Assembly: GCF_007666205.1 (NCBI RefSeq)
Contig: NZ_VDOR01000010.1
Location: 1 to 64,000 of the forward strand
From: Kocuria palustris
GTDB taxonomy: Bacteria > Actinomycetota > Actinomycetes > Actinomycetales > Micrococcaceae
Direction of reading: 5' to 3'
Length of the DNA: 64,000 nt
Position 1 is the first letter of the stretch. Every line of letters begins with the position of its first letter. The translations under genes and the position numbers were made by a program. The notes under the pieces are model-generated. The model did not search any database and was not told the DNA's origin. It saw nothing but the letters and a program-made list of their open reading frames with translations. Shown here piece after piece: positions 1 to 64,000 of the stretch.

Positions 1-76
1 GGCGATCATCCCCCGGCCTCACGCGTCCCGGCCCCTGCCAATAACGTCATGCCCTCTTACATCTAAGCGCCAGGAG

Positions 77-295
77 ATGGTCCCGGCGATGAGCGCCGAA
101 GGCGCGGCTCTGTCGCGGAAGCGGCTGAGCGGCATCGACGCAGCTCGGGGGCTGGCTCTGATCGGGTTGACCGCTATCCACTACCTGCCCGCCCTGGTGG
201 CCGGGGTGGGCTTAGGAAGCATTACAACTTCCCGGAAACTCCTCGCCAAACATACCCCCGGGGGGGTACTGTCGAGAATGAGGAGGCAACTATGA
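77..295 (+). pseudogene. truncated DUF418/HGSNAT-like membrane acyltransferase, N-terminal remnant
   Basis: Only the first 40 or so residues resemble a family: the stretch around RLSGIDAARGLALIGL followed by AIHYLPAL is the typical first membrane helix of DUF418 or heparan-glucosaminide N-acetyltransferase-like proteins. The gene at 57424 starts the same way (RLLGIDLARAVALLGM). Family members have about 350-400 residues, whereas this frame gives 72. After about position 205 the translation is unrelated and simply runs through the copB promoter to a stop just inside copB. AGGAG at 72-76 precedes ATG codons at 77 and 89; 89 is better spaced. I read this as a gene cut by the insertion or rearrangement that brought in the copper genes. 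Confidence 0.6.
244..274 (+). promoter_or_regulatory. copB1 promoter with CsoR-type operator
   Basis: TACCCCCGGGGGGGTA at 253-268 is a near-palindromic C-tract/G-tract element flanked by A/T, the usual shape of operators bound by the copper-sensing repressor CsoR. It lies between a weak -35-like TCGCCA (244-249) and a -10-like TACTGT (267-272). The same block, starting at CTCGCCAAA, precedes the second copB at 11077-11105, while flanking sequence differs. Copper-induced derepression is inferred. No csoR gene is in the window. Confidence 0.65.
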
Positions 296-2430
296 CGGAT
301 TCGCACGCCCACCACCATGGTGGAACCTCGCCCTTGCGCGAGGCCCCCACCCCCGATCACCCCCACGATTCCCAGGACGAGCACTCGGGTGACGGCGGCC
401 ACGAGGGAAACGGTGACCATGGAGGCCATGGTGGACATGACCACGTCGCCATGTTCCGCCGCTTGTTCTGGATCTCCCTGGTCATCTCGATCCCCACGAT
501 CTTTCTCAGCGGCAGCTTCGCGCACCTGCTGGGCTACCAGTTGCCGGACAACGCACTGATCACCTGGGTCCCCGTGATCCTCGGCACCGTGCTCTACGTC
601 TGGGGCGGCCGCCCGTTCCTGACCGGTGCGGTCGACGAACTCCGGCAGCGCAAACCCGGCATGATGACCCTGATCACCCTGGGCATCTCGGTGGCGTTCT
701 TCGCATCCTGGGGCAGCCACCTCGGGCTGCTGCCACCGGACCTGGAGTTCTGGTGGGAGCTGGCGCTGCTGGTTGTGATCATGCTGCTGGGGCACTGGGT
801 CGAGATGGCGTCTCTGGCCCGCACCTCCAACGCGCTCGATGAGCTCGCGGCCCTGCTGCCCGACGAGGCTGAGGTGCTTGACCCTGACGGCTCGACGCGC
901 ACGGTCGCGCCCTCGGACCTCGCCGTCGGCGACCGCGTGCTTGTCCGCCCGGGCGGACGCATCCCCGCCGATGGTGAGGTGATCGAGGGCGAGGCCGACA
1001 TCGACGAGTCCATGGTCACCGGTGAGTCGGTCCCCGTCCTGCGCGGGCGGGGCGACCGGGTCGTGGCCGGCACTGTGGCGACCGATCGGCCATTCACCCT
1101 CCAGGTCACCGAGATCGGCGAGAACACGGCGCTGGCCGGCATCCAGCGTCTGGTCCAGGACGCTCAGTCTTCCTCGACCCGCGCCCAGCGCCTCGCCGAC
1201 AAGGCGGCGAACCTGCTGTTCTGGTTCGCCCTCCTCGCTGCCGCGATCACCGCCGTCGTGTGGGCGATCCTCGGCACACCCAGCATGGCGCTGGTCCGTG
1301 TTGTCACCGTCCTGGTCATCGCCTGTCCCCACGCTCTGGGGCTTGCGATCCCGCTGGTCGTCTCGATCTCGACCGGACGGGCCGCCCGCCAGGGCATCCT
1401 CGTCTCGGACCGCAAGGCCCTTGAGCTCGTGCGCAGCATCGACACCGTCGTCTTCGACAAGACCGGCACCCTCACCCTCGGCGAGCCCGCTCTGCTGGGC
1501 GTGCAGCTGGCACCAAACGCCCCGGCGGGCATGAACGAGGACCGTCTTGTGGCCCTCGCGGCCGCGACCGAAGCGCAGAGCCAGCACCCTCTGGCGCGGG
1601 CGATCGTGGCCGCCGCACAAGACCGCAACCTTGCCGTGCCGCAGGCCACCGGCCACGACAGCGCGACCGCGGTCGGCGTCTCGGCCACCGTCGAGGGCAC
1701 CGACATCCGCGTCGGTGGCCCCGCACTGCTCAGCCAGGCCGGTGTGGAGCCGCTGTCCACCGATGAATGGGCTCAGGACGGGCGGATCGTTCTGCATGTC
1801 CTCGTAGAGGGCCGAGTTGCCGGGGCCCTAGCCTTGGCCGACGAGGTCCGTCCGGCCGCCCGCGAGGCGATCGAGGCCCTGCACCACCTGGGGATCGAGA
1901 CGGCGATGCTGACCGGCGATGCCCACAACGTAGCCGAGGCCGTTGGCCGCGAATTGGGCATCGACCGCATCGAGGCTCAGGTCCGTCCCGAGGAGAAGAG
2001 CGCCCGGGTCCGCCAGTTGCAGGAACAGGGCAAGAAGGTCGCGATGGTCGGCGATGGTGTGAACGATGCTCCGGCTCTGGCCCAGGCCGATGTCGGGCTC
2101 GCGATCGGCGCCGGAACCGACGTCGCGATCGCCTCGGCCGGGATCATCCTCGCCTCCGAGGATCCGCGCGCGGTGGTCTCGGTCGTGCGGCTCTCGCGCG
2201 CCTCCTACCGCAAGATGGTGCAGAACCTCTGGTGGGCTGCCGGCTACAACTTGATCTCGGTGCCGCTGGCAGCCGGTGTGCTGGCCCCCATCGGGTTCGT
2301 CATGCCCATGGCCATCGGCGCGCTGCTCATGGGCGCCTCCACGGTGGTGGTTGCGCTCAATGCGCAGACGCTGCGCGGCCTCGACCTCACCGCTGAGGGG
2401 TCGGTTGAATGGGCAAAGAATCAGACCTGA
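292..2430 (+). CDS. copB: P1B-3 type copper-translocating ATPase CopB, copy 1
   Basis: 712-residue heavy-metal P-type ATPase that should export copper across the cytoplasmic membrane. The N-terminus (about residues 1-50) is rich in His and Gly and there is no CxxC HMA domain, as expected for CopB rather than CopA. The membrane motif is CPH (345-347), the P1B-3 signature linked to Cu(II)/Ag or Cu(I) export. TGE is at 243-245, the phosphorylated Asp is D389 in DKTGTLT, the HP motif is H432-P433, and GDGVNDAP starts at 587. AGGAGG at 281-286 precedes the ATG by five bases. It is followed by ydhK and csp genes. A second copy (11125) is collinear and about 18 residues longer at the N-terminus. This copy uses more A/T-ending codons, suggesting a different origin. 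Confidence 0.93.
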   Translation: MTDSHAHHHGGTSPLREAPTPDHPHDSQDEHSGDGGHEGNGDHGGHGGHDHVAMFRRLFWISLVISIPTIFLSGSFAHLLGYQLPDNALITWVPVILGTVLYVWGGRPFLTGAVDELRQRKPGMMTLITLGISVAFFASWGSHLGLLPPDLEFWWELALLVVIMLLGHWVEMASLARTSNALDELAALLPDEAEVLDPDGSTRTVAPSDLAVGDRVLVRPGGRIPADGEVIEGEADIDESMVTGESVPVLRGRGDRVVAGTVATDRPFTLQVTEIGENTALAGIQRLVQDAQSSSTRAQRLADKAANLLFWFALLAAAITAVVWAILGTPSMALVRVVTVLVIACPHALGLAIPLVVSISTGRAARQGILVSDRKALELVRSIDTVVFDKTGTLTLGEPALLGVQLAPNAPAGMNEDRLVALAAATEAQSQHPLARAIVAAAQDRNLAVPQATGHDSATAVGVSATVEGTDIRVGGPALLSQAGVEPLSTDEWAQDGRIVLHVLVEGRVAGALALADEVRPAAREAIEALHHLGIETAMLTGDAHNVAEAVGRELGIDRIEAQVRPEEKSARVRQLQEQGKKVAMVGDGVNDAPALAQADVGLAIGAGTDVAIASAGIILASEDPRAVVSVVRLSRASYRKMVQNLWWAAGYNLISVPLAAGVLAPIGFVMPMAIGALLMGASTVVVALNAQTLRGLDLTAEGSVEWAKNQT

Positions 2431-2539
2431 CCCGGGTCGTCAGCGTGGCCATCAATTCTTCGCCAGTCTGTTGTCGCAGGGTTGGCATAGAGACTTTCAG
2501 GCCATCCACGCCTGAAGGAACATCAACGAAGGAGACGAG

Positions 2540-3184
2540 ATGAAGAAGTCCATCTGGACTACCAGCATGGCCGCTACCGCAGCGGCGAGCATGCTCGCGC
2601 TGACCGCCTGCGGAGGCACCGCGGAGGAGGAAGACGCACAACCCGCGCCCTCGCAGACGGCGTCCGAGGCGGCGGCTGCGCCGTCGACATCGTCCGAGTC
2701 ATCGAATATGGACATGGGCATGGGCATGGATCATGGTTCCGGGGGTATGGCCGGGCACAATCCCGAGGGCGGGCCCCCGCCCGAGGGCATCGAGACCGCA
2801 GCCGATCCCACCTATCCGATCGACTCGACGGCGGTTCTCACCGCTGACCACATGCCCGGCATGGCGGGGTCAGAGGCGACGATCTCGGGTGCCTTCGACA
2901 CGACGGCCTACTCGGTGAGCTACACGCCCACAGATGGTGGCGAGCCCGTCGTCGACCACAAGTGGGTCGTGCACGAGGAACTGGAGAACCCCGGTGAGGC
3001 ACCGCTGCCGGAGGGCACCGAGGTCGTGCTGAATGCCGATCACATGCCCGGCATGAACGGCGCCGAGGCGACGATCGAGAGCTCGACCGAGGAGACCGTG
3101 TACATGGTCGACGTCGAGATGGACGGCATGGAGATGACCAACCACAAGTGGTTCGTCGAGAGCGAGCTTCAGCCCGCCCAGTAG
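2540..3184 (+). CDS. YdhK family (DUF1541) lipoprotein, copy 1
   Basis: 214-residue exported lipoprotein. A short basic-hydrophobic signal ends in lipobox LTAC with the lipidated Cys at 24. An acidic, Ser/Ala/Pro-rich linker is followed by a Met/His cluster (MDMGMGMDHGSGGM) and two DUF1541 repeats (about 98-147 and 160-211). Each repeat opens with ADHMPGM and ends with a HKW(V/F)V motif. DUF1541 proteins are often next to copper resistance genes but have no settled biochemical role. The Met/His content and position after copB suggest metal binding outside the membrane, which is inference. Strong RBS AAGGAGA at 2529-2535; 109 bp after copB, probably the same transcript. Confidence 0.88.
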   Translation: MKKSIWTTSMAATAAASMLALTACGGTAEEEDAQPAPSQTASEAAAAPSTSSESSNMDMGMGMDHGSGGMAGHNPEGGPPPEGIETAADPTYPIDSTAVLTADHMPGMAGSEATISGAFDTTAYSVSYTPTDGGEPVVDHKWVVHEELENPGEAPLPEGTEVVLNADHMPGMNGAEATIESSTEETVYMVDVEMDGMEMTNHKWFVESELQPAQ

Positions 3185-3274
3185 GCGCGAAGGGCACAGT
3201 GTTCTGGCTCTCGCGTCTTCACGAACTCTTCATGGCTTCGCTCTTCCGCCTCTCGCCGATCACTGTCTACGGTT

Positions 3275-3310
3275 AACGGAGCGGGTTGATGCCTACCAGC
3301 CCGCTCCGTT
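3275..3310 (+). promoter_or_regulatory. 11-bp perfect inverted repeat in csp leader
   Basis: AACGGAGCGGG (3275-3285) and CCCGCTCCGTT (3300-3310) form a perfect hairpin with a 14-base loop, ending about 11 bases before the RBS of the copper-storage gene. No U-tract follows, so it could be an operator, an RNA structure affecting translation, or a weak terminator of the preceding operon. Confidence 0.5.
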
Positions 3311-3334
3311 CGGATCGACAGAAGGAGCGAGACC

Positions 3335-3745
3335 ATGACTCATCACGTGAGCTCGATGCTGGAGACGTACCCGAAGGATCTCGGCGGCATCGACACCCAG
3401 AAACTGGCCGAATGCATCGAGGCCTGCTTCGAGTGCGCGCAGACCTGCACCGCCTGCGCCGACGCCTGCCTGGCCGAGGACATGGTCGCGGAGCTGACCC
3501 AGTGCATCCGTCTGAACCTGGACTGCGCCGACCTCTGCGAGACCACCGGGAGGGTGCTCTCCCGCCAGACCGGCAACAACATCGACGTCAACCGCGCCGC
3601 GCTCGAAACGTGCCGGACGGCGTGCCGGTCCTGCGCCGAAGAGTGCGAAAAGCACGTGGATATGCATGAGCATTGCCGGGTCTGCGCGGAGGCGTGCCGG
3701 CGCTGCGAGATCGCCTGCGCGGATCTGCTGGCCTCTCTGGATTGA
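3335..3745 (+). CDS. csp: four-helix-bundle copper-storage protein (Csp, DUF326)
   Basis: 136 residues with 18 cysteines arranged as repeated CxxxC and CxxC pairs (for example CIEACFECAQTCTACADAC), the hallmark of Csp proteins. In these, Cys residues line a four-helix bundle and bind many Cu(I) ions. There is no signal peptide, so this is the cytosolic Csp3-like type: a buffer or store for copper inside the cell. AGAAGGAG lies before the ATG. It is the last gene of the copper island, 150 bp after ydhK, with its own leader containing an inverted repeat. Together with CopB (export) and YdhK (outer surface) it would give a three-level copper defence; that division of labour is inferred. Confidence 0.9.
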   Translation: MTHHVSSMLETYPKDLGGIDTQKLAECIEACFECAQTCTACADACLAEDMVAELTQCIRLNLDCADLCETTGRVLSRQTGNNIDVNRAALETCRTACRSCAEECEKHVDMHEHCRVCAEACRRCEIACADLLASLD

Positions 3746-4081
3746 GACCGGCCTGCTCAGACCTTTGTTCGCCTTCCAGCAGGCTGAGGCTTGCCGCAGC
3801 AAGCTGGGGGCGAACCTCAACCGTGGGGGAGATGCCAACGGCGCCAAGCCACAACCAGGTGAGGATGACTGCGCGGTCTACCAGTGGCGTCCGGACCCAG
3901 TAATCCATGGGTCGTGGGTTCGATCCCCACAGGGCCCACTCCTTCTCCGCCGCCCGCTGCGGTGATACTGCTCATCTCGCCGATCTCCTGGGAGCTCCAC
4001 TGGGTCTGGGGGCTTCCGGTGATCGACAGGATCCGTGATCGGGCAGGACGGCCATCGGCAGGCACGACGACGGAGGCGCGG
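3746..4081. other. gene-poor junction between copper island and backbone
   Basis: 336 bases without a convincing gene. It contains a small hairpin CTTGCCGCAGCAAG near 3791-3804 and the tRNA-Thr 3' fragment at 3900-3938. It ends with the GGAGG ribosome binding site of the MFS gene at 4072-4076. An open frame runs through the tRNA fragment into the MFS gene, but that part is a translation of tRNA sequence and not protein. Confidence 0.7.
3900..3938 (+). mobile_element. 3' half of a tRNA-Thr gene, probable attachment-site scar
   Basis: From GTAATCCAT onward the sequence is the 3' half of a threonine tRNA: the last anticodon bases plus AA, the 3' anticodon stem TCCAT, a variable loop GGGTC, a perfect T-arm (GTGGG, TTCGATC, CCCAC), the acceptor strand AGGGCCC and discriminator A. 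The 5' half, including the matching GGGCCCT and ATGGA strands, is absent upstream. Such 3' fragments are left when a tyrosine-integrase element inserts into a tRNA gene. The orientation places the element to the left, covering the copper genes. The intact tRNA-Thr would be outside the window. Confidence 0.7.
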
Positions 4082-5329
4082 ATGATGGCGGTGCAGCAGC
4101 GGTCGGCGGCCGGCGGATCGGGGGCGGCAGGGGTCACCCAGCGGCGCATCGTTCTGGTGCTCGTGCTGGGACAGATCCTGGGTGGGCTCGGCACCGGAGC
4201 GACCTTGAGCCTCGGGGCCCTGCTGATCACCGAGATCTCCGGATCGTCCGCGTGGTCGGGGATGGCCGCGACCATGAGCACGCTGGGGGCCGCCGTCTTC
4301 GCGATGCCGCTGGCGGGTCTCGCCCAGGCACGGGGGCGCCGACGCTCCCTGAGCGCCGGCGCGCTCACCGCGGTGGTCGGGGCGGTCCTGGCCGTGACGG
4401 CCGCGGCGGCGGGCAGCCTGGTCCTGCTGCTGGCCGGCATCCTGCTGATCGGCGCCGCGCAGGCGGTGAACCTCCAGTCGCGGTTCGCGGCCACGGATCT
4501 GGCCTCGGCGGGCAGCCGCGGCAGGGACCTGTCCCTGGTCGTGTGGTCGACAGCGATCGGAGCCGTCGCCGGGCCGAATCTGCTGGGCCCGGGGGAGACG
4601 CTGGGCGGCTGGCTGGGCATGCCCCCGCTGACGGGCGCCCTCGCGATCACCGCCGCGGCGCAGCTGCTGGCGGCCGCCGTCTACCTGACGGGCCTGCGTC
4701 CGGACCCGCTGCTGACGGCCCGCGCTCGCGGCGCCGCGCAGCAGCGCGCGGCAGGGCCCGCGGAGCCGTCGGACAGCCCGTCGGCGAGCCCGTGGCGCGC
4801 GGTGCTCACCGTGGCGCTGAGCCACGCGGTGATGGTCTCGCTCATGTCCATGACGCCCGTGCACCTGCAGGACCACGGGGCCTCGCTGAGCATCATCGGC
4901 CTGACGATCAGCCTCCACATCGCCGGGATGTACGGGCTCTCCCCGGTCTTCGGCATCCTGACGGACCGGGCGGGAGCCCGCTCCACGGTGCTGCTGGGGC
5001 AGGTCCTGCTGGCGGCGGCGCTGGCTCTCTCGCTCCTCGGCGCGGAGTCCTCCGGCGTGGTGACCGCGAGCCTGATCCTGCTGGGGCTCGGCTGGTCGGG
5101 CTCGACGGTCGCGGGGTCGGTGCTGGTCAGCCGCGCCGGGGTGCCCGCACGGCGTCCTCGCATCCAGGGACTGTCCGACACGCTGATGAATCTCTCCGGG
5201 GCCCTGGGCGGCGCGGGCGCCGGGCTGATCCTGGCGGCGGTCGGCTTCAGCGGGCTCGCCGGGTTCCTGCTGATCCCGGTGGGGATCGTCGGGCTCGTGC
5301 AGCTGACCGGCGGGCGCCCGGCCCGCTGA
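4082..5329 (+). CDS. MFS transporter
   Basis: About 415 residues with roughly 12 hydrophobic segments and an MFS loop 2-3-like motif (LAQARGRRRSLSAGAL). A central hydrophilic loop rich in Ala/Pro/Ser separates the two six-helix halves. ATG 4082 (tandem ATG at 4085) is chosen because GGAGG at 4072-4076 is correctly spaced; the frame is open further upstream only through a tRNA fragment. Substrate unknown; resemblance is to drug or small-molecule efflux carriers. It is the first backbone gene right of the probable attachment scar and converges on the UvrA-like gene, 25 bp away. Confidence 0.85.
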   Translation: MMAVQQRSAAGGSGAAGVTQRRIVLVLVLGQILGGLGTGATLSLGALLITEISGSSAWSGMAATMSTLGAAVFAMPLAGLAQARGRRRSLSAGALTAVVGAVLAVTAAAAGSLVLLLAGILLIGAAQAVNLQSRFAATDLASAGSRGRDLSLVVWSTAIGAVAGPNLLGPGETLGGWLGMPPLTGALAITAAAQLLAAAVYLTGLRPDPLLTARARGAAQQRAAGPAEPSDSPSASPWRAVLTVALSHAVMVSLMSMTPVHLQDHGASLSIIGLTISLHIAGMYGLSPVFGILTDRAGARSTVLLGQVLLAAALALSLLGAESSGVVTASLILLGLGWSGSTVAGSVLVSRAGVPARRPRIQGLSDTLMNLSGALGGAGAGLILAAVGFSGLAGFLLIPVGIVGLVQLTGGRPAR

Positions 5330-5354
5330 CGGCTCGGATCACTCCGGGCCCGGG

Positions 5355-7889
5355 TCAGCCGGAGGCGAGGACGTCCTTCAGGTGCGCGCCGGTGGTGCTG
5401 TCCGGCTCCCGGGCGATCTGCGCAGGCGTGCCCGCGGCCACGACCCGTCCGCCGTCCTGGCCGCCGCCCGGGCCCATGTCGATCACGTGGTCGGCATTGG
5501 CGATCATGTCGAGGTCGTGCTCGATCACCAGCACGGTGCCGCCCTGGTCGATGAGCCGCTGGAGGACGCCCAGCAGCACCTCGACGTCGAGCGGGTGCAG
5601 CCCGACCGTGGGCTCGTCGAAGACGAACAGCGTCCCGGCCTGGGTGCGGCCCAGCTCGCTGACCAGGCGCAGGCGCTGGGACTCGCCGCCGGACAGGGCG
5701 GGGGTGGCCTCGCCCAGGGTCAGATAGCCGAGCCCGACGTCGCGCAGGGACTCCAGGCGCCGGCGCACCTTCGGCAGGTCGCCGGCGTGCTCGAGCGCCT
5801 GCACGACGGTCAGCGCCAGGACCTCGGGCAGCGACAGCCCCTGGCCGGCGGAGCCGGGGGCAGACGCTGAGCCGGGGGCAGATGCGGAGCCGGAGGCGCG
5901 GCGATGCTCGGCGGCCTCCGGGGCGTAGCGGCGGCCGTCGCAGTCCGGGCAGTCGATCTCGACGTCGGGAAGGAACTGGACGTCGAGCGTGATCTGACCG
6001 GTGCCCTCGCAGCGCGGGCAGCGCAGCGAGCCGGTGTTGTAGGAGAAGTCGCCCGCTGTCAGCCCGGCCTCCCGCGCGGAGTCCAGACGGGCCCAGGCGC
6101 GGCGCAGCTCGTCCAGGATCCCGGTGTACGTGGCCACGGTGGAGCGCACGTTGATCCCGATGGGCGAGGCGTCCACCACGGTGACGCGCTCGATCCCCTC
6201 GGCCTCGAGCGACGCCACGTGGGCCGGGCGCTCGCTGCGATCCCGGGCCTGCAGGGCGGGGACGAGCGATTCGAGGACCAGCGTGGTCTTGCCGGAGCCG
6301 GAGACCCCGGTGACGGCCGTGAGCCGGCCGCGGGGGATCCGCGCCTCCAGGGCGCGGACCGTGTGGACGGGTCCGGTGGACAGCCGGATGCTGCCGTGGG
6401 CGAAGGTCTCCTGGGCATCGGCGGGCTCCCGCACGCTGATCCGCGAGCGCCCCGTCAGGAACCCGCCGATCTGCGAGTCCGGGTCCGCATCGAGCTCCCG
6501 GGCCGTGCCCTGGGCGACGACCTCGCCGCCGTCGTGCCCGGAGCCCGGGCCGATCTCGATCAGGTGATCCGCGGCGCGCAGGACCAGGGGGTCGTGATCG
6601 ACCATCACGACCGAGTTCCCCTCGTCCAGCAGGTCCTCGATCACGCCCTGCAGGCCGCGGATGTTCGACGGATGCAGGCCGATGGACGGCTCGTCCAGGA
6701 CGTAGAGCACTCCGGTGGTCTCATTGCGCACGGATCGGGCGAGCTGGACGCGCTGGCGCTCGCCGGTGGACAGCGTGGCGGCCGCGCGGTCCAGGGCGAG
6801 ATAGCCCAGCCCCAGGTCGAGCAGGCGCCGCGCCATGTGCCCCAGGGCGTCGGTCAGCGCCCGGGCCATGGAGCGCATGTCCCGGGGCAGGGTCTCGGGG
6901 ACGCCCTCGGCCCATGCGGCGAGCTCGTCCAGGGTCATCGCGGTGGCATCGGCCAGGCCGAGCTCGCCGATCCGGGGTGCGCGGGCCTGCGGGGACAGGC
7001 GCGTGCCCTGGCACTGCGGGCAGGTCAGCTCGTCCAGGAAGCGCTCGACCCGGGCCAGGCGCTTCTCGTCCGACGCGCGCTTGAGCTCCTCCGTCACGGT
7101 CAGCCGGGCGCTGCGGAAGGTGAAGTCGAGGTCGGTGACGCCCTTCTTGGTGGTCACGACGATGTGCTTCTTCTCCTCCGGGCCGTCCAGGACGATGTCC
7201 TTCTCCCAGTCCTCGAGCTCGCGCCACGGCACGTCCGTGCGCACGCCGAACTCCCGGACGATGTCGGGCTGGACGTTGAAGCCGAACATGCGCCAGGGGA
7301 TCACGGCGCCGTCGTCGATCGACAGGTCCGGATCCCGGATCAGCGCGGCGTCGTCGACCTGCCGGATCACGCCGGTCCCCTGGCACTCGGGGCAGGCGCC
7401 CGCGGAGTTGAAGGCCAGGGCCTCCGCGCCCGGCGGGGTGAACTCCACGCCGCACTCCGGGCACACGAGCGGGACCTCGGCGGCCACGTCCAGGGTGGGC
7501 TCGTGCCGATGGCCGTTGGGGCACACGTGCGCGGCGAGCCGGGAGAACATCAGCCGCACCGCGTTGAGCAGCTCCGTGGAGGTGCCGAAGGTGGAGCGCA
7601 CCCCCGGGACGCCCGGGCGCTGCCGCAGTGCGAGCGCCGCGGGCACGTGCGTCACCCGCTCGACGTCCGCGCGGGCGGCCTGGCCCATCCTGCGGCGCGT
7701 GTAGGTGGACAGCGCCTCGACGTAGCGCCGCGAGCCCTCCGCGTACAGCACGCCCATGGCCAGCGACGACTTGCCCGATCCCGAGACCCCGGCGATGCCG
7801 ACGAGCCGGTTCAGGGGGACGTCGACGTCGATGTCCTTGAGGTTGTGCACGCGGGCGCCGCGCACCTGGATCATCTGCGGATCGCTCAT
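5355..7889 (-). CDS. UvrA-like ABC ATPase (UvrA2/DrrC type)
   Basis: 844 residues, shorter than housekeeping UvrA (about 950). Two ABC halves: first Walker A GVSGSGKS at 34-41, second GVSGSGKT near residue 527, signatures LSTGERQR (degenerate) and LSGGESQR, and zinc-type modules ([37 protein letters not shown]). Shortened UvrA paralogs of this type are linked to resistance against DNA-intercalating drugs and to DNA damage tolerance. Whether this one binds UvrB is unknown. A small Ser-Ala-Pro-Gly repeat near residues 667-683 interrupts the C-terminal zinc region. It is not the only UvrA expected in the genome. Confidence 0.88.
5836..5890 (-). repeat. in-frame SAPG repeat within the UvrA-like gene
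   Basis: The unit GAGCCGGGGGCAGA recurs with small changes (GAGCCGGGGGCAGACGCT, GAGCCGGGGGCAGATGCG, GAGCCGGAGGCG on the + strand), encoding [15 protein letters not shown]. It is a low-complexity insert in a loop and may vary in copy number between strains. Confidence 0.6.
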
Positions 7890-7932
7890 GCGCCCATGAT
7901 CCCGCGCGGGACCGACGGCGCAGCCGGCGGGC

Positions 7933-9372
7933 TCAGGCGCCGGAGCGGTCGGTCGTCCCGAGGTCGAAGGTCGGATTGCGGCCGAAGTAGAACAGGCCCG
8001 TGAGCACCGCCGCGATCAGCAGCACGGCCATGATCCCCAGCAGCGGGTAGGGGCCGAACTGCACGATCAGGGGGATCGATGCCGCCGTGATCAGCCCGCC
8101 GCCGAAGAACGGCTCGAAGACGAGCTGCTTGTAGCCGAAGGACTCGTAGGCCGGGGTCTTCGCCTCGGGGTCGGCCATGCGCATGAGCATGAGGCCGGTG
8201 GCGGTCACGCCCATGGACTGCCCGAAATCGCCCAGGCCGCGCTCGAACCAGTAGGAGCGGATGAACCGCGGCGCCAGCACGAACAGCACGAACACGTTCC
8301 ACACGATGCCGGCCGCGGCCAGGATCGCGAACGGGGCGAAGTTGTCGGCGATCGCGGTCAGGGACAGCGTGGCCAGCGCGGCGATGATCAGCAGGTCGAG
8401 CGACAGGCCCTGGATGCGCTCCATGATGCCGCGGTCGATCAGCCCCACGGTGTCGAACCGGTCGAGCACGACCTGGATCAGCACGCCGCCCAGCATGGCC
8501 AGCGGGAACAGGGGGACGTAGGCGAAGATCTCGACCGTGTCGGCCCACAGCGCGGCCTCGATCGCCTGCAGCGCCGAGAGCATCAGCTGGCCGATCAGGA
8601 CCGCGAGCGCGACGACGCCGACGTGCAGCGTCAGGGTCTCGACGGCTGCCGTGCGCGTGGTCTCCCGGCCGGCCGAGGGCTTGCCGTCGCCGGCGTGCAG
8701 TCCGCGGCGCTCCCACACGGGCATCTCGGCATCGGCGTCCAGTGCGGTGGCGTGGCCCTTGCGCGCGGCCCAGTTCACGGCGAAGACGCCGACGATCACG
8801 CCGGTCAGGATGCCGACGGTGGCCATCGCCAGCGCCAGGTCGCCGCCCTCCTCGAAGCCGAGCTCCGTCATGACCGGGGCCATGCCCGCGGCGGTGCCGT
8901 GCCCGCCCTCGAAGCCGATCTCGATCAGCGCGCCGAACATGGGGCTGACGCCGAAGACCGGGGCGAGCAGCAGGACCACGAGCAGCAGGCCGATCACGTA
9001 CTGGCCCGAGGCGAAGGTCACGCCCAGGGACAGCTGGGGGCCGAGCAGCCTGACGGCTCGCCGGGGGGAGGGGATGCGGCTGCCCAGGAAGAGCGTGGCG
9101 AAGACCACGCTGATCAGCAGGCCCGGCAGCTCGGCCCACACCGCCATGACGTCGGGGCCGAAGATCCCGCCCTCGACGAGCGCGTCGAGCCCCGCCGCAT
9201 CGGCGATCCGCCCCAGGACCTGCGGCCCCAGGAGGAGCCCCAGGAAGCCGGCGATGATCGAGACGGGGAGGAACAGCCGCTGGGTGAGGCCCCAGCTCGC
9301 CCGGACGAGCATGCCCGCCACGGCCAGCACCCCCAGGAGCAGGATCGCCAGTCCGATGGTCTGCGGCTGCAT
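7933..9372 (-). CDS. sodium/glutamate symporter family protein (GltS-like)
   Basis: 479 residues, about 11-12 membrane segments in two halves. The first half carries the ESS family motif EGGHGTAAGM. A long hydrophilic loop (about residues 205-245) separates the halves, and a C-terminal extension follows the usual end of GltS. GltS proteins import glutamate with sodium. Substrate specificity is inferred from family only, since this sequence is longer than E. coli GltS (about 400). The ATG is 33 bases upstream of the terminal bases of an adjacent regulator gene on the same strand (9424-10245), so it could be cotranscribed with it. Confidence 0.75.
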   Translation of the reverse strand: MQPQTIGLAILLLGVLAVAGMLVRASWGLTQRLFLPVSIIAGFLGLLLGPQVLGRIADAAGLDALVEGGIFGPDVMAVWAELPGLLISVVFATLFLGSRIPSPRRAVRLLGPQLSLGVTFASGQYVIGLLLVVLLLAPVFGVSPMFGALIEIGFEGGHGTAAGMAPVMTELGFEEGGDLALAMATVGILTGVIVGVFAVNWAARKGHATALDADAEMPVWERRGLHAGDGKPSAGRETTRTAAVETLTLHVGVVALAVLIGQLMLSALQAIEAALWADTVEIFAYVPLFPLAMLGGVLIQVVLDRFDTVGLIDRGIMERIQGLSLDLLIIAALATLSLTAIADNFAPFAILAAAGIVWNVFVLFVLAPRFIRSYWFERGLGDFGQSMGVTATGLMLMRMADPEAKTPAYESFGYKQLVFEPFFGGGLITAASIPLIVQFGPYPLLGIMAVLLIAAVLTGLFYFGRNPTFDLGTTDRSGA

Positions 9373-9423
9373 GCGGGGCCCCCGTGTCGTCAGTGATGCG
9401 GTTCACGCGAGGCTATCAGCGGA

Positions 9424-10245
9424 TCAGGGACATGTCCCATTCTTCGATGGCCCCCGGGGGTGCCGTCCGGCCTGCCCCGTGAACGTCGAGGGGGCGGTGC
9501 CCAGCACCCGTCGGAAGTGCCGGGCCAGGTGCGACTGATCGTGGAACCCGGCCAGCGCCGCCGTCTCGGCCGGTCGGTGGCCGTCCAGGAGCAGGTGCCG
9601 GGCCAGGTCCACGCGGCGGCTGATCTGGTACTGGTGCGGGGCGATGCCGTAGGTCCGGGAGAACACCCGGACCAGGTGGCTCGGGTGCGCGCCGAGCTGC
9701 GCGGCGGCCTCGGTGATCGTGAACGACTCCGTCAGGCGGTCGTCGAGCAGCGCCCGCAGCCGCCGGGCCAGCGGGGCATCGCGCACGACGGGCGCGGGCC
9801 TGCCCAGGTGCCGCAGGACGTGATCGCGGACCGCGAGCAGCCAGTGCTCGGCCGCCATCGGATCGCCCGGCTCCTGCAGCGCTCGATGCACCCGGCGCGC
9901 GGCGGCGACCGCGAGGGGACCGGGAAGCGTCGGCCGGTCGGCCGCGAGCCCCCGGACCTCCTGCGGCAGCCAGCCGGCCTCGAGGTAGAGCACCCGCTTC
10001 CGATAGCCCGTGCCCTCGACCGCCGGGCGTCCGTCGTGCGGGATCCCGGGCGGGAGGAGGGTCAGGGCCGCCGACATCGCGCAGTGGGAGCCGCGGCCGA
10101 GGTCGTAGGCCACCGCGCCGTCGTCGACGAGCATCACGGCCCAGTCGTCGTGGGTGTGCATCGGGTACGCGTGCGCGAACCGGGCGTGGTACACCTCGCG
10201 CAGCGAGGGCACGTCCGGATGCCATGCGCGCACGTGCTCGACCAT
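9424..10245 (-). CDS. AraC family transcriptional regulator
   Basis: 273 residues. The N-terminal cupin-like sensor contains HAYPMHTHDDWAVM and LLPPGIPHDGRP, typical of AraC effector domains with His-rich beta-barrels. The C-terminal pair of helix-turn-helix motifs spans about 170-265, with the family signature GFHDQSHLARHFRRVLGTAP. Start at 10245 (MVEHVRAWHPD) is preferred because the longer frame runs into the divergent gene. It is transcribed away from the MerB-like gene across 49 bp and lies upstream of the GltS-like gene, so it may control either. Ligand unknown. Confidence 0.85.
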   Translation of the reverse strand: MVEHVRAWHPDVPSLREVYHARFAHAYPMHTHDDWAVMLVDDGAVAYDLGRGSHCAMSAALTLLPPGIPHDGRPAVEGTGYRKRVLYLEAGWLPQEVRGLAADRPTLPGPLAVAAARRVHRALQEPGDPMAAEHWLLAVRDHVLRHLGRPAPVVRDAPLARRLRALLDDRLTESFTITEAAAQLGAHPSHLVRVFSRTYGIAPHQYQISRRVDLARHLLLDGHRPAETAALAGFHDQSHLARHFRRVLGTAPSTFTGQAGRHPRGPSKNGTCP

Positions 10246-10294
10246 GCAAGGAACGTACAAGACGCCCGGACGGACCGTCCACGACGATCGGGCC

Positions 10295-11032
10295 ATGACC
10301 GATCCCACGACCGACACCGATCCCACGACCGACACGACCCACCACGACCCCATGCATGCGCCCGAGGCCCGGCGCATCCGCGACCTCGTCTACGCGGCCC
10401 TGGCCGCCGAGGGCAGAGCCCCCTCCGTCGGGGAGCTCGCCCGCCGGACCGGCGACGCCCCGGAGCGGGTGCGGCGCCGGCTGCACGAGCTCGCCGATGC
10501 CCATGCGCTGGTGCTCGACGCGGAGGGCGACGCCATCCGGATGGCCCACCCGTTCACCGCCGCGCCCATGGCCTTCGTCGTGACCCCGCTCGACGGCCGC
10601 GACGACCGCCGGTGGTGGGGCGGCTGCGCCTGGGACTCGTTCGGCATCAGCGCCGCCCTCGGGCTCGACGTGCGCATCGACACGGCCTGCCCGCAGTGCG
10701 CCGAGCACCTCTCCGTCGTCGCCGGGCCGACGACCCCGCCGCCCGCCGAGCTCGCCGTCCGCTTCCCCAGGCTTGCCGTCCAGTGGTGGGACGACGTCGT
10801 CGGCACCTGCACCATGATCCGGCTGTTCTGCTCCCGCGATCATGCCGAGCAGTGGACCCGCGGGCACGCACCGGGCCGCGGCTTCATCGCGGAGGCGACC
10901 ACCGTCTGGAGCCTCGCGCAGGCCTGGTACGGCGACCGGCTCGACCCGGACTTCGAGCCGCACTCCGCCGCGCACAACCAGCAGCTGCTCGAGGAGCGCG
11001 GACTGACCGGGGAGTTCTGGCGCCTGCCCTGA
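10295..11032 (+). CDS. MerB-like protein (alkylmercury lyase family)
   Basis: 245 residues. A winged-helix-like N-terminal part (RIRDLVYAALAAEGRAPSVG and on) is followed by a MerB fold with WWGGCAWDSFGISAAL and LFCSRDHAEQW. The three catalytic residues of organomercurial lyase are present: C111, D114 and C179 (C96, D99 and C159 in the plasmid enzyme). MerB cleaves carbon-mercury bonds, but no merA, merR or mercury transporter is nearby, so the true role could differ. The first residues (TDPTTDTDPTTDT) come from an 18-bp tandem repeat, and no clear RBS precedes ATG 10295. Met at residue 20 is an alternative start. Confidence 0.78.
   Translation: MTDPTTDTDPTTDTTHHDPMHAPEARRIRDLVYAALAAEGRAPSVGELARRTGDAPERVRRRLHELADAHALVLDAEGDAIRMAHPFTAAPMAFVVTPLDGRDDRRWWGGCAWDSFGISAALGLDVRIDTACPQCAEHLSVVAGPTTPPPAELAVRFPRLAVQWWDDVVGTCTMIRLFCSRDHAEQWTRGHAPGRGFIAEATTVWSLAQAWYGDRLDPDFEPHSAAHNQQLLEERGLTGEFWRLP
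10298..10333 (+). repeat. 18-bp perfect tandem repeat at start of the MerB-like gene
   Basis: Two head-to-tail copies of ACCGATCCCACGACCGAC, in frame, encode TDPTTD twice. This is probably a slippage product and a likely site of length variation. It also makes the annotated start uncertain. Confidence 0.8.
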
Positions 11033-11040
11033 GCCGGGCG

Positions 11041-11058
11041 CGGCGCCAGTCGGCGCCG
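11041..11058 (+). terminator. short hairpin after the MerB-like gene
   Basis: CGGCGCC / GGCGCCG, a 7-bp stem with loop AGTC, begins about eight bases after the stop codon. It has no U-tract, so it is only a weak terminator candidate between this gene and copB2. Confidence 0.35.
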
Positions 11059-11076
11059 TGCAAGGCCCGGCAACCC

Positions 11077-11105
11077 TCGCCAAATATACCCCTGGGGGGT
11101 ACAGT
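11077..11105 (+). promoter_or_regulatory. copB2 promoter with CsoR-type operator
   Basis: TACCCCTGGGGGGTA (11087-11101) overlaps a -10-like TACAGT (11100-11105), downstream of -35-like TCGCCA (11078-11083). It is nearly identical in layout to the copB1 promoter (253-268). Conservation of this block between copies that otherwise differ upstream supports a functional copper-responsive operator. Confidence 0.65.
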
Positions 11106-11124
11106 CGAGGGTGAGGAGGCAGTG

Positions 11125-13317
11125 ATGACAGATCCACACGCACAGCATCGGGAGGGGGCCTCGCCCGCGTCCGGAGCCCACGCCGTCGACCACCCCGGCG
11201 ATCACCGCGAAGAGCGCTCGGGGCACGGCGGCCCCGGAGAGAGCCCCGGGCCTGCAGGCGACGTCGGCCACCACGCGCACGACGGCCACGAGGGGCACAG
11301 CGGCCATGGCGGTCACGGCGGACACGACCACGTGGCCATGTTCCGCCGCCTGTTCTGGATCTCCCTGGTGATCTCGATCCCCACGATCCTGCTCAGCGGC
11401 AGCTTCGCCCACCTGGTGGGCTACGAGCTGCCGGACAGCCTGCTCGTCACCTGGACTCCTGTGGTGCTCGGCACGGTGCTCTACGTCTGGGGCGGCCGCC
11501 CGTTCCTGACGGGGGCGGTCGACGAGCTCCGGCAGCGCAAGCCCGGCATGATGACCCTGATCGGCCTGGGCATCTCGGTGGCCTTCCTGGCGTCGTGGGG
11601 CAGCCACCTCGGACTGCTGCCGGCGGACCTGGAGTTCTGGTGGGAGCTGGCGCTGCTGGTCGTGATCATGCTGCTGGGGCACTGGGTCGAGATGGCCTCG
11701 CTGGCCCGCACCTCGAGCGCGCTCGACGAGCTCGCGGCCCTGCTGCCCGATGAGGCGGAGGTCCTCGAGCCCGACGGCTCGACCCGCACCGTGGCGCCGT
11801 CGGAGCTGGCCGTCGGCGATCGGGTGCTGGTGCGCCCGGGCGGGCGCATCCCCGCCGACGGCGCGGTGACCGAGGGCGAGGCCGACGTCGACGAGTCCAT
11901 GGTCACCGGCGAGTCGATCCCCGTGACCCGCGGCGCGGGGGAGCGGGTCGTGGCCGGCACGGTGGCCACCGACCGGCCCCTGACCCTCGAGGTCACCGAG
12001 ATCGGCGAGAACACGGCCCTGGCCGGCATCCAGCGCCTGGTCGAGGATGCCCAGTCCTCTTCCACGCGGGCCCAGCGCCTGGCCGACAAGGCGGCGAACC
12101 TGCTGTTCTGGTTCGCGCTCATCACCGCGGCGATCACCGCCGTCGTGTGGCTGATCTTCGACACGCCCGCGACGGCCCTGGTCCGCGTCGTCACCGTCCT
12201 GGTCATCGCCTGCCCCCATGCCCTCGGCCTGGCGATCCCGCTGGTCGTCTCGATCTCGACCGGCCGGGCCGCGCGCCAGGGGGTCCTGGTCTCCGACCGG
12301 CAGGCTCTCGAGGGCGTCCGCACCGTCGACACCGTCGTGTTCGACAAGACCGGCACGCTGACCCGCGGCGAGCCGGCGGTGCTCGACGTGCGGCTGGCCC
12401 CCGACGCGCCGTCGGAGATCGACGAGGACCGGCTCGTGGCTCTCGCGGCCGCGGCCGAGGCGCAGAGCCAGCATCCGCTGGCGCGGGCCATCGTGGCCTC
12501 GGCGGAGGAGCGCGGCGCAGAGGTGCCGCATGCCGCCGAGCACGACAGCGCGACCGCGGTCGGCGTCTCGGCGTCCGTGGACGGCGCCGACGTCCGCGTG
12601 GGCGGCCCCGCGCTGCTGAGCCGGGCCGACGTGCAGCCGCTGCCGAGCGAGGACTGGGAGCGCGATGGGCGCACCGTCCTGCACGTGCTGGTCGACGGCC
12701 GGGTCGCCGGGGCGCTGGCCCTGGCCGATGAGGTCCGCCCCGCGGCCCGCGAGGCGATCCAGGCCCTGCACGACCTGGGGATCGAGACCGCGATGCTGAC
12801 CGGCGACGCCCGCAGCGTCGCCGAGGCCGTCGGCCGCGATCTCGGCATCGATCGCATCGAGGCCCAGGTCCGCCCCGAGGACAAGAGCAGCCGCGTCCGG
12901 CAGCTGCAGGAGCAGGGGAAGAAGGTCGCGATGGTCGGCGACGGGGTGAACGACGCGCCGGCCCTCGCCCAGTCGGACGTCGGGCTCGCCATCGGCGCCG
13001 GGACCGATGTGGCCATCGCCTCGGCGGGGATCATCCTGGCCTCCGACGACCCCCGCGCGGTGGTCTCGGTCGTGCGGCTCTCGCGGGCCTCGTACCGGAA
13101 GATGGTGCAGAACCTGTGGTGGGCCGCCGGGTACAACCTGATCTCGGTGCCCCTGGCGGCCGGCGTGCTGGCCCCGATCGGGTTCGTCATGCCGATGGCC
13201 GTCGGCGCGCTGCTCATGGGCGCCTCCACGGTCGTGGTCGCCCTCAACGCCCAGACGCTGCGCAGCCTCGATCTCGCCCCCGAGGCGGCTGTCGAATGGG
13301 CGCGGAGCCAGGGCTGA
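11125..13317 (+). CDS. copB: P1B-3 type copper-translocating ATPase CopB, copy 2
   Basis: 730 residues, collinear with copy 1 from VAMFRRLFWISL to the C-terminus and clearly paralogous. The His/Gly/Asp-rich N-terminus is longer (about 70 residues, with HGGHGGHDH). CPH is at 363-365 and phospho-Asp D407 is in DKTGTLT. TGE, SQHPLARAI and GDGVNDAP are all present. Start ATG 11125 follows GAGGAGG (11113-11119); the open frame upstream belongs to other genes. Its third codon positions are almost all G/C, like its neighbours, so this is probably the resident copy. It is followed 109 bp later by a ydhK gene, the same order as in the island. Confidence 0.93.
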   Translation: MTDPHAQHREGASPASGAHAVDHPGDHREERSGHGGPGESPGPAGDVGHHAHDGHEGHSGHGGHGGHDHVAMFRRLFWISLVISIPTILLSGSFAHLVGYELPDSLLVTWTPVVLGTVLYVWGGRPFLTGAVDELRQRKPGMMTLIGLGISVAFLASWGSHLGLLPADLEFWWELALLVVIMLLGHWVEMASLARTSSALDELAALLPDEAEVLEPDGSTRTVAPSELAVGDRVLVRPGGRIPADGAVTEGEADVDESMVTGESIPVTRGAGERVVAGTVATDRPLTLEVTEIGENTALAGIQRLVEDAQSSSTRAQRLADKAANLLFWFALITAAITAVVWLIFDTPATALVRVVTVLVIACPHALGLAIPLVVSISTGRAARQGVLVSDRQALEGVRTVDTVVFDKTGTLTRGEPAVLDVRLAPDAPSEIDEDRLVALAAAAEAQSQHPLARAIVASAEERGAEVPHAAEHDSATAVGVSASVDGADVRVGGPALLSRADVQPLPSEDWERDGRTVLHVLVDGRVAGALALADEVRPAAREAIQALHDLGIETAMLTGDARSVAEAVGRDLGIDRIEAQVRPEDKSSRVRQLQEQGKKVAMVGDGVNDAPALAQSDVGLAIGAGTDVAIASAGIILASDDPRAVVSVVRLSRASYRKMVQNLWWAAGYNLISVPLAAGVLAPIGFVMPMAVGALLMGASTVVVALNAQTLRSLDLAPEAAVEWARSQG

Positions 13318-13426
13318 GCAGACGTCCCGAGCCCGCATCAGCCCCTCGCCCGACCCGCTGCCGCCGGGCCGGCGTCAGGAGCCTCGGACGATCTGCGCCC
13401 GAGGCATCACCACCGAAGGAGACACG

Positions 13427-14065
13427 ATGAGGAAGTCCATCCGCACCACGGGAATGGCCGCGGCCGCGGCGAGCATGCTCGCACTGACCGCCTGCGGCGG
13501 CGCCGAGGACGAGACGCCGCCCGAGCCGTCGGAGACGGCCGCCGCATCGCCCGAGCCGACCGAGTCGTCGCCGACGGCCGCCGAGCCGTCGAGCATGCCG
13601 GCGGAGCACGGCTCCGGCGGGATGGCCGATCACGAGCACGATCCCGACGGCGGCCCCCCGCCCGAGGGCATCCGGACCGCGGCCGATCCCGCCTACCCGG
13701 TCGACGCGCAGGTCACCCCGACCGCCGACCACATGCCGGGCATGGCGGGATCGGAGGCGACCGTCACGGGCGCGTTCGACACCACGGCCTACTCGGTCAC
13801 CTACACGCCCACGGACGGTGGCGAGCCCGTCGTCGACCACAAGTGGGTCGTGCACGAGGAGCTGGAGGATCCCGGCGAAGCGCCTCTGCCGGAGGGCGCC
13901 GAGGTCGTGCTGGACGCCGATCACATGGCCGGCATGGACGGCGCCACGGCAACGATCGAGAGCTCGACCCAGGAGACGGTGTACATGGTCGACGTGGTGA
14001 TGGACGGCATGGAGATGACCGATCACAAGTGGTTCGTCGAGAGCGAGCTGCAGCCCGCCGAGTGA
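13427..14065 (+). CDS. YdhK family (DUF1541) lipoprotein, copy 2
   Basis: 212-residue lipoprotein with lipobox LTAC (Cys23), an acidic Pro/Ser/Glu linker and two DUF1541 repeats, each with an ADHM(P/A)GM opening and an HKW(V/F)V ending. Compared with copy 1 the Met-rich MDMGMGMDHG cluster is missing and replaced by SMPAEHGSGGMADHEHD. That is the main difference between the two and may alter metal affinity. Strong RBS GAAGGAGA before the ATG. No csp gene follows; the operon ends at a strong hairpin. Confidence 0.88.
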   Translation: MRKSIRTTGMAAAAASMLALTACGGAEDETPPEPSETAAASPEPTESSPTAAEPSSMPAEHGSGGMADHEHDPDGGPPPEGIRTAADPAYPVDAQVTPTADHMPGMAGSEATVTGAFDTTAYSVTYTPTDGGEPVVDHKWVVHEELEDPGEAPLPEGAEVVLDADHMAGMDGATATIESSTQETVYMVDVVMDGMEMTDHKWFVESELQPAE

Positions 14066-14079
14066 TGCTGCGCTGTCGA

Positions 14080-14120
14080 CGAGCGCCGCCCCCGGGGAGC
14101 CCTCCCGGGGGCGGCGCTCG
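14080..14120. terminator. bidirectional terminator, 17-bp perfect stem
   Basis: Perfect 17-bp inverted repeat (14080-14096 with 14104-14120) and 7-base loop, between the convergent ydhK2 and Bcr/CflA genes. Confidence 0.8.
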
Positions 14121-14125
14121 ATGCG

Positions 14126-15352
14126 TCATGCCGTCCTCGACGCCGGGATCCGCAGCGTGAACACCAGGGCGATCACGGTGAAGGCGAGCATCAGCAGGGC
14201 CCACGGGGCGGCGCCCGAGGCCGCGACGACGCCTGCCAGGGCCGTGCCGCAGGCGCCGAAGATGAACTGGGCGCCGCCGATGAGGGCCGCGGCCTGGCCC
14301 GACCGGGCTCCGCCGGCGCTCATGCACAGGCTCATGAAGGACGGCTCGCACAGGCCCAGGCCGGCCATCGTCACGGCCAGCCCTGCCACCAGGGTCCACA
14401 GGGGCAGCCCGGCCAGGGCTGCCAGCATGGTGACTGCCGTGCCGAGCACGGCGGTCTGCACGCCCCAGCGCGCCAGGCGGGCGGTCGGCACCGCCAGGGC
14501 CAGCTTCCCGGCCAGGACGGGGCCGACGAGCAGGACGATGCCGGTCCCGCCGAACACGAGGCCGAAGGTCGCCGGGTCGAGTCCGTACTGCCCCTGGTAC
14601 ACGTAGGTCGCGCCGCCGATGTAGGAGAACAGCAGCAGGAACATCGAGGCGAGGCCGCCCAGGGGCAGGACGAAGTCCCGGCTGCCGAACAGCTGAGCAT
14701 AGCCGCGCAGCGCCGAGCCCAGGGCCAGCGGCTGGCGCTTCCCGGCGGGCAGGGACTCCTTGAGGACCAGGGCGGCGAGCACGAGGACGATGAGGCCCAG
14801 CCCGGCCAGGACGAAGAACACGGAGCGCCAGCCGAAGGCGCTGTCGAGGATGCCTCCGGCGGCCGGGGCGATCACGGGAGCCAGGGCCGTGACCGTCATC
14901 AGCGCCGCGAACAGACGCGTGGCGGCGGCGCCGGATGCCCGGTCGCGCACCGAGCTGTTGGCCACCACGACTCCCATGGCGCCGCCGATGCCCTGGAGGA
15001 CGCGGGCCACGACCAGGACGGCCATGCCCGGGGCGAGGGCGGCCAGGAGGGACCCGAGCGCGAACAGCACCAGGCCGATCAGCAGAGGGACGCGGCGGCC
15101 CACGGCATCCGTCACCGGGCCCGCCGCGAGCTGGCCGATGCCGAGCAGCAGCAGATAGCCGGTCAGGGTGAGCTGGGTCAGCCAGACAGGAGCGTCGAAC
15201 TCGGCGCCGATGGCCGGCAGGGACGCGAGGTGCATGTCGCCCGCGAAGGGCGCCAGGCCGACGATGGCGGCCAGGACGAGGACGACGGCCGGGCCGCCGG
15301 AGGGGCGACCGGTGTCGGTGGTCGCGGGGATGCTGGCAGTGTTCGTGGACAT
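14126..15352 (-). CDS. Bcr/CflA family multidrug efflux MFS transporter
   Basis: 408 residues, about 12 membrane helices. The first helix ends in APFAGDMHLASLPAIGAEF, resembling the TDMYLPALP signature of Bcr/CflA. The loop VTDAVGRRVPLLIGL matches the MFS A motif and VLQGIGGAMGVVVANSSVRD is the drug-exporter C motif region. It probably exports drugs by proton antiport. The divergent TetR gene and the palindromic operator between them indicate local repression. Confidence 0.88.
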   Translation of the reverse strand: MSTNTASIPATTDTGRPSGGPAVVLVLAAIVGLAPFAGDMHLASLPAIGAEFDAPVWLTQLTLTGYLLLLGIGQLAAGPVTDAVGRRVPLLIGLVLFALGSLLAALAPGMAVLVVARVLQGIGGAMGVVVANSSVRDRASGAAATRLFAALMTVTALAPVIAPAAGGILDSAFGWRSVFFVLAGLGLIVLVLAALVLKESLPAGKRQPLALGSALRGYAQLFGSRDFVLPLGGLASMFLLLFSYIGGATYVYQGQYGLDPATFGLVFGGTGIVLLVGPVLAGKLALAVPTARLARWGVQTAVLGTAVTMLAALAGLPLWTLVAGLAVTMAGLGLCEPSFMSLCMSAGGARSGQAAALIGGAQFIFGACGTALAGVVAASGAAPWALLMLAFTVIALVFTLRIPASRTA

Positions 15353-15438
15353 GATGCGATCAACCTCATGGTTGGGGTGACCCCGAGCGGGGAGGTCGGC
15401 CTCGACCGGAGGCGGACCACGCAGAGCCTACAGATAAA

Positions 15439-15454
15439 TGATACGCGCATATCA
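15439..15454. promoter_or_regulatory. TetR-type palindromic operator
   Basis: TGATACGCGCATATCA is palindromic at 14 of 16 bases. On the minus strand a -35-like TTGATA overlaps its right arm and TAGGCT lies 19 bp on, so repressor bound here would block the efflux gene. It is also 38 bp before the TetR start, suggesting autoregulation. Confidence 0.65.
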
Positions 15455-15491
15455 ATTCATGGGCGTGAGATGCACGACAGAGGAGAGGGAC

Positions 15492-16175
15492 GTGGCAGAC
15501 GCAGCAGTGAACGGGCCCGGGGCGCAGCAGGGCGCGCCTTCCGATGACCGGGCCCCGGGGGAGGCCACGGTCGGCGGGGCGCCGCCGCAGCAGCCGCGGT
15601 CGATCGAGCGCCAGGCGCAGGTGCGCTCCGCGGCCGTCGGCGTGCTGCTGGGCAGCGGCGCCGGCGCGGTCACCCACCGCCGCGTCGCCGAGGAGGCCTC
15701 GGCCTCGCTGGGGGCGATCCGCTACTACTTCCGCACCCGCGCGGACCTGCTGGCCGCCTGCCTCGAGGAGATCGAGCGGGTCCGCACCGCCGAGGCCGAG
15801 CGCGTGCTGGCGGAGGCGGATCGCGGCGATCCGTCGGATGCCGAGCGCACGGCGTGGATGGCGCTGCGCGTGTTCTACGGCCCGGACCTCCAGGACGACG
15901 CCGTGACGGGGATGGCATGGTGCATCGTGGACTGCGCGCGGGAGAGCCCGGACCTCGCGGCCCGGCTCGCCCGGCACCGGCAGGCCGCCGGCCGGCAGGT
16001 GCAGCAGCTGCTGGCGGCCCGGGGGCACCCCGATGTCAGGCCCACACTGGCCCCGGCGATCCTGGACGGCAGCGTCACCACCGCGGCCGTGACGGGCACC
16101 TCCGGCGTGGCCGAGACCGCGGTCGCCGAGCTCGCGGCGGTCCTGCAGGGCACGGTGACGTCACCGGGCCGATGA
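15492..16175 (+). CDS. TetR family repressor of the efflux pump
   Basis: 227 residues. The helix-turn-helix lies around residues 35-80 (RSAAVGVLLGSGAGAVTHRRVAEEASASLGAIRYYF), the rest being a ligand-binding helical domain. GTG 15492 is chosen because AGGAGAGG lies just upstream; an ATG-type start further up would overlap the operator. Divergent from the Bcr/CflA transporter with a shared operator, so it most likely senses the exported compound. Inducer unknown. Confidence 0.85.
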   Translation: MADAAVNGPGAQQGAPSDDRAPGEATVGGAPPQQPRSIERQAQVRSAAVGVLLGSGAGAVTHRRVAEEASASLGAIRYYFRTRADLLAACLEEIERVRTAEAERVLAEADRGDPSDAERTAWMALRVFYGPDLQDDAVTGMAWCIVDCARESPDLAARLARHRQAAGRQVQQLLAARGHPDVRPTLAPAILDGSVTTAAVTGTSGVAETAVAELAAVLQGTVTSPGR

Positions 16176-16196
16176 CGCGCGCAGAGCCGCGGCCGC

Positions 16197-16934
16197 TCAG
16201 CCGCGCTCCCGCAGCCACTGGGCGAACTCGGGGCCCACGACCTCGGCGTCGTCGTCCGAGGGCGCCAGCGCGCCGTGGCGCAGGGCCGAGCCGATCCGCC
16301 CCGGGATCGGTAGGGAGATCAGGCGGGCGCCCGGCTGCTTCAGCCCGGTCACCAGCTCCCACAGCGTGTGGCGCTGCGGGCCGCACACGTCGATCCTGGA
16401 CTCCCTGCGCTCGCCGCCGGCCGCCGCGGCGATCACGTCGGCGGCCGCGTCCAGGTCGACCGGGCGCAGCAGGGCCTGCGGGATGAGGGAGACGGGGCCC
16501 AGTCGGGCGGCCTCCACGACCAGCTCCGGGAAGGTGAACCACTGGGTGGTGCGCACGACGCTGAGCCGGGATCCCTGCTCGAGGGCCGCCCGCTCCTGGC
16601 CGGCCTTGGCGGCGTAGTAGCCGAAGGGCTCCAGGGCGGGGTCATCGCAGTTCACGATCGAGACCAGGACATGGCGGGCCTCGCTGCGCCGAGCGGCGGC
16701 CGCCACCGCCCGCGTGGAGGCGGTGAAGAACTCCGCGGCCTCGTCGCGCTTGGCCGTGAAGTGATCGGTGGCCTCGACCACGGCCTCGACGTCGCCGAAG
16801 GTGTACCGGGGATCCGGGTCCGTGACGTCGAACCCGGTGGAGCGCGAGTGGAACTGCGGCTCGTGGCCGCGGCGGGACAGGGCTCGGCCCGCGGCCTGCC
16901 CCAGGTTCCCCTGGCCGACGACGGCGATCTTCAT
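16197..16934 (-). CDS. NAD(P)-binding atypical SDR/NmrA-like protein
   Basis: 245 residues. The N-terminal Rossmann motif is VGQGNLG (residues 6-12). YYAAK near residue 107 resembles the YxxxK of short-chain dehydrogenases, and the C-terminal half has the substrate-domain pattern of NmrA/NAD(P)H-binding proteins (RPVDLDAAADVIAAAAGG). Such proteins may be oxidoreductases or redox-sensing regulators. The gene ends 21 bp from the convergent TetR gene. Function not known. Confidence 0.7.
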   Translation of the reverse strand: MKIAVVGQGNLGQAAGRALSRRGHEPQFHSRSTGFDVTDPDPRYTFGDVEAVVEATDHFTAKRDEAAEFFTASTRAVAAAARRSEARHVLVSIVNCDDPALEPFGYYAAKAGQERAALEQGSRLSVVRTTQWFTFPELVVEAARLGPVSLIPQALLRPVDLDAAADVIAAAAGGERRESRIDVCGPQRHTLWELVTGLKQPGARLISLPIPGRIGSALRHGALAPSDDDAEVVGPEFAQWLRERG

Positions 16935-17057
16935 GCTGTTCCTTCCGTGAGGGGCGTGCTCATGCTCACCACTGTGGACCTGCCCGCCGACAGCGCAGCC
17001 GCCGGCGCCTGCACCGGACGAGCGCCGGCCGGGCCGATCACGGCAGGAAGCGGGCGC

Positions 17058-18284
17058 TCATGGGCGCTCGGTGCCCAGCTTCCCCAGCACGGCGGCCATG
17101 ACGGCCGCGAGCCCGGTGCTCAGCGTGGGCTCCAGGACCGGCGCGAACTGCGGCGAATGGTTCACCGGGGGGTTCTCGGCCGCCATCTGCTCGGGGGTGA
17201 AGCCGCCGAAGAACCAGAACACCGACGGCACGCCGATCGACTCGGCCAGCGTGCCGAAGTCCTCGGAGCCCATCATCGGCTCGGTCTCGAGGACGCTGTC
17301 CTCGCCCAGGGCCTGCACCAGGTGCTTGCGCAGGGCCTCGGTCTCCTCGGCGTCGTTGAGATTGCGGGGGAAGCGGTAGAGCTCCTCGATCCGCGGCTCG
17401 GGCGCGCCCGAGGCCGCGGCCTCGGCCGAGATGATCCGGCGCACCGCAGCGAGGACGGTCTCGCGGACGTCGTCGTCGAGCGAGCGGATGTTGAGCGTGA
17501 ACTGCGCGTCGGCCGGGATGATGTTCTCCTTGAGGCCGGCGTGGAAGGTGCCCACCGTGACCACGGCGGAGCGCAGCGCCGGGATCTCGCGCGAGACCAC
17601 GCCCTGCAGCCGGGTCACGATGTGGGCCCCCAGCACGATCGGGTCCACGCCGTTCTCGGGCTGGGAGCCGTGGGTCTGCCGCCCGTGCACCGTGACGCGC
17701 CAGGAGTCGGCATAGCTCATCACCGGGCCCGCGACCAGGCGCACGGTCCCGGCGATGCCCGGCATGACGTGCTGGCCGTAGACGACCTCGGGCTTCGGCG
17801 CACGGTCCCACAGGCCGTCGTCGACCATGGCCCGCGACCCGGCGGCGGTCTCCTCCCCGGGCTGGAAGATCAGCACGAGCGTCCCGCTCCACCGGTCGCG
17901 CATGCTCATCAGGACGCGGGCGGCGGTCAGCAGGGCCGTGACATGGGTGTCGTGGCCGCAGCCGTGCATCACCGGGACCTCGGTGCCGTCGTCGAGCCTC
18001 CCGGTGTCCGTGGACGCGCAGTCGACTCCGGAGTCCTCGCGGATCGGCAGGCCGTCGGTGTCGGCGCGGAACCCGACCACGGGACCGTCGCCGTTGCGGA
18101 TGATCCCCACGACGCCCGTCCCGCCGCAGCGGAAGCTCTCGATGCCCAGCTCGGCCAGGGCGTCCTCGAGCAGCTGCGCGGTCCGGTGCTCCTGCATGGA
18201 CAGCTCGGGGTGAGCGTGCAGGCGGCGATAGAGATCGTGCATCTGCGTGCGCTGGTCGTCGGTCAGGGTCCAGGTGCTCGTCAT
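17058..18284 (-). CDS. M20 family amidohydrolase
   Basis: 408 residues of the M20D peptidase/amidohydrolase family, which removes acyl groups from amino-acid conjugates. Metal-binding HGCGHD is at 107-112, preceded by DTDGLPI (76-81), and the Glu-Glu motif is in PGEETAAGS. The dimerisation His is in GRQTHGS and the last ligand region is MMGSEDFG. Start 18284 has RBS GGAG seven bases upstream. It is the third gene of a run with two membrane proteins (gap 47 bp), which points to uptake and then hydrolysis of an N-acyl or peptide-like substrate. Confidence 0.87.
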   Translation of the reverse strand: MTSTWTLTDDQRTQMHDLYRRLHAHPELSMQEHRTAQLLEDALAELGIESFRCGGTGVVGIIRNGDGPVVGFRADTDGLPIREDSGVDCASTDTGRLDDGTEVPVMHGCGHDTHVTALLTAARVLMSMRDRWSGTLVLIFQPGEETAAGSRAMVDDGLWDRAPKPEVVYGQHVMPGIAGTVRLVAGPVMSYADSWRVTVHGRQTHGSQPENGVDPIVLGAHIVTRLQGVVSREIPALRSAVVTVGTFHAGLKENIIPADAQFTLNIRSLDDDVRETVLAAVRRIISAEAAASGAPEPRIEELYRFPRNLNDAEETEALRKHLVQALGEDSVLETEPMMGSEDFGTLAESIGVPSVFWFFGGFTPEQMAAENPPVNHSPQFAPVLEPTLSTGLAAVMAAVLGKLGTERP

Positions 18285-18331
18285 GAGGGTCTCCTCGGTG
18301 CGGTGGGTGGGATGCGGTGGTCTCGGCGGGG

Positions 18332-19060
18332 TCAGTCCGTGATCGCGCCGGTTCCGCGCACGCGCAGGAACCAGCCGATGACGATGGTGACGATCACGGA
18401 GATGGCCGTGCCGGCCAGGGCCAGGGCGGGCACGAGCGGGATGAGCACGAACTGCACGATCAGGACCACCGCGAAGGCGATGAGGGTCGGACGCAGCTGG
18501 CGCAGCGAGTAGATGGACTGGACGATGACCGCGCCGATCACCGCGGGGAAGACGTACAGGCGGATCACGCCGATGACGTCGGCGGGGATGATGCTGATCA
18601 GCCACGTGCCGAGCACCCCGACGAAGACCAGCAGCGACAGCAGATGGACCGCGGCGGCCCCGCAGATCGCCATGAGCGCCGAGAGGCTGCCGCGGTGCGT
18701 GCCCGGCTGGGCGCCGATCCGCGACTGCGCCATCATCGCCGCGGGCAGCAGCTTGTTGGAGATGTTGCCGATCATGAACGCCTGGTACATCGAGGCCGAT
18801 CCCAGGATGGGGAAGTAGGTCAGCGGCTCGATGATCCAGATGATGAAGAACGTGGCGGCCACCGCCAGGAACGCCGTGCTGAGCTGGGAGGGGGTCACCC
18901 CCAGATCGGCGAACAGCACCAGGTAGACCGGACCTGCCAGCGACAGGACGAGCCCGCCGATCATGGTGATCCGCCCCCAGCGGGACGTGGTGCGGTCGAA
19001 CTCCGCCATGCCGGCGGCGCCCTGGTCGGGAGTCATGGAGCTGTGTGCTGAGACCGACAT
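18332..19060 (-). CDS. six-helix membrane protein, partner of DUF5058 protein
   Basis: 242 residues with about six membrane helices and no clear family assignment by eye. Hydrophilic N-terminus (about 30 residues), then segments including ITMIGGLVLSLAGPVYLVLF and IGAVIVQSIYSL. RBS GGAG precedes ATG 19060. It sits 107 bp after the DUF5058 gene and 47 bp before the amidohydrolase gene on the same strand. I infer a two-subunit carrier, but no transport motif is visible. Confidence 0.65.
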   Translation of the reverse strand: MSVSAHSSMTPDQGAAGMAEFDRTTSRWGRITMIGGLVLSLAGPVYLVLFADLGVTPSQLSTAFLAVAATFFIIWIIEPLTYFPILGSASMYQAFMIGNISNKLLPAAMMAQSRIGAQPGTHRGSLSALMAICGAAAVHLLSLLVFVGVLGTWLISIIPADVIGVIRLYVFPAVIGAVIVQSIYSLRQLRPTLIAFAVVLIVQFVLIPLVPALALAGTAISVIVTIVIGWFLRVRGTGAITD

Positions 19061-19167
19061 CGTGGTCTCCTCTCATGCAGGTCCGGGGGCCGACGGCCCA
19101 TGCCGCGGCGTCCGGAGATCAGGTGGTGGAGAGGCGACGGCCGTTCTGCCGGGCCGTCGCGGCGGTC

Positions 19168-19923
19168 TCAGGCCAGGGGGAGGCCCATGCCCGCGGAGGA
19201 CGCCAGGTAGGCGGCGACGAGGCCCACGAGGATCGCGATGCCGAGGCCCCATTCCCGGATCCACGTCCGATGCAGCGCCGAGGACAGGGCGAGCATGAGG
19301 CCCATGGCCGCGGCCGAGGACAGCAGCGCGATGACGTGCACGGAGCTCTTGGGGACCTCCGCCATGCCGAGGGAGATGAAGGCGGCCAGCAGAGCCGCGG
19401 CCGGGATGACGGTCATGATGGCCGGATTGACCTTGGCCAGCTTGTGCTCGCCCCGCTTGAGCAGCGGCGTGAGGATCAGGGTGGCCAGCATCCACATGGC
19501 CCCGCCCAGCGACATCGCGAAGAAGACGATCGCGTAGACCTGCTGCGTGTAGTCCGGGCCGCCCAGCTGGGAGCCCGCGGACGTCGCGGCGAGGTTCGCC
19601 GCCCCCGTCTCGAAGGACACCGAGCCGATCAGGCCGATGCGCACGAGCGTGGCGGGGGTGCCGAACAGCGCCAGCAGCGCCACGGCCACCATGGCCACCG
19701 CCAGCGACGGGCCGATGGCCCCGATCGCGCCGGTGCGGAAGGAGACGGTCAGCTCGTCCTGCGTGATGCCGGCGGCATCCGCGGCCCGGCGGGCGGCCTT
19801 CATGTAGATGACCGACTGGATGATGATCACGACGAAGACGCCGAGGGCGCACAGCCACAGCAGCGGCATGTTCGCGATGGCGAGGACGTCGGTCGAGCTG
19901 CCGTCCTGGGAGATCATGGGCAT
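19168..19923 (-). CDS. DUF5058 family membrane protein
   Basis: 251 residues with about six to seven helices. The first segment (MPLLWLCALGVFVVIIIQSVIYMKAARRAADAAG) and the GAIGPSLAVAMVAVALLALFGTP block are typical of DUF5058 proteins, whose role is unknown. It begins the operon, with GGAGG six bases before ATG 19923, and is divergent from a double-AsnC regulator. Co-occurrence with an M20 amidohydrolase suggests import of an amide-type nutrient. Confidence 0.68.
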   Translation of the reverse strand: MPMISQDGSSTDVLAIANMPLLWLCALGVFVVIIIQSVIYMKAARRAADAAGITQDELTVSFRTGAIGAIGPSLAVAMVAVALLALFGTPATLVRIGLIGSVSFETGAANLAATSAGSQLGGPDYTQQVYAIVFFAMSLGGAMWMLATLILTPLLKRGEHKLAKVNPAIMTVIPAAALLAAFISLGMAEVPKSSVHVIALLSSAAAMGLMLALSSALHRTWIREWGLGIAILVGLVAAYLASSAGMGLPLA

Positions 19924-19985
19924 GACTGCCTCCGGAGGTGGTGCGATGCCCCGAGCGGGGCCGATGCGATCTGGCCCATTCTTGG

Positions 19986-20026
19986 GTGACCTGCGTCACT
20001 GTCAGGAGGATCGTGGAGAAGCGATC
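19986..20026. promoter_or_regulatory. candidate operator region, two short inverted repeats
   Basis: GTGACctgcGTCAC (19986-19999) and GATCG...CGATC (20009-20026) lie between the DUF5058 operon and the divergent Lrp-type regulator. They are plausible regulator or promoter elements, but short repeats like these also arise by chance in GC-rich DNA. Confidence 0.35.
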
Positions 20027-20050
20027 ACCAGATGCTGCAGAATCGCAGTC

Positions 20051-21070
20051 GTGATCACCGACGAGGACGTCCTGGCCGAATCCGATCAGGAGCTCATCGA
20101 GGCTCTGCAGATCGGGCCGCGGCTGAGCTGGACGGTGCTCGGCCAGGTCCTGGAGCGCCATCCCGCCTCGCTCGCCGCGCGCTGGGAGCGGCTCACGGGG
20201 CAGGGCCTCGCCTGGGTCTCGGCGCACCCGGTGGGGCGCCCCGGCAGCATGACGCTGTCCTTCCACGACGTCGTGTGCGACCCGTCCCGCCGCGAGGAGG
20301 CCGCCGAGGCCCTCATGCGCATCCCGGACGTCTTCAGCGTCGAGCGCTGCCATCGCGGCCGGGACATGATGCTGACGGTCATCACGCCGTCGCTGTCCTG
20401 GCTGACGGAGCGGGTCTACCCGCAGTTCGACCGCGTCCCGGGGATGCAGCGCTATGAGTCGTCGTTCTGCACCCGCCTGCACCACATCGCGGCCGACTGG
20501 CGGCTGGGCGTCCTGGACGGCGACCAGCGCAGACGACTGCGCGAGGCCGCGGTGGAGCGGACCTCGCCCGCCGGGCCGCTGCCGAGCCACTTCGCCCCGA
20601 TCCTGCGCGAGCTGGCGCGCGACGGCCGGGTCAGTGCGGCCCGGATCGCCGAAGCCGTCGACCTCCATCCCGCCACCGCGCGGCGTCAGCTGCGCCGGGT
20701 CCTGGGCAGCGGGGCGGTGACGATCCGCTGCGAGACGTCCCATCGGGCGGCCGGCTTCCCGATCGTGTGCCAGTGGTTCTGCCGCCTTCCCGCGGCGGAG
20801 CACGAGGAAGCGGCCGCCGTCCTGCGCTCACTGAGCACCCTGAGGCTGTGCACCTCCCTGACCGGGCCGGCGAACTTCGGGTTCATGATGTGGCTGCGCT
20901 CCCCGGCCGACATCATGACGGTCGAGCAGCGGATCGGAGCGCGGATACCGCGTCTGGACGTCCTCGAGTCGGTCGTCATCACCGAGATCCCCAAGCGGGT
21001 CGGGCGCCTCCTCCAGCCCGACGGCCGTGCCACGGATCGGATCGTGGCCCCCGGGGAGGCGTGGGGCTGA
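20051..21070 (+). CDS. double Lrp/AsnC family regulator
   Basis: 339 residues, about twice the size of a normal Lrp protein. It contains two halves, each with an AsnC-type HTH (LIEALQIGPRLSWTVLGQVLERHPASLAARWERL near 10-45; PILRELARDGRVSAARIAEAVDLHPATARRQLRRVL near 185-220) followed by a sensor-like domain. GTG 20051 is the likely start, leaderless or with a poor RBS. Divergent from the DUF5058-M20 operon, which it probably controls in response to an amino acid or related ligand. Confidence 0.82.
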   Translation: MITDEDVLAESDQELIEALQIGPRLSWTVLGQVLERHPASLAARWERLTGQGLAWVSAHPVGRPGSMTLSFHDVVCDPSRREEAAEALMRIPDVFSVERCHRGRDMMLTVITPSLSWLTERVYPQFDRVPGMQRYESSFCTRLHHIAADWRLGVLDGDQRRRLREAAVERTSPAGPLPSHFAPILRELARDGRVSAARIAEAVDLHPATARRQLRRVLGSGAVTIRCETSHRAAGFPIVCQWFCRLPAAEHEEAAAVLRSLSTLRLCTSLTGPANFGFMMWLRSPADIMTVEQRIGARIPRLDVLESVVITEIPKRVGRLLQPDGRATDRIVAPGEAWG

Positions 21071-21164
21071 CGGGCTGGGCGGCGGTCCCCCGGCGCGACA
21101 TACTGCACGCGAGCGGATCGACGGCCGTCGTCGATCCCCGCCCCTTTCCGTCCAGGAGGACGCC

Positions 21165-21590
21165 ATGACCGCTGCCCTGCATCCGTACCTGAACTTCCGC
21201 GGCAACGCGCGGGAGGCCTTCGAGTTCTACGGCGAGGCGCTCGGAGGGACACCCCGCTTCGCGACGTTCGCCGACTTCGGCGCGGTCCCGGCGGAGAGCG
21301 AGCACGCGGACAGGATCATGCACGGGGCCCTCGAGGTCGACGGCCTGATCCGCCTGTACGTCTCGGACTTCATCGAGGGCATGGCCCCGGGGGAGCTCGT
21401 CCACGGCAACGACGTCACCCTGGCGCTGATGGGCGAGGCCGACGACGAGCAGCGCCTGACCCGCATCTTCGAGGCCCTGTCCGAGGGTGGCGAGGTCTCC
21501 ATGCCGCTGGGCAAGCAGGTGTGGGGCGGCATCTACGGCGCCGTGACGGATCGCTTCGGCATCCTCTGGCAGGTCAACATCGGCGGCTGA
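21165..21590 (+). CDS. VOC family protein (PhnB-like)
   Basis: 141 residues. The HPYLNFRGNAREAFEFYGEALGG start and YGAVTDRFGILWQVNI end are those of PhnB/glyoxalase-superfamily proteins with a single beta-alpha-beta repeat pair; they form dimers of unknown enzymatic role. AGGAGG six bases before ATG 21165. The two genes after it encode unrelated DUF805 proteins. Confidence 0.85.
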   Translation: MTAALHPYLNFRGNAREAFEFYGEALGGTPRFATFADFGAVPAESEHADRIMHGALEVDGLIRLYVSDFIEGMAPGELVHGNDVTLALMGEADDEQRLTRIFEALSEGGEVSMPLGKQVWGGIYGAVTDRFGILWQVNIGG

Positions 21591-21602
21591 CGCCCCGGCC
21601 CT

Positions 21603-21659
21603 CCGCCGCCGCGATCGTCTCACAGGCACATCTCGATCCGATCACGATCGCGGCGGCGG
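21603..21659 (+). terminator. 16-bp perfect inverted repeat with 25-base loop
   Basis: Stem 21603-21618 with 21644-21659, 12 bases after the VOC stop codon. The long loop is unusual but the perfect GC-rich stem supports a terminator. Confidence 0.6.
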
Positions 21660-21694
21660 CGCCGTCCGACGGTGGGGCCTGCGCCGAGGACCTG

Positions 21695-21722
21695 CTTTCG
21701 TGGGTGCCTGAATACTTTCGTG
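21695..21722 (+). promoter_or_regulatory. direct repeat CTTTCGTG x2 upstream of DUF805 genes
   Basis: CTTTCGTG at 21695-21702 and 21715-21722, spaced 20 bp (two helical turns). The second overlaps a -10-like TACTTT. This is a possible activator or repressor site for the DUF805 pair. Confidence 0.35.
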
Positions 21723-21742
21723 CATCGAAGAGGAGGGGCGCC

Positions 21743-22327
21743 GTGAGCATGTCCGATCCCCGGACCGTCGGGACCCAGCCGCCCGAGCGGGTGAATCTGC
21801 TGGGCGCGGTGAAAAGCTTCTACACGCGCTTCGCCCGGTTCTCCGGACGCGCCTCGCGCTCCGAGTACTGGTGGATGGCGCTGGCCTACCTGCTGGTGTC
21901 CACCGCCTTCGGCCTGCTCATGGGCGCGTTCGACGGCGGCGTGGTGGGCGGCATCGACGATCAGGATCCCGCCCGGCTGAGCCCGGCGGGCAACGTCGTG
22001 CTGGTGATCGCGCAGATCGTGGCGCTGGTCCACGTCATCCCGGGCCTCTCGCTCACGGGGCGCCGTCTGCACGATTCCGACCACAGCGGCTGGTGGTCCC
22101 TGCTGTACCTGACCCCGCTGGTGGCCCTCGCGCTCGGCGTCACGATGGGCATGCTCTTCGCGGGCGGGGTCTCCGCCGGACCGTCCCTGATCGTGGGCAT
22201 CCTGGCCGTGATGATCGTCCTGGCGGGCCCGATCTGCCTGTTCATCCTGACCCTCATGCCCTCGAACGCGCGCGGCGCGCGCTTCGACCGTGCGCCCCGC
22301 GCGGTGCCCGAGCCGGTGAGGAGCTGA
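21743..22327 (+). CDS. DUF805 membrane protein 1
   Basis: 194 residues. YTRFARFSGRASRSEYWW and RRLHDSDHSGWWSLL are the DUF805 signatures, with four hydrophobic segments. DUF805 proteins are small inner-membrane proteins of unknown function. GTG 21743 is preferred to ATG 21749 because AGGAGG (21731-21736) is six bases from the GTG. The stop codon is followed two bases later by the start of a second DUF805 gene, so both are cotranscribed. Confidence 0.85.
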   Translation: MSMSDPRTVGTQPPERVNLLGAVKSFYTRFARFSGRASRSEYWWMALAYLLVSTAFGLLMGAFDGGVVGGIDDQDPARLSPAGNVVLVIAQIVALVHVIPGLSLTGRRLHDSDHSGWWSLLYLTPLVALALGVTMGMLFAGGVSAGPSLIVGILAVMIVLAGPICLFILTLMPSNARGARFDRAPRAVPEPVRS

Positions 22328-22329
22328 CC

Positions 22330-22860
22330 GTGTCGGCCACACAGCCGGTGCAGAGCCGGACCCCGTCGTCCGCCGGCGGCGACGAGCCCCCGGAGTCCGT
22401 GGGGCCCTTCCGGGCGATCCGGAACTTCTATGCCCGCTTCGCCCGGATCACCGGTCGGGCCTCGCCCACCGAGTTCTGGTGGATCGTGCTGTGGGGGATG
22501 CTGGCCTCGGCTGCCGCGGTGGTGCTCGTGTGGGCCTTCGGCGGCGGCGAGCTGGTGCGCCTGAGGGACCAGGATCCCGTCTCGCTCAACGGGTTCGGGC
22601 GCGGATTCGTCGGGGTGTGGGGCCTGGTCTGCCTGGGCCACGTGATCCCGTGGCTGACGCTGTGCGTGCGCCGGCTGCACGACGTGAACCGCAGCGGGCT
22701 GTGGCTGCTGGCCGGGTTCATCCCGGTCGCCGGCTTCGTGTTCCTGCTGATCTGCTTCGTGATGCCCTCGACTCCGGAGGGCGCGAGGTTCGACCGCGGC
22801 GTCGCGCAGCGCAAGCGCGACGAGGACGAGCGGGCGCGGCTAGCGGCCGGCTTCGACTGA
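22330..22860 (+). CDS. DUF805 membrane protein 2
   Basis: 176 residues, paralog of the preceding gene (YARFARITGRASPTEFWW; RRLHDVNRSGLWLLAGF). About three to four hydrophobic segments and a charged tail (RKRDEDERARL). GTG 22330 has GAGGAG six bases upstream, inside the end of the first gene. The pair probably arose by tandem duplication. Confidence 0.85.
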   Translation: MSATQPVQSRTPSSAGGDEPPESVGPFRAIRNFYARFARITGRASPTEFWWIVLWGMLASAAAVVLVWAFGGGELVRLRDQDPVSLNGFGRGFVGVWGLVCLGHVIPWLTLCVRRLHDVNRSGLWLLAGFIPVAGFVFLLICFVMPSTPEGARFDRGVAQRKRDEDERARLAAGFD

Positions 22861-22917
22861 GCGCGCAGCCGGCACCGGGCTGACGAGGGCGCCGGCGAGG
22901 GCGCTGATGACATCGCT

Positions 22918-22962
22918 GACGACGGCGGGGCCGGTGCACTGTGCGCCGACCCCGCCGTCGTC
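22918..22962. terminator. bidirectional terminator, 13-bp stem
   Basis: GACGACGGCGGGG (22918-22930) pairs with CCCCGCCGTCGTC (22950-22962), between convergent DUF805-2 and peptide transporter genes. Confidence 0.7.
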
Positions 22963-22979
22963 GTGCGGATGAGGTGACG

Positions 22980-24482
22980 TCAGCGCACCCCGCGCATGCC
23001 GCGGGTGATCCTGCGGGACAGCGCCAGGGTGATCAGGCCGATGCCGATGGTGATAGCGCCCAGCGTGCCGAAGTACGCGGCCTCGCCATCGGCGCTGTAG
23101 AACCGGGCCAGCGATCCGGACAGCGCGGTGCCCAGCGCGACGGCCAGGTAGTACAGCGAGACCATCAGCACCGGCATGGCCCGGGGCGAGAGCTTGGTGG
23201 ACAGCGACAGCCCGACCGGGGAGACCATCAGCTCGCCCATCGTGGCCACGAGCATGATCAGGGCGATCCACCACACGGAGACGGAGACCACCGAGACCTG
23301 GGTCAGGAAGATCAGGAAGGCCGAGCCCATGAGGATCAGGCCGATGCCGAACTTGATGGCCGTCACCGGCTGCCGCTTGCCCAGGGTGGTCCACAGGTAG
23401 GCGAAGACCGGGGCGAGCAGGATGATGAAGGCCGGGTTGAAGGACTGGACCCACGGGACCGGGACCTGCCAGCCGAACACGTCGAGATCCAGCCGGGTGT
23501 CGGCGTAGACCGTGATGACGGTGAACTGCTGCTGGAACAGCGCGAAGAACGCCGCGGTGCCGATGAACAGCGGGATGAAGGCGAGCACTCGGGAGTGCTC
23601 GTCGGCGTCGAGCTTGGAGCTGCCCAGCATCAGCGCGAACAGGGCGATCGCGGCGATCACGCAGACGCCCACGACCACGTTGGAGAGGTTGGCGGCGGTG
23701 AGCAGCCCGGTCGCGACCGCGATCACGATGATCGCGATCGCGGCCACGACGATCGCGATCCACTTGGGATAGGCCGAGCGCGGCAGCGGGTCCGGGACCA
23801 CGTGGACGCTGCTCGGCATGCTGCGCCGGTTCCAGGCGTAGACGGCCAGGCCCAGGGCCATCCCGATCGCGGCCAGGCCGAAGCCGAGGTGGAAGCCCCA
23901 TTCGCGCTGGACCCAGCCGGTGAGCAGCGGTCCGAGCAGCCCGCCGATGTTGATCGACATGTAGAAGATGGAGAAGCCGCCGTCGCGGCGGGTGTCCTCG
24001 CGGGTGTAGAGCGAGCCGACCAGGTTGGTGATGTTGGCCTTGAGCCCGCCGGAGCCGACCGCGATGAGGATCAGGCCGATCCCCAGCCCCACGACGCCCG
24101 GGACCAGCGCCAGGGCGATGTGCCCGGCCATGATCAGGATGCCGCTGAGGAACATCGCCCGTTCCGAGCCGGTCAGGTGATCGGCCACCCAGCCGCCCAG
24201 GATGGCGCACAGGTAGACCGTGCCGCCGTAGGCGCCCACGATGCCCGTGGCCACGGCGGCGTCGATGCCCAGGCCGCCGTCGGAGACCTGCCAGTACATG
24301 TAGAGCAGGACGATGCCCTGCATGCCGTAGAAGGAGAAGCGCTCCCACAGCTCGACCGAGAACAGCGGGGCGAGCAGGCGGGGGTGGCCGAAGAAGCCGC
24401 GGTCGTCGTTCGCGGGCGGTGCGGGATCGACAGAGGCGGCCGTGGCCCCGGAGTCCGGGGAGGGCGGTGGGGAAGAGGTCAT
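22980..24482 (-). CDS. POT/PTR family proton-dependent peptide transporter
   Basis: 500 residues, about 14 membrane helices. The PTR2 signature ELWERFSFYGMQGI is in helix 1, the GGWVADHLTGSERAMFLSG loop follows, and FSIFYMSINIGGLLGPLL is the second PTR2 motif. It imports di- and tripeptides with protons. Start 24482 (MTSSPPPS) is chosen; an alternative 13 codons upstream has no better RBS. It is divergent from the acyltransferase gene. Confidence 0.9.
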   Translation of the reverse strand: MTSSPPPSPDSGATAASVDPAPPANDDRGFFGHPRLLAPLFSVELWERFSFYGMQGIVLLYMYWQVSDGGLGIDAAVATGIVGAYGGTVYLCAILGGWVADHLTGSERAMFLSGILIMAGHIALALVPGVVGLGIGLILIAVGSGGLKANITNLVGSLYTREDTRRDGGFSIFYMSINIGGLLGPLLTGWVQREWGFHLGFGLAAIGMALGLAVYAWNRRSMPSSVHVVPDPLPRSAYPKWIAIVVAAIAIIVIAVATGLLTAANLSNVVVGVCVIAAIALFALMLGSSKLDADEHSRVLAFIPLFIGTAAFFALFQQQFTVITVYADTRLDLDVFGWQVPVPWVQSFNPAFIILLAPVFAYLWTTLGKRQPVTAIKFGIGLILMGSAFLIFLTQVSVVSVSVWWIALIMLVATMGELMVSPVGLSLSTKLSPRAMPVLMVSLYYLAVALGTALSGSLARFYSADGEAAYFGTLGAITIGIGLITLALSRRITRGMRGVR

Positions 24483-24572
24483 TCCAGCACTCTGCACCCG
24501 GATCCATGCCCGGCCGTGCATCTTTCGAGCTGCCCCGATAGCGTGTCGTGGGACGACGGCAGCCCAGAGGTG

Positions 24573-24601
24573 TTGCACGCAAACATTCGCATGTGTAAAC
24601 T
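24573..24601 (+). promoter_or_regulatory. sigma-70-type promoter for the acyltransferase gene
   Basis: TTGCAC (24573-24578), 17-base spacer, TAAACT (24596-24601). It is one of the clearest consensus promoters in the window. It places the transcript start near 24608, downstream of the only canonical in-frame start codon of the next gene (24442). Confidence 0.6.
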
Positions 24602-24642
24602 CAGGGTCCGTCGCCGCACCCGAGACCGCCCAGGGGATCCCC

Positions 24643-26721
24643 ATCACTGCGACCGCCCTCGGCACCGCGCCCTCCCACTCCTCGACCGCCCCCGCCCAGG
24701 CCGGTCCTGCCCGCCGACGCCCCGAGATCCAGGGGCTGCGCGGGCTGGCCGTCGTGCTCGTCGTGGCCTTCCACCTGTGGGGCACCGGAGTCTCCGGCGG
24801 GGTCGATGTGTTCTTCGTCGTCTCGGCATATCTGCTGACGCAGTCGTTCGCGCGCAAGGTCGAGAAGGGGCGGCCGCTGGCCCTGCCGCACTACTGGTCG
24901 CGGACCTTTGTGCGCCTGCTCATCCCGGTCGGCATCGTGCTGCTGGCGGTGCTCGCCGCGATCCTGGCCTTCTACCCGCAGTCGCGCTGGGATGCGCTGT
25001 GGACGCAGCTGCTCGGAGCCGCGACCTACTCCCTGAACTGGATCCTGGCAGCGGCCTCGGTGGACTACTACGCCGGCGGCGGGGCCGCCTCCAGCCCGGT
25101 CCAGCACATGTGGTCCCTGGCGGTCCAGGGGCAGGTCTTCGTGCTGTGGCCGCTGCTGATCGCCGCCGCGCTGGGGCTGTCCCGGGCGCTCGGCCTGAGC
25201 TTCCGGCGGACCGCGATCGGGGTCTTCGGCGCGGTCTTCGCCGCCTCGCTGCTCGCCTCGGTCGTGCTCACGCCGCTGGATCCCGGCCCGCTGTACTTCA
25301 ACACGGGGCTGCGGCTGTGGGAGTTCGCCCTCGGCTCGCTCGCGGCGCTGATCTTCACCTCCGCGCTGCCGCGGCGGCTCTCCGTGGTCCTCGGGTGGGG
25401 CGGCGTCGCCGCGGTCGCGGCGGCCGGGTTCGCGGTGGGCGACGACGGCCTGTTCCCCGGCTGGGTGGCGCTGGTGCCCACCCTGGGGGCGGCCGCGCTG
25501 CTGATCGCCCGCGACAGCGGCGGCGACCACGGCGCTCACCGGCCGCTGTCCTGGGCTCCGCTGGTGTGGCTCGGCGACCGCTCGTACGGCATCTACCTGT
25601 GGCACTGGCCCATCATGATCACCTGCCTGCTGCTCACGGGCGAGAGCACGATGTCCCTGGGCGCGGGGCTGCTGATCTTCGGGGTCTCGATCGCGCTGTC
25701 GCTGGTGACGGAGAAGGTCGTGGGGCTCATCACCGCCCCGCGCACGCAGCGCTCACGGGCCTCGACGCGGCGGGAGCTCGTGCGGCTCGTGGCCGTCGTC
25801 GCGGCCGTCGCGGTGCCCGTCAGCGCGGCTCAGGCGTGGACCCTCTCCCAGTCGGGGCTGCGGGAGTCGTACGAGGTGACGCCGGAGAACTACCCGGGGG
25901 CGGTGGCCGCCGTCGACGGGTACGACGACTCGGATCTGCCCGACCTCCACCCGATCCCCACCTGGGCCGAGGTCGACGACGAATGGGGCGATCCCGGAGG
26001 GCAGGCCTGCGAGCAGCGTCCGGAGGGATTCGACGAGCTGGCCGAGTGCTATGTCCACGATCCGGCCGCCGAGCAGGGCGGGGAGGCCGAGCGCACGGTC
26101 GTGCTGCTCGGCGACTCCCATGCCAAGCAGCTCGCCGAGCCGCTCAAGGCCGTCGCCGAGCGCAACGACTGGCGGCTGATCACCTTCGTCTACCCCGCCT
26201 GCCGCTACTCGGGCGACACCGACGACGCCACCGCGGAGTGCAATGCCTTCAATCGGGCCGCCGAGCAGGCGACGCTCGAGCTGGACCCGGATGCCGTCAT
26301 CGCCCAGGGCACCCGCTCGCAGATGCCGGATCAGGACGAGCGCGAGATCCTGGTGCCGAACTGGGCCGAGGGCGTGGCCGGCTTCCAGGAGCAGGGCATC
26401 CCGGTGATCAGCGTGCGCGACAACCCCCGCTGGGAGCGCGACATGTTCGAGTGCGTGGACCTCTACGGCGAGGACAGCCACCTGTGCAGCGCTCCGGCCG
26501 AGGAGGCGCTGGGCGGCCAGCAGATCGTCGAGGAGTGGGAGCAGACGCATCCCGACGTGCCCCTCGTGGACTTCACGGACCTCTACTGCCCCGACGGGGT
26601 CTGCCGCCCCAAGGTCGGCAACATCATGGTCTACCGGGACCTGGACCACGTGACCGGGACCTTCGGCCGCAGCATGGCGCCCATGGTCGAGGAGCGGGTC
26701 GTCGACGCCCTGCAGTGGTGA
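24643..26721 (+). CDS. membrane O-acyltransferase with C-terminal SGNH domain
   Basis: About 690 residues of OafA/YrhL type. The acyltransferase-3 part holds RRPEIQGLRGLAVVLVV-AFHLW, GGVDVFFVVSAYLLT, WSLAVQGQVFVLWPLL and SYGIYLWHWPIMI, with about ten helices. The SGNH part has GDSH near residue 490 and the DxxH pair in DLDHVT near 667. These enzymes O-acetylate cell-wall polymers or glycans on the outer face. The start is unclear: the frame is open from GTG 24442, but that lies upstream of a good promoter and inside the divergent gene. No ATG, GTG, TTG or CTG occurs between the promoter and the conserved region; ATC 24643 after GGGG is a candidate. Confidence 0.85.
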   Translation: MTATALGTAPSHSSTAPAQAGPARRRPEIQGLRGLAVVLVVAFHLWGTGVSGGVDVFFVVSAYLLTQSFARKVEKGRPLALPHYWSRTFVRLLIPVGIVLLAVLAAILAFYPQSRWDALWTQLLGAATYSLNWILAAASVDYYAGGGAASSPVQHMWSLAVQGQVFVLWPLLIAAALGLSRALGLSFRRTAIGVFGAVFAASLLASVVLTPLDPGPLYFNTGLRLWEFALGSLAALIFTSALPRRLSVVLGWGGVAAVAAAGFAVGDDGLFPGWVALVPTLGAAALLIARDSGGDHGAHRPLSWAPLVWLGDRSYGIYLWHWPIMITCLLLTGESTMSLGAGLLIFGVSIALSLVTEKVVGLITAPRTQRSRASTRRELVRLVAVVAAVAVPVSAAQAWTLSQSGLRESYEVTPENYPGAVAAVDGYDDSDLPDLHPIPTWAEVDDEWGDPGGQACEQRPEGFDELAECYVHDPAAEQGGEAERTVVLLGDSHAKQLAEPLKAVAERNDWRLITFVYPACRYSGDTDDATAECNAFNRAAEQATLELDPDAVIAQGTRSQMPDQDEREILVPNWAEGVAGFQEQGIPVISVRDNPRWERDMFECVDLYGEDSHLCSAPAEEALGGQQIVEEWEQTHPDVPLVDFTDLYCPDGVCRPKVGNIMVYRDLDHVTGTFGRSMAPMVEERVVDALQW

Positions 26722-27156
26722 GCCCCGTGCCGTCCTCCCGCATCGGCCTGTCATCACTTGATCCGACAAGGCAGATGGCCGCCTCTTGCCCGAGTGCCTT
26801 CTGACCAGGGATGATGCAGCCCGCTCGAGAGGTGAAGATTCATGTGAAGTCGACGTGCTTCGCGGCTCATTTCCCAGACGGGAGCGAAGCGAGGACCATG
26901 GTTGCCGGGATCCGAGAGCGCGGGAGCCTTCAGTCCGTCTGCGAGCTCCGGCCATCGGGTCCGCCGGCGGGCAGCATCGGGGGGTGCGCGCGCCGGCAGA
27001 GTCCACGGGCAGAGACCCTGTCGGGAGTCTGCCGATGGGCTCTGGGCCGGGTCCGGTCGGGGGGCCGGACCCGGCCCTTCTGCCGCCCCCGCTCCTCCTG
27101 ACGGGCGGTGCCTGCGGTCTCCTTGTGCTGTCGGAGCCGCACGCGAGACTTCTGTC
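26722..27156. other. intergenic region before recQ
   Basis: 435 bases with no convincing gene on either strand. It is somewhat less GC-rich at 26740-26900 than its neighbours. The notable element is a strong hairpin at 27044-27077. Confidence 0.6.
27044..27077 (+). terminator. 13-bp hairpin followed by TTCT, upstream of recQ
   Basis: GGGCCGGGTCCGG (27044-27056) pairs with CCGGACCCGGCCC (27065-27077) over an 8-base G-rich loop, then TTCT. It may be the acyltransferase terminator or, 80 bp before the recQ start, part of its leader. Confidence 0.5.
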
Positions 27157-29313
27157 ATGGCTCAGGACTCTCCTTCAGCAGCCCTCGAATCCGAGGCCCT
27201 CGACCTGCTGCGCGCCCTCACGGGCCGTCCGGACGCGGTCTTCCACCCCGGCCAGTTCGAGGCCATCTCCGCGCTCGTGGCCGACGGCCGCCGCGCCCTC
27301 GTGGTCCAGCGCACGGGCTGGGGCAAGTCGGCCGTCTACTTCATCGCCTCCCTGCTGCTGCGGGCCCGCGGGGCCGGTCCCACGCTGATCGTCTCGCCGC
27401 TGCTGGCGCTCATGCGGGACCAGGTCTCCGCCGCCGAGCGGGCCGGGGTGCGCGCCGCGTCGATCAGCTCGGCCAACGCCACGGAGTGGGGCGAGATCCT
27501 GGACCGGCTCGGGCGGGACGAGATCGACGTCCTGCTGGTGTCCCCGGAGCGCCTCAACAACGCGCGCTTCCGTCAGGAGCAGCTGCCGGATCTCATCCGC
27601 CGCATGGGGCTGCTCGTGGTGGACGAGGCCCATTGCATCTCGGACTGGGGCCATGACTTCCGCCCCGACTACCGGCGGATCAGGGATCTGATCGCGCAGC
27701 TGCCGGGCACCGTCCCCGTGCTGGCCACCACCGCGACCGCCAACGAGCGCGTGGTCCACGACGTGGAGGAGCAGCTCGGCGTGGGGATCGTCGACGACCG
27801 CAGGGACCCCGTCCTCACCCTGCGCGGCCCGCTGGCCCGCGACTCCCTGCGCCTGGGGGTCCTGCGGGTGCCGTCGAACACCGTCCGCCTGGCGTGGCTG
27901 CTCGAGCATCTGGCGGACATGGCGGGCTCGGGCATCATCTACACCCTCACCATCGGCGCCGCGGAGGACACCGCACAGGCGCTGCGCGATGCCGGGCACG
28001 ACGTCCGCCCCTACACCGGGCGCACCGACCCCGGCGAGCGCGAGCAGCTCGAGCAGGCGCTCAAGGACAACCGGGTCAAGGCGCTCGTGGCCACCTCCGC
28101 GCTGGGCATGGGCTTCGACAAGCCCGATCTGGGCTTCGTGATCCACCTGGGAGCGCCCTCGTCCCCGGTCGCCTACTACCAGCAGGTGGGCCGCGCCGGG
28201 CGCGCCACGGACAATGCGGACGTCCTGCTCCTGCCCGGCAGCGAGGACCGGGAGATCTGGGAGTACTTCGCCACTGCCTCCATGCCCACCGAGGCCAAGG
28301 CCGAGGCCGTGCTCACCGCCCTGGCCGAGCACGGCGGACCGCTGGGCCCGGGGGCGCTGGAGGCGCGGGTGGACATCAAGCGCACCGCCCTCACGCTGCT
28401 GCTCAAGGTCCTGGCCGTGGACGGGGCGGTCGAGCAGGTGCAGGGAGGCTGGCAGAGCACCGGGCGGCCATGGCACTACGATGCCGAGCGCTACGACCGC
28501 ATCCGCCGGGCGCGGGTCGACGAGCAGAACGCCATGCTCGACTACGAGAACAGCTCTCGCTGCCGCATGCAGCTGCTGATCGAGCAGCTCGACGACCCCC
28601 ACGCGCAGCCCTGCGGGCGCTGCGACAACTGCGCCGGGCCGTGGTACTCGGACCGGGTCAGCAGGGACTCCTCCCAGGCGGCCTCCTCGTCGCTCGAGAA
28701 GGTCGGGGTCATGATCGAACCGCGAGCGCAGTGGCCCACGGGCATGGACCGGCTCGGCGTCCCGGTCAAGGGCCGGATCCCGGAGGACGAGCGCGCCGAG
28801 ATCGGCCGGGCCGTCGCCAGGCTCACGGACCTCGGGTGGGGCAACCGCCTGCGCCAGATCTTCCAGGACGATGCCGACGGCCGGCCCATGGACCAGGAGG
28901 TCGATCCCGCGCTGGGCCGTGCCGCGATCGAGGTCCTCGCCGCCTGGGACTGGCAGCGGCGCCCGGCCGGCATCGTGGCCATGCCGTCGCTGTCGCGACC
29001 GCAGCTGGTCGCCTCGCTGGCGCAGGGGCTGTCCCAGGCGGGGCGCATGCCGCTGCTCGGGCAGCTGGGCCTGTCGCAGGGCCACCCCCGCCAGGGCACC
29101 GGCGGCAACGGCGCGTACCGGCTGGCGGCGCTGTGGGACCGGTTCACCGTGCCCCCGGAGGTCCAGGACGGCCTGGATCGGCTCAACGGCGCCCCCGTCC
29201 TGCTGATCGACGATCTCGTGGACAGCCGATGGACCCTCGCGGTCGCCGCCCGGGAGCTGCGTCGCGCCGGTGCGGGCCCGGTTCTGCCGTTCGTCCTCGC
29301 CTCGCGCGGCTGA
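27157..29313 (+). CDS. recQ: RecQ-family helicase with C-terminal phosphoribosyltransferase-like domain
   Basis: 718 residues. The helicase core has Walker A TGWGKS (53-58), DEAH (156-159), motif III ATTATANER and motif VI QQVGRAGR. The zinc site C469-x16-C486-x2-C489-x2-C492 has the spacing of E. coli RecQ. In place of an HRDC domain, residues of about 560-718 end in VLLIDDLVDSRWT (681-693), the PRPP-binding motif of phosphoribosyltransferases. Unwinds DNA 3' to 5' in repair. The role of the added domain is unknown, though the combination occurs in actinobacterial relatives. ATG 27157 lacks a strong RBS. Confidence 0.9.
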   Translation: MAQDSPSAALESEALDLLRALTGRPDAVFHPGQFEAISALVADGRRALVVQRTGWGKSAVYFIASLLLRARGAGPTLIVSPLLALMRDQVSAAERAGVRAASISSANATEWGEILDRLGRDEIDVLLVSPERLNNARFRQEQLPDLIRRMGLLVVDEAHCISDWGHDFRPDYRRIRDLIAQLPGTVPVLATTATANERVVHDVEEQLGVGIVDDRRDPVLTLRGPLARDSLRLGVLRVPSNTVRLAWLLEHLADMAGSGIIYTLTIGAAEDTAQALRDAGHDVRPYTGRTDPGEREQLEQALKDNRVKALVATSALGMGFDKPDLGFVIHLGAPSSPVAYYQQVGRAGRATDNADVLLLPGSEDREIWEYFATASMPTEAKAEAVLTALAEHGGPLGPGALEARVDIKRTALTLLLKVLAVDGAVEQVQGGWQSTGRPWHYDAERYDRIRRARVDEQNAMLDYENSSRCRMQLLIEQLDDPHAQPCGRCDNCAGPWYSDRVSRDSSQAASSSLEKVGVMIEPRAQWPTGMDRLGVPVKGRIPEDERAEIGRAVARLTDLGWGNRLRQIFQDDADGRPMDQEVDPALGRAAIEVLAAWDWQRRPAGIVAMPSLSRPQLVASLAQGLSQAGRMPLLGQLGLSQGHPRQGTGGNGAYRLAALWDRFTVPPEVQDGLDRLNGAPVLLIDDLVDSRWTLAVAARELRRAGAGPVLPFVLASRG

Positions 29314-29319
29314 TCGTCT

Positions 29320-29349
29320 TTGACCCTGGCCGAGGCCGCCGACTACGAT
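29320..29349 (+). promoter_or_regulatory. promoter of tRNA-Ser(GCT)
   Basis: TTGACC (29320-29325), 18-base spacer, TACGAT (29344-29349). It gives a leader of about 46 bases before the mature tRNA. Confidence 0.6.
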
Positions 29350-29401
29350 GTCAGTCGCTGTTCCATCGCCAGGGCTCCAGGTGCCTGAGCGGGATCAGCG
29401 G

Positions 29402-29490
29402 GGAGACGTGCCAGAGCGGCCGAATGGACTTCACTGCTAATGAAGGATCCGGGGAAACCTGGATCGCGGGTTCAAATCCCGCCGTCTCCG
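29402..29490 (+). tRNA. tRNA-Ser (anticodon GCT)
   Basis: 89 bases. Acceptor GGAGACG/CGTCTCC, anticodon stem CTTCA/TGAAG with loop CTGCTAA, long variable arm typical of class II tRNAs, T-arm GCGGG-TTCAAAT-CCCGC, discriminator G. CCA is not encoded. Confidence 0.95.
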
Positions 29491-29514
29491 CCGAGAGCGC
29501 CCGATCCGCGCGCA

Positions 29515-29546
29515 GAACGGCCCCCGTGTCAGCACGGGGGCCGTTC
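29515..29546. terminator. bidirectional terminator, 14-bp stem
   Basis: GAACGGCCCCCGTG (29515-29528) pairs with its complement at 29533-29546 over TCAG. It separates the tRNA from the convergent DoxX gene. Confidence 0.8.
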
Positions 29547-29574
29547 TCATGTCATCTCCTCCGCCTCGAGCGGC

Positions 29575-30069
29575 TCAGCGGCTGGTGGCCGATGAGCCGC
29601 GCGGAGCAGCCGGGCGCTCCGTCACCGCCGTGTCCCGGAAGGCGCCCCGGAGGGCCCCGTCCATGCTGAACCGGCCCGCCCCGAAGACGGCGAGCAGCAG
29701 CAGTCCCGCCCCGATGGCCAGCACGAGCTCCACGCCGCCGTCGGCGACGAAGATGCCGTTGCCCAGGTGAGCGATGATCGCGGCGCCGATCATCACGGCC
29801 ACGTTGATGAGGGCCACCAGCGGCGTCAGCGCGCCGAGGATCAGCAGGCCACCGCCGACGAGCTCGGCGGTGGCGACCAGCGCGGAGCTGAGCCCGGGCG
29901 CCGGTGCGCCCATCTGCTCGAAGCTCTCGGCCGTCCCGGCCAGCGTCCAGGACGAGAACTTCTGCCAGCCGTGGGCCATGAGGGTGATCCCGAGGGCCAG
30001 ACGCGCCAGCAGCAGGGCGACATCCGTCAGCACGGGGAGCGAATTTGCGGGACGTGTCAAGTTCTGCAT
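29575..30069 (-). CDS. DoxX family membrane protein
   Basis: 164 residues, four helices. LLARLALGITLMAHGWQKF (helix 1) and ATAELVGGGLLILG are typical of DoxX-like proteins, small redox-associated membrane proteins of the respiratory chain area whose exact role is unsettled. Start 30069 is chosen (MQNLTRP); no strong RBS is visible and the open frame further upstream shows no family similarity. Divergent from the CDF exporter. Confidence 0.82.
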   Translation of the reverse strand: MQNLTRPANSLPVLTDVALLLARLALGITLMAHGWQKFSSWTLAGTAESFEQMGAPAPGLSSALVATAELVGGGLLILGALTPLVALINVAVMIGAAIIAHLGNGIFVADGGVELVLAIGAGLLLLAVFGAGRFSMDGALRGAFRDTAVTERPAAPRGSSATSR

Positions 30070-30262
30070 CTGACGAGTATCGTCGGCCGACCTGATGGTG
30101 CGGTCACCGGCACCTCGGCAGAGGCTGGACCCCCGGCGGGGGCGAGGGAGCGCTGCCGTCGGGACCCCTCCGGGCGTGCGGTGCGCGGGAGGTCGCGGAG
30201 CAGGCGCACAATGGTGGCCGCCCGCATCCTCTCCTTCCGTCACCCGAAAGAAGCGCCGCCCC

Positions 30263-31315
30263 ATGAGCACAGCCACGTCAGCGCAGAGCGGTTCGGGAGA
30301 CGACCGGGACGCGCAGCAGGGCGGCAGCTCGCTGACCGTCGTCCTGGCCTTCGCGGCGAATCTGCTCGTCGCGCTGTCCAAGACGGTCGTCGCCGCACTG
30401 ACGGGCTCCGCCTCGATGGTCGCCGAATCCGCGCACTCGTGGGCCGACACGGGCAACGAGGTCTTCCTCCTGGTCGGCGAGCGGCGCTCGCGCCGTGCGC
30501 CGGATCCGACGCACCCGCTGGGCTACGGCCGCGCCGGGTACGTGTGGGCGATGTTCGCGGCGATCGGGCTGTTCGCCGTGGGCTCGGGAGTCTCGATCCT
30601 GCACGGCGTGCAGTCCCTGGGGGCCGAGGGGGAGGAGGGCGAGTACCTCTGGGCCTACCTGGTCCTGGCGATCTCGTTCGTCCTCGAGGGCACGTCGTTC
30701 CTGCAGGCCCTGCACCAGGCCCGCGCGGGTGCCCGCACCCGCCGGGTCAGCCCCCTGCGCTACGTCCGCACCACCTCGGATTCGATGCTGCGCGCGGTGT
30801 TCGCCGAGGACTCGGCCGCCCTGATCGGCCTGGTGATCGCCGGGGCCGGCATGGCGCTGCACCAGATCACCGGCGACGCCGTGTGGGATGCGGTGGGCTC
30901 CATCCTGGTGGGCGTGCTGCTGGGTGTCGTGGCGGTGTCGCTCATCCGGCGCAACGTCCAGCTGCTCACCGGCGAGGGCGGCTCTCCGCGCGGGCGCAAC
31001 CGGCTGCTGGCCGTCCTGCTCGAGCACCCGGACATCGCATCCGTGAGCCTGCTGCACACGGAGTGGGTCGGTGCCGATCAGATGTTCGTCGTCGCCTCGG
31101 TGGACGTGGTCGGCGATGTCCGGGAGTCCGAGCTGCGCGCCCGGGTGCAGGCCGTCGAGGACCGGCTGGAGCAGGAGCCGGGGGTCCGGCGCGCTCTGCT
31201 GACGCTGACCCGGCCCGGGGATCGCACGCAGCTGGAGCTCGAGCCGCTGCCGGACTGGTACGAGACCGAGGATCCCGCCGCTCGAGCGGGCGACGGCGAC
31301 GCTCGCCCCGCCTGA
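30263..31315 (+). CDS. cation diffusion facilitator (CDF) metal exporter
   Basis: 350 residues, six helices followed by a cytoplasmic C-terminal domain. Helix 2 carries HSWAD (about 57-61) and helix 5 carries [10 protein letters not shown] (about 181), the metal-site positions of CDF proteins. The order matches Zn/Fe/Mn efflux carriers, but the substrate cannot be told from the motif because helix 2 and 5 residues deviate from the zinc HD-HD set (HxxxD and ED). Start ATG 30263. Convergent with the NCS1 permease. Confidence 0.85.
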
Positions 31316-31332
31316 ACCCTGCGTCGGCGGCG

Positions 31333-31356
31333 CCGCCCGCGGGCTCGAGCGGGCGG
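31333..31356. terminator. 8-bp hairpin between convergent genes
   Basis: CCGCCCGC/GCGGGCGG stem with 8-base loop followed by GCCTCTTC, between the CDF and NCS1 genes. Confidence 0.5.
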
Positions 31357-31370
31357 GCCTCTTCAGCCGG

Positions 31371-32939
31371 TCACAGCCCCCGCTCCTGGCGGCGGATGCG
31401 GCCGCGGCGCGCGATCAGGGTCACGGCGAACGACAGCACGAGCGAGACCAGGACGCCCAGGTTCGACCCCGCCCAGGTCCCCTCGGGGCCTCCCACGAGA
31501 CCGAGCAGGTAGCCCTGCCAGCTGTTCCAGGGAGCCTCCTCGGCGAAGGCGTTGAGGACCAGGCCCCACCCGATCGCCGAGGCCGCGACCATGGTCAGGA
31601 TCGAGATCCAGTCGATCGAGCCGTAGCGGCCGCGGGCATCGAAGAGCGCGGCCTCGTCGTAGTCGGCGCGGCGGGTGAGCACGTCGGCGATCAGGATGCC
31701 GGCCCACGAGGCCATCGGCACGCCCAGGGTGATGAGGAAGGACTGGAACGGCCCGATGAAGTCCTGGGCCGCGAAGGCGACCCACAGGGTGCCGACCGTC
31801 AGGATCACGCCGTCGACGGCGGCCGCGGCCGGGCGCGGGATGCGGATGCCCAGCGACAGCAGCGTCAGCCCCGAGGAGTAGATGCCGAGCACCGCCCCGG
31901 AGACCAGAGTGAGCACGGCGACGAGCCAGAACGGGATGAGCGCCCACAGGGGCAGCAGCGCGGCCAGGGCCCCGACGGGGTCGCCGCCGATGGCCTCGGC
32001 GAGCAGGGGGTCCGATCCGGCCAGCAGCAGGCCGAAGATCACGAGCACGATCGGGGCGGAGGCTCCGCCGATCGTGTTCCACGCGACGATGGCGCCGTCG
32101 GAGGTCGAGCGGGACTGATAGCGCGACCAGTCGGCGGCGATGTTGATCCAGCCCAGGCCGAATCCCGTCATGACCATCACGAGCGCGCCGATCATCTGCT
32201 GGGCCGAGCCGGCCGGTGCGCTGAGGACGGCCTCCCACCGGATGTGGGGGATCGTCAGCACCATGAAGACGATCGTGGCCGCGCCCGTGAGCCAGGTGAG
32301 CACCGACTGCAGCCGGATGATCGTGTGGTAGCCGAGCACCGAGGCCGTGACGATGAGCAGCGCCACGACCGCCGCGGCGATCACGGTCACGGCGCCCCCG
32401 GCTCCCCACCCCAGCGCGCTGAAGACCGTCGCCGTGGCCAGCACGGCGGTGATCGCCAGGGAGGTCTCCCAGCCGATCGAGGTCAGCCACGAGATGATCC
32501 CCGGCAGCTTCTGCCCGTGCACGCCGAAGGCCGCCCGCGACAGCACCATGGTGGGCGCACTGCCGCGCTTGCCGGCGATGGCCACGAGACCGCACAGCGC
32601 GAAGCTGATGACGATGCCGATGACCGCGACCGCGGTGGCCTGCCAGAAGGAGATCCCGTAGCCCAGCAGGTAGGAGCCGTAGGTCATCCCGAACACGGAG
32701 ATGTTCGCCGCGAACCAGGGCCAGAAGAGATCCCGGGGGCGGGCGGTGCGCTCGTCCTCGGCGATGATCTCGATGCCCGTGGTCTCGAGCAGGGCCCCGG
32801 GCCGGTCGTCGTGCAGCGCGCTCGTGGGCGCCGCGGCGGGGGCCCCTGCCTGGGCCGCGGCCGGGGCCGAAGCCCAGGGCGCGGAGGAGGGCGGTGCGGT
32901 CCGGGAGGGGCCGCCGGAGGGGGAGGGCAGGGAGGACAC
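31371..32939 (-). CDS. NCS1 family purine/cytosine permease-like transporter
   Basis: 522 residues with about 12 helices. RDLFWPWFAANISVFGMTYGSYLLGYG is the NCS1 first-helix signature and IAADWSRYQSR with GFGLGWINIA is typical of cytosine/purine permeases. The hydrophilic Ala/Pro-rich N-terminus is unusually long (about 75 residues). GTG 32939 is chosen because GGAG lies six bases upstream; the frame is open to TTG 33032 without a good RBS. Imports a nucleobase or related compound; ligand not assignable. Confidence 0.82.
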   Translation of the reverse strand: MSSLPSPSGGPSRTAPPSSAPWASAPAAAQAGAPAAAPTSALHDDRPGALLETTGIEIIAEDERTARPRDLFWPWFAANISVFGMTYGSYLLGYGISFWQATAVAVIGIVISFALCGLVAIAGKRGSAPTMVLSRAAFGVHGQKLPGIISWLTSIGWETSLAITAVLATATVFSALGWGAGGAVTVIAAAVVALLIVTASVLGYHTIIRLQSVLTWLTGAATIVFMVLTIPHIRWEAVLSAPAGSAQQMIGALVMVMTGFGLGWINIAADWSRYQSRSTSDGAIVAWNTIGGASAPIVLVIFGLLLAGSDPLLAEAIGGDPVGALAALLPLWALIPFWLVAVLTLVSGAVLGIYSSGLTLLSLGIRIPRPAAAAVDGVILTVGTLWVAFAAQDFIGPFQSFLITLGVPMASWAGILIADVLTRRADYDEAALFDARGRYGSIDWISILTMVAASAIGWGLVLNAFAEEAPWNSWQGYLLGLVGGPEGTWAGSNLGVLVSLVLSFAVTLIARRGRIRRQERGL

Positions 32940-33080
32940 GGTCGGCTCCGATTCTGGGCTGAGGCTGCGGATGCGCGGAGCGCGCTCCGCCACCCGCCCA
33001 TCCTGCCTGCCGAGCGGGCGATCTCGAGCCAAATGCCGGTCAGCAGCGCAGGAGACCGCCTGCTCGGCGAATGGAGGGGG

Positions 33081-35210
33081 TCAGAGGGTTCCGGTGACGG
33101 TCCGCCACATGAAGTCGTAGGACAGCGCATGCGAGCGGGCGGCCTGGCGATTGTCGCCGGCTCCGGCATGCCCGCCCTCGAGCGTCTCGTGGAACCAGAC
33201 GCGCTCATGGCCCTGCCGGCGCATGCGCTCGGCCATCTTGCGGGCCTGGACGGGCCCCACCCGGTCGTCGCTCGTGGCCGTCCAGAACAGCACGGGCGGG
33301 TACTGCCGGCCCGGCTCCACCAGGTGGTAGGGGGAGAAGGTGCGCAGGAACTCCCACTGCTGCGGGTCGTCCGGGTCGCCGTACTCCGCGATCCACGACG
33401 TCCCCGCCGAGAGCCGGGTGTAGCGGCGCATGTCCAGCAGCGGCACGCCGCACGAGATCCCCGCGAAGAGCTCCGGATAGGTCGTGAGCACGTTGCCCAC
33501 GAGCAGACCGCCGTTCGAGCCGCCCGCGCAGGCCAGCGTGGAGGGGGAGCTCACCCCGCGCTCGTGCAGGTCCCGGGCCACGGCGGCGAAGTCCTCGTAG
33601 GCGCGGTGACGCTGCGACTGCAGGGCCGCCCGGTGCCACGACGGCCCGTACTCGCCCCCGCCGCGGATGTTGGCGATGACGTGGACGCCCGTTCGCCCGG
33701 GGGCCGCGGCGTCGTCGGAGCCGGAGGCCTCGACGGTCCGGGTCAGCCACGACCGGCCGATCACCCCGGAGTAGCCCGGGGTGCGCGAGACCTCGAAGCC
33801 GCCGTAGCCGGAGAGCAGGGTGGGATTGCGCCCGTCGAGCGGCAGATCAGCGGGGCCGACCTGGTAGTAGGGGATCCGCGTGCCGTCGGCGGAGACCGCC
33901 CAGTGCTGCTCGACGCTCAGCCCGGAGGCGTCGAAGAACGACGGCGCCTGCTTGACCGGCTCGGGCAGCGACTGCTCGAGCGTCCCGCGCATGATCGTGG
34001 TGGGCGTGAGGAAGCCGCTCGTGGAGAGCCAGACGTCATCGCCCGCCTGGGGATCCTCGTCGTCGACCGCCCAGACCGCGGTGGAGCGATGCCTGCCCGC
34101 GCCCTCCATGGGCTCGGCGCGCCAGGTGCCGGGCTCGAGCGTGCGGATCTCGGAGGAGACGTCCGAGAGCAGCTGCAGCACCAGGTGGGAGGCCGTCCAG
34201 GACCAGCCCTGCAGGCTGGTGCGCTCGTCGGGGGCGAAGACGGCGGTCAGCTCGCGCTCGCCGTCCAGGAACCGATCGAGCTCGGCGACGAGCAGAGTGC
34301 CGGGTTCGTACTCGGCCCCCTCGTGCACCCAGGGCTCCTGCGGGCGCAGCAGCAGCCACTGCCGGTGGATGTCGACCTCGACCGTCTCGGGCACGTCGAT
34401 GGGCACGGGGCCGCCGTCGACCGCCTCGTCGAACAGGTAGGTCACGGAGCGGAAGAAGTCGATCGCATCCACGGCCAGGGTGCGCTCGAAGCCCGGCGTG
34501 TGATCGCGCCCCGCCCACGCCTGGATGTGATCGAGCGGCACCTCGAAGAGGATCGGGGCCTCGGCCAGGGCCTGCCCGCGCGAGAGGCGCCGGACCTGGG
34601 CGGGGTACGACGACGTCGTGAGCGATCCGGTCCCGGTGTCGGTGCCGACGAGCAGGGTGTCCGCGTCCAGCCACGAGACGGAGGTCTTGGCGGCCGGGAG
34701 GTCGAAGCCGCCCTCGTCCTCGGGCACGAAGCGGCGCTGGAGCAGGTCGAACTCGCGGTACCGGCGGGCGTCGCCGCCGTCGGGCGACAGGCCGATGAGC
34801 AGCCGCCGCCACTGCCCGTCGGTGTACCGGGGGCGCAGCATCCGCGCGCCGCCCCAGACCCACGGGACGGCCTCGGCCTCGGCCAGCACATCGAGGTCCA
34901 GGATCACGTCCCAGCGGGGCTCGTCGCTGATCCAGGACTCCCACGTGGTGCGGCGGAACAGCCCGCGGGGGTGCTCGGCATCGCGCCAGAAGCCGTAGTA
35001 GTGGTCGCCGTGCTTGGAGACCATGGGGATCTTGTCGTCCGAGTCCATGACCTCCAGGGCCGCCGCCTCGAGCCGCTCCAGCTGCGGGGTCAGCAGCAGG
35101 GCCTCGCTGCGCTCGTTCTCCCGCTGCACCCACTCGAGGGCGCGCTCGCCGTGGATCTCCTCGAGCCACAGCAGGTCGTCGGTCGGTTCGGCGGACGGGT
35201 CGTGAGTCAT
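33081..35210 (-). CDS. prolyl oligopeptidase family serine peptidase (S9)
   Basis: 709 residues: N-terminal seven-bladed propeller (about 1-430) and C-terminal alpha/beta hydrolase. Catalytic Ser in GGSNGG (Ser565), Asp in TSDDRVGP, His in LEGGHAGAG. No signal peptide, so it is cytosolic and cleaves short proline-containing peptides, as expected of S9A enzymes. Start 35210 (MTHDPSAEP) has GGTGGGG upstream. It could process peptides brought in by the POT transporter about 9 kb away, but no operon link exists. Confidence 0.88.
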   Translation of the reverse strand: MTHDPSAEPTDDLLWLEEIHGERALEWVQRENERSEALLLTPQLERLEAAALEVMDSDDKIPMVSKHGDHYYGFWRDAEHPRGLFRRTTWESWISDEPRWDVILDLDVLAEAEAVPWVWGGARMLRPRYTDGQWRRLLIGLSPDGGDARRYREFDLLQRRFVPEDEGGFDLPAAKTSVSWLDADTLLVGTDTGTGSLTTSSYPAQVRRLSRGQALAEAPILFEVPLDHIQAWAGRDHTPGFERTLAVDAIDFFRSVTYLFDEAVDGGPVPIDVPETVEVDIHRQWLLLRPQEPWVHEGAEYEPGTLLVAELDRFLDGERELTAVFAPDERTSLQGWSWTASHLVLQLLSDVSSEIRTLEPGTWRAEPMEGAGRHRSTAVWAVDDEDPQAGDDVWLSTSGFLTPTTIMRGTLEQSLPEPVKQAPSFFDASGLSVEQHWAVSADGTRIPYYQVGPADLPLDGRNPTLLSGYGGFEVSRTPGYSGVIGRSWLTRTVEASGSDDAAAPGRTGVHVIANIRGGGEYGPSWHRAALQSQRHRAYEDFAAVARDLHERGVSSPSTLACAGGSNGGLLVGNVLTTYPELFAGISCGVPLLDMRRYTRLSAGTSWIAEYGDPDDPQQWEFLRTFSPYHLVEPGRQYPPVLFWTATSDDRVGPVQARKMAERMRRQGHERVWFHETLEGGHAGAGDNRQAARSHALSYDFMWRTVTGTL

Positions 35211-35338
35211 GGTCCCCACCCTAGGGGCGCATGGGCAGGGCAGGCCCAGCACCGGCCCGACCCAGCCCCGGCCCCGTGCCCACCGGGCAGCAGCGCCCTC
35301 ATGCCGAGGCCTGCCCGCTCAGTTCCTATGCTGGGAGC

Positions 35339-37429
35339 ATGACCGCTGAGCCCCCGACGACCGAGTTCCCCCATGACGAGCCCCGTTCCCGGCCCGTGCC
35401 CCGGGTGGTCATCGTGGGCTGCGGGCCGCGGGGCCTCTCGGCGCTCGAACGGCTCGTGGCCCGCGCCGCCGCCTCGGGCCGGCGCGTGAAGATCGATGTG
35501 GTGGATCCGTTCCCGCCCGGGTCGGGGCACGTGTGGCGCACCCGGCAGTCGCCGCGCTTCCTGATGAACACCCCCTCGCTGTTCCCCACGGTGATCGCGG
35601 CCGACGGCGCGCTGGAGGTCCCCCCGCTCGAGCCGCTGCGAGGGATGAGCTTCGATGCGTGGCGCCAGGCCGTCGCCGCGCAGGAGCCGGCGGTCGAGCT
35701 GGACGAGCAGAACCGCGCCGCGCTGGAGGAGCTGGGCGCGGCGGACTTCCCGCCCCGCAGGCTCTACGGCGCCTACCTGGAGTGGGTCTTCCGCTCTCTG
35801 GTCGAACGGGCCCCGGCGGCGGTCGAGCTGCGGGTGCACCGCGACGAGGCGGTGGCCGCGCGCAGGGTCGAGTCGGGGCGGCATCGCTATGCCGTGGAGA
35901 TCGGGGGACAGCAGGAGCTGCTCGCCGATCACATCGTGCTGGCGCTGGGGCACCTGGACGCCCAGCTCAACAGGGGCCAGAAGGAGCTCGTGGACGCGGC
36001 GGCCCAGCACGGCCTGGACTACCGCCCGCCGATCGTCCCGGCGGACGGGCACTGGGAGTCGCTGCCGGCAGGGGACGCGGTGCTCGTGCGGGGCATGGGC
36101 CTGAACTTCCACGACGTGCTGGCCGAGGTGACCGAGGGCCGGGGCGGCAGCTTCGCCCCGGCCGACGACGGCACCGGCCGGCTCGTCTACCGCCCGTCGG
36201 GCCGGGAGCCGTTCGTGGTCGCGGGCTCCCGCCGCGGGACCCCGTACCGCGCCAAGCCCGACATCGACAGCTACTACGCCCGCAGCCTGCAGCACCGCTT
36301 CCTGACCCCCGCGACGATCGAGCAGCTGCGGGGCAGGGGGCCGCTGTCCTTCGAGCGCGTGCTGCTGCCGCTCGTGCTGCGCGATGCCCACCGCACCTAC
36401 TACCGCACCTATGCGCGTGTGCACCCCGAGCGCCTGGAGCTCCCGGCCGATGACTTCCTGGCCGAGCTCGACCGGGCCCTCGGGATCCCCGACGACGCCG
36501 AGGCCGCATCGGCCGAGGCCGACCCCGCTGCCCGGGCCGCCCGCCGCGGAGCGGAGCGCGAATGGGCCGAGGACTCGACCGAGCGCCTGGCCGAGGACAC
36601 CGCCGAGGGCCTGCCCTGGGAGGTGCGCCTCGAGCGGCTCGTGCAGACGGCCGTGCCCGCCGCCGACCGCTTCGACCCCGTGCGCTCGGCCAAGCCGTTC
36701 CGCGGCGAGCACTTCGGCTCCCACGAGGAGTACGCCGCGGCCGTGGTGCACCTGCTGGACCGGGATGCAGCGGGCTCGGCCCGCGGGGAGGACGACCCGG
36801 CCAAGATGGCGTTCTCCTCGCTGAACTGGTCCCGCACCCTGCTCAAGCAGATCATCGCCGAGGTCGGGCTGACCGATGCCTCGTGGCACGACGACCTGCT
36901 GCGCACCTTCGCCCCGCTGGCCGAGGGCCTGAGCTCCGGGCCGCCGTCCCTGCGGATCCGCCAGCTGGCGGCCCTGGCCCGCGCCGGGGTCGTGCGCTTC
37001 CTGGGCCCGGACCCGGTGTTCCGGGTGGACGAGGAGCGCGGCTGCTTCGAGGCCAGCTCCCCGTGGGTGGCCGCCGAGCCGTTCCGCTCCCGGGTGATGC
37101 TCGAGGCGATGTCCCCGCCCAACGAGGTCCGGCGCAACATCTCGCCCCTGCTGCAGTCCATGCACGATGCCGGGATCCTGCGCTCCAAGCCGATGGACAC
37201 CCGGGACGGGGCGGCGCGGTTCCCCGGGGCCGGGCTGGACGTCTCCGCGATCCCGTACCGCACCGTGGGCACGGACGATCGGGTCCAGGACGGCGTGTGG
37301 GTGCTGGGCCTGCAGCTGACCTCGGTCCAGTGGGGCACCGCGATCGCCGCCGAGGCCGACGCCCCCGCCGAGCTCGGCGCCCGCACCCTGGCCGACGCCG
37401 ACCGGGCGGCCGAGCAGATCCTGGGGTGA
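35339..37429 (+). CDS. FAD/NAD(P)-binding protein
   Basis: 696 residues. VVIVGCGPRGLSALERL near residue 22-38 is a dinucleotide-binding motif of the NAD_binding_9 type, followed by FLMNTPSLFPTV and a long C-terminal part (ISPLLQSMHDAGILRSKP) shared with a family of large FAD/NAD(P)-binding proteins of unknown reaction. An acidic Ala-rich stretch at about 385-420 is probably a surface loop. ATG 35339 lies just after GGGAG, closer than ideal. Divergent from the peptidase gene. Function not known beyond probable oxidoreductase. Confidence 0.75.
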   Translation: MTAEPPTTEFPHDEPRSRPVPRVVIVGCGPRGLSALERLVARAAASGRRVKIDVVDPFPPGSGHVWRTRQSPRFLMNTPSLFPTVIAADGALEVPPLEPLRGMSFDAWRQAVAAQEPAVELDEQNRAALEELGAADFPPRRLYGAYLEWVFRSLVERAPAAVELRVHRDEAVAARRVESGRHRYAVEIGGQQELLADHIVLALGHLDAQLNRGQKELVDAAAQHGLDYRPPIVPADGHWESLPAGDAVLVRGMGLNFHDVLAEVTEGRGGSFAPADDGTGRLVYRPSGREPFVVAGSRRGTPYRAKPDIDSYYARSLQHRFLTPATIEQLRGRGPLSFERVLLPLVLRDAHRTYYRTYARVHPERLELPADDFLAELDRALGIPDDAEAASAEADPAARAARRGAEREWAEDSTERLAEDTAEGLPWEVRLERLVQTAVPAADRFDPVRSAKPFRGEHFGSHEEYAAAVVHLLDRDAAGSARGEDDPAKMAFSSLNWSRTLLKQIIAEVGLTDASWHDDLLRTFAPLAEGLSSGPPSLRIRQLAALARAGVVRFLGPDPVFRVDEERGCFEASSPWVAAEPFRSRVMLEAMSPPNEVRRNISPLLQSMHDAGILRSKPMDTRDGAARFPGAGLDVSAIPYRTVGTDDRVQDGVWVLGLQLTSVQWGTAIAAEADAPAELGARTLADADRAAEQILG

Positions 37430-37475
37430 GCGCGCGGCTCCTGGGCCCCGGAGCCGCGGGCTCGAGGGCATGAGG

Positions 37476-37514
37476 CAGGGCCCCTGCCCGAGCGGTGCTC
37501 GGGCAGGGGCCCTG
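37476..37514. terminator. bidirectional terminator, 18-bp perfect stem
   Basis: Perfect inverted repeat 37476-37493 with 37497-37514 and a 3-base GGT loop, between the convergent FAD protein and nuclease genes. Confidence 0.85.
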
Positions 37515-37565
37515 TCGTCGTCAGCCGGTCAGCCGCCCCGGCCGCGTCCGCGGCTGCTCAGTGGC

Positions 37566-40280
37566 TCAGCGGCCGGTGCGGGTCTCGCGCTGCCCGCGGG
37601 TCCACTCGCGCAGGTCGCCGTCGGGCCGGGTTCGGTCCTGCTTGCGCTGCTCCGCGAGGTCGCGGCCGTGCCCGAAGGGGGGCCGGTCGCCCGGCTCGTC
37701 CGAGGGCTCCGGAGTCGGCTCCGGCGAGGGCTCCTGACCCGGATCGTCAGCTCGGGCGATGCCGACGAGCGCCGGGTTGTGGTCCGAGGCCCGGAACTGG
37801 TCCGGGGCGTAGAGGTCCACGACGTTGTGGTTCGCGCGCGAGTACTCCATGCCGATCGACTCGTTCGCGTTGATCTCCCAGATGTCCGAGCCGGTCACGG
37901 CCTCGGCCGCGGCGGGGGAGGCCAGCACGTGGTCCAGGGAGCCTGACTGCCCGTCGAAGGAGTACGAGTGCTGGCCCTCGGGGGCGAGGTTCACGTAGCC
38001 GTCGGAGTAGAGCCCGAGCATCGGGTCCTCGTGCGTGTACGAGTTGAAGTCGCCGGTCAGGAACAGCCGATCGGTGCCGGCGTCCTGCGCGAACTGCTCC
38101 GCGAAGCCCTGCATGGACTCGGCCTGCCGGGTGCGGTCGCCGTTCCAGGCGCCCTGGCCGGTGTCGGCGTTGTCGCCCGTGCCGCCGCCGCCCTTGGACT
38201 TGAAGTGGTTCACGACGACCGCGAAGTCGTCGGCCTCCGTCCCGCCCACGGGGCGGAAGGCCTGGGCCAGCGGCTCGCGGGCATTCGCGAACGCCGACTC
38301 GTCGTCGTGGATCGCGGACTCCCCGACGGTCTCGACCTCGGCCGGCTGGTAGATGAACCCGGTGCGGATCACGTCCTCGTCGGCGGGGATCTCGTCCGGG
38401 GAGGGGACGTAGGCCCACTTCTCGGTGCCGGCCGCGGCGTTGAGCGCGTCCACCAGGGCGGAGAGGGCCTGATCGCGGTCCTTGCCGAAGGCGGCGGAGT
38501 TCTCGATCTCCTCGAGCGAGACGACCGAGGAGTCCAGCCCGTTGATCGCGGCGACGATCTTGGCCTCCTGCTGCTCGAAGGAGTCCTGGTCATAGGCCCC
38601 GCGCACGTCGCAGTAGTCGGCGGTCGTGGGATCGCCGTCGCGGTCGACGTAGGCATCGCACCCCGCTTCGTCCTCGCCCAGCGAGGTGAAGTAGTTCAGC
38701 ACGTTGAAGGTCCCCAGCGTGTAGTCGCCGCCGACCTCGGCCGGCGCGGCGAACTCGGGCCGGTCGTTCTCGAACAGGGCCGGGACGGCCGCGGGCCTGT
38801 CGCCGGTGACCTGCTCGAGCGGCTGGAAGCGCCAGGAGTCGAAGCCGTAGCCCAGGATCACCGGCTGGTCGAAGCTCACGGACGAGCCCACCCGCACCGG
38901 ATTCTCCAGGGAGAGGTAGGGCAGGGGCTCGTCGCCGTAGCGGTCCAGATTGCCGTAGTTCCAGGTGGACCCGTCGTCGAGCAGGACGCCGCGGGCGGCG
39001 TTGTCGGCCTCGACCGCCGCGGCCTCGGCCGAGCCGTGCGGGGCGACGTCGGTCGGGGTCCGCAGCGGGCCCTCGCCGGCGGCCAGGCCGATCTCGCCGT
39101 AGCCGTTGAGCGCGTGGTTGTCCGAGACGGTGAACTCGCCGGCCGGCTGCAGGAGCATGCCCTCGAGGTCCTCGCGGGATCCTTCATCGGCGGGCCAGGC
39201 GACCTCCGCGGGCTTGACGGCCTCGGCCGGCTCGGACAGCACCTCGATCCCCTCTGCGGGCACCGAGATCTGGGTCTGGCCGTAGTACTCGTCCGCCGTG
39301 CCGGTGACCTGCACGTGGTCGCCGATCTGCGCTGCGTCCAGCGCATCCGGGGCGTAGACGAAGATCCCGTGCGAGGCGCTGTGGTCCTCGCCCAGGTCGC
39401 CGCCCGTGCCCTCGGTCTGGATCTGGTAGCCGTCGAGGCCGCCGGTCGAGTAGGCGGCGGTCACCACGCCGCGGGTCGTGACGCGCTGATCGGCATAGGG
39501 CGTCGTGTCGCCCTCGCCCTGGATCCGCGCGATCGGCAGCTCCTGCGCCGGGCCCTCCGGCTCCGGCTCCGGCTCGGGCTCGGGCTCGGGGGCGGGGACC
39601 TCGGTCCCGTCTCCCGTCTGAGGGGTGACCTGGCCCGACAGGGAGAAGTCGGCCGAGTTGTCGTCGGTGTCCGCGCCCTCGGCGCGGTTCAGGGAGCGGG
39701 GGTCCGCGTTCGAGTCCGGGCCGGCCGCCGCGGCGGTCTCGAAGGTGTTCGACGAGCCGTAGCCCAGCACATCCACGACGGACTCCGCGCCGGGCGTGCC
39801 CTCCGTGATCGATCCGGCGGGCAGGGACAGCGGCGCGGAGCCGTCGGAGAGCACCAGGGTGCCGCGGGTTCCCGACGGGTTCAGGCTGCCGCCGGCCGTG
39901 ACGTCGCCGGCGGGCAGCGGGGCCCCGTCGGTGCCGTTGGAGCCGCCGGTGACCAGGAAGTGCTCGCCGGGTCCGATCGTGCCGGACAGCGGCGCGGTGC
40001 TGGAGGAGCCCGCCGTGCCGGTGGCCGAGCGGTACTGCAGGCTCCATCCGTCGAGGCTGATCGGGGCGTCGGTGGGGTTGTAGAGCTCCACGAACTTGTG
40101 GGTGAAGGAGGCGCCCGAGGACCCGCCGTTGACGTAGGCCTCGTTGATCACCACGTCGTCGCCGGCCGGGGCCGCCGTGGCCGGGGCGAGGGAGCTCAGA
40201 CCCAGGGGGAGGGACAGCAGCGCGGCCGCGGGCAGGGCGGCGAAGCGGGAACGGCGGGCGGGGGAGTTCTGCGCGGTCAT
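37566..40280 (-). CDS. secreted ExeM/NucH family endonuclease
   Basis: 904 residues. Signal peptide 1-37 (cleaved near ATAAPAG), lamin-tail domain at about 40-150, Pro-Glu spacer (PEPEPEPEP near 226-242), OB-fold region about 250-350, then an endonuclease/exonuclease/phosphatase domain from about 520 (TLGTFNVLNYF) to 841 (ASDHNPALVG), with SLEEIEN, LTGDFNSYTHEDP and SLDHVLAS active-site motifs. ExeM/NucH enzymes digest extracellular DNA. The C-terminal tail is Pro/Glu and charge rich with no LPxTG anchor. Start 40280 has AAAGG upstream. Lies 131 bp after the SLH nucleotidase gene on the same strand. Confidence 0.87.
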   Translation of the reverse strand: MTAQNSPARRSRFAALPAAALLSLPLGLSSLAPATAAPAGDDVVINEAYVNGGSSGASFTHKFVELYNPTDAPISLDGWSLQYRSATGTAGSSSTAPLSGTIGPGEHFLVTGGSNGTDGAPLPAGDVTAGGSLNPSGTRGTLVLSDGSAPLSLPAGSITEGTPGAESVVDVLGYGSSNTFETAAAAGPDSNADPRSLNRAEGADTDDNSADFSLSGQVTPQTGDGTEVPAPEPEPEPEPEPEGPAQELPIARIQGEGDTTPYADQRVTTRGVVTAAYSTGGLDGYQIQTEGTGGDLGEDHSASHGIFVYAPDALDAAQIGDHVQVTGTADEYYGQTQISVPAEGIEVLSEPAEAVKPAEVAWPADEGSREDLEGMLLQPAGEFTVSDNHALNGYGEIGLAAGEGPLRTPTDVAPHGSAEAAAVEADNAARGVLLDDGSTWNYGNLDRYGDEPLPYLSLENPVRVGSSVSFDQPVILGYGFDSWRFQPLEQVTGDRPAAVPALFENDRPEFAAPAEVGGDYTLGTFNVLNYFTSLGEDEAGCDAYVDRDGDPTTADYCDVRGAYDQDSFEQQEAKIVAAINGLDSSVVSLEEIENSAAFGKDRDQALSALVDALNAAAGTEKWAYVPSPDEIPADEDVIRTGFIYQPAEVETVGESAIHDDESAFANAREPLAQAFRPVGGTEADDFAVVVNHFKSKGGGGTGDNADTGQGAWNGDRTRQAESMQGFAEQFAQDAGTDRLFLTGDFNSYTHEDPMLGLYSDGYVNLAPEGQHSYSFDGQSGSLDHVLASPAAAEAVTGSDIWEINANESIGMEYSRANHNVVDLYAPDQFRASDHNPALVGIARADDPGQEPSPEPTPEPSDEPGDRPPFGHGRDLAEQRKQDRTRPDGDLREWTRGQRETRTGR

Positions 40281-40368
40281 ATCGGGATCCCTTTCGGAGC
40301 GGACGTCGGCGGGGCAGCGGGGGTGGCGGTGGGCGAGGGGCAGGCGCCGCGACGGCGCCGGGCGCGAG

Positions 40369-40403
40369 GCAGCCCGCCGGGCCGGGAGGCCGCGGCGGGC
40401 TGC
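40369..40403 (-). terminator. 11-bp hairpin between nucleotidase and nuclease genes
   Basis: GCAGCCCGCCG (40369-40379) pairs with CGGCGGGCTGC (40393-40403) nine bases past the nucleotidase stop. It suggests partial or full termination between the two genes. Confidence 0.6.
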
Positions 40404-40411
40404 GCGGGGGA

Positions 40412-43006
40412 TCAGCCCTCGAGGCCGAACTGCTGCGCGTAGCGGTGCAGGAAGGCCGCGGTCGCGTCGCGGTGGGTGCTCTCGAGCGGACGGTAGGTGC
40501 CGTCGGACCAGCCGGTGGACAGCCCGGAGTCCTTCATCCACGCCATGGCCGCGCCGTGCTGCTGGCCGGAGCTGACGTCCGTGAACGGCTGGGCGCTCGA
40601 GGGCTGGTACGACGGGACCTCGGCGAAGCGGTACATGAAGGCGGCCATCGCATCCCGGCGGATGTCCTCGGTCGGGCGGTAGGTGCCGTCGGACCAGCCG
40701 GTCGCGATGCCCTCCTGCTGCGCCCACACGATCGCGGTGTAGTGCGTGGAGTCCTCGTCGACGTCGGAGAACGGCGACTGCTCGGGCAGCTCGACCTCCG
40801 GCTCGCCGGCCAGGCGGTAGAGGAACGCGGCCATGGCATCGCGGTGGACGGCGTCGTGCGGGTGGAACTCCGCGACCTTGAGGGTCTCGTTGACCCAGCC
40901 GGTCGCGATGCCGCGGTCGGCCATCCACTGGATGTGCTCGGCGTGGGCCAGGCCCTCGGGGACGTCCACGAAGTCCGTGCGCCAGTCCTCGTCGGCCGCG
41001 CCGGGGCCGCCGGCGGCGAAGAGCTCGTCCGGCAGCCGCATCGTCGTCCCGGCGGGCCGGACCACCAGGAACGACGGCTCGCCCTGCAGATCCGCGGTCT
41101 GCACCTCGACGGTCGCCGCACCGCCCACCCGCCCGGACGCGGGATCCTGGACGGCGTCGCCCGAGACCTCGGCGGTCGCGACGACCTCGCCGTCCGCGGA
41201 GCCGCGGCGGATCTCCACGGTCTCGTTGGCCGGCGCCCCCAGCGAGGTCAGGTTCAGCTCGGAGAGCTCGAGCGTCGTCGTGCCGCCCTCGGCCGAGGAC
41301 CCGGTCACGTTGACCGCGCGGCGGTCGAACTGCGGGGCGATGGGGGCCGTCTGGGAGCTCATGTGCTGCTGGAAGGCCTCGCGGTCGATGCGGCCCGTGT
41401 CGACGGGATCGGAGCCGTCGGAGAAGGCCGTGAAGCCGTCGCCGCCCTCGAGCAGGAAGGACACCGAGCCGATGGTGTAGGTCGCCGCCGGATCCAGGGG
41501 CTCGCCGTCGACGGTCACCGACGTGATGCGCTCGCCGACGGGGCGGGACTCGTCCATCGTGTACTGCACGTTGTCGGAGAGCCCCAGGTGCAGGAACGCG
41601 CGCGAGGAGCCCTCGGGCTGCCACTGCTGCTCGAGCGCCTGCCGGAACTGGGCGCCGGTCAGCTCGACCGTGTTGAGGTTGTTGGCGAAGGGCAGGACAT
41701 TGTTGATCTCGGCCTCGGTGACCACGCCGTCGGCATCGCCGTCGATGACCTCGTCGGGGTCGTCCGCGTAGTGGAACTCGTTGCGCAGCCCGCCCGGGTT
41801 GATGACGCCGATGTCCACGCCGTGGGACCCGGCCAGCTCGGAGCGGATCGACTCGCCCACCAGGTTGCCCAGGGCCGATTCGTTCTGGCGGTCGTCGCGG
41901 GTCTGGCCGACGAACGCGGTGGTGATGTCGCCGGTGATCTGCCCGGCCGGGGTCGAGCCGATCTGCTCGGCCGCCCTCTCCGCCTCGGAGACCACGCCGG
42001 ACACGGCCGCGACGCGCGGGTGCTGCTGCGCGAGCTGATCGGGGGTCTGCCCGTCGATCAGCTCCTCGTAGGGGGTCACGCTCGAGACCACGTCGACGTC
42101 GTCGGCCTCCGGGTCGTAGGTGACCTCTACCTTGCCGAGGTTCGCCATGTACGACCCGGTCTGCAGATAGGCGCGGTCGTCGGTGCCGTCGCCGTCGACG
42201 TCCTCCGACACGTCGTACTCCGCGTGGGTGTCGCCGCCGAAGATCACGTCGACCTCCTGCGAGGTCTCCGTCCAGAAGCGATCCGCCTCCGCCGCGCTCT
42301 GGCTCGCGGAGCCGTCGTGGTAGGACGCGATGATCACGTCGGCCTCACCGGAGGCCGCGAGCTCCTGGGCGACCTCGTTCACCTCGGCCACCGGATCGGT
42401 GAACACGAGGCCCTCGGTGGCCGAGGGCGCCAGCTTGGACGGGGTGGCCTGGGTGACCGCGCCGATCACCGCGTAGGTCACGCCGTCGCGCTCGAACAGG
42501 TCGTAGGCGCCGCTGCCCTCGTGGCCCTCGCCCTCCATGAGCAGCGGCCCGGTCTCCGATCCTACGCGCACGTTGGCGGCCAGGTAGGGGAAGTCGGCGC
42601 GCTCGGCCACGCGGCCCGTGAGGTCGTCGCGGCCCTGGTCGAACTCGTGGTTGCCCACGGCCGAGGCGTCCAGCTCGAGGGCGTTGAGCATGTCCAGCGT
42701 CGGGTCGTCGTCCTGCGCGGCCGACGTGTACTGCGAGGCGCCGATGCTGTCCCCGCCGGAGAGCAGCAGGTCCTCGGGCCCGCGCTGCGACTCGATGGCC
42801 CCGGCGAAGCCCACGGGATCCTCGTCGAGCCGCCCGTGGAAGTCGTTGAAGTAGAGCAGATCCGTGGTGCTCGCGGCCGAGGCGACCGCCTCGGGCTGCG
42901 CCTCCTGCGCGTGGGCCGGGACGATGAACGACGTCGAGACCAGGACGCCGGCCGCGGCCACCGCAGCGGACAGGGACGACGGGCGAGGGTGCTTCAGGGG
43001 AGACAT
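40412..43006 (-). CDS. secreted 5'-nucleotidase with three SLH domains
   Basis: 864 residues. Signal peptide (about 1-30), metallophosphatase with NDFHGRL near 52, GGDSIG near 83, GNHEFD near 117 and GGDTHAEY near 257, then the 5'-nucleotidase C-terminal domain (GSVSFLLEGGDGFTAF). From about residue 672 there are three S-layer homology repeats (HxDAVHRDAMAAFLYRLA; DIRRDAMAAFMYRFA; STHRDATAAFLHRYA), which hold proteins to cell-wall polymers. It would release phosphate and nucleosides from nucleotides at the cell surface. ATG 43006 with GAAGG upstream. Followed by the secreted nuclease. Confidence 0.9.
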   Translation of the reverse strand: MSPLKHPRPSSLSAAVAAAGVLVSTSFIVPAHAQEAQPEAVASAASTTDLLYFNDFHGRLDEDPVGFAGAIESQRGPEDLLLSGGDSIGASQYTSAAQDDDPTLDMLNALELDASAVGNHEFDQGRDDLTGRVAERADFPYLAANVRVGSETGPLLMEGEGHEGSGAYDLFERDGVTYAVIGAVTQATPSKLAPSATEGLVFTDPVAEVNEVAQELAASGEADVIIASYHDGSASQSAAEADRFWTETSQEVDVIFGGDTHAEYDVSEDVDGDGTDDRAYLQTGSYMANLGKVEVTYDPEADDVDVVSSVTPYEELIDGQTPDQLAQQHPRVAAVSGVVSEAERAAEQIGSTPAGQITGDITTAFVGQTRDDRQNESALGNLVGESIRSELAGSHGVDIGVINPGGLRNEFHYADDPDEVIDGDADGVVTEAEINNVLPFANNLNTVELTGAQFRQALEQQWQPEGSSRAFLHLGLSDNVQYTMDESRPVGERITSVTVDGEPLDPAATYTIGSVSFLLEGGDGFTAFSDGSDPVDTGRIDREAFQQHMSSQTAPIAPQFDRRAVNVTGSSAEGGTTTLELSELNLTSLGAPANETVEIRRGSADGEVVATAEVSGDAVQDPASGRVGGAATVEVQTADLQGEPSFLVVRPAGTTMRLPDELFAAGGPGAADEDWRTDFVDVPEGLAHAEHIQWMADRGIATGWVNETLKVAEFHPHDAVHRDAMAAFLYRLAGEPEVELPEQSPFSDVDEDSTHYTAIVWAQQEGIATGWSDGTYRPTEDIRRDAMAAFMYRFAEVPSYQPSSAQPFTDVSSGQQHGAAMAWMKDSGLSTGWSDGTYRPLESTHRDATAAFLHRYAQQFGLEG

Positions 43007-43186
43007 GCGCGATCCTTCGGGCGGAGAGGTCGGCCCCGGCGCGGAATCCTCGACCTCCCGGAGCGGCGGACCGCTCCAGCGCACCATTCCTGGATGAACC
43101 CTGGGTTGCCGGTGAGTGCACGTTGAGAGCGTGTCCCGGGTGGTCCCAGTCACAGCGGTGTCTGGTATGGGAGTACTCTCTTCTCC

Positions 43187-43195
43187 TGTTCAACA
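43187..43195. promoter_or_regulatory. TGTTCAACA palindrome, candidate AsnC/Lrp operator
   Basis: TGTTCAACA with flanks CC and AT lies 48 bp before the first permease gene. The same core with identical flanks in inverted orientation occurs at 47299-47307 between the AsnC regulator and ocd. Confidence 0.5.
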
Positions 43196-43243
43196 ATGCC
43201 CCGATGATGAGGCATCCCTGCTCCTCAGCCCGAGAAGGTGCAC

Positions 43244-44767
43244 ATGTCACTGCCCTCCACCGATCCCGCGTCGCAGGACGCCTACGCGCACGAGCAGGAG
43301 GGCTTCCGCAAGTCCCTGAGCGCGCGGCAGATGCAGATGATCGCGATCGGCTCCGCGATCGGCACCGGTCTGTTCCTGGGCGCCGGCGGCCGTCTCGAGA
43401 CCGCCGGCCCGTCGCTGTTCCTGCTCTACGCCGTCTGCGGCTTCTTCGGCTACCTCATGCTGCGCTCGCTGGGCGAGCTGGTGGTCCATCGCCCGTCGTC
43501 CGGCTCCTTCGTCTCCTACGCCCGCGAGTTCTACGGCGAGCGCTCCGCGTTCGTCTCGGGGTGGCTGTACTGGATGTTCTGGGCCATGACGGCGGTCGCC
43601 GACGCCACCGCGCTGGCGCTGTACTTCAAGTGGTTCAGCAGGTACGAGCCGTTCGCCTTCATCGACGCCGTCCCGCAGTGGGTCCTGGCCCTGGTGATCG
43701 TGGTCCTGGTGGTCTCCCTGAACCTGCTCTCCGTGAAGGTCTTCGGCGAGCTCGAGTTCTGGTTCTCCCTGATCAAGGTCGGCGCCCTGGTGGTCTTCCT
43801 GGTCGTGGGCACCCTCTTCGTGCTCTTCGGGACCCCCACCGGCTCGGAGACGGGCTTCGCGCTGATCAGCCAGAACGGCGGCCTGTTCCCCAACGGCGCG
43901 GTGCCGGCCGTGGTCATGATCGCGGGCGTGGTCTTCGCCTACGCGGGCATCGAGCTCGTGGGCACGACGGCCGGCGAGACCGCGGAGCCGGAGAAGCAGA
44001 TCCCCCGGGCGATCAACTCGGTGATCTTCCGCATCGCCGTCTTCTACTGCGGTTCGGTCCTGCTGCTGTGCCTGCTGCTGCCGTACACGGCCTACTCGGG
44101 ACACGAGTCGCCCTTCGTGACGTTCTTCTCGTCGATCGGCGTGGATGCCGCGGGCCCGATCATGCAGCTCGTGGTGATCACCGCGGCCATGTCGTCCATG
44201 AATGCCGGGATCTACTCGACCGGGCGCATCCTGCACTCGATGTCCGTGGCCGGCTCCGCGCCGCGGTTCGCCCAGCGGCTGTCGAGCTCGGGCGTGCCCA
44301 CAGGAGGCATCCTGCTCACCGCGGCCATGGCCATGGTGGGCGTGGCCCTGAACATCTGGGTCCCCGAGCAGGCCTTCGAGATCGTGCTCAACATCGGCGC
44401 GGTCGGCGTCATGGCCGCCTGGGTGACCATCGTGCTCTCGCACCAGAGGTTCGTGCGGCTCGCCCGCCAGGGGGTCTACGAGCGCCCGGCCTACCGGAAC
44501 CCGACGGGCATCGTCGGCGACTGGGCCGTGATCGCGTTCATCGTGGTGGTGTTCTTCCTGATCGCGATCGACTACCCCGTGGGCAGCTGGACCCTGGGGC
44601 TGCTGGTGGTCGTGGTGGGGCCGGCGCTGGTCATCGGCTGGTTCTGCGTCCGCGGCCGGGTCATGGAGCAGGCGCGCCTGCGGGAGGGCCACACCGGCCA
44701 GTTCCCGATCGGCACCATCGTCTCGCGAGAGGACACGCTGCGGGATCCCGGCGACGACATGCGCTGA
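43244..44767 (+). CDS. APC family amino-acid permease, tandem copy 1
   Basis: 507 residues, 12 helices. IAIGSAIGTGLFLGAG is the helix-1 substrate motif of the AAT subfamily (CycA/AnsP/GABA permease group). AYAGIELVGTTAGET is the helix-6 region and GIYSTGRILHSMS the helix-8 region. It imports a neutral or small amino acid with protons; the exact substrate is not certain. ATG 43244 is preferred over GTG 43238 because GAGAAGG ends at 43238. The following permease is a close paralog. The TGTTCAACA motif upstream links it to the AsnC-ocd locus. Confidence 0.9.
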   Translation: MSLPSTDPASQDAYAHEQEGFRKSLSARQMQMIAIGSAIGTGLFLGAGGRLETAGPSLFLLYAVCGFFGYLMLRSLGELVVHRPSSGSFVSYAREFYGERSAFVSGWLYWMFWAMTAVADATALALYFKWFSRYEPFAFIDAVPQWVLALVIVVLVVSLNLLSVKVFGELEFWFSLIKVGALVVFLVVGTLFVLFGTPTGSETGFALISQNGGLFPNGAVPAVVMIAGVVFAYAGIELVGTTAGETAEPEKQIPRAINSVIFRIAVFYCGSVLLLCLLLPYTAYSGHESPFVTFFSSIGVDAAGPIMQLVVITAAMSSMNAGIYSTGRILHSMSVAGSAPRFAQRLSSSGVPTGGILLTAAMAMVGVALNIWVPEQAFEIVLNIGAVGVMAAWVTIVLSHQRFVRLARQGVYERPAYRNPTGIVGDWAVIAFIVVVFFLIAIDYPVGSWTLGLLVVVVGPALVIGWFCVRGRVMEQARLREGHTGQFPIGTIVSREDTLRDPGDDMR

Positions 44768-44809
44768 GTCCCGCGCGGACTCCGACTCCGGCTCCGGCGC
44801 CGACCCGCC

Positions 44810-44845
44810 CGCGGCCCCGCTGCGCTCCGGCGCGGCGGGGCCGCG
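44810..44845 (+). terminator. 11-bp hairpin after permease 1
   Basis: CGCGGCCCCGC (44810-44820) with GCGGGGCCGCG (44835-44845), 43 bases after the stop codon. Confidence 0.6.
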
Positions 44846-44899
44846 CTCCTGAGCAGGGCGGCGACGCGCGGCGTCACAGGGCGGCGCGGAGGGGGCTGT

Positions 44900-44914
44900 G
44901 ATGTACGGTACATC
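44900..44914. promoter_or_regulatory. perfect palindrome GATGTACGGTACATC
   Basis: 15-bp palindrome with one central G, 145 bp before permease 2, upstream of its leader. A/T content is higher than around it. The size and symmetry fit a dimeric repressor site, for example of GntR type. It is not present before permease 1, so the two permeases may be controlled differently. Confidence 0.5.
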
Positions 44915-45058
44915 CTGCTCCCGGCGGTCGCTGCTGCACCGGATGTTCCGCCGGGGCGCGCGTCCATGTCCTCCCGACGCCTGCGCGGCCGCCTCTCACC
45001 GGGCGGGGCCTCCGCGGGCGCGGCAGGTCGTCGGCGCCTGATCCAGGAGAGCGTCCTC

Positions 45059-46648
45059 ATGTCACACTCGAGCAGTTCACCGGTGCAGCAGCGACCGGAT
45101 GACCCCTTCGCCCATGAGCAGGAGGGATTCCACAAGGGGCTCGGCGCCCGCCAGCTCCAGATGATCGCGATCGGCTCGGCCATCGGCACCGGCCTGTTCC
45201 TGGGCGCGGGCGGCCGCCTCGAGACCGCCGGGCCGTCGCTGTTCATCCTCTACGCCGTCTGCGGCTTCTTCGGCTACCTGATCCTGCGGGCCCTGGGCGA
45301 GCTGGTCCTGCACCGGCCGTCGTCGGGCTCTTTCGTCTCCTACCTGCGCGAGTTCTACGGCGAGCGCTCGGCCTTCGTGTCCGGCTGGCTCTACTGGCTC
45401 AACTGGGCCATGACCGCCGTCGCCGACGCCACCGCGCTGGCGATCTACATCGCCTGGTTCGGCCAGTACGAGTCCATGGCCTTCCTGGGGGAGATCCCCC
45501 AGTGGATCCTGGCGCTGGTCGTGGTCGTGCTGGTCGTGTCGCTGAACCTCGTGTCCGTGAAGGTCTTCGGCGAGCTCGAGTTCTGGTTCTCCCTGATCAA
45601 GGTCGGCGCCCTGGTGATCTTCCTGATCGTGGGGATCATCTTCGTGCTCTTCGGGACGCCGACCGGCTCGCCCACCGGACTGTCGCTGATCACCAGCGAG
45701 GGCGGGCTGTTCCCCAACGGCTTCCTGCCCGCGATCATCGTGACCCAGGGCGTCGTGTTCGCCTACGCGGGCATCGAGCTCGTGGGCACGACGGCCGGCG
45801 AGACGCAGAACCCGGAGAAGGTCATCCCGCGGGCGGTCAACTCGGTGATCTTCCGCATCGCGGTCTTCTACGTCGGCTCCGTGCTCCTGCTCTGCATGCT
45901 CATGCCGTACACGGCATACTCCGCCGACGAGTCGCCGTTCGTCACCTTCTTCTCCTCGATCGGCGTGGATGCCGCGGGCACGATCATGCAGCTCGTGGTG
46001 ATCACCGCGGCCATGTCGTCCATGAATGCCGGGATCTACTCGACGGGGCGCATCCTGCACTCGATGTCCGTGGCCGGCTCCGCGCCCGTGTTCGCGCAGA
46101 AGATGAACAAGGCCGGCGTGCCGGTGGGCGGCATCATGCTCACCGCCGTCGTCGCGCTGTTCGGCGTGTTCCTCAACTTCTGGGTCCCGGCCCAGGCCTT
46201 CGAGATCGTGCTCAACATCGCCGCGATCGGCACCATGGCCTCGTGGGCGGCGATCGCGATGTCGCACCAGAAGTTCCTGCAGCTCGTGAACCGCGGGAAG
46301 TACCGCCGCCCGTCCTACCGCGCGCCCGGCGGCCGCTTCGCGGACTGGGCGGTGATGGTGTTCATCGCCGCGGTGATGGTCCTCATCGCCTTCGACTACC
46401 CGGTCGGCACCTACACCCTGGCCTCGATGCTCGTGGTCATCCCGTGCCTGATCGGCGGCTGGTTCCTGGTCCGCGGCCGGGTGCGCGAGATCGCGGCCGC
46501 GCACGAGGGCTACACCGGCCAGTTCCCGGTCGTGGGCACGAGCCCGGGCCGGGAGCTGTTCGAGCAGCGCTCGCACCGCCCGGCGGATCCCCGTCGCGAC
46601 GGCTCGGCCGGCGTCCCCGAGGACGACGGGACCCCCGGGGCCCGCTGA
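45059..46648 (+). CDS. APC family amino-acid permease, tandem copy 2
   Basis: 529 residues, strongly similar to the preceding permease through helix 10 (IAIGSAIGTGLFLGAGG, VNSVIFRIAVFYVGSVLLL, GIYSTGRILHSMSVAGSAP). It has a longer, charged C-terminal tail ending in PEDDGTPGAR. ATG 45059 has AGGAG nine bases upstream; an upstream in-frame ATG at 44966 encodes unlikely Arg-rich sequence. The tandem pair shows the family was duplicated and then diverged in promoter and tail. Substrate as uncertain as for copy 1. Confidence 0.9.
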   Translation: MSHSSSSPVQQRPDDPFAHEQEGFHKGLGARQLQMIAIGSAIGTGLFLGAGGRLETAGPSLFILYAVCGFFGYLILRALGELVLHRPSSGSFVSYLREFYGERSAFVSGWLYWLNWAMTAVADATALAIYIAWFGQYESMAFLGEIPQWILALVVVVLVVSLNLVSVKVFGELEFWFSLIKVGALVIFLIVGIIFVLFGTPTGSPTGLSLITSEGGLFPNGFLPAIIVTQGVVFAYAGIELVGTTAGETQNPEKVIPRAVNSVIFRIAVFYVGSVLLLCMLMPYTAYSADESPFVTFFSSIGVDAAGTIMQLVVITAAMSSMNAGIYSTGRILHSMSVAGSAPVFAQKMNKAGVPVGGIMLTAVVALFGVFLNFWVPAQAFEIVLNIAAIGTMASWAAIAMSHQKFLQLVNRGKYRRPSYRAPGGRFADWAVMVFIAAVMVLIAFDYPVGTYTLASMLVVIPCLIGGWFLVRGRVREIAAAHEGYTGQFPVVGTSPGRELFEQRSHRPADPRRDGSAGVPEDDGTPGAR

Positions 46649-46676
46649 TCCCGTCCGGATCGATCCATCCCGACCC

Positions 46677-46714
46677 GGCGCGGGGCCGGAGCCGCACGGC
46701 TCCGGCCCCGCGCC
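46677..46714. terminator. bidirectional terminator, 18-bp perfect stem
   Basis: 46677-46694 pairs perfectly with 46697-46714 (2-base loop), between the convergent permease 2 and AsnC-type genes. Confidence 0.85.
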
Positions 46715-46774
46715 GATCCTGCGGAGCCGCCGAGCGCGGAGGCACGCCCGGCATCCGGGCCTGCGGGCGGCCGG

Positions 46775-47206
46775 TCAGCGCACGACCGAGCTGAGCAGCA
46801 GGGAGGTCTCGGAGTTCATCACGCCCCGGATCGCGCGGATCCGGCGCAGGAGGTCGTCGAAGGCCTTCAGGTCCCGGCACGAGATCTCGGCCACGAGGTC
46901 CCACCCGCCGTTCGTCGTGTGCAGCCCCATGATCTCGGGCAGGCCGCGCAGCGAGCTGATCACCTGGTCGGTCGTGTAGCCCTGCACCTCGATGAAGGAG
47001 ACGGCTCGCACCCGGTCGTCGGCCGTCGAGTCCCGGGTGCGCACGGTGAAGCCGATGATCACCCCGCGGGCCACGAGCCGGTCGATGCTGCGGCTGACCG
47101 TGGTGCGCGAGACCCCCAGCCGCTCGGCGAGCGCCGCGATGGGGGCGCGGCCGTCGGCGCGCAGCTCGGCGATGAGGCGGCTCTCGAGCTCGGAGATCTG
47201 CGTCAT
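46775..47206 (-). CDS. Lrp/AsnC family regulator of ornithine cyclodeaminase region
   Basis: 143 residues: HTH at about 8-52 (LIAELRADGRAPIAALAERLGVSRTTVSRSIDRLVARGVI) and RAM ligand-binding domain (VQGYTTDQVISSLRGLPEIMGLHTTNGGWDLVAEI). AsnC-type proteins respond to amino acids. Start 47206 (MTQISELE) is chosen; the 18 codons upstream have no similarity to the family. Divergent from ocd, with a TGTTCAACA palindrome between. Likely control of ocd and of permease 1 in response to ornithine or a related amino acid (inferred). Confidence 0.88.
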   Translation of the reverse strand: MTQISELESRLIAELRADGRAPIAALAERLGVSRTTVSRSIDRLVARGVIIGFTVRTRDSTADDRVRAVSFIEVQGYTTDQVISSLRGLPEIMGLHTTNGGWDLVAEISCRDLKAFDDLLRRIRAIRGVMNSETSLLLSSVVR

Positions 47207-47298
47207 GTGCGGAATGCTAACCGACCCGCCACGGATCGCCCATTCACGCGACGATCGCACGCATCCAGGGGGTTACCCGTGCACTTTTCGCCCCCTAT

Positions 47299-47307
47299 TG
47301 TTCAACA
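47299..47307. promoter_or_regulatory. TGTTCAACA palindrome between AsnC and ocd
   Basis: Second copy of the motif found at 43187-43195. Its inverted context (CCTGTTGAACAAT) matches the first at 12 of 13 positions, differing only at the central base. Located 92 bp from the regulator start and 69 bp from the ocd start. Confidence 0.55.
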
Positions 47308-47376
47308 GGTCACCCGACGAACCGTGCAGCAGCAACCCGTCAGATGCAGTTCCCGGACACTTCAGAAGGAGGCCGT

Positions 47377-48405
47377 ATGCCGCAGCTCGTGGATGTTCCG
47401 TCCATGGCGCAGTGGATCCAGCGCGATGGCGTGGGCTCGATCATCGAGAGGATGGTCGGCTACATCGAAGAGGACTTCCGCCGGTGGGAGAAGTTCGACA
47501 AGATCCCGCGCGTGGCCACCCACACCCCCGTGGGCGTCATCGAGCTGATGCCCACGTCCGACCTCGAGACGTACAGCTTCAAGTACGTCAACGGGCACCC
47601 GTCGAACCCCGCCCGCGGCTACCAGACCGTCACCGCCTACGGGATGCTCGCGGACGTGGACAACGGCTACCCGACGTTCTTCGCCGAGATGACGCTGCTG
47701 ACCGCCCTTCGCACCGCCGCGAACTCGGTGATGGTCGCGAAGCAGTGCGCTCGCAAGGACTCCAAGGTGATGGCACTGATCGGCGCCGGCAGCCAGTCAG
47801 AGTTCCAGTCGCTGGGCTTCCGCTCGGTGCTCGGCATCGAGGACCTGCGCGTCTACGACGTCGATCCCGACGCCATGGAGAAGCTGCGTCGCAACCTGGA
47901 GCCGCTCGGCTTCCGGATCACGCTGACCGACTCCGTCGACGAGGCCGTCGAGGGCGCCGACATCATCACCACCTGCACCGCCGACAAGGCGCAGAACAAG
48001 GTGCTCTCCGACCACCAGGTCCGCCCCGGCGTGCACCTCAACGCGGTGGGCGGCGACTGCCCGGGCAAGACCGAGCTCGAGGCCGACATCCTGCGGCGCG
48101 CCACGGTCTTCGTGGAGTTCCCGCCGCAGACCCGCATCGAGGGCGAGATCCAGCAGATGGAGGACGACTTCCCGGTCGTCGAGTTCTGGCAGGTCCTCAC
48201 CGGGGCGGCCCCCGGCCGCAGCTCCGATGACGAGATCACGCTCTACGACTCGGTCGGCTTCGCGATCTCGGACTTCTCGGCGCTGCGCTGCGTGCGCGAC
48301 GCCACGGCGGGGACGGATCTGCAGGTCCCGATCGACCTCGTGGCCGATCCCGATGACCCCAAGGACCTGTTCTCCCTGGTCAAGGCGCCGGTGCCGGTCG
48401 GCTGA
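47377..48405 (+). CDS. ocd: ornithine cyclodeaminase
   Basis: 342 residues. Converts L-ornithine to L-proline and ammonia using bound NAD. The dinucleotide motif is GAGSQS (136-141) and DVDNGYPTFFAEMTLLTALRTAA matches the conserved core of true ornithine cyclodeaminases rather than alanine or lysine relatives. AAGGAGG seven bases before ATG 47377. Divergent AsnC regulator. Would turn imported ornithine or arginine breakdown products into proline or nitrogen. A perfect hairpin terminator follows. Confidence 0.88.
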   Translation: MPQLVDVPSMAQWIQRDGVGSIIERMVGYIEEDFRRWEKFDKIPRVATHTPVGVIELMPTSDLETYSFKYVNGHPSNPARGYQTVTAYGMLADVDNGYPTFFAEMTLLTALRTAANSVMVAKQCARKDSKVMALIGAGSQSEFQSLGFRSVLGIEDLRVYDVDPDAMEKLRRNLEPLGFRITLTDSVDEAVEGADIITTCTADKAQNKVLSDHQVRPGVHLNAVGGDCPGKTELEADILRRATVFVEFPPQTRIEGEIQQMEDDFPVVEFWQVLTGAAPGRSSDDEITLYDSVGFAISDFSALRCVRDATAGTDLQVPIDLVADPDDPKDLFSLVKAPVPVG

Positions 48406-48432
48406 CCTGCCGGACCCCGCAGCACCGCCTCA

Positions 48433-48464
48433 GGACGGCCGACAGCATGAGCTGTCGGCCGTCC
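48433..48464 (+). terminator. 14-bp perfect hairpin after ocd
   Basis: GGACGGCCGACAGC (48433-48446) pairs with 48451-48464 over ATGA, followed by a short C/T run. Confidence 0.85.
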
Positions 48465-48532
48465 CCTCATGTGTTCGAAGCCGCCGGCGTCACACGGGAT
48501 CGATCGCGATTCCGATGTGATTCGCTGGATCC

Positions 48533-48961
48533 ATGCTCCGCATCCCCCTGATCGCCACGCCGATCGTCGTCGTGATGGTGGCCGTCGGCCTGCCCCTGAT
48601 GAGCTTCGAGTTCGTCTCGGTGAGCATCGCCGCCGCGCTGACGGCGGCGGTCGGCGCGTGGTGCGCCCCGGCCTCGTACGTTCCGGGGGAGACCGGCTCC
48701 CTGCTGAGCATCGCCTTCGACGTCTGGGACCGGCGGCTGGCCCGGCTCAAGGCCCTGCAGCTCGCGGTCGCCGGCGCGGTGGTCCTGCTGCTGGCCGGAC
48801 TCGAGCTCGTCGGCCCGGCGACGGCAGCGGTGTTCGGCATCGCCGCCGCGATCGCCGTGGGGGCCTTCAGCGGCTCGTCGGCTGAGCGATCGGGCTCGAC
48901 GGACCGGTCGAGCTGCGGCGCGGCGCATCACCGGGCCGCCCACGGCGGCGGGGAGCACTGA
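48533..48961 (+). CDS. small hypothetical membrane protein
   Basis: 142 residues with four hydrophobic segments (IPLIATPIVVVMVAVGLPLM, SVSIAAALTAAVGAW, ALQLAVAGAVVLLLAGLEL, PATAAVFGIAAAIAVGAF) and a Ser/His-rich tail ending CGAAHHRAAHGGGEH. No known family recognised. ATG 48533 has no strong RBS. The His cluster could bind metal, but nothing else supports that. Confidence 0.55.
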   Translation: MLRIPLIATPIVVVMVAVGLPLMSFEFVSVSIAAALTAAVGAWCAPASYVPGETGSLLSIAFDVWDRRLARLKALQLAVAGAVVLLLAGLELVGPATAAVFGIAAAIAVGAFSGSSAERSGSTDRSSCGAAHHRAAHGGGEH

Positions 48962-49004
48962 GTCGCCTGCGGCCCGGGGCCGGGCCTGCACCGCTCCCGC
49001 CGCT

Positions 49005-49385
49005 TCACTCCCAGCAGAGGCAGAACGGGTGGCCGGCGGGATCGGCGTAGACCTGGAAGCCGCGCTGGGCGGACGGGTCCTCGGCGGGCTGCAGCAGCTC
49101 GGCGCCCAGCCCCATGACCTCGGCATGCGCGGTCTCGAGATCGGCGATGCAGAGGTCCAGATGCGCCTGCTGGCGCTGCGGGCCGTCGGGCCACTGGGGG
49201 CGGATGTGGTCCGGGGCCAGCTGGATGCCCAGCACATCTCGGCCCCTGACCACGATCGTGCGCCAGTCCCCGGACGCGCTCTCGAGGTCCGGGCGGGCGG
49301 TGCCGCCGAGCACCGCGGCCCAGAAGGCGGCCTCCGCCTCGACGTCCGCGGCATCCAGCACGGTGTACTGCTTGATGATCTCCAT
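49005..49385 (-). CDS. VOC family protein
   Basis: 126 residues. AEAEAAFWAAVLGG near the start and QVYADPAGHPFCLCWE at the end show a single glyoxalase/bleomycin-resistance module. Members act as dioxygenases, lyases or binding proteins, and the role here is not assignable. It lies 8 bp after a membrane-protein gene on the same strand and may be the last gene of the metY operon. Confidence 0.83.
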   Translation of the reverse strand: MEIIKQYTVLDAADVEAEAAFWAAVLGGTARPDLESASGDWRTIVVRGRDVLGIQLAPDHIRPQWPDGPQRQQAHLDLCIADLETAHAEVMGLGAELLQPAEDPSAQRGFQVYADPAGHPFCLCWE

Positions 49386-49393
49386 GGGGTCAG

Positions 49394-49879
49394 TCAACCG
49401 CTCGTGCGCGCGTCTGTCGCCCTCCGGATGCAGCGCCGGCTGTGGCTCAGCGGGTGTCGGCCGGCACCGCGGCCGCCCGACGCGAGCGCCCTCAGCCCGA
49501 TCACCACAGCCGCGCCCCAGGCGACGAACCACGGATTCCACAGCCACGCGTGCCCCAGCATCGAGGCCCGGTCGTACCCGCCTTCGGGGGAGACGACGCC
49601 CGCCAGCACCAGGTGGGCGACGATTGCGCTGAGACAGCCCCAGCCGATCAGCACGGCGGCGCCGAGCCAGCAGATCGCGCGGCTCAGCGCCCGGAGCGGC
49701 CGGCCCAGGCGAGCGAGCAGCCACGGCCCGAGACCGGCGGCGATCTTCACGAGCCCCACCGGAGCGAGCAGCCACAGCCGTCCGTCGAACTGCTCGGCGA
49801 TCTCGCCCACCGTGGACAGCAGCCAGGTCCCGCCGGCGGCCCAGTGGAGGCTGAACAGACCGTGACCGGTGCCCAGCAC
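49394..49879 (-). CDS. DUF3995-like membrane protein
   Basis: 161 residues, four hydrophobic segments. LFSLHWAAGGTWLL and LLAPVGLVKIAAGLGPWLLARLG resemble DUF3995 proteins of unknown function. The GTG at 49879 falls inside what looks like the first helix (the frame continues upstream with RWFVLAAVLGTGHG). The true start could therefore be a non-canonical codon upstream. Between the CoA-binding and VOC genes, all on the minus strand. Confidence 0.6.
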   Translation of the reverse strand: MLGTGHGLFSLHWAAGGTWLLSTVGEIAEQFDGRLWLLAPVGLVKIAAGLGPWLLARLGRPLRALSRAICWLGAAVLIGWGCLSAIVAHLVLAGVVSPEGGYDRASMLGHAWLWNPWFVAWGAAVVIGLRALASGGRGAGRHPLSHSRRCIRRATDARTSG

Positions 49880-49967
49880 CGCGGCCAGGACGAACCAGCG
49901 TGTGCTGCCGTGACCGTCGTGCGCCGGGTGCGTCGCCGCCTCTCGGACGGGGGAGGGCGTCAGCGGC

Positions 49968-50462
49968 TCAGGCCGTGACCTGGCGCTTGGCGGAGATGAC
50001 CCCGGTGTTGAAGCCGGCCAGGTGCAGCCCGCCGTGGAAGCGCGCGTGCTCGATCTTCACGCAGCGGTCCATCACCGCGTCGAGCCCGGCGTCCTCCGCG
50101 ATCCGGGCGGCCTCCTCGTTCCACGAGCCCAGCTGCATCCAGACGGTCTTGGCGCCGATGTCGACGGCTTCCCGGGCCACGCCGGGCAGGTCGGCGTCCT
50201 TGCGGAAGACCTCCACGAGATCGGGCACCACGGGCAGCTCGGCCAGGGAGGGGTAGACCTTCTGCCCCAGGACCTCGTCGAGCACGGGGTTCACGAAGTA
50301 GACGTCGTACGGGGACGAGGACAGCAGGTACGTCGCCACGAAGTAGGACGCCCGCGAGGGCTTGTCCGACATGCCGACGATCGCGATGGATCGGGTGCTG
50401 CGCAGGATGGACAGGCGCTCGGCGGCGCTGGGGCCCACCCAGGTGCGGGACTCGGTGCTCAT
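49968..50462 (-). CDS. CoA-binding protein (YccU-like)
   Basis: 164 residues. Rossmann-like CoA-binding domain: SIAIVGMSDKPSRASYFVATYLL, then VYFVNPVLDEVLGQKVYPSLAEL and CVKIEHARF at the end. Enzymatic role unknown for the family. Its ATG overlaps the metY stop codon by four bases (ATGA), so translation is coupled. Constant pairing with metY suggests a link to acyl-homoserine or sulfide metabolism, which is inference. Confidence 0.85.
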   Translation of the reverse strand: MSTESRTWVGPSAAERLSILRSTRSIAIVGMSDKPSRASYFVATYLLSSSPYDVYFVNPVLDEVLGQKVYPSLAELPVVPDLVEVFRKDADLPGVAREAVDIGAKTVWMQLGSWNEEAARIAEDAGLDAVMDRCVKIEHARFHGGLHLAGFNTGVISAKRQVTA

Positions 50463-51784
50463 GCGGAGGCTCCTTCGCGAGTGGTGCCGGTGGCGGCGGT
50501 GAGGGCCTGGTCGAGGTCCCACAGGATGTCGGCGGCGTCCTCGAGGCCCACCGAGATGCGGATCAGATCGGGGCCGACGCCGCCGGAGACGAGCTGCTCG
50601 GCGCTGAGCTGCTGATGCGTGGTCGAGGCCGGGTGCAGGACCAGGGTGCGGGCATCGCCGATGTTGGCCAGGTGCGAGGCCAGCTGCAGCCCCTCGATGA
50701 ACCGATGGCCGACCTCGCGGGCGTCGAGCTGCGCCGTGGCGCGCACCCCGAAGGCGAAGACGGAGCCCGGCCCCTGGGGCAGGTACTTCTGCGCGCGCTC
50801 GTGATGCGGGTGCCCGGGCAGCCCGGCGTAGTTCACGTAGGAGATCCGGGGATCGGCCTCCAGCCATTCCGAGACCGCGTGCGCATTGGCCACGTGGGCG
50901 TCGATGCGGTGGGGCAGCGTCTCCACGCCCTGCAGCAGGTTCCACGCCGACTGCGGGGACAGCGCCGGGCCGATGTCGCGCAGCTGCTCCGAGCGCAGCT
51001 TGGTCAGGAAGCCGTACTCGCCGAAGTTCCGCCACCAGCTCACGCCGTTGTAGGAGGCCACCGGCTCGGTCATGGACGGGAAGTTCCCGTTGCCCCAGTC
51101 GAAGCGCCCGGACTCGACGACGACGCCGCCCAGCGTGGTGCCGTGCCCGCCCAGGAACTTGGTCGCGGAGTGGATCACGATGTCCGCGCCGTGCTCGAAG
51201 GGCCGGGCCAGGTACGGGGTGTTCAGCGTGGCGTCCACGACCAGCGGGACCCCGGCCTCGTGCGCGACCTCGGCCAGGCCCTCCAGGTCGGCGATCTCGC
51301 CCGACGGGTTCGCGATCAGCTCGGTGTAGAGCGCCTTGGTCCTCGGGGTGAGCGCGGCTCGGAAGTCGGCGGGATCGGTGCCGGGCACGAACGCGGTCTC
51401 GACGCCGAAGCGGCGCAGGGTGACGTCGAGCTGGGTCACGGTGCCGCCGTAGAGCTGGGAGGAGGCCACGATGTGATCGCCGTGCCCGCACAGGGCGGCG
51501 AAGGTGATGAACTCGGCGGCCATGCCGGAAGCCGTGGCCACCGCGCCGATGCCGCCCTCCAGGGAGGCCACGCGCTCCTCGAAGGCCGCGACCGTCGGGT
51601 TGCCGATGCGCGAGTAGATGTTCCCGTACTTCTGCAGCGCGAACAGGCTGGCGGCGTCGTCGGCGTCCTGGAACACGAACGAGCTGGTCTGGTAGATCGG
51701 CACGGAGCGGGCCCCGTGCTCGGCATCGGGGGTCCCGCCCGCGTGCAGCGCACGGGTGCGGAAACCGAACTGGTGCTCGGCCAT
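50459..51784 (-). CDS. metY: O-acetylhomoserine sulfhydrylase (MetY)
   Basis: 441 residues, the length of O-acetylhomoserine aminocarboxypropyltransferases rather than cystathionine synthases (about 390). PLP lysine in SATKFLGGHGT near 209. Core motifs SVPIYQTSSFVFQD, YSRIGNPTVAAFEERVASLEGG and LVLHPASTTHQQL. Makes homocysteine from O-acetylhomoserine and sulfide in methionine synthesis. Followed by the overlapping CoA-binding gene and preceded at 82 bp by acetyl-CoA synthetase on the same strand. No SAM riboswitch precedes it, unlike the monooxygenase gene nearby. Confidence 0.92.
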   Translation of the reverse strand: MAEHQFGFRTRALHAGGTPDAEHGARSVPIYQTSSFVFQDADDAASLFALQKYGNIYSRIGNPTVAAFEERVASLEGGIGAVATASGMAAEFITFAALCGHGDHIVASSQLYGGTVTQLDVTLRRFGVETAFVPGTDPADFRAALTPRTKALYTELIANPSGEIADLEGLAEVAHEAGVPLVVDATLNTPYLARPFEHGADIVIHSATKFLGGHGTTLGGVVVESGRFDWGNGNFPSMTEPVASYNGVSWWRNFGEYGFLTKLRSEQLRDIGPALSPQSAWNLLQGVETLPHRIDAHVANAHAVSEWLEADPRISYVNYAGLPGHPHHERAQKYLPQGPGSVFAFGVRATAQLDAREVGHRFIEGLQLASHLANIGDARTLVLHPASTTHQQLSAEQLVSGGVGPDLIRISVGLEDAADILWDLDQALTAATGTTREGASA

Positions 51785-51866
51785 GTGTCCTCCTCGTGGG
51801 GGCCTCCGGCCCCGGTGGCGGTCGTGCGGAAGTCTGCGGGGCCCGGGCGGGCGCCGCAAGGGCGGG

Positions 51867-54026
51867 TCAGCGGCGGCGCCGGGCGAAGACCTCTGCGATC
51901 GCCTCGAGGGCCTCCTCGTTCTGCAGGGAGGAGCGGTCGCCCAGCGGCCTGTCCTCGTAGAGCTGGCCGAGCAGGCGGCGGGTGATCTTCCCCGATCGGG
52001 TCTTGGGCAGATCCGGCACCGGGACGACCTCCCGGGGCTTGGCGATGGGGCCGATCTCGCGGGCCACGTGGGCGCGCAGGGCCTCGTGCACCTCGGCCTC
52101 GGGCAGCCTCCGGCCCTCCGGGGTCAGCACCACGCAGGCCAGCACGGCGTGGCCGGTGAGCTCGTCGGCCACCGGGGCGGTCCCGGCCTCGACGACCAGG
52201 GGGTGGGTGACCAGGGCCGACTCGATCTCGATGGTCGACAGGCGGTGGCCGGACACGTTGATGACGTCGTCCGCGCGGCCCAGGATGTGCAGGTCCCCGT
52301 CGTCGTCCAGGCGGGCGCCGTCGCCGGCCAGGAACCAGCCCCGCTCGCCGTAGTGGGCCCAGTACGAGCTCAGGTACCGCTGCGGATCGCCCCACACGGT
52401 CCGGGCCATGGACGGCCCGATGGCATCGACGACGACGAGGCCCTGCTCGCCCGCGGGGACGTCGCCGCCCGCGGCGTCGACGACGCGCGTGGAGACCCCC
52501 GGAACCGGGCGCACGGCGCAGCCCGGCTTGGGGGTCGTGCCGGGCGTGCCCTCCGGGAACGTGCCCTCCGGGGCGAACTGCGGATCGTGCGGGCGCGGGG
52601 AGGCCACGCACGAGCCCGTCTCGGACTGCCACCACGTGTCCACGAACGGGACCTCGTCGCGGCCGACGTGACGGCGCAGCCACCGCCAGGCCTCCGGGTT
52701 GATGGACTCGCCGACCGAGCCCAGCAGGCGGATCGAGGAGAGGTTCCAGATCTTGGGCAGCCCGTTGGGGAACGCGCCCATGAGCGATCGGATCAGGGTC
52801 GGGGCGGTGTAGTAGCTCGTCACCCCGTAGCGCTCGATGATCTCGAAGTGGCGCCCGAAGTCCGGGGTGCTCGGCGTGCCCTCGTAGAGGACCTGGGTCA
52901 CCCCGTTGACCAGCGGCCCGTAGATCTCGTACGTGTGCGCGGTGACCCAGGCCAGGTCGGCCGTGCACCAGTGCACCGCGGAGTCCACCTTGGCGGGGTC
53001 GTTGACGGCGGAGAGCTCCTGCGGGCGCAGCGCGCCGTCGTCGTCGGGGGCATCGGGCAGCAGGTCGAAGAGCAGCGCGTGGGTGTACGCGGACTGCACC
53101 AGGTAGCCGCCCATGGTGTGCACGAGGCCCTTGGGCCGGCCGGTGGTCCCGGAGGTGTAGATGATGAACAGCGGGGTCTCGGCGTCGAAGGCCTGTGCCT
53201 CGTGCACCTCGGAAGCCGTCTCGGTGAGCTCGTGCCACCACAGGTCGCGCCCCGCGGTCCAGGGCACGTTCATCTGGTCGTTGGAGCGAGCGCCGCGCTT
53301 GCCGACGGGCAGGCGGGGGTTGCCCGCGCGCGACGTCCGGCGCACGACGAGCACGTGCTCGATGCTGTTGTCCCCGGCGCACGCCTCGTCCGCCTGCGCC
53401 TTGACGGGCACCGCGGAGCCGCGGCGATTCTGCCCGTCCGCGGTGACCAGGATCCTGGCGCCGGTGTCCTCGACGCGGAAGCGCAGGGCCTCCGCGGAGA
53501 AGCCGCCGAAGACCAGCGAGTGCACGGCGCCGATCCGCGCGCAGGCCAGGGTGATGATGATCGTCTCGGGGATGACCGGCAGGTAGATCACCACCCGGTC
53601 GCCCGGGACCACGCCCAGGCCCTCCAGGGCATTGGCCGCCCGTGCGACCGCCTTCTGCAGGTCGGTGTACGTCCACGTCTGGCGGTCCCCGGGCTCGCCC
53701 TCGAAGTGCAGGGCCACGTGGGAGCCGCGGCCGGCCTCGACGTGGCGGTCCACGCAGTTGTGCGCGACGTTGAGCCTCCCGCCCTCGAACCACGCGATCT
53801 CGGGCACCGAGAAGGTGGGGCTCCCGTCGTCGTCGGTGCCGATGCGGCGCGGCTTCTCGAAGCGATGCGCGGTGTGCCAGGGCTCGGCCCAGTCGAGCCG
53901 GGAGGCCTGCTGCTCCCAGAACTGCACGCGAGCCTCGTCCGAGACGCGGGCGGGGTTCGGGGTGGGGCGCAGGGGATCGGAGTAGGAGCCGCCCGTGCTC
54001 GGGGCGGACGAGGGCGCAGGACTCAT
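51867..54026 (-). CDS. acs: acetyl-CoA synthetase-like AMP-forming ligase
   Basis: 719 residues, somewhat longer than standard Acs (about 650). P-loop YTSGTTGRPKG, WWQSETGS, GRADDVINVSGHRLSTIEIESALV and the acetylation-site motif PKTRSGKITRRLL. Activates acetate or propionate with CoA; which acid is preferred is uncertain. A hydrophilic insert (VPVKAQADEACAGDNSIEHVLVVRRT) is normal for the family. ATG 54026 follows GGAG at good spacing; GTG 54029 is an alternative. It may supply acetyl-CoA for acetylation of homoserine used by MetY downstream. Confidence 0.9.
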   Translation of the reverse strand: MSPAPSSAPSTGGSYSDPLRPTPNPARVSDEARVQFWEQQASRLDWAEPWHTAHRFEKPRRIGTDDDGSPTFSVPEIAWFEGGRLNVAHNCVDRHVEAGRGSHVALHFEGEPGDRQTWTYTDLQKAVARAANALEGLGVVPGDRVVIYLPVIPETIIITLACARIGAVHSLVFGGFSAEALRFRVEDTGARILVTADGQNRRGSAVPVKAQADEACAGDNSIEHVLVVRRTSRAGNPRLPVGKRGARSNDQMNVPWTAGRDLWWHELTETASEVHEAQAFDAETPLFIIYTSGTTGRPKGLVHTMGGYLVQSAYTHALLFDLLPDAPDDDGALRPQELSAVNDPAKVDSAVHWCTADLAWVTAHTYEIYGPLVNGVTQVLYEGTPSTPDFGRHFEIIERYGVTSYYTAPTLIRSLMGAFPNGLPKIWNLSSIRLLGSVGESINPEAWRWLRRHVGRDEVPFVDTWWQSETGSCVASPRPHDPQFAPEGTFPEGTPGTTPKPGCAVRPVPGVSTRVVDAAGGDVPAGEQGLVVVDAIGPSMARTVWGDPQRYLSSYWAHYGERGWFLAGDGARLDDDGDLHILGRADDVINVSGHRLSTIEIESALVTHPLVVEAGTAPVADELTGHAVLACVVLTPEGRRLPEAEVHEALRAHVAREIGPIAKPREVVPVPDLPKTRSGKITRRLLGQLYEDRPLGDRSSLQNEEALEAIAEVFARRRR

Positions 54027-54443
54027 CACATCACTCCATCGGTCCTGGCATTAGCACCGTGTGCCGCGTAATGGACGGCACGGGTTGCTGCGGCGTCGAC
54101 GAGCCAGGTCTCTCGGCCGCTCCGGATGGGAACCGGGGTCAGTCAAAGCCCTGCGCGCCCCGATCGGCAAATCGGGCGTCGTCCGGGGCAGCGGACGGCC
54201 CGGCTTTCCGACCAGGGCACTCATGCGCTTAGGATGACGCCCACACGATCAAGAGTTCCGGCCCACAGCCCTGGCTGGCCGGACGGCAACCCTCTCCCGT
54301 AGCGGGGTGCCCCAGGTGAGGATCGGGCCGCGCGCTAGACCGCGCGCGGCAAGTACGGCGCCCTCACGCGCTGGACCCGCAGGTATGACCACTGCACGGT
54401 GGCGCACGGGGCGCGGGTCCACCCGACCCAGGAGGACATCTCC
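54027..54443. other. divergent intergenic region between acs and the monooxygenase
   Basis: 417 bases. The right part is the riboswitch leader of the monooxygenase gene (54245-54362). The left part carries the acs promoter region and a small hairpin CCCGAT/ATCGGG at 54159-54176. No gene seen. Confidence 0.8.
54245..54362 (+). ncRNA. SAM riboswitch, SAM-I/IV clan (SAM-IV-like)
   Basis: Stem P1 CGATC (54246-54250) with GATCG (54321-54325); P2 TCCGGCC/GGCCGGA (54257-54263, 54277-54283). The conserved core CGGCAACCCTC (54284-54294), GGGGTGCCCC and AGGTGAGGATC is followed by a downstream GC hairpin (54327-54334 with 54343-54350) ending GGCAAG. This closely follows the layout of SAM-IV aptamers, known mostly from actinobacteria; the ATCAAGAG start also resembles SAM-I. 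It binds S-adenosylmethionine and should switch off the monooxygenase gene when methionine is plentiful. Confidence 0.88.
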
Positions 54444-55865
54444 ATGACCAAGCGGATCTCGCTCAACGCGTTCGACATGACCTGCGTGGACCACCAGAGC
54501 TTCGGCCTCTGGCGGCACCCGCGCTCGCGGGCCACGGAGTACAACACGATCGAGTACTGGACCGACCTGGCCCGGACCCTGGAGCGGGGCCGGTTCGACG
54601 CCCTGTTCCTGGCCGACGTCGTCGGCATCTACGACATCTACCGCAACTCCGCGGCCCCCGCGATCGCCGACGGCGCCCAGGTCCCGGTCAACGACCCGTT
54701 CCTGCAGATCTCCGCCATGGCCGCGGTGACCGAGCGCCTCGGCTTCGGCGTGACCAGCGCCGTCACCTACGAGCAGCCGTACACGCTGGCCCGGAGGTTC
54801 GCCACGCTCGATCACCTCACCCGCGGCCGCGTGGGCTTCAACGTGGTGACCTCCTACCTGCCCTCGGCGGCCGAGAACCAGGGCCTGCCCACCCAGATCG
54901 AGCACGACGAGCGCTACGAGATCGCCGACGAGTTCCTCGACGTCTGCTACAAGCTGTGGGAGGGCTCGTGGGAGGACGGCGCCGTCGTCAAGGACCGCGA
55001 GCGCGGCCTCTACGCCGACCCGGCCAAGGTGCACCCGATCCAGCACCGGGGCAAGCACTTCTCGGTGCCCGGCGCCGCGCTCACCGAGCCGAGCCCGCAG
55101 CGCACGCCGCTGATCTTCCAGGCGGGTGCCTCCTCCCGGGGCCAGGCCTTCGCCGGCAAGCACGCCGAGGCCGTGTTCATCGGAGCGCTGCGCCCGGATC
55201 TCACCCGACACATGACCGATCGCATCCGCGACAACGCCGAGGCGCAGGGGCGCGACCGCGACGACGTGAAGATCTACGCGATGCTCTCCGTCGTGGTCGA
55301 CGAGACCGACGAGAAGGCCCGGGCCAAGCACCGCGAGTACCAGGAGTACGCGAACCTCGAGGCCTCGCAGGCCATCATCGGCGGCTGGTCCGGACTGGAC
55401 CTGTCGACGTTCCAGGAGGACGAGGTCCTGAACTACGTCAAGACCGAGGCCATCCAGTCCTTCCTGACCCCGTTCACGATGCAGGACGGCGCCAAGCAGT
55501 GGACCCGCGAGGACATCGCCCGGCACTGCGCGCTCGGCGGGATGGGTGATGTGGTCGTCGGCTCCCCGCAGACCGTGGCGGATCAGCTCGAGACCTGGAT
55601 CGACGACGGCGGCCTGGACGGCATCAACCTGGCCTACCACGTGTCTCCGGGGTCGTTCGAGGACTTCGTGGAGCTGGTGGTGCCCGAGCTGCAGAAGCGC
55701 GGGCGGTACCGCACGGACTACGACGGGCCGACCCTGCGCGAGAACGTCTACGGCGCCGGGCAGTCCAGGGTGCTCGACACCCATCCGGCGGCAAGGTACC
55801 GCGGGGCCTATGCGGGCCGGGCCTCGACGGCGGACACCCCCTCGCGGGACCTGACGGAGGTCTGA
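54444..55865 (+). CDS. FMN-dependent monooxygenase, NtaA/SnaA/DszA family
   Basis: 473 residues of the bacterial-luciferase-like flavin monooxygenase group. NAFDMTCVDHQSFGLWRHP, RFDALFLADVVGIYD, TLDHLTRGRVGFNVVTSYLPSAA and FQAGASSRGQAFAGKHAEAVF are family signatures. Members use reduced FMN and oxygen on nitrilotriacetate, sulfones or other organosulfur compounds. Because it lies under a SAM riboswitch, release of sulfur from an organosulfur compound is the likely role. AGGAGGA before ATG 54444. It converges on the MFS gene. Confidence 0.9.
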   Translation: MTKRISLNAFDMTCVDHQSFGLWRHPRSRATEYNTIEYWTDLARTLERGRFDALFLADVVGIYDIYRNSAAPAIADGAQVPVNDPFLQISAMAAVTERLGFGVTSAVTYEQPYTLARRFATLDHLTRGRVGFNVVTSYLPSAAENQGLPTQIEHDERYEIADEFLDVCYKLWEGSWEDGAVVKDRERGLYADPAKVHPIQHRGKHFSVPGAALTEPSPQRTPLIFQAGASSRGQAFAGKHAEAVFIGALRPDLTRHMTDRIRDNAEAQGRDRDDVKIYAMLSVVVDETDEKARAKHREYQEYANLEASQAIIGGWSGLDLSTFQEDEVLNYVKTEAIQSFLTPFTMQDGAKQWTREDIARHCALGGMGDVVVGSPQTVADQLETWIDDGGLDGINLAYHVSPGSFEDFVELVVPELQKRGRYRTDYDGPTLRENVYGAGQSRVLDTHPAARYRGAYAGRASTADTPSRDLTEV

Positions 55866-55887
55866 CCCGGCCGCGACGGGCGAGGGC

Positions 55888-57198
55888 TCACCCCGCCCGT
55901 CGCGGCAGCGGGCCGAAGCGGTCGGTGTCCGGACCCAGCAGCCCGCCGATCGCCACCAGCAGACCGGCCAGCACGAGGAGCGCGGCCACGGCCCCGTGAC
56001 GGCCCAGGGCCTCCTGCAGGGGCGGCAGGTAGTACGGGTAGAGGGCCGGGAGCACGATCGAGAGGCTGTAGGCGGCGCCGTAGCCGGTCGAGCGCACGCC
56101 GTCGGCGAAGCGCTCCGTCAGGTACGCGCCCACCGGCCCGTAGCAGGTCACCGTGGCCACCTGCAGGGCCGCGGCGAGCATCAGCACGGGGCCGGTGCCC
56201 TGCACCGCGAAGACCGCCAGGAAGATCAGCGGCGAGACGACGGCGGCGGCCAGGCCGAAGGCCACGAAGAACCGGCGCCGCCCCGTGAACGTGGACAGAT
56301 GCCCTGCTGCGGCCATCGCGACCGCAGAGACCGCCGTGGCGCACATCATCACCAGCGACACGTGCGCCGCATCGATCTGCCCGGAGGCCCCGAGCTCGGC
56401 GGTGAACGTGGTCACCGCCATGTAGGTGAACAGCCACAGCCCGCTCATCAGCACGAAGACCTGCCACAGCCGCCGGCCGCTGCTCGCGAGCTCGGCCACG
56501 GGGCGGGCGGCCGAGGCCGCCGGCTGCCGCCCGGGGGCGTCCGCGATGCGCAGCCGGTAGTAGGCCAGCATCCCGGCGGCCATCGCGGCGCCGATGAGGA
56601 AGGGGATGCGCCATCCCCAGGCGGCGTAGTCCTCGGGGCCCAGCCCCTGGATGAGCGCGAAGGTCAGCGCGGCGATCGTGGCGTTGGCGCAGGGGGACAT
56701 GGCCATGATGAAGCCGCTGACCCGGCCGCGTGAGCCCGGGCGGGCCCACTCCATCGCCAGGGGCACGGCGGAGGTGTACTCCCCGCCCAGGAACACGCCG
56801 CCCAGGAAGCGCAGGATCAGCACCGCCCAGAACGTGGCCGCCCCCAGGACGTGGTGGCCGGGGACCAGGGCGATCAGCAGGGTGGTGAGGCTGATCCCGG
56901 CCAGCGCGATCTGGGTCACGACGGTGCGGCCCACCCGATCCGCGATCGGCCCGAAGACCAGCGAGCCCAGGGGCCGCCCGATCAGTGTGGCCACGAAGAT
57001 CAGGCTCGCCCGGAACACGGCGTCCTGCTCGCCGAACAGCTGCGCGGCGGCCGGGCCCAGCGCCATCACCGGGAGGAAGATGTCGAACTGATCGACGAAG
57101 TTGCCCATGATCCCGCCGCGGATCGCGTGACGGGTGCGCTCAGGGGGACGGGGATCCCCCGTGTCCGTGGTCGGGGCGTGCGCGGATGATGCCGTCAT
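55888..57198 (-). CDS. MFS transporter under TPP riboswitch, likely thiamine-related
   Basis: 436 residues, 12 helices, metabolite:H+ symporter group (like ShiA/citrate/proline-betaine carriers): ADRVGRTVVTQIALAGIS (loop 2-3), GGVFLGGEYTSAVPLAMEW (helix 4) and RGRVSGFIMAMSPCAN. The leader contains a TPP riboswitch, so expression is expected to fall when thiamine pyrophosphate is high. That points to import of thiamine, its pyrimidine or its thiazole precursor. MFS carriers of this subgroup are not standard thiamine transporters, so the substrate needs testing. Confidence 0.87.
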   Translation of the reverse strand: MTASSAHAPTTDTGDPRPPERTRHAIRGGIMGNFVDQFDIFLPVMALGPAAAQLFGEQDAVFRASLIFVATLIGRPLGSLVFGPIADRVGRTVVTQIALAGISLTTLLIALVPGHHVLGAATFWAVLILRFLGGVFLGGEYTSAVPLAMEWARPGSRGRVSGFIMAMSPCANATIAALTFALIQGLGPEDYAAWGWRIPFLIGAAMAAGMLAYYRLRIADAPGRQPAASAARPVAELASSGRRLWQVFVLMSGLWLFTYMAVTTFTAELGASGQIDAAHVSLVMMCATAVSAVAMAAAGHLSTFTGRRRFFVAFGLAAAVVSPLIFLAVFAVQGTGPVLMLAAALQVATVTCYGPVGAYLTERFADGVRSTGYGAAYSLSIVLPALYPYYLPPLQEALGRHGAVAALLVLAGLLVAIGGLLGPDTDRFGPLPRRAG

Positions 57199-57205
57199 GC
57201 GATCA

Positions 57206-57292
57206 CTTCCTTCGCCGGTGCTGACCGGAGCAGGTTCGACGGTCGAAGCCGCGTCAGCTTCCTCTCAGCCCGTGCGCCGGGCTCCCGTGGGG
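57206..57292 (-). ncRNA. TPP riboswitch (THI element)
   Basis: On the minus strand the leader reads CACGGGAGCCC, then CGGGCTGAGAGG, a hairpin GAAGC...GCTTC region, ACCGTCGAACCTG, CTCCGGTCAGCACCGGCG and AAGGAAGTG. The CUGAGA and GAACCUG cores plus the CCGG/CCGG pyrophosphate-side hairpin are diagnostic for the thiamine pyrophosphate aptamer. The gene starts about eight bases downstream, so control is most likely translational through AAGGA at the 3' end of the element. Confidence 0.92.
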
Positions 57293-57423
57293 TCGTCGTC
57301 CAGTCTGCTCCGCCGCCCGGGATCGGCCAACTCCGTGACAACCGCGACGACCCGCCGACGTCGACGTCCGGCCCGGTCGGAGGCGGATTCGCGGTGCCGG
57401 TGATCCGCGGGCACAGTGGGCTC

Positions 57424-58632
57424 ATGCAGAACCACCGCGACGGCCCGGCCCGGTCCCCCGAGACGACCCGCGCGGGGGCGGCCGGCGCACAGGCGCCCTG
57501 CGCGGATCGGGTCGGCGCAGGGGCGTCGTCCCGGCTGCTCGGCATCGATCTGGCCCGGGCCGTCGCCCTGCTGGGGATGATGGCGACCCACACCCTGTCC
57601 CTCGTCGACCCGGCGGGGAACCCCATGCCCGTCGCGCTCATCGCGGGGAAGGCCGCGGCCCTGTTCGCGGTGCTCGCGGGGTTCTCCGTCGAGCTGTCCA
57701 CGCGCCGGTACGACCGGTGGCGCGACGCCGCCGCGGCCCTGGCGGTGCGCGGGGCGCTGATCGCGCTCATCGGCCTGGTGCTGAGCTGGCTGTCGACCTC
57801 GATCGCGGTGGTGCTCGTCCAGTACGGCGTGCTGTTCCTGCTCGCACCGCTGGTCCTGCGCCTGCCCACCCGGTGGCTGGCCGTTCTCACGGCCGTCTGG
57901 CTCGCGGCCTCGCCGGTGGTCTCGCATCTGCTGCGCGACGCCTGGGCCCTGCCGCGGGCCGCCGTCTCCCCGGACATCACGCATCTGGCCGATCCCGGCT
58001 ATCTGGCGGTCTCGGTCCTGCTCACGGGCTACTACCCCGTGCTGCAGTGGATGGGCTACCTGCTCGTGGGCCTGCTCATCGCGCGGCTCGACTGGCGCAG
58101 CGGGAGGACCGCCGTCCGCGCCGTCATCGCCGGCGCGCTCGCGGCGGGGCTGGCCTGGGCGTCGTCGCAGATCCTGCTGGCCCAGGGCGGGGCGGAGGCG
58201 ATCGAGCGCGCGGCCGCCGGGCGCGGGCTGCTGGAATGGGGATCGCCGCACCTGGCCAGGCACATCAGCAGCCACGGGACCACGCCCACCGACACGTGGT
58301 GGTGGCTGGCCACGGCCGGTCCGCACTCGTCGACGACCTTCGACCTCGTCCACACCGCCGGCATCGCGGTCGCGGCCATCGCCGTGTGCGTGCTGATCTG
58401 CCGGGCGCTGGGGGACGACGTCCGCATCCTGATGCCGCTGCTGGCGGCCGGGTCCATGCCGCTGACCATGTACGCGCTGCACGTGATCATGTCCGGCTTC
58501 ATGGCCCTGTACCTGCTGCAGGTCATCGTGCTGCTCGCACTGGCGACGGTCTGGCGCGCGGGCGGCGACGGCCCCGGCCCGCTCGAGAGCCTGGTCTCCG
58601 GAGCCGTGCGGGCCGTCGTCCCGCGGCGCTGA
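57424..58632 (+). CDS. HGSNAT/DUF418-like multi-helix membrane protein
   Basis: 402 residues, about ten helices. After a hydrophilic N-terminus, RLLGIDLARAVALLGMMATHTL begins the membrane region as in heparan-glucosaminide N-acetyltransferase-like and DUF418 proteins. The His in MATH is the presumed acyl-accepting residue. Possibly acetylates a surface sugar; substrate unknown. ATG 57424 and upstream GTG 57394 both lack a clear RBS. Same family as the truncated gene at 77. Confidence 0.75.
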   Translation: MQNHRDGPARSPETTRAGAAGAQAPCADRVGAGASSRLLGIDLARAVALLGMMATHTLSLVDPAGNPMPVALIAGKAAALFAVLAGFSVELSTRRYDRWRDAAAALAVRGALIALIGLVLSWLSTSIAVVLVQYGVLFLLAPLVLRLPTRWLAVLTAVWLAASPVVSHLLRDAWALPRAAVSPDITHLADPGYLAVSVLLTGYYPVLQWMGYLLVGLLIARLDWRSGRTAVRAVIAGALAAGLAWASSQILLAQGGAEAIERAAAGRGLLEWGSPHLARHISSHGTTPTDTWWWLATAGPHSSTTFDLVHTAGIAVAAIAVCVLICRALGDDVRILMPLLAAGSMPLTMYALHVIMSGFMALYLLQVIVLLALATVWRAGGDGPGPLESLVSGAVRAVVPRR

Positions 58633-58661
58633 GCGGGCCGCGGGCCGGCGCCACCCGCTCA
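58630..58661. terminator. 8-bp hairpin overlapping convergent stop codons
   Basis: TGAGCGGG (58630-58637) pairs with CCCGCTCA (58654-58661) between the membrane protein and the thioesterase. Confidence 0.4.
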
Positions 58662-59687
58662 GCCCGAGGCGGTCTCCGCGTCGTCGCCGTGCTGCTCCAG
58701 CAGGTGGTTCGGAAGCCGGTTGCCCTGCGCCCTGCTGCGGATCTCCAGGAGGGTGCGGGCGTGCTGCCACAGGCGCCGATCCGTCTCGTCGGCCGGCTCC
58801 CAGCGCGGGACGGGCACGGAGGTGCCCTCCTCGTCGCGGGCCACCATGACGGTCAGGCAGTTGGTGGTCACCTCCAGCTCCCGGGCCTTCGGATCCCCGG
58901 AGCGGACCTCGACGGCCACGTGCATGCCCTTGTTCCCCGTGTAGATCAGCCGGGCGTCGACCTCCACCATGTCCCCGATGTGCAGGGGGCGCAGGAAGCG
59001 CACGCCGCCGGAGAAGACGGCCACGGTGTCCCGGCCGCAGTAGCGCGCCGAGCACAGGTAGGCGGCCTCGTCGATCCACTCCATGACGATGCCGCCGTGG
59101 ACCTTGCCGCCCCAGTTCACATCGGTCGGGGCCGCCAGGAAGCGCAGGACCACCCGCTCGGCGGTTCCGGGGGCGCTGTAGTCCTGCCGCGAGATCTCCT
59201 CGGAGATCTCCTCCCGGATCGGGATGCGCGACAGGGCGTAGTCGCGGGCCAGCTCCTGCTCCAGCCCGCGCGGCTCGAAGGGCGGGACGGGGACCGAATG
59301 CCCGTCGGAGTCGACGGCCACGAAGATCGTCAGGCAGCGGGCCCGTTCCTCGAGCACGCCCGTCTTGGGATCGCCGGAGCGCACGACGGTGTTGATGTGC
59401 ATGGACGACCGGCCCGTGTAGAGCACCGTTCCGGTGACCTCGACCATCTCCCCCACCTGGACGGGATGCTGGAAGTGGATGTTGCCGACGTAGGCCGTCA
59501 CGCAGTACGAGCCGGACCACGCGGCGGCCGCGGCGAAGGCGGCCTTGTCCACCCACTCGAGGACCCGCCCGGCATCGACGGTCCCGGAGTGCCCGCGATC
59601 CGTCGGCGCGGCCAGCTGGCGCAGGGTCACCTCGTGGCGGCGGGAGGAGCTGTCGGCAGGGCGGGGCGGCGGCGTCGTCGGGTCCAT
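58659..59687 (-). CDS. acyl-CoA thioesterase, double hotdog
   Basis: 342 residues with two hotdog domains. First about 15-160 (GTVDAGRVLEWVDKAAFAAA), second about 185-310 (VNWGGKVHGGIVMEWIDEAAYLCSARY). Each is followed by a VRSGDPK motif. Hydrolyses acyl-CoA to free acid and CoA, as in ACOT7-type enzymes. Start 59687 (MDPTTPPPRP); the longer frame upstream runs into the tRNA terminator and gives no similarity. Confidence 0.88.
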   Translation of the reverse strand: MDPTTPPPRPADSSSRRHEVTLRQLAAPTDRGHSGTVDAGRVLEWVDKAAFAAAAAWSGSYCVTAYVGNIHFQHPVQVGEMVEVTGTVLYTGRSSMHINTVVRSGDPKTGVLEERARCLTIFVAVDSDGHSVPVPPFEPRGLEQELARDYALSRIPIREEISEEISRQDYSAPGTAERVVLRFLAAPTDVNWGGKVHGGIVMEWIDEAAYLCSARYCGRDTVAVFSGGVRFLRPLHIGDMVEVDARLIYTGNKGMHVAVEVRSGDPKARELEVTTNCLTVMVARDEEGTSVPVPRWEPADETDRRLWQHARTLLEIRSRAQGNRLPNHLLEQHGDDAETASG

Positions 59688-59747
59688 GCGGTCAAGGTAC
59701 CGGAGCGCGCGGGGCGGCGCCCCTGCTCCCGACGACGGCCTCCGAAG

Positions 59748-59786
59748 ACGAGGGCCCCGACCGGTCCGCCCGGTCGGGGCCCTCGT
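59748..59786 (-). terminator. 17-bp perfect hairpin after tRNA-Ser(TGA)
   Basis: Stem 59748-59764 with 59770-59786, loop TCCGC, ten bases downstream of the tRNA 3' end on its strand. Confidence 0.8.
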
Positions 59787-59795
59787 GCGCCGAGG

Positions 59796-59883
59796 CGGAA
59801 GGTAAGGGATTCGAACCCTTGGTGCAGGGTCACTGCACAACGGTTTTCAAGACCGTCTCCTTCGGCCGCTCGGACAACCTTCC
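59796..59883 (-). tRNA. tRNA-Ser (anticodon TGA)
   Basis: 88 bases on the minus strand. Acceptor GGAAGGT/ACCTTCC, anticodon stem-loop ACGGT-CTTGAAA-ACCGT, long variable arm (TGCAGTGACCCTGCA), T-arm AAGGG-TTCGAAT-CCCTT, discriminator G. CCA is not encoded. Confidence 0.95.
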
Positions 59884-60049
59884 CGTGACGGGTCGGCGTG
59901 CACCGCCCGCACAGCGCCACATTCTTCCACTGCCGCGGGCGGGGTGCCGAATCGACGCGGCTCCCGGCGAAACGCGGCCCCCGCCGTCGGGCCCCGTCAG
60001 TAGCCTGAGCGCAGAAGACGACGCATCACGACGATCCCAGGAGGCACTC

Positions 60050-61045
60050 ATGCGCGCAGTCGCCGAAGCCGAGCACGGAGGGCCCGAGGTCCTCTCCGTC
60101 ACGGATCAGCCCGCTCCCGAGCTCACCGCCGACGGCATCCGCATCCGCGTGGAGCACGTCGGCATCAATCGGGCGGACGTCCTCCAGCGCACGGGCAACT
60201 ACAAGGTCCCCGAGGGCGGCTCCACGGTCTACGGGCTCGAGGTCTCCGGCCACGTGGTCGAGGTCGGCGACGACGCGGCGCACCACGCGCTCGACGGCGG
60301 CGTCCTGGTCCCCGGCGCCCGGGTCTGCGCGCTCATGGACTCCGGCGGCTACGCCGAGGAGGTCGTCGCACCCGCCGCCAACGTCCTGCCCGTGCCGGAC
60401 GCGCTGCCGATGAGCGAGGCCGCCGCGCTGCCCGAGGTCCTGGCCACCGTGTGGTCGAACCTCGTGATGGAGGCCGGGGCGGACTCGGGGCAGACGCTGC
60501 TGCTGCACGGCGGGACCGGGGGCGTCGGCACCGCCGCGATCCAGATCGCCCGCGCGATCGGCATGCGGGTCATCACCACGGTGAGCTCCGAGGCCAAGGC
60601 GGAGTTCGTCCGCGAGCTCGGCGCCGAGCCGATCCGCTACGACCAGGAGGACTTCGTCGAGCGGGCGAAGCAGCTGACCGGCGGCCGCGGGCCCGAGATC
60701 ATCTTCGACGTCGTCGGGGCCAAGTACCTCGCCCCGAACCTCGAGGCCCTGGCGGCGGACGGGACGCTCATCATCATCGGGCTGCAGGGCGGGCGGAAGG
60801 CCGAGATCGACCTGAGCTCCTTCATGGTCAGGCGCCAGCACCTCGTCGCCACGACCCTGCGCGCCCGCCCGGCGGAGCAGAAGGCCGCGATCATGGCCCA
60901 GGTCCACGAGCACGTCTGGCCGAAGGTCGTCTCCGGACAGGTGCGCGCGATCGTGGACCGCGAGTTCCCGCTCGAGCAGGCGGCGCAGGCCCACGAGCAC
61001 TTCGACTCCGGCACGCACATCGGGAAGATCCTGCTCACGCCGTGA
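60050..61045 (+). CDS. NAD(P)H:quinone oxidoreductase, MDR superfamily (PIG3-like)
   Basis: 331 residues. Zinc-free medium-chain reductase: GINRADVLQRTGNY in the catalytic domain, NADPH motif LHGGTGGVGTAAIQIARA, FDVVGAKYLAPNLEAL. Reduces quinones or small electrophiles with NADPH. CAGGAGG with suitable spacing before ATG 60050. Standalone gene; downstream lies a non-coding repeat region. Confidence 0.9.
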   Translation: MRAVAEAEHGGPEVLSVTDQPAPELTADGIRIRVEHVGINRADVLQRTGNYKVPEGGSTVYGLEVSGHVVEVGDDAAHHALDGGVLVPGARVCALMDSGGYAEEVVAPAANVLPVPDALPMSEAAALPEVLATVWSNLVMEAGADSGQTLLLHGGTGGVGTAAIQIARAIGMRVITTVSSEAKAEFVRELGAEPIRYDQEDFVERAKQLTGGRGPEIIFDVVGAKYLAPNLEALAADGTLIIIGLQGGRKAEIDLSSFMVRRQHLVATTLRARPAEQKAAIMAQVHEHVWPKVVSGQVRAIVDREFPLEQAAQAHEHFDSGTHIGKILLTP

Positions 61046-61401
61046 CCTGAGCTCGTGCCCTGCTCCGCGCGACCGGCCGCTTCTCCACCCTTTCCCCCTC
61101 CTTCGCCCGCGCGACCGGCCGCTTCTCCACCCCTCCACCCGCGACCGGCCGGTTCTTCACCGGTTCCGCGGCGAATCGGTGACGTAGCGGCCACTCGAGG
61201 GGGATGCGGTGCGGAAGCGACCGCTCGATAGGGCAGCGGTGCGGAAGCGGCCGCTCGACGACGCTCCCGTCGTCGCGGCCGGCCCGTGGCGCTCGTCGCA
61301 TGAGCCGGATCACGTCCGCATAGACTCCTGGTGTCCCCTGCCCCGCCCCCGTCCTCCAGCCGGGGCGGCGGCATCGTCCCCTCCCTCACCAGGAGCCCTC
61401 C
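61046..61401. other. non-coding region with repeats before cstA
   Basis: 356 bases without a convincing gene. The first 215 hold five related repeats in two orientations (61066-61260). The last part is the cstA leader with CAGGAG at 61390-61395. Confidence 0.75.
61066..61260. repeat. GACCGGCCGCTTCTCCACC repeat array
   Basis: Two identical 25-bp copies (61066-61090 and 61108-61132) share the core GACCGGCCGCTTCTCCACC. A third, degenerate copy is at 61140-61161. Inverted relatives with GTGCGGAAGCGGCCGCTC and GTGCGGAAGCGACCGCTC lie at 61240-61257 and 61210-61227. Spacing is 42 and about 32 bp. It could be REP-like DNA, protein-binding sites or a structured RNA. Not recognised as a known element. 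Confidence 0.65.
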
Positions 61402-63723
61402 ATGAGCACCACCGTCACGCCGCCCGGGGCCGGCGGGCCCGGCTCGCCGGACCCGCAGACCGAGCTGCCGCCCGCCGCCGTCGAACCTGAGGTCCTTGAC
61501 GCCGAGCACTCGCGATGGACCCCGGCCAAGATCGCCCTGTGGGCGGCCATCGCGCTCGTGGGCGGACTCGCCTGGGTCATGCTCGCGATCGTGCGCGGGG
61601 AGACCGTCAACGCCATCTGGTTCGTGCTGGCTGCGGTCTGCAGCTACTTCATCGCCTACCGGTTCTACTCCCGGTTCATCGAGCGCAAGCTGGTCCAGCC
61701 CGACGACCGCCGCGCCACCCCCGCCGAGTACAAGGCCAACGGCCGCGACTACCTCGCGACGGACCGCCGGGTGCTCTACGGCCACCACTTCGCGGCGATC
61801 GCCGGCGCGGGCCCTCTCGTCGGCCCCGTCTTGGCGGCCCAGATGGGCTACCTGCCCGGCACGATCTGGATCATCGTGGGCGTGATCCTGGCCGGCGCGG
61901 TCCAGGACTACCTGGTGCTGTTCTTCTCGATGCGCCGCGGCGGGCGCTCCCTGGGCCAGATGGCCAAGGACGAACTCGGGCCGGTCGGCGGCTGGGCGGC
62001 GATCATCGCGACGCTCGTCATCATGATCATCATCGTGGCGATCCTGGCCCTCGTGGTCGTCAACGCCCTGGGCGAGTCCCCGTGGGGCGTGTTCTCGGTC
62101 GGGATGACCATCCCGATCGCCCTGTTCATGGGCGTCTACCTGCGCTATATCCGTCCGGGCAGGGTCCTGGAGATCTCGCTGGTGGGCTTCGCACTGCTGA
62201 TGCTCGCGATCGTGGCCGGCGGCTGGGTCGCGGAGACGGACTGGGGCGTCGCGCTGTTCACCCTGGACCGCGTGACGCTGGCCTGGTGCGTGATCATCTA
62301 TGGCTTCGTCGCCGCAGTCCTGCCGGTGTGGCTGCTGCTGAGCCCGCGCGACTACCTCTCGACCTTCATGAAGGTCGGGACCATCGTCCTGCTCGCGGTC
62401 GCCATCGTCGTCGTGCGTCCCGAGATCTCGGTGCCCGCGGTCTCGGAGTTCGCCGGACGCACCGACGGCCCCGTCTTCTCCGGCGCGCTGTTCCCGTTCC
62501 TGTTCGTGACGATCGCCTGCGGCGCCCTGTCCGGGTTCCACGCCCTGATCGCCTCGGGCACGACCCCCAAGATGATCGAGAAGGAGCGCCAGACGCGCCT
62601 GATCGGCTACGGCGGCATGCTCATGGAGTCCTTCGTGGCGATCATGGCACTGGTGGCCGCGATCTCGATCGACCGCGGGATCTACTTCGCCATGAACTCC
62701 TCGCCGGCGGCCACCGGCGGCACGGTCGAGGGCGCCGTGGCCTGGGTGAACTCCCTGGGTCTGGCCGGCGTGAGCGTGACCCCCGAGATGATCCAGGGCA
62801 CCGCCGACGCGGTGGGGGAGGAGTCGATCGTCTCCCGCACCGGCGGCGCCCCCACGCTGGCCGTGGGCCTGGCCGGGATCATGAACCAGTGGTTCGGCGG
62901 CGCATCGATGATGAGCTTCTGGTACCACTTCGCGATCATGTTCGAGGCGCTGTTCATCCTCACCGCGGTCGACGCCGGCACCCGTGTGGCCCGCTTCATG
63001 CTCACCGACTCGCTGGGCAACGTGATCCCGCGCTTCCGCGACCCCGACTGGCGGCTGGGAGCCTGGCTGACCACCGCGATCATGGTGGCGGGCTGGGGCA
63101 CGATCCTCATCCTGGGGGTGACCGATCCCCTGGGCGGCATCAACACGTTCTACCCGCTGTTCGGCATCGCCAATCAGCTGCTCGCAGCGATCGCGCTCGC
63201 GGTCTGCCTGACCATCGCGGCGTCCCGGGGGCGCTTCGGCTACCTGTGGATCATCATCGTGCCGCTGGCCTTCGACGTCGCCGTGACCGTCACGGGCTCG
63301 TGGCAGAAGATCTTCTCCTCGGATCCCGCGATCGGCTACTGGGCCAACAACGCGGCCTTCCGCCAGGCGCTGGCCGACGGGGAGAGCAGCCACGGCACGG
63401 CCCAGACCACCGAGGCCATGGAGGCGGTCGTGCGCAACACGACGGTCCAGGGGGTCCTGTCGATCGTGTTCGTGGTCCTGACGCTCACCGTCGTGATCAT
63501 GGCCGTCATCCGCACCATCCAGCACTACCGGGCCCACGGGAGGATCGGCGTGCAGGACCTGGAGGGACAGGCCGTCGGCCACGAGGACCCGTACGTCGAG
63601 TCCCGCTTCTACGCCCCGGCGGGCTTCGTCACGACGCCGTCGGAGAAGGAGCTCGCGCGGCGCTGGGAGCAGGTCCCGATCGAGCAGCGCACCCCGGGCG
63701 GGGTCACCGGCCACGGGCACTGA
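61402..63723 (+). CDS. cstA: carbon starvation protein CstA (peptide/pyruvate transporter family)
   Basis: 773 residues, about 16-18 helices. YKANGRDYLATDRRVLYGHHFAAIAGAGPLVGPVLAAQMGYLPGTIW-region, DYLVLFFSMRRGGRSLGQMAKDELG, and FHALIASGTTPKMIEKE are CstA hallmarks. E. coli relatives CstA and BtsT import peptides and pyruvate. Which applies here is open. AGGAG eight bases before ATG 61402. Followed by ybdD, the usual partner, with a strong hairpin in the 92-bp gap. Confidence 0.92.
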   Translation: MSTTVTPPGAGGPGSPDPQTELPPAAVEPEVLDAEHSRWTPAKIALWAAIALVGGLAWVMLAIVRGETVNAIWFVLAAVCSYFIAYRFYSRFIERKLVQPDDRRATPAEYKANGRDYLATDRRVLYGHHFAAIAGAGPLVGPVLAAQMGYLPGTIWIIVGVILAGAVQDYLVLFFSMRRGGRSLGQMAKDELGPVGGWAAIIATLVIMIIIVAILALVVVNALGESPWGVFSVGMTIPIALFMGVYLRYIRPGRVLEISLVGFALLMLAIVAGGWVAETDWGVALFTLDRVTLAWCVIIYGFVAAVLPVWLLLSPRDYLSTFMKVGTIVLLAVAIVVVRPEISVPAVSEFAGRTDGPVFSGALFPFLFVTIACGALSGFHALIASGTTPKMIEKERQTRLIGYGGMLMESFVAIMALVAAISIDRGIYFAMNSSPAATGGTVEGAVAWVNSLGLAGVSVTPEMIQGTADAVGEESIVSRTGGAPTLAVGLAGIMNQWFGGASMMSFWYHFAIMFEALFILTAVDAGTRVARFMLTDSLGNVIPRFRDPDWRLGAWLTTAIMVAGWGTILILGVTDPLGGINTFYPLFGIANQLLAAIALAVCLTIAASRGRFGYLWIIIVPLAFDVAVTVTGSWQKIFSSDPAIGYWANNAAFRQALADGESSHGTAQTTEAMEAVVRNTTVQGVLSIVFVVLTLTVVIMAVIRTIQHYRAHGRIGVQDLEGQAVGHEDPYVESRFYAPAGFVTTPSEKELARRWEQVPIEQRTPGGVTGHGH

Positions 63724-63728
63724 GGCGA

Positions 63729-63765
63729 GGGCTCGTCGCCGGGCGCGCGCCCCGGCGACGAGCCC
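63729..63765 (+). terminator. 15-bp hairpin between cstA and ybdD
   Basis: Perfect stem 63729-63743 with 63751-63765, 7-base loop, no U-tract. It could attenuate or stabilise the transcript so that the small partner is made at a different level. Confidence 0.55.
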
Positions 63766-63815
63766 GACCCGCGGGCGCCCGCCGAGCAGCAATGCAGAGA
63801 CGGAAGGAGCAGAGC

Positions 63816-64000
63816 ATGACCTCGATCCTGAGGGCCGCGTCCTCGCTGAAGCGGTTCGCCGACGGCGTCCTGGGCGCCGACAAGTACCAGCGCTACGTCG
63901 AATACCACCGAGCCCATGCGGGCGAGGGGGAGTCGCTGATGACCGAGCGGGAGTTCTGGCGCAGCTGGCAGGACTGGCAGGAGCGCCACCCGGAGGGCCG
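63816..64000 (+). CDS. ybdD: YbdD/YjiX family protein, partial at window end
   Basis: 61 complete codons visible, cut by the window edge. DKYQRYVEYHRAHAGEGESLMTEREFW is the family core (ADxYxxYVxHhxxxHPxxxxMsxxEFfr). Members are about 65 residues, so only the last few are missing. These small proteins are needed for activity of CstA/BtsT-type transporters. GGAAGGAG upstream of ATG 63816. Confidence 0.88.
   Translation, partial: MTSILRAASSLKRFADGVLGADKYQRYVEYHRAHAGEGESLMTEREFWRSWQDWQERHPEG

Follow-up and report, generated by a model that had tools for sequence, protein, structure and literature searches.

A TPP-riboswitch-linked MFS carrier of Kocuria palustris and other Actinomycetota is a predicted importer of the thiazole half of thiamine

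The window analysed here is a stretch of 64,000 nucleotides from Kocuria palustris (contig NZ_VDOR01000010.1, positions 1 to 64,000). Its minus strand carries a gene for a carrier of the major facilitator superfamily (MFS), which in the window's list of open reading frames starts with an ATG at 57198, has a stop codon ending at 55888 and encodes 436 amino acids. The downstream neighbour (54399-55865, plus strand) is convergent with the carrier gene, and the gene at 57394-58632 is divergent from it. Here the carrier has a TPP element and no thi neighbour; in many of its relatives a thi cluster is seen. The features of the locus are as follows.

55888..57198, minus strand: coding sequence of a stand-alone MFS carrier of 436 aa, predicted HET (thiazole) importer (open reading frame, Pfam, NCBIfam, AlphaFold2, homologues and tree)
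57190..57298, minus strand: TPP riboswitch aptamer, RF00059, with P2, P3, P3a, P4, P5 and a weak P1 (Rfam and 19 related leaders)
57206..57210, minus strand: Shine-Dalgarno-like GGAAG in the 3' part of the aptamer (position and spacing)

Two other observations were made in the window. At 54025-54361, two different SAM riboswitches lie back to back. The plus-strand element, SAM-IV (99.7 bits), precedes an NtaA/DmoA-type monooxygenase; the minus-strand element, S-box SAM (56.1 bits), precedes an AMP-binding acyl-CoA-synthetase-type gene, after which comes a Cys/Met-metabolism enzyme. A likely duplication is seen in two P-type ATPases (E1-E2_ATPase) of 659 aa that have a near-identical N-terminus and are encoded 9 kb apart, at 451-2430 and 11338-13317.

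At E <= 0.001 the carrier matches only two Pfam models, MFS_1 (PF07690), at 94.2 bits against a cut-off of 33.4, and Sugar_tr, at 60.7 bits against 22.3. This sets it apart from YkoEDC, ThiT, PnuT and ThiXYZ, which take up thiamine precursors or the vitamin under TPP riboswitch control, and agrees with a sequence-only reading of this DNA, which had held that the gene is none of the usual thiamine transporters (ThiT, YkoE, ThiXYZ, PnuT). An AlphaFold2 model (mean pLDDT 93.4, pTM 0.91) has a general MFS fold that aligns to solved MFS carriers; no match in that fold comparison was informative about the substrate, and a sequence search of the PDB gave weak MFS matches only. By profile, the closest named family is that of the metabolite:H+ symporters (TIGR00883; YhjE, ProP and others), which is the best NCBIfam model for the protein, and all 60 proteins of alignment A4 match it at E 1e-10 or better (best 7e-64). 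With 153 bits, the window protein stays below the curated cut-off of 443.45, which the positive controls YhjE (509.9) and ProP (482.1) exceed; two other members of its clade, L040 and L081, score 145.1 and 134.5, and a homologue without a TPP element, L053, scores 183.5. The window protein is 28% identical to YhjE. The description "metabolite:H+ symporter-type", given from the sequence alone, is thus right as to the nearest named family, but the protein falls outside the curated subfamily.

The aptamer was found as a full-length match to RF00059 at 57298-57190 on the minus strand, covering model positions 1-105, with 51.8 bits and an E-value of 1.3e-9 in a 271-base search (3.2e-9 in a search of the whole genome). 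Its 3' end overlaps the carrier's coding sequence by a few bases. The score is 2.5 bits below the curated gathering cut-off of 54.3, so the element goes undetected when the window is scanned at gathering scores. In the Rfam alignment there are three non-standard pairs, two in P1 and one in P2, and when the leader is folded alone the minimum-energy form is another structure, not the aptamer (z -1.8). The stretches CUGAGA and GAACCUG are named conserved parts of TPP riboswitches; these stretches and helices P2, P3, P4 and P5 are conserved, judging from the full-length match and 19 aligned related leaders. Those leaders share predicted helices P2, P3, P3a, P4 and P5, and at 8 of the 24 predicted pairs at least one sequence has a compensatory change, with both sides altered and pairing kept. 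We rejected a chance aptamer on the grounds of this conservation. The consensus fold of the 19 leaders (alignment A5) has no P1, a helix that is weak or shifted in the window's subclade. A sister genome (G120) has the same arrangement and the same neighbour genes, with an aptamer of 64.6 bits and a carrier 69% identical to that of the window. The "clear TPP aptamer" of the sequence-only reading is therefore real by sequence and conservation, but, being below threshold when taken alone, it is not plainly clear.

With 7 nt between the end of the GGAAG and the ATG, the ribosome binding site probably lies inside the 3' part of the aptamer. In the consensus fold of the 19 leaders, the AGG of this run pairs with a CCU in P4 (columns 95-97 with 119-121). 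With the binding site placed and paired in this way, TPP binding by the leader should hide it.

Homologues were counted in 149 genomes of the family, drawn evenly from a larger group. At E <= 1e-40 there are 23, including the window's own, and in 17 of the 23 (window included) a TPP element heads the unit. Within short first loci, an Rfam scan of the 22 homologues other than the window's detected the element in 8; longer loci, up to 17 kb, were examined for 20 of the 22, and for the other two (G104 and G121) no TPP element was seen within the short loci. No element was found by pattern within 14-15 kb in the loci of G096, G018, G084 and G069, the last of which has one weak match to our covariance model R1 3 kb away (E 0.02). 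Model R1 was built from aptamers without P3a and scores the other type poorly, so we used a pattern scan and Rfam beside it; the pattern scan missed several leaders that Rfam detected. Three arrangements recur in the family: TPP-thiD(-tenA)-carrier-thiM-thiE, TPP-thiC-carrier (among relatives sometimes extended by thiM-thiE), and a TPP element directly 5' of the carrier.

For wider relatives, genome contigs were scanned with a 17-protein alignment (A1) and the best 80 of 160 were kept. Of these 80, 78 have actinobacterial titles, the exceptions being L063 and L077. L063 belongs to a record titled Vibrio cholerae strain 35D, has an Arthrobacter-like carrier and leader, and groups in the tree with two Arthrobacter; its assembly is probably mislabelled or contaminated. 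In 69 of the 80 best relatives, a TPP element heads the unit by pattern, model or Rfam: it is directly 5' of the carrier in 33, and followed by thi genes and then the carrier in 36. The counted elements include weak ones (L086, 37.1 bits; L066, 43.3 bits). Four further relatives are in a thi operon in which no TPP element was found, three of them at contig edges, in six none was found, and L070 has a distant one only. Reading the leaders adds an element in three more (L068, L069 and L070), and none was found in L095, L132, L134 and L138 after pattern, model, Rfam and leader reading. In plasmid records, the best carrier match of each is below 60% identity.

In a tree of 96 rows, obtained by a quick search and with long branches flagged, 86 form one group (SH-aLRT 100) that comprises the window, the thi-linked rows and other near rows. 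Nearest outside it are G096, L132 and L134, then G018, G084 and G069, with four E. coli symporters far out. These six outlying homologues are all ones in which no TPP element was found, and we did not take them as members: G018, G084 and G069 are 35-37% identical, lie outside the clade and gave no TPP element in a pattern scan of 14 kb, and the group of G096, L132 and L134 lies outside the clade with no TPP element found. From its open reading frame list alone, the neighbourhood of G096 resembles other catabolism. L095 and L136 are inside the clade although no TPP element was found for them. L086, L137 and L138 had no usable frame and were left out; G104 and G121 are also absent from the tree and, with no TPP element within their short loci, were not counted as members.

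The genes found with the carrier point to its substrate. ThiM lies in the same locus and on the same strand in 44 of the 80 best relatives, and 26 of the 80 loci have no thi gene in the stretch examined. In many relatives the carrier comes directly after thiD or thiD-tenA, an arrangement that favours HMP, the pyrimidine moiety of thiamine, as the imported compound. However, thiC, the gene for HMP synthesis, is upstream on the carrier's strand in 17 of the 80 loci, and directly before the carrier in 15 of these.

We therefore compared the carrier with ThiC, ThiG (thiazole synthesis) and ThiM (HET kinase) across the 149 family genomes. Matches to ThiC of any kind were seen in 58 genomes, and ThiC was counted as present in 55 of them, excluding G048 and G096 (weak and short) and G083 (broken). 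In G083, which is of the window's genus, ThiC matches in three pieces within one 432-aa frame (C2:967689-968441), with large parts of the profile missing and a TPP element about 380 bases upstream. ThiG was counted in 96 genomes at E below 1e-80 (52 have weak matches only and one has none), and ThiM in 65 genomes over the Pfam cut-off. ThiM is present in 17 of 17 carrier genomes vs 48 of 132 others (Fisher p 2e-7), ThiG in 2 of 17 vs 94 of 132 (p 3e-6), and ThiC shows no association (4 of 17 vs 51 of 132, p 0.29), Fisher values that overstate independence because the genomes share ancestry.

Sorted by these genes, the carrier is in all 4 genomes with ThiC and ThiM and no ThiG, in 11 of 31 with ThiM only, and in 2 of 12 with ThiG and ThiM and no ThiC (G034 and G119). 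It is absent from genomes with all three genes (0/18), with ThiC and ThiG and no ThiM (0/32), with ThiC only (0/1), with ThiG only (0/34), and with none of the three (0/17). Fifteen of the 17 family carrier genomes thus have ThiM and lack ThiG. In genera g4, g11 and g21, all 19 genomes have either both the carrier and ThiM or neither, and among the eight genomes of the window's genus G036 is the sole exception to this match.

This distribution is not what an HMP importer would give. ThiC-less, ThiG-positive genomes need HMP and not thiazole, yet only 2 of 46 in the family have the carrier, and ThiC itself is present in 4 of the 17 carrier genomes of the family and in 23 of 49 in the second survey described below. 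HMP as the substrate is accordingly very unlikely. Import of intact thiamine, or broad transport of both thiamine and its parts, would suit the facts that TPP riboswitches control thiamine importers in many bacteria and that most carrier genomes are predicted thiamine auxotrophs. But the 17 family genomes without ThiC, ThiG and ThiM, which should need thiamine itself, all lack the carrier, even though they include species of g4, g11 and g21, genera in which others have it; the carrier also tracks ThiM, which is dispensable for thiamine uptake. We consider this alternative unlikely, and on the gene-content classes rejected both the thiamine and the HMP importer. The class pattern is the one expected of an importer of HET, the thiazole half; since the carrier is found mostly in bacteria without thiazole synthesis but with ThiM, thiazole is its most likely substrate, and the three candidates named from the sequence alone (thiamine, HMP or thiazole) appear to narrow to the last.

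A second survey covered 49 carrier genomes. It drew on 50 of the 80 loci, named isolates taken by rank (L110 was not covered), leaving out metagenome bins, L063 and lower-ranked isolates; four of its genomes (L081, L107, L114 and L128) are shared with the 17 family carrier genomes. ThiM was found in 48, ThiC in 23 and ThiG in 4, ThiG thus being absent in 45 of the 49 (genome completeness not given). The sole carrier genome of the 49 with no ThiM match at E <= 1e-15 is G162, a Promicromonospora. Thi4 is another thiazole synthase; of the 66 carrier genomes searched for it (four counted twice), 65 were without a match at E <= 1e-10, and the single match covers 48 of 235 positions.

Twenty of the 35 family genomes that have ThiM and lack ThiG are without the carrier, including G036 of the window's genus, so HET must have another entry route. 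A search for ThiW matched in 0 of the 149 family genomes, and gave no match in control genomes either, so the zero carries no weight. We inspected 14 of the 20 thiM loci of these carrier-less genomes, with a crude gene caller that returned few genes in some. In three of them, from genomes of one genus that have ThiM and lack ThiG and this carrier, a xanthine/uracil-type permease (PF00860) follows thiM-thiE-thiD (L146 9776-10897, L153 8286-9602, L154 7596-8912), possibly another precursor importer; in the remaining 11 no transporter was recognised in common.

In the host assembly (G000), which comprises 61 contigs and 2.82 Mb, six TPP elements were detected with an E-value cut-off of 0.001. By domain scans, the genes adjoining them are ThiD-TenA, YkoE with an ABC/CbiQ fusion, and ThiM-ThiE; two of the six are on an 11.5-kb contig and the sixth is that of the window. 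In the search for missing thiamine genes that the sequence-only reading had suggested, no match to ThiC was found, ThiG gave weak matches only (best 8e-7), and ThiM is present in two copies. On this gene content, the predicted requirement of the host is for thiamine or for both of its halves. YkoE is separate from the carrier and under its own TPP element, and a host that already has this system is a further point against the carrier as a thiamine importer. The 11.5-kb contig (L007, G000:C15, 1-11517) encodes a MobF relaxase and a second thiamine salvage set, namely ThiM, a ThiE-like frame, a ThiD-like frame, a nudix protein and two TPP elements, and is apparently a mobile thiamine module.

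On the same contig, at 2841-5161, a TPP element heads a short-chain dehydrogenase and an NtaA/DmoA-type FMN monooxygenase. Homologues of the monooxygenase at E <= 1e-120 are present in 43 of the 149 family genomes, and in the best 30 of the 43 loci (L156-L185) model R1 finds a TPP element in every case. The dehydrogenase partner was confirmed in L007, L042, L045, L070 and L128 among the loci examined for it. A literature search gave no description of such a TPP-headed module. Some genomes with the monooxygenase, such as G062, have ThiG and no ThiM, and for this reason an altered precursor of thiamine may be what the module salvages.

Alternatively, the carrier might transport something related, for instance an oxidised thiazole or a product of thiamine breakdown, or might export surplus HET. 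In L042, L045, L070 and L128, the carrier has a TPP-controlled dehydrogenase and FMN monooxygenase beside it or close by, which would fit salvage of altered precursors in these relatives, and the direction of MFS transport is not readable from sequence; the ThiM/ThiG comparison, moreover, fits HET and a close thiazole derivative alike. Against this, the dehydrogenase/monooxygenase pair is in only 2 of the 80 loci (L070 and L128) within the stretch examined. Export sits poorly with control by TPP, under which the gene is presumably on when TPP is low, as would suit uptake better, and with the 45 of 49 carrier genomes that lack ThiG. Taken together, these alternatives seem quite unlikely beside import of HET.

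Among known systems, ThiW is an HET transporter of the ECF type. The carrier shares its predicted substrate and differs from it in sequence, matching MFS models only in Pfam and not the ThiW profile (PF09512). A predicted MFS carrier for HET is already in print, namely ThiU of Haemophilus, the source of which is said to be Rodionov 2002. According to PMC10588857, ThiU (H. influenzae HI_0418, TC 2.A.1.6.12) is a predicted and experimentally untested HET transporter, an MFS carrier in a thiamine gene cluster whose substrate was predicted from gene clustering and phylogenetic profiling; the same text reports that, among published transporters, ThiU has the greatest similarity to YhjE of E. coli. 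Table 1 of PMC6593275 gives ThiW/ThiU as the HET transporters. The text of that paper reports ThiW in only 64% of the HET auxotrophs of a gut genome set, which implies that HET carriers are missing, and calls knowledge of thiamine-precursor transporters incomplete.

The carrier resembles ThiU in being an MFS protein with predicted HET import. Clustering with thi genes is seen in many of its relatives, and in the window there is a TPP element with no thi neighbour. The carrier differs in that the window gene stands alone and its relatives are nearly all from Actinomycetota. YhjE, the protein that ThiU is reported to resemble, scores 509.9 bits in TIGR00883 vs 153 for the window protein. The carrier probably works as ThiU is predicted to, but it is more likely a separate branch, and we infer a separate origin for its lineage, ThiU being set apart here through its reported similarity to YhjE and not through its own sequence. 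Among the papers listed by full-text searches of open literature, we recognised none on a TPP-controlled MFS carrier for HET in actinobacteria; prior annotation in supplementary tables is possible.

Based on the gene content, leader and relatives described above, we believe that the gene encodes an MFS carrier that imports HET and is repressed by TPP, with a probability of roughly 0.75. The carrier would bring in 4-methyl-5-(2-hydroxyethyl)thiazole, probably by proton symport, and the imported HET would be phosphorylated by ThiM and then coupled to HMP-PP by ThiE. When TPP is plentiful, the leader aptamer would be bound and the ribosome binding site held in P4 and its flank, so that translation would stop; when TPP is scarce, the carrier would be made.

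On balance, we lean towards a broader reading in which the protein represents an unnamed MFS family that is distinct from both ThiU and the metabolite:H+ symporters and that originated within Actinomycetota to carry HET specifically. Its recruitment would have been independent of ThiU and ThiW, and it would be a main route of thiazole uptake for members of many genera that lack ThiG, among them Brachybacterium, Janibacter, Knoellia, Cutibacterium, Micrococcus, Salinibacterium and Cryobacterium. Carriers of thiamine precursors are poorly known, and this lineage, large within the actinobacteria and marked by a clean pattern of gene content, is a good target for a direct test. If confirmed, its function would sharpen the prediction of which bacteria depend on the thiazole of their neighbours.
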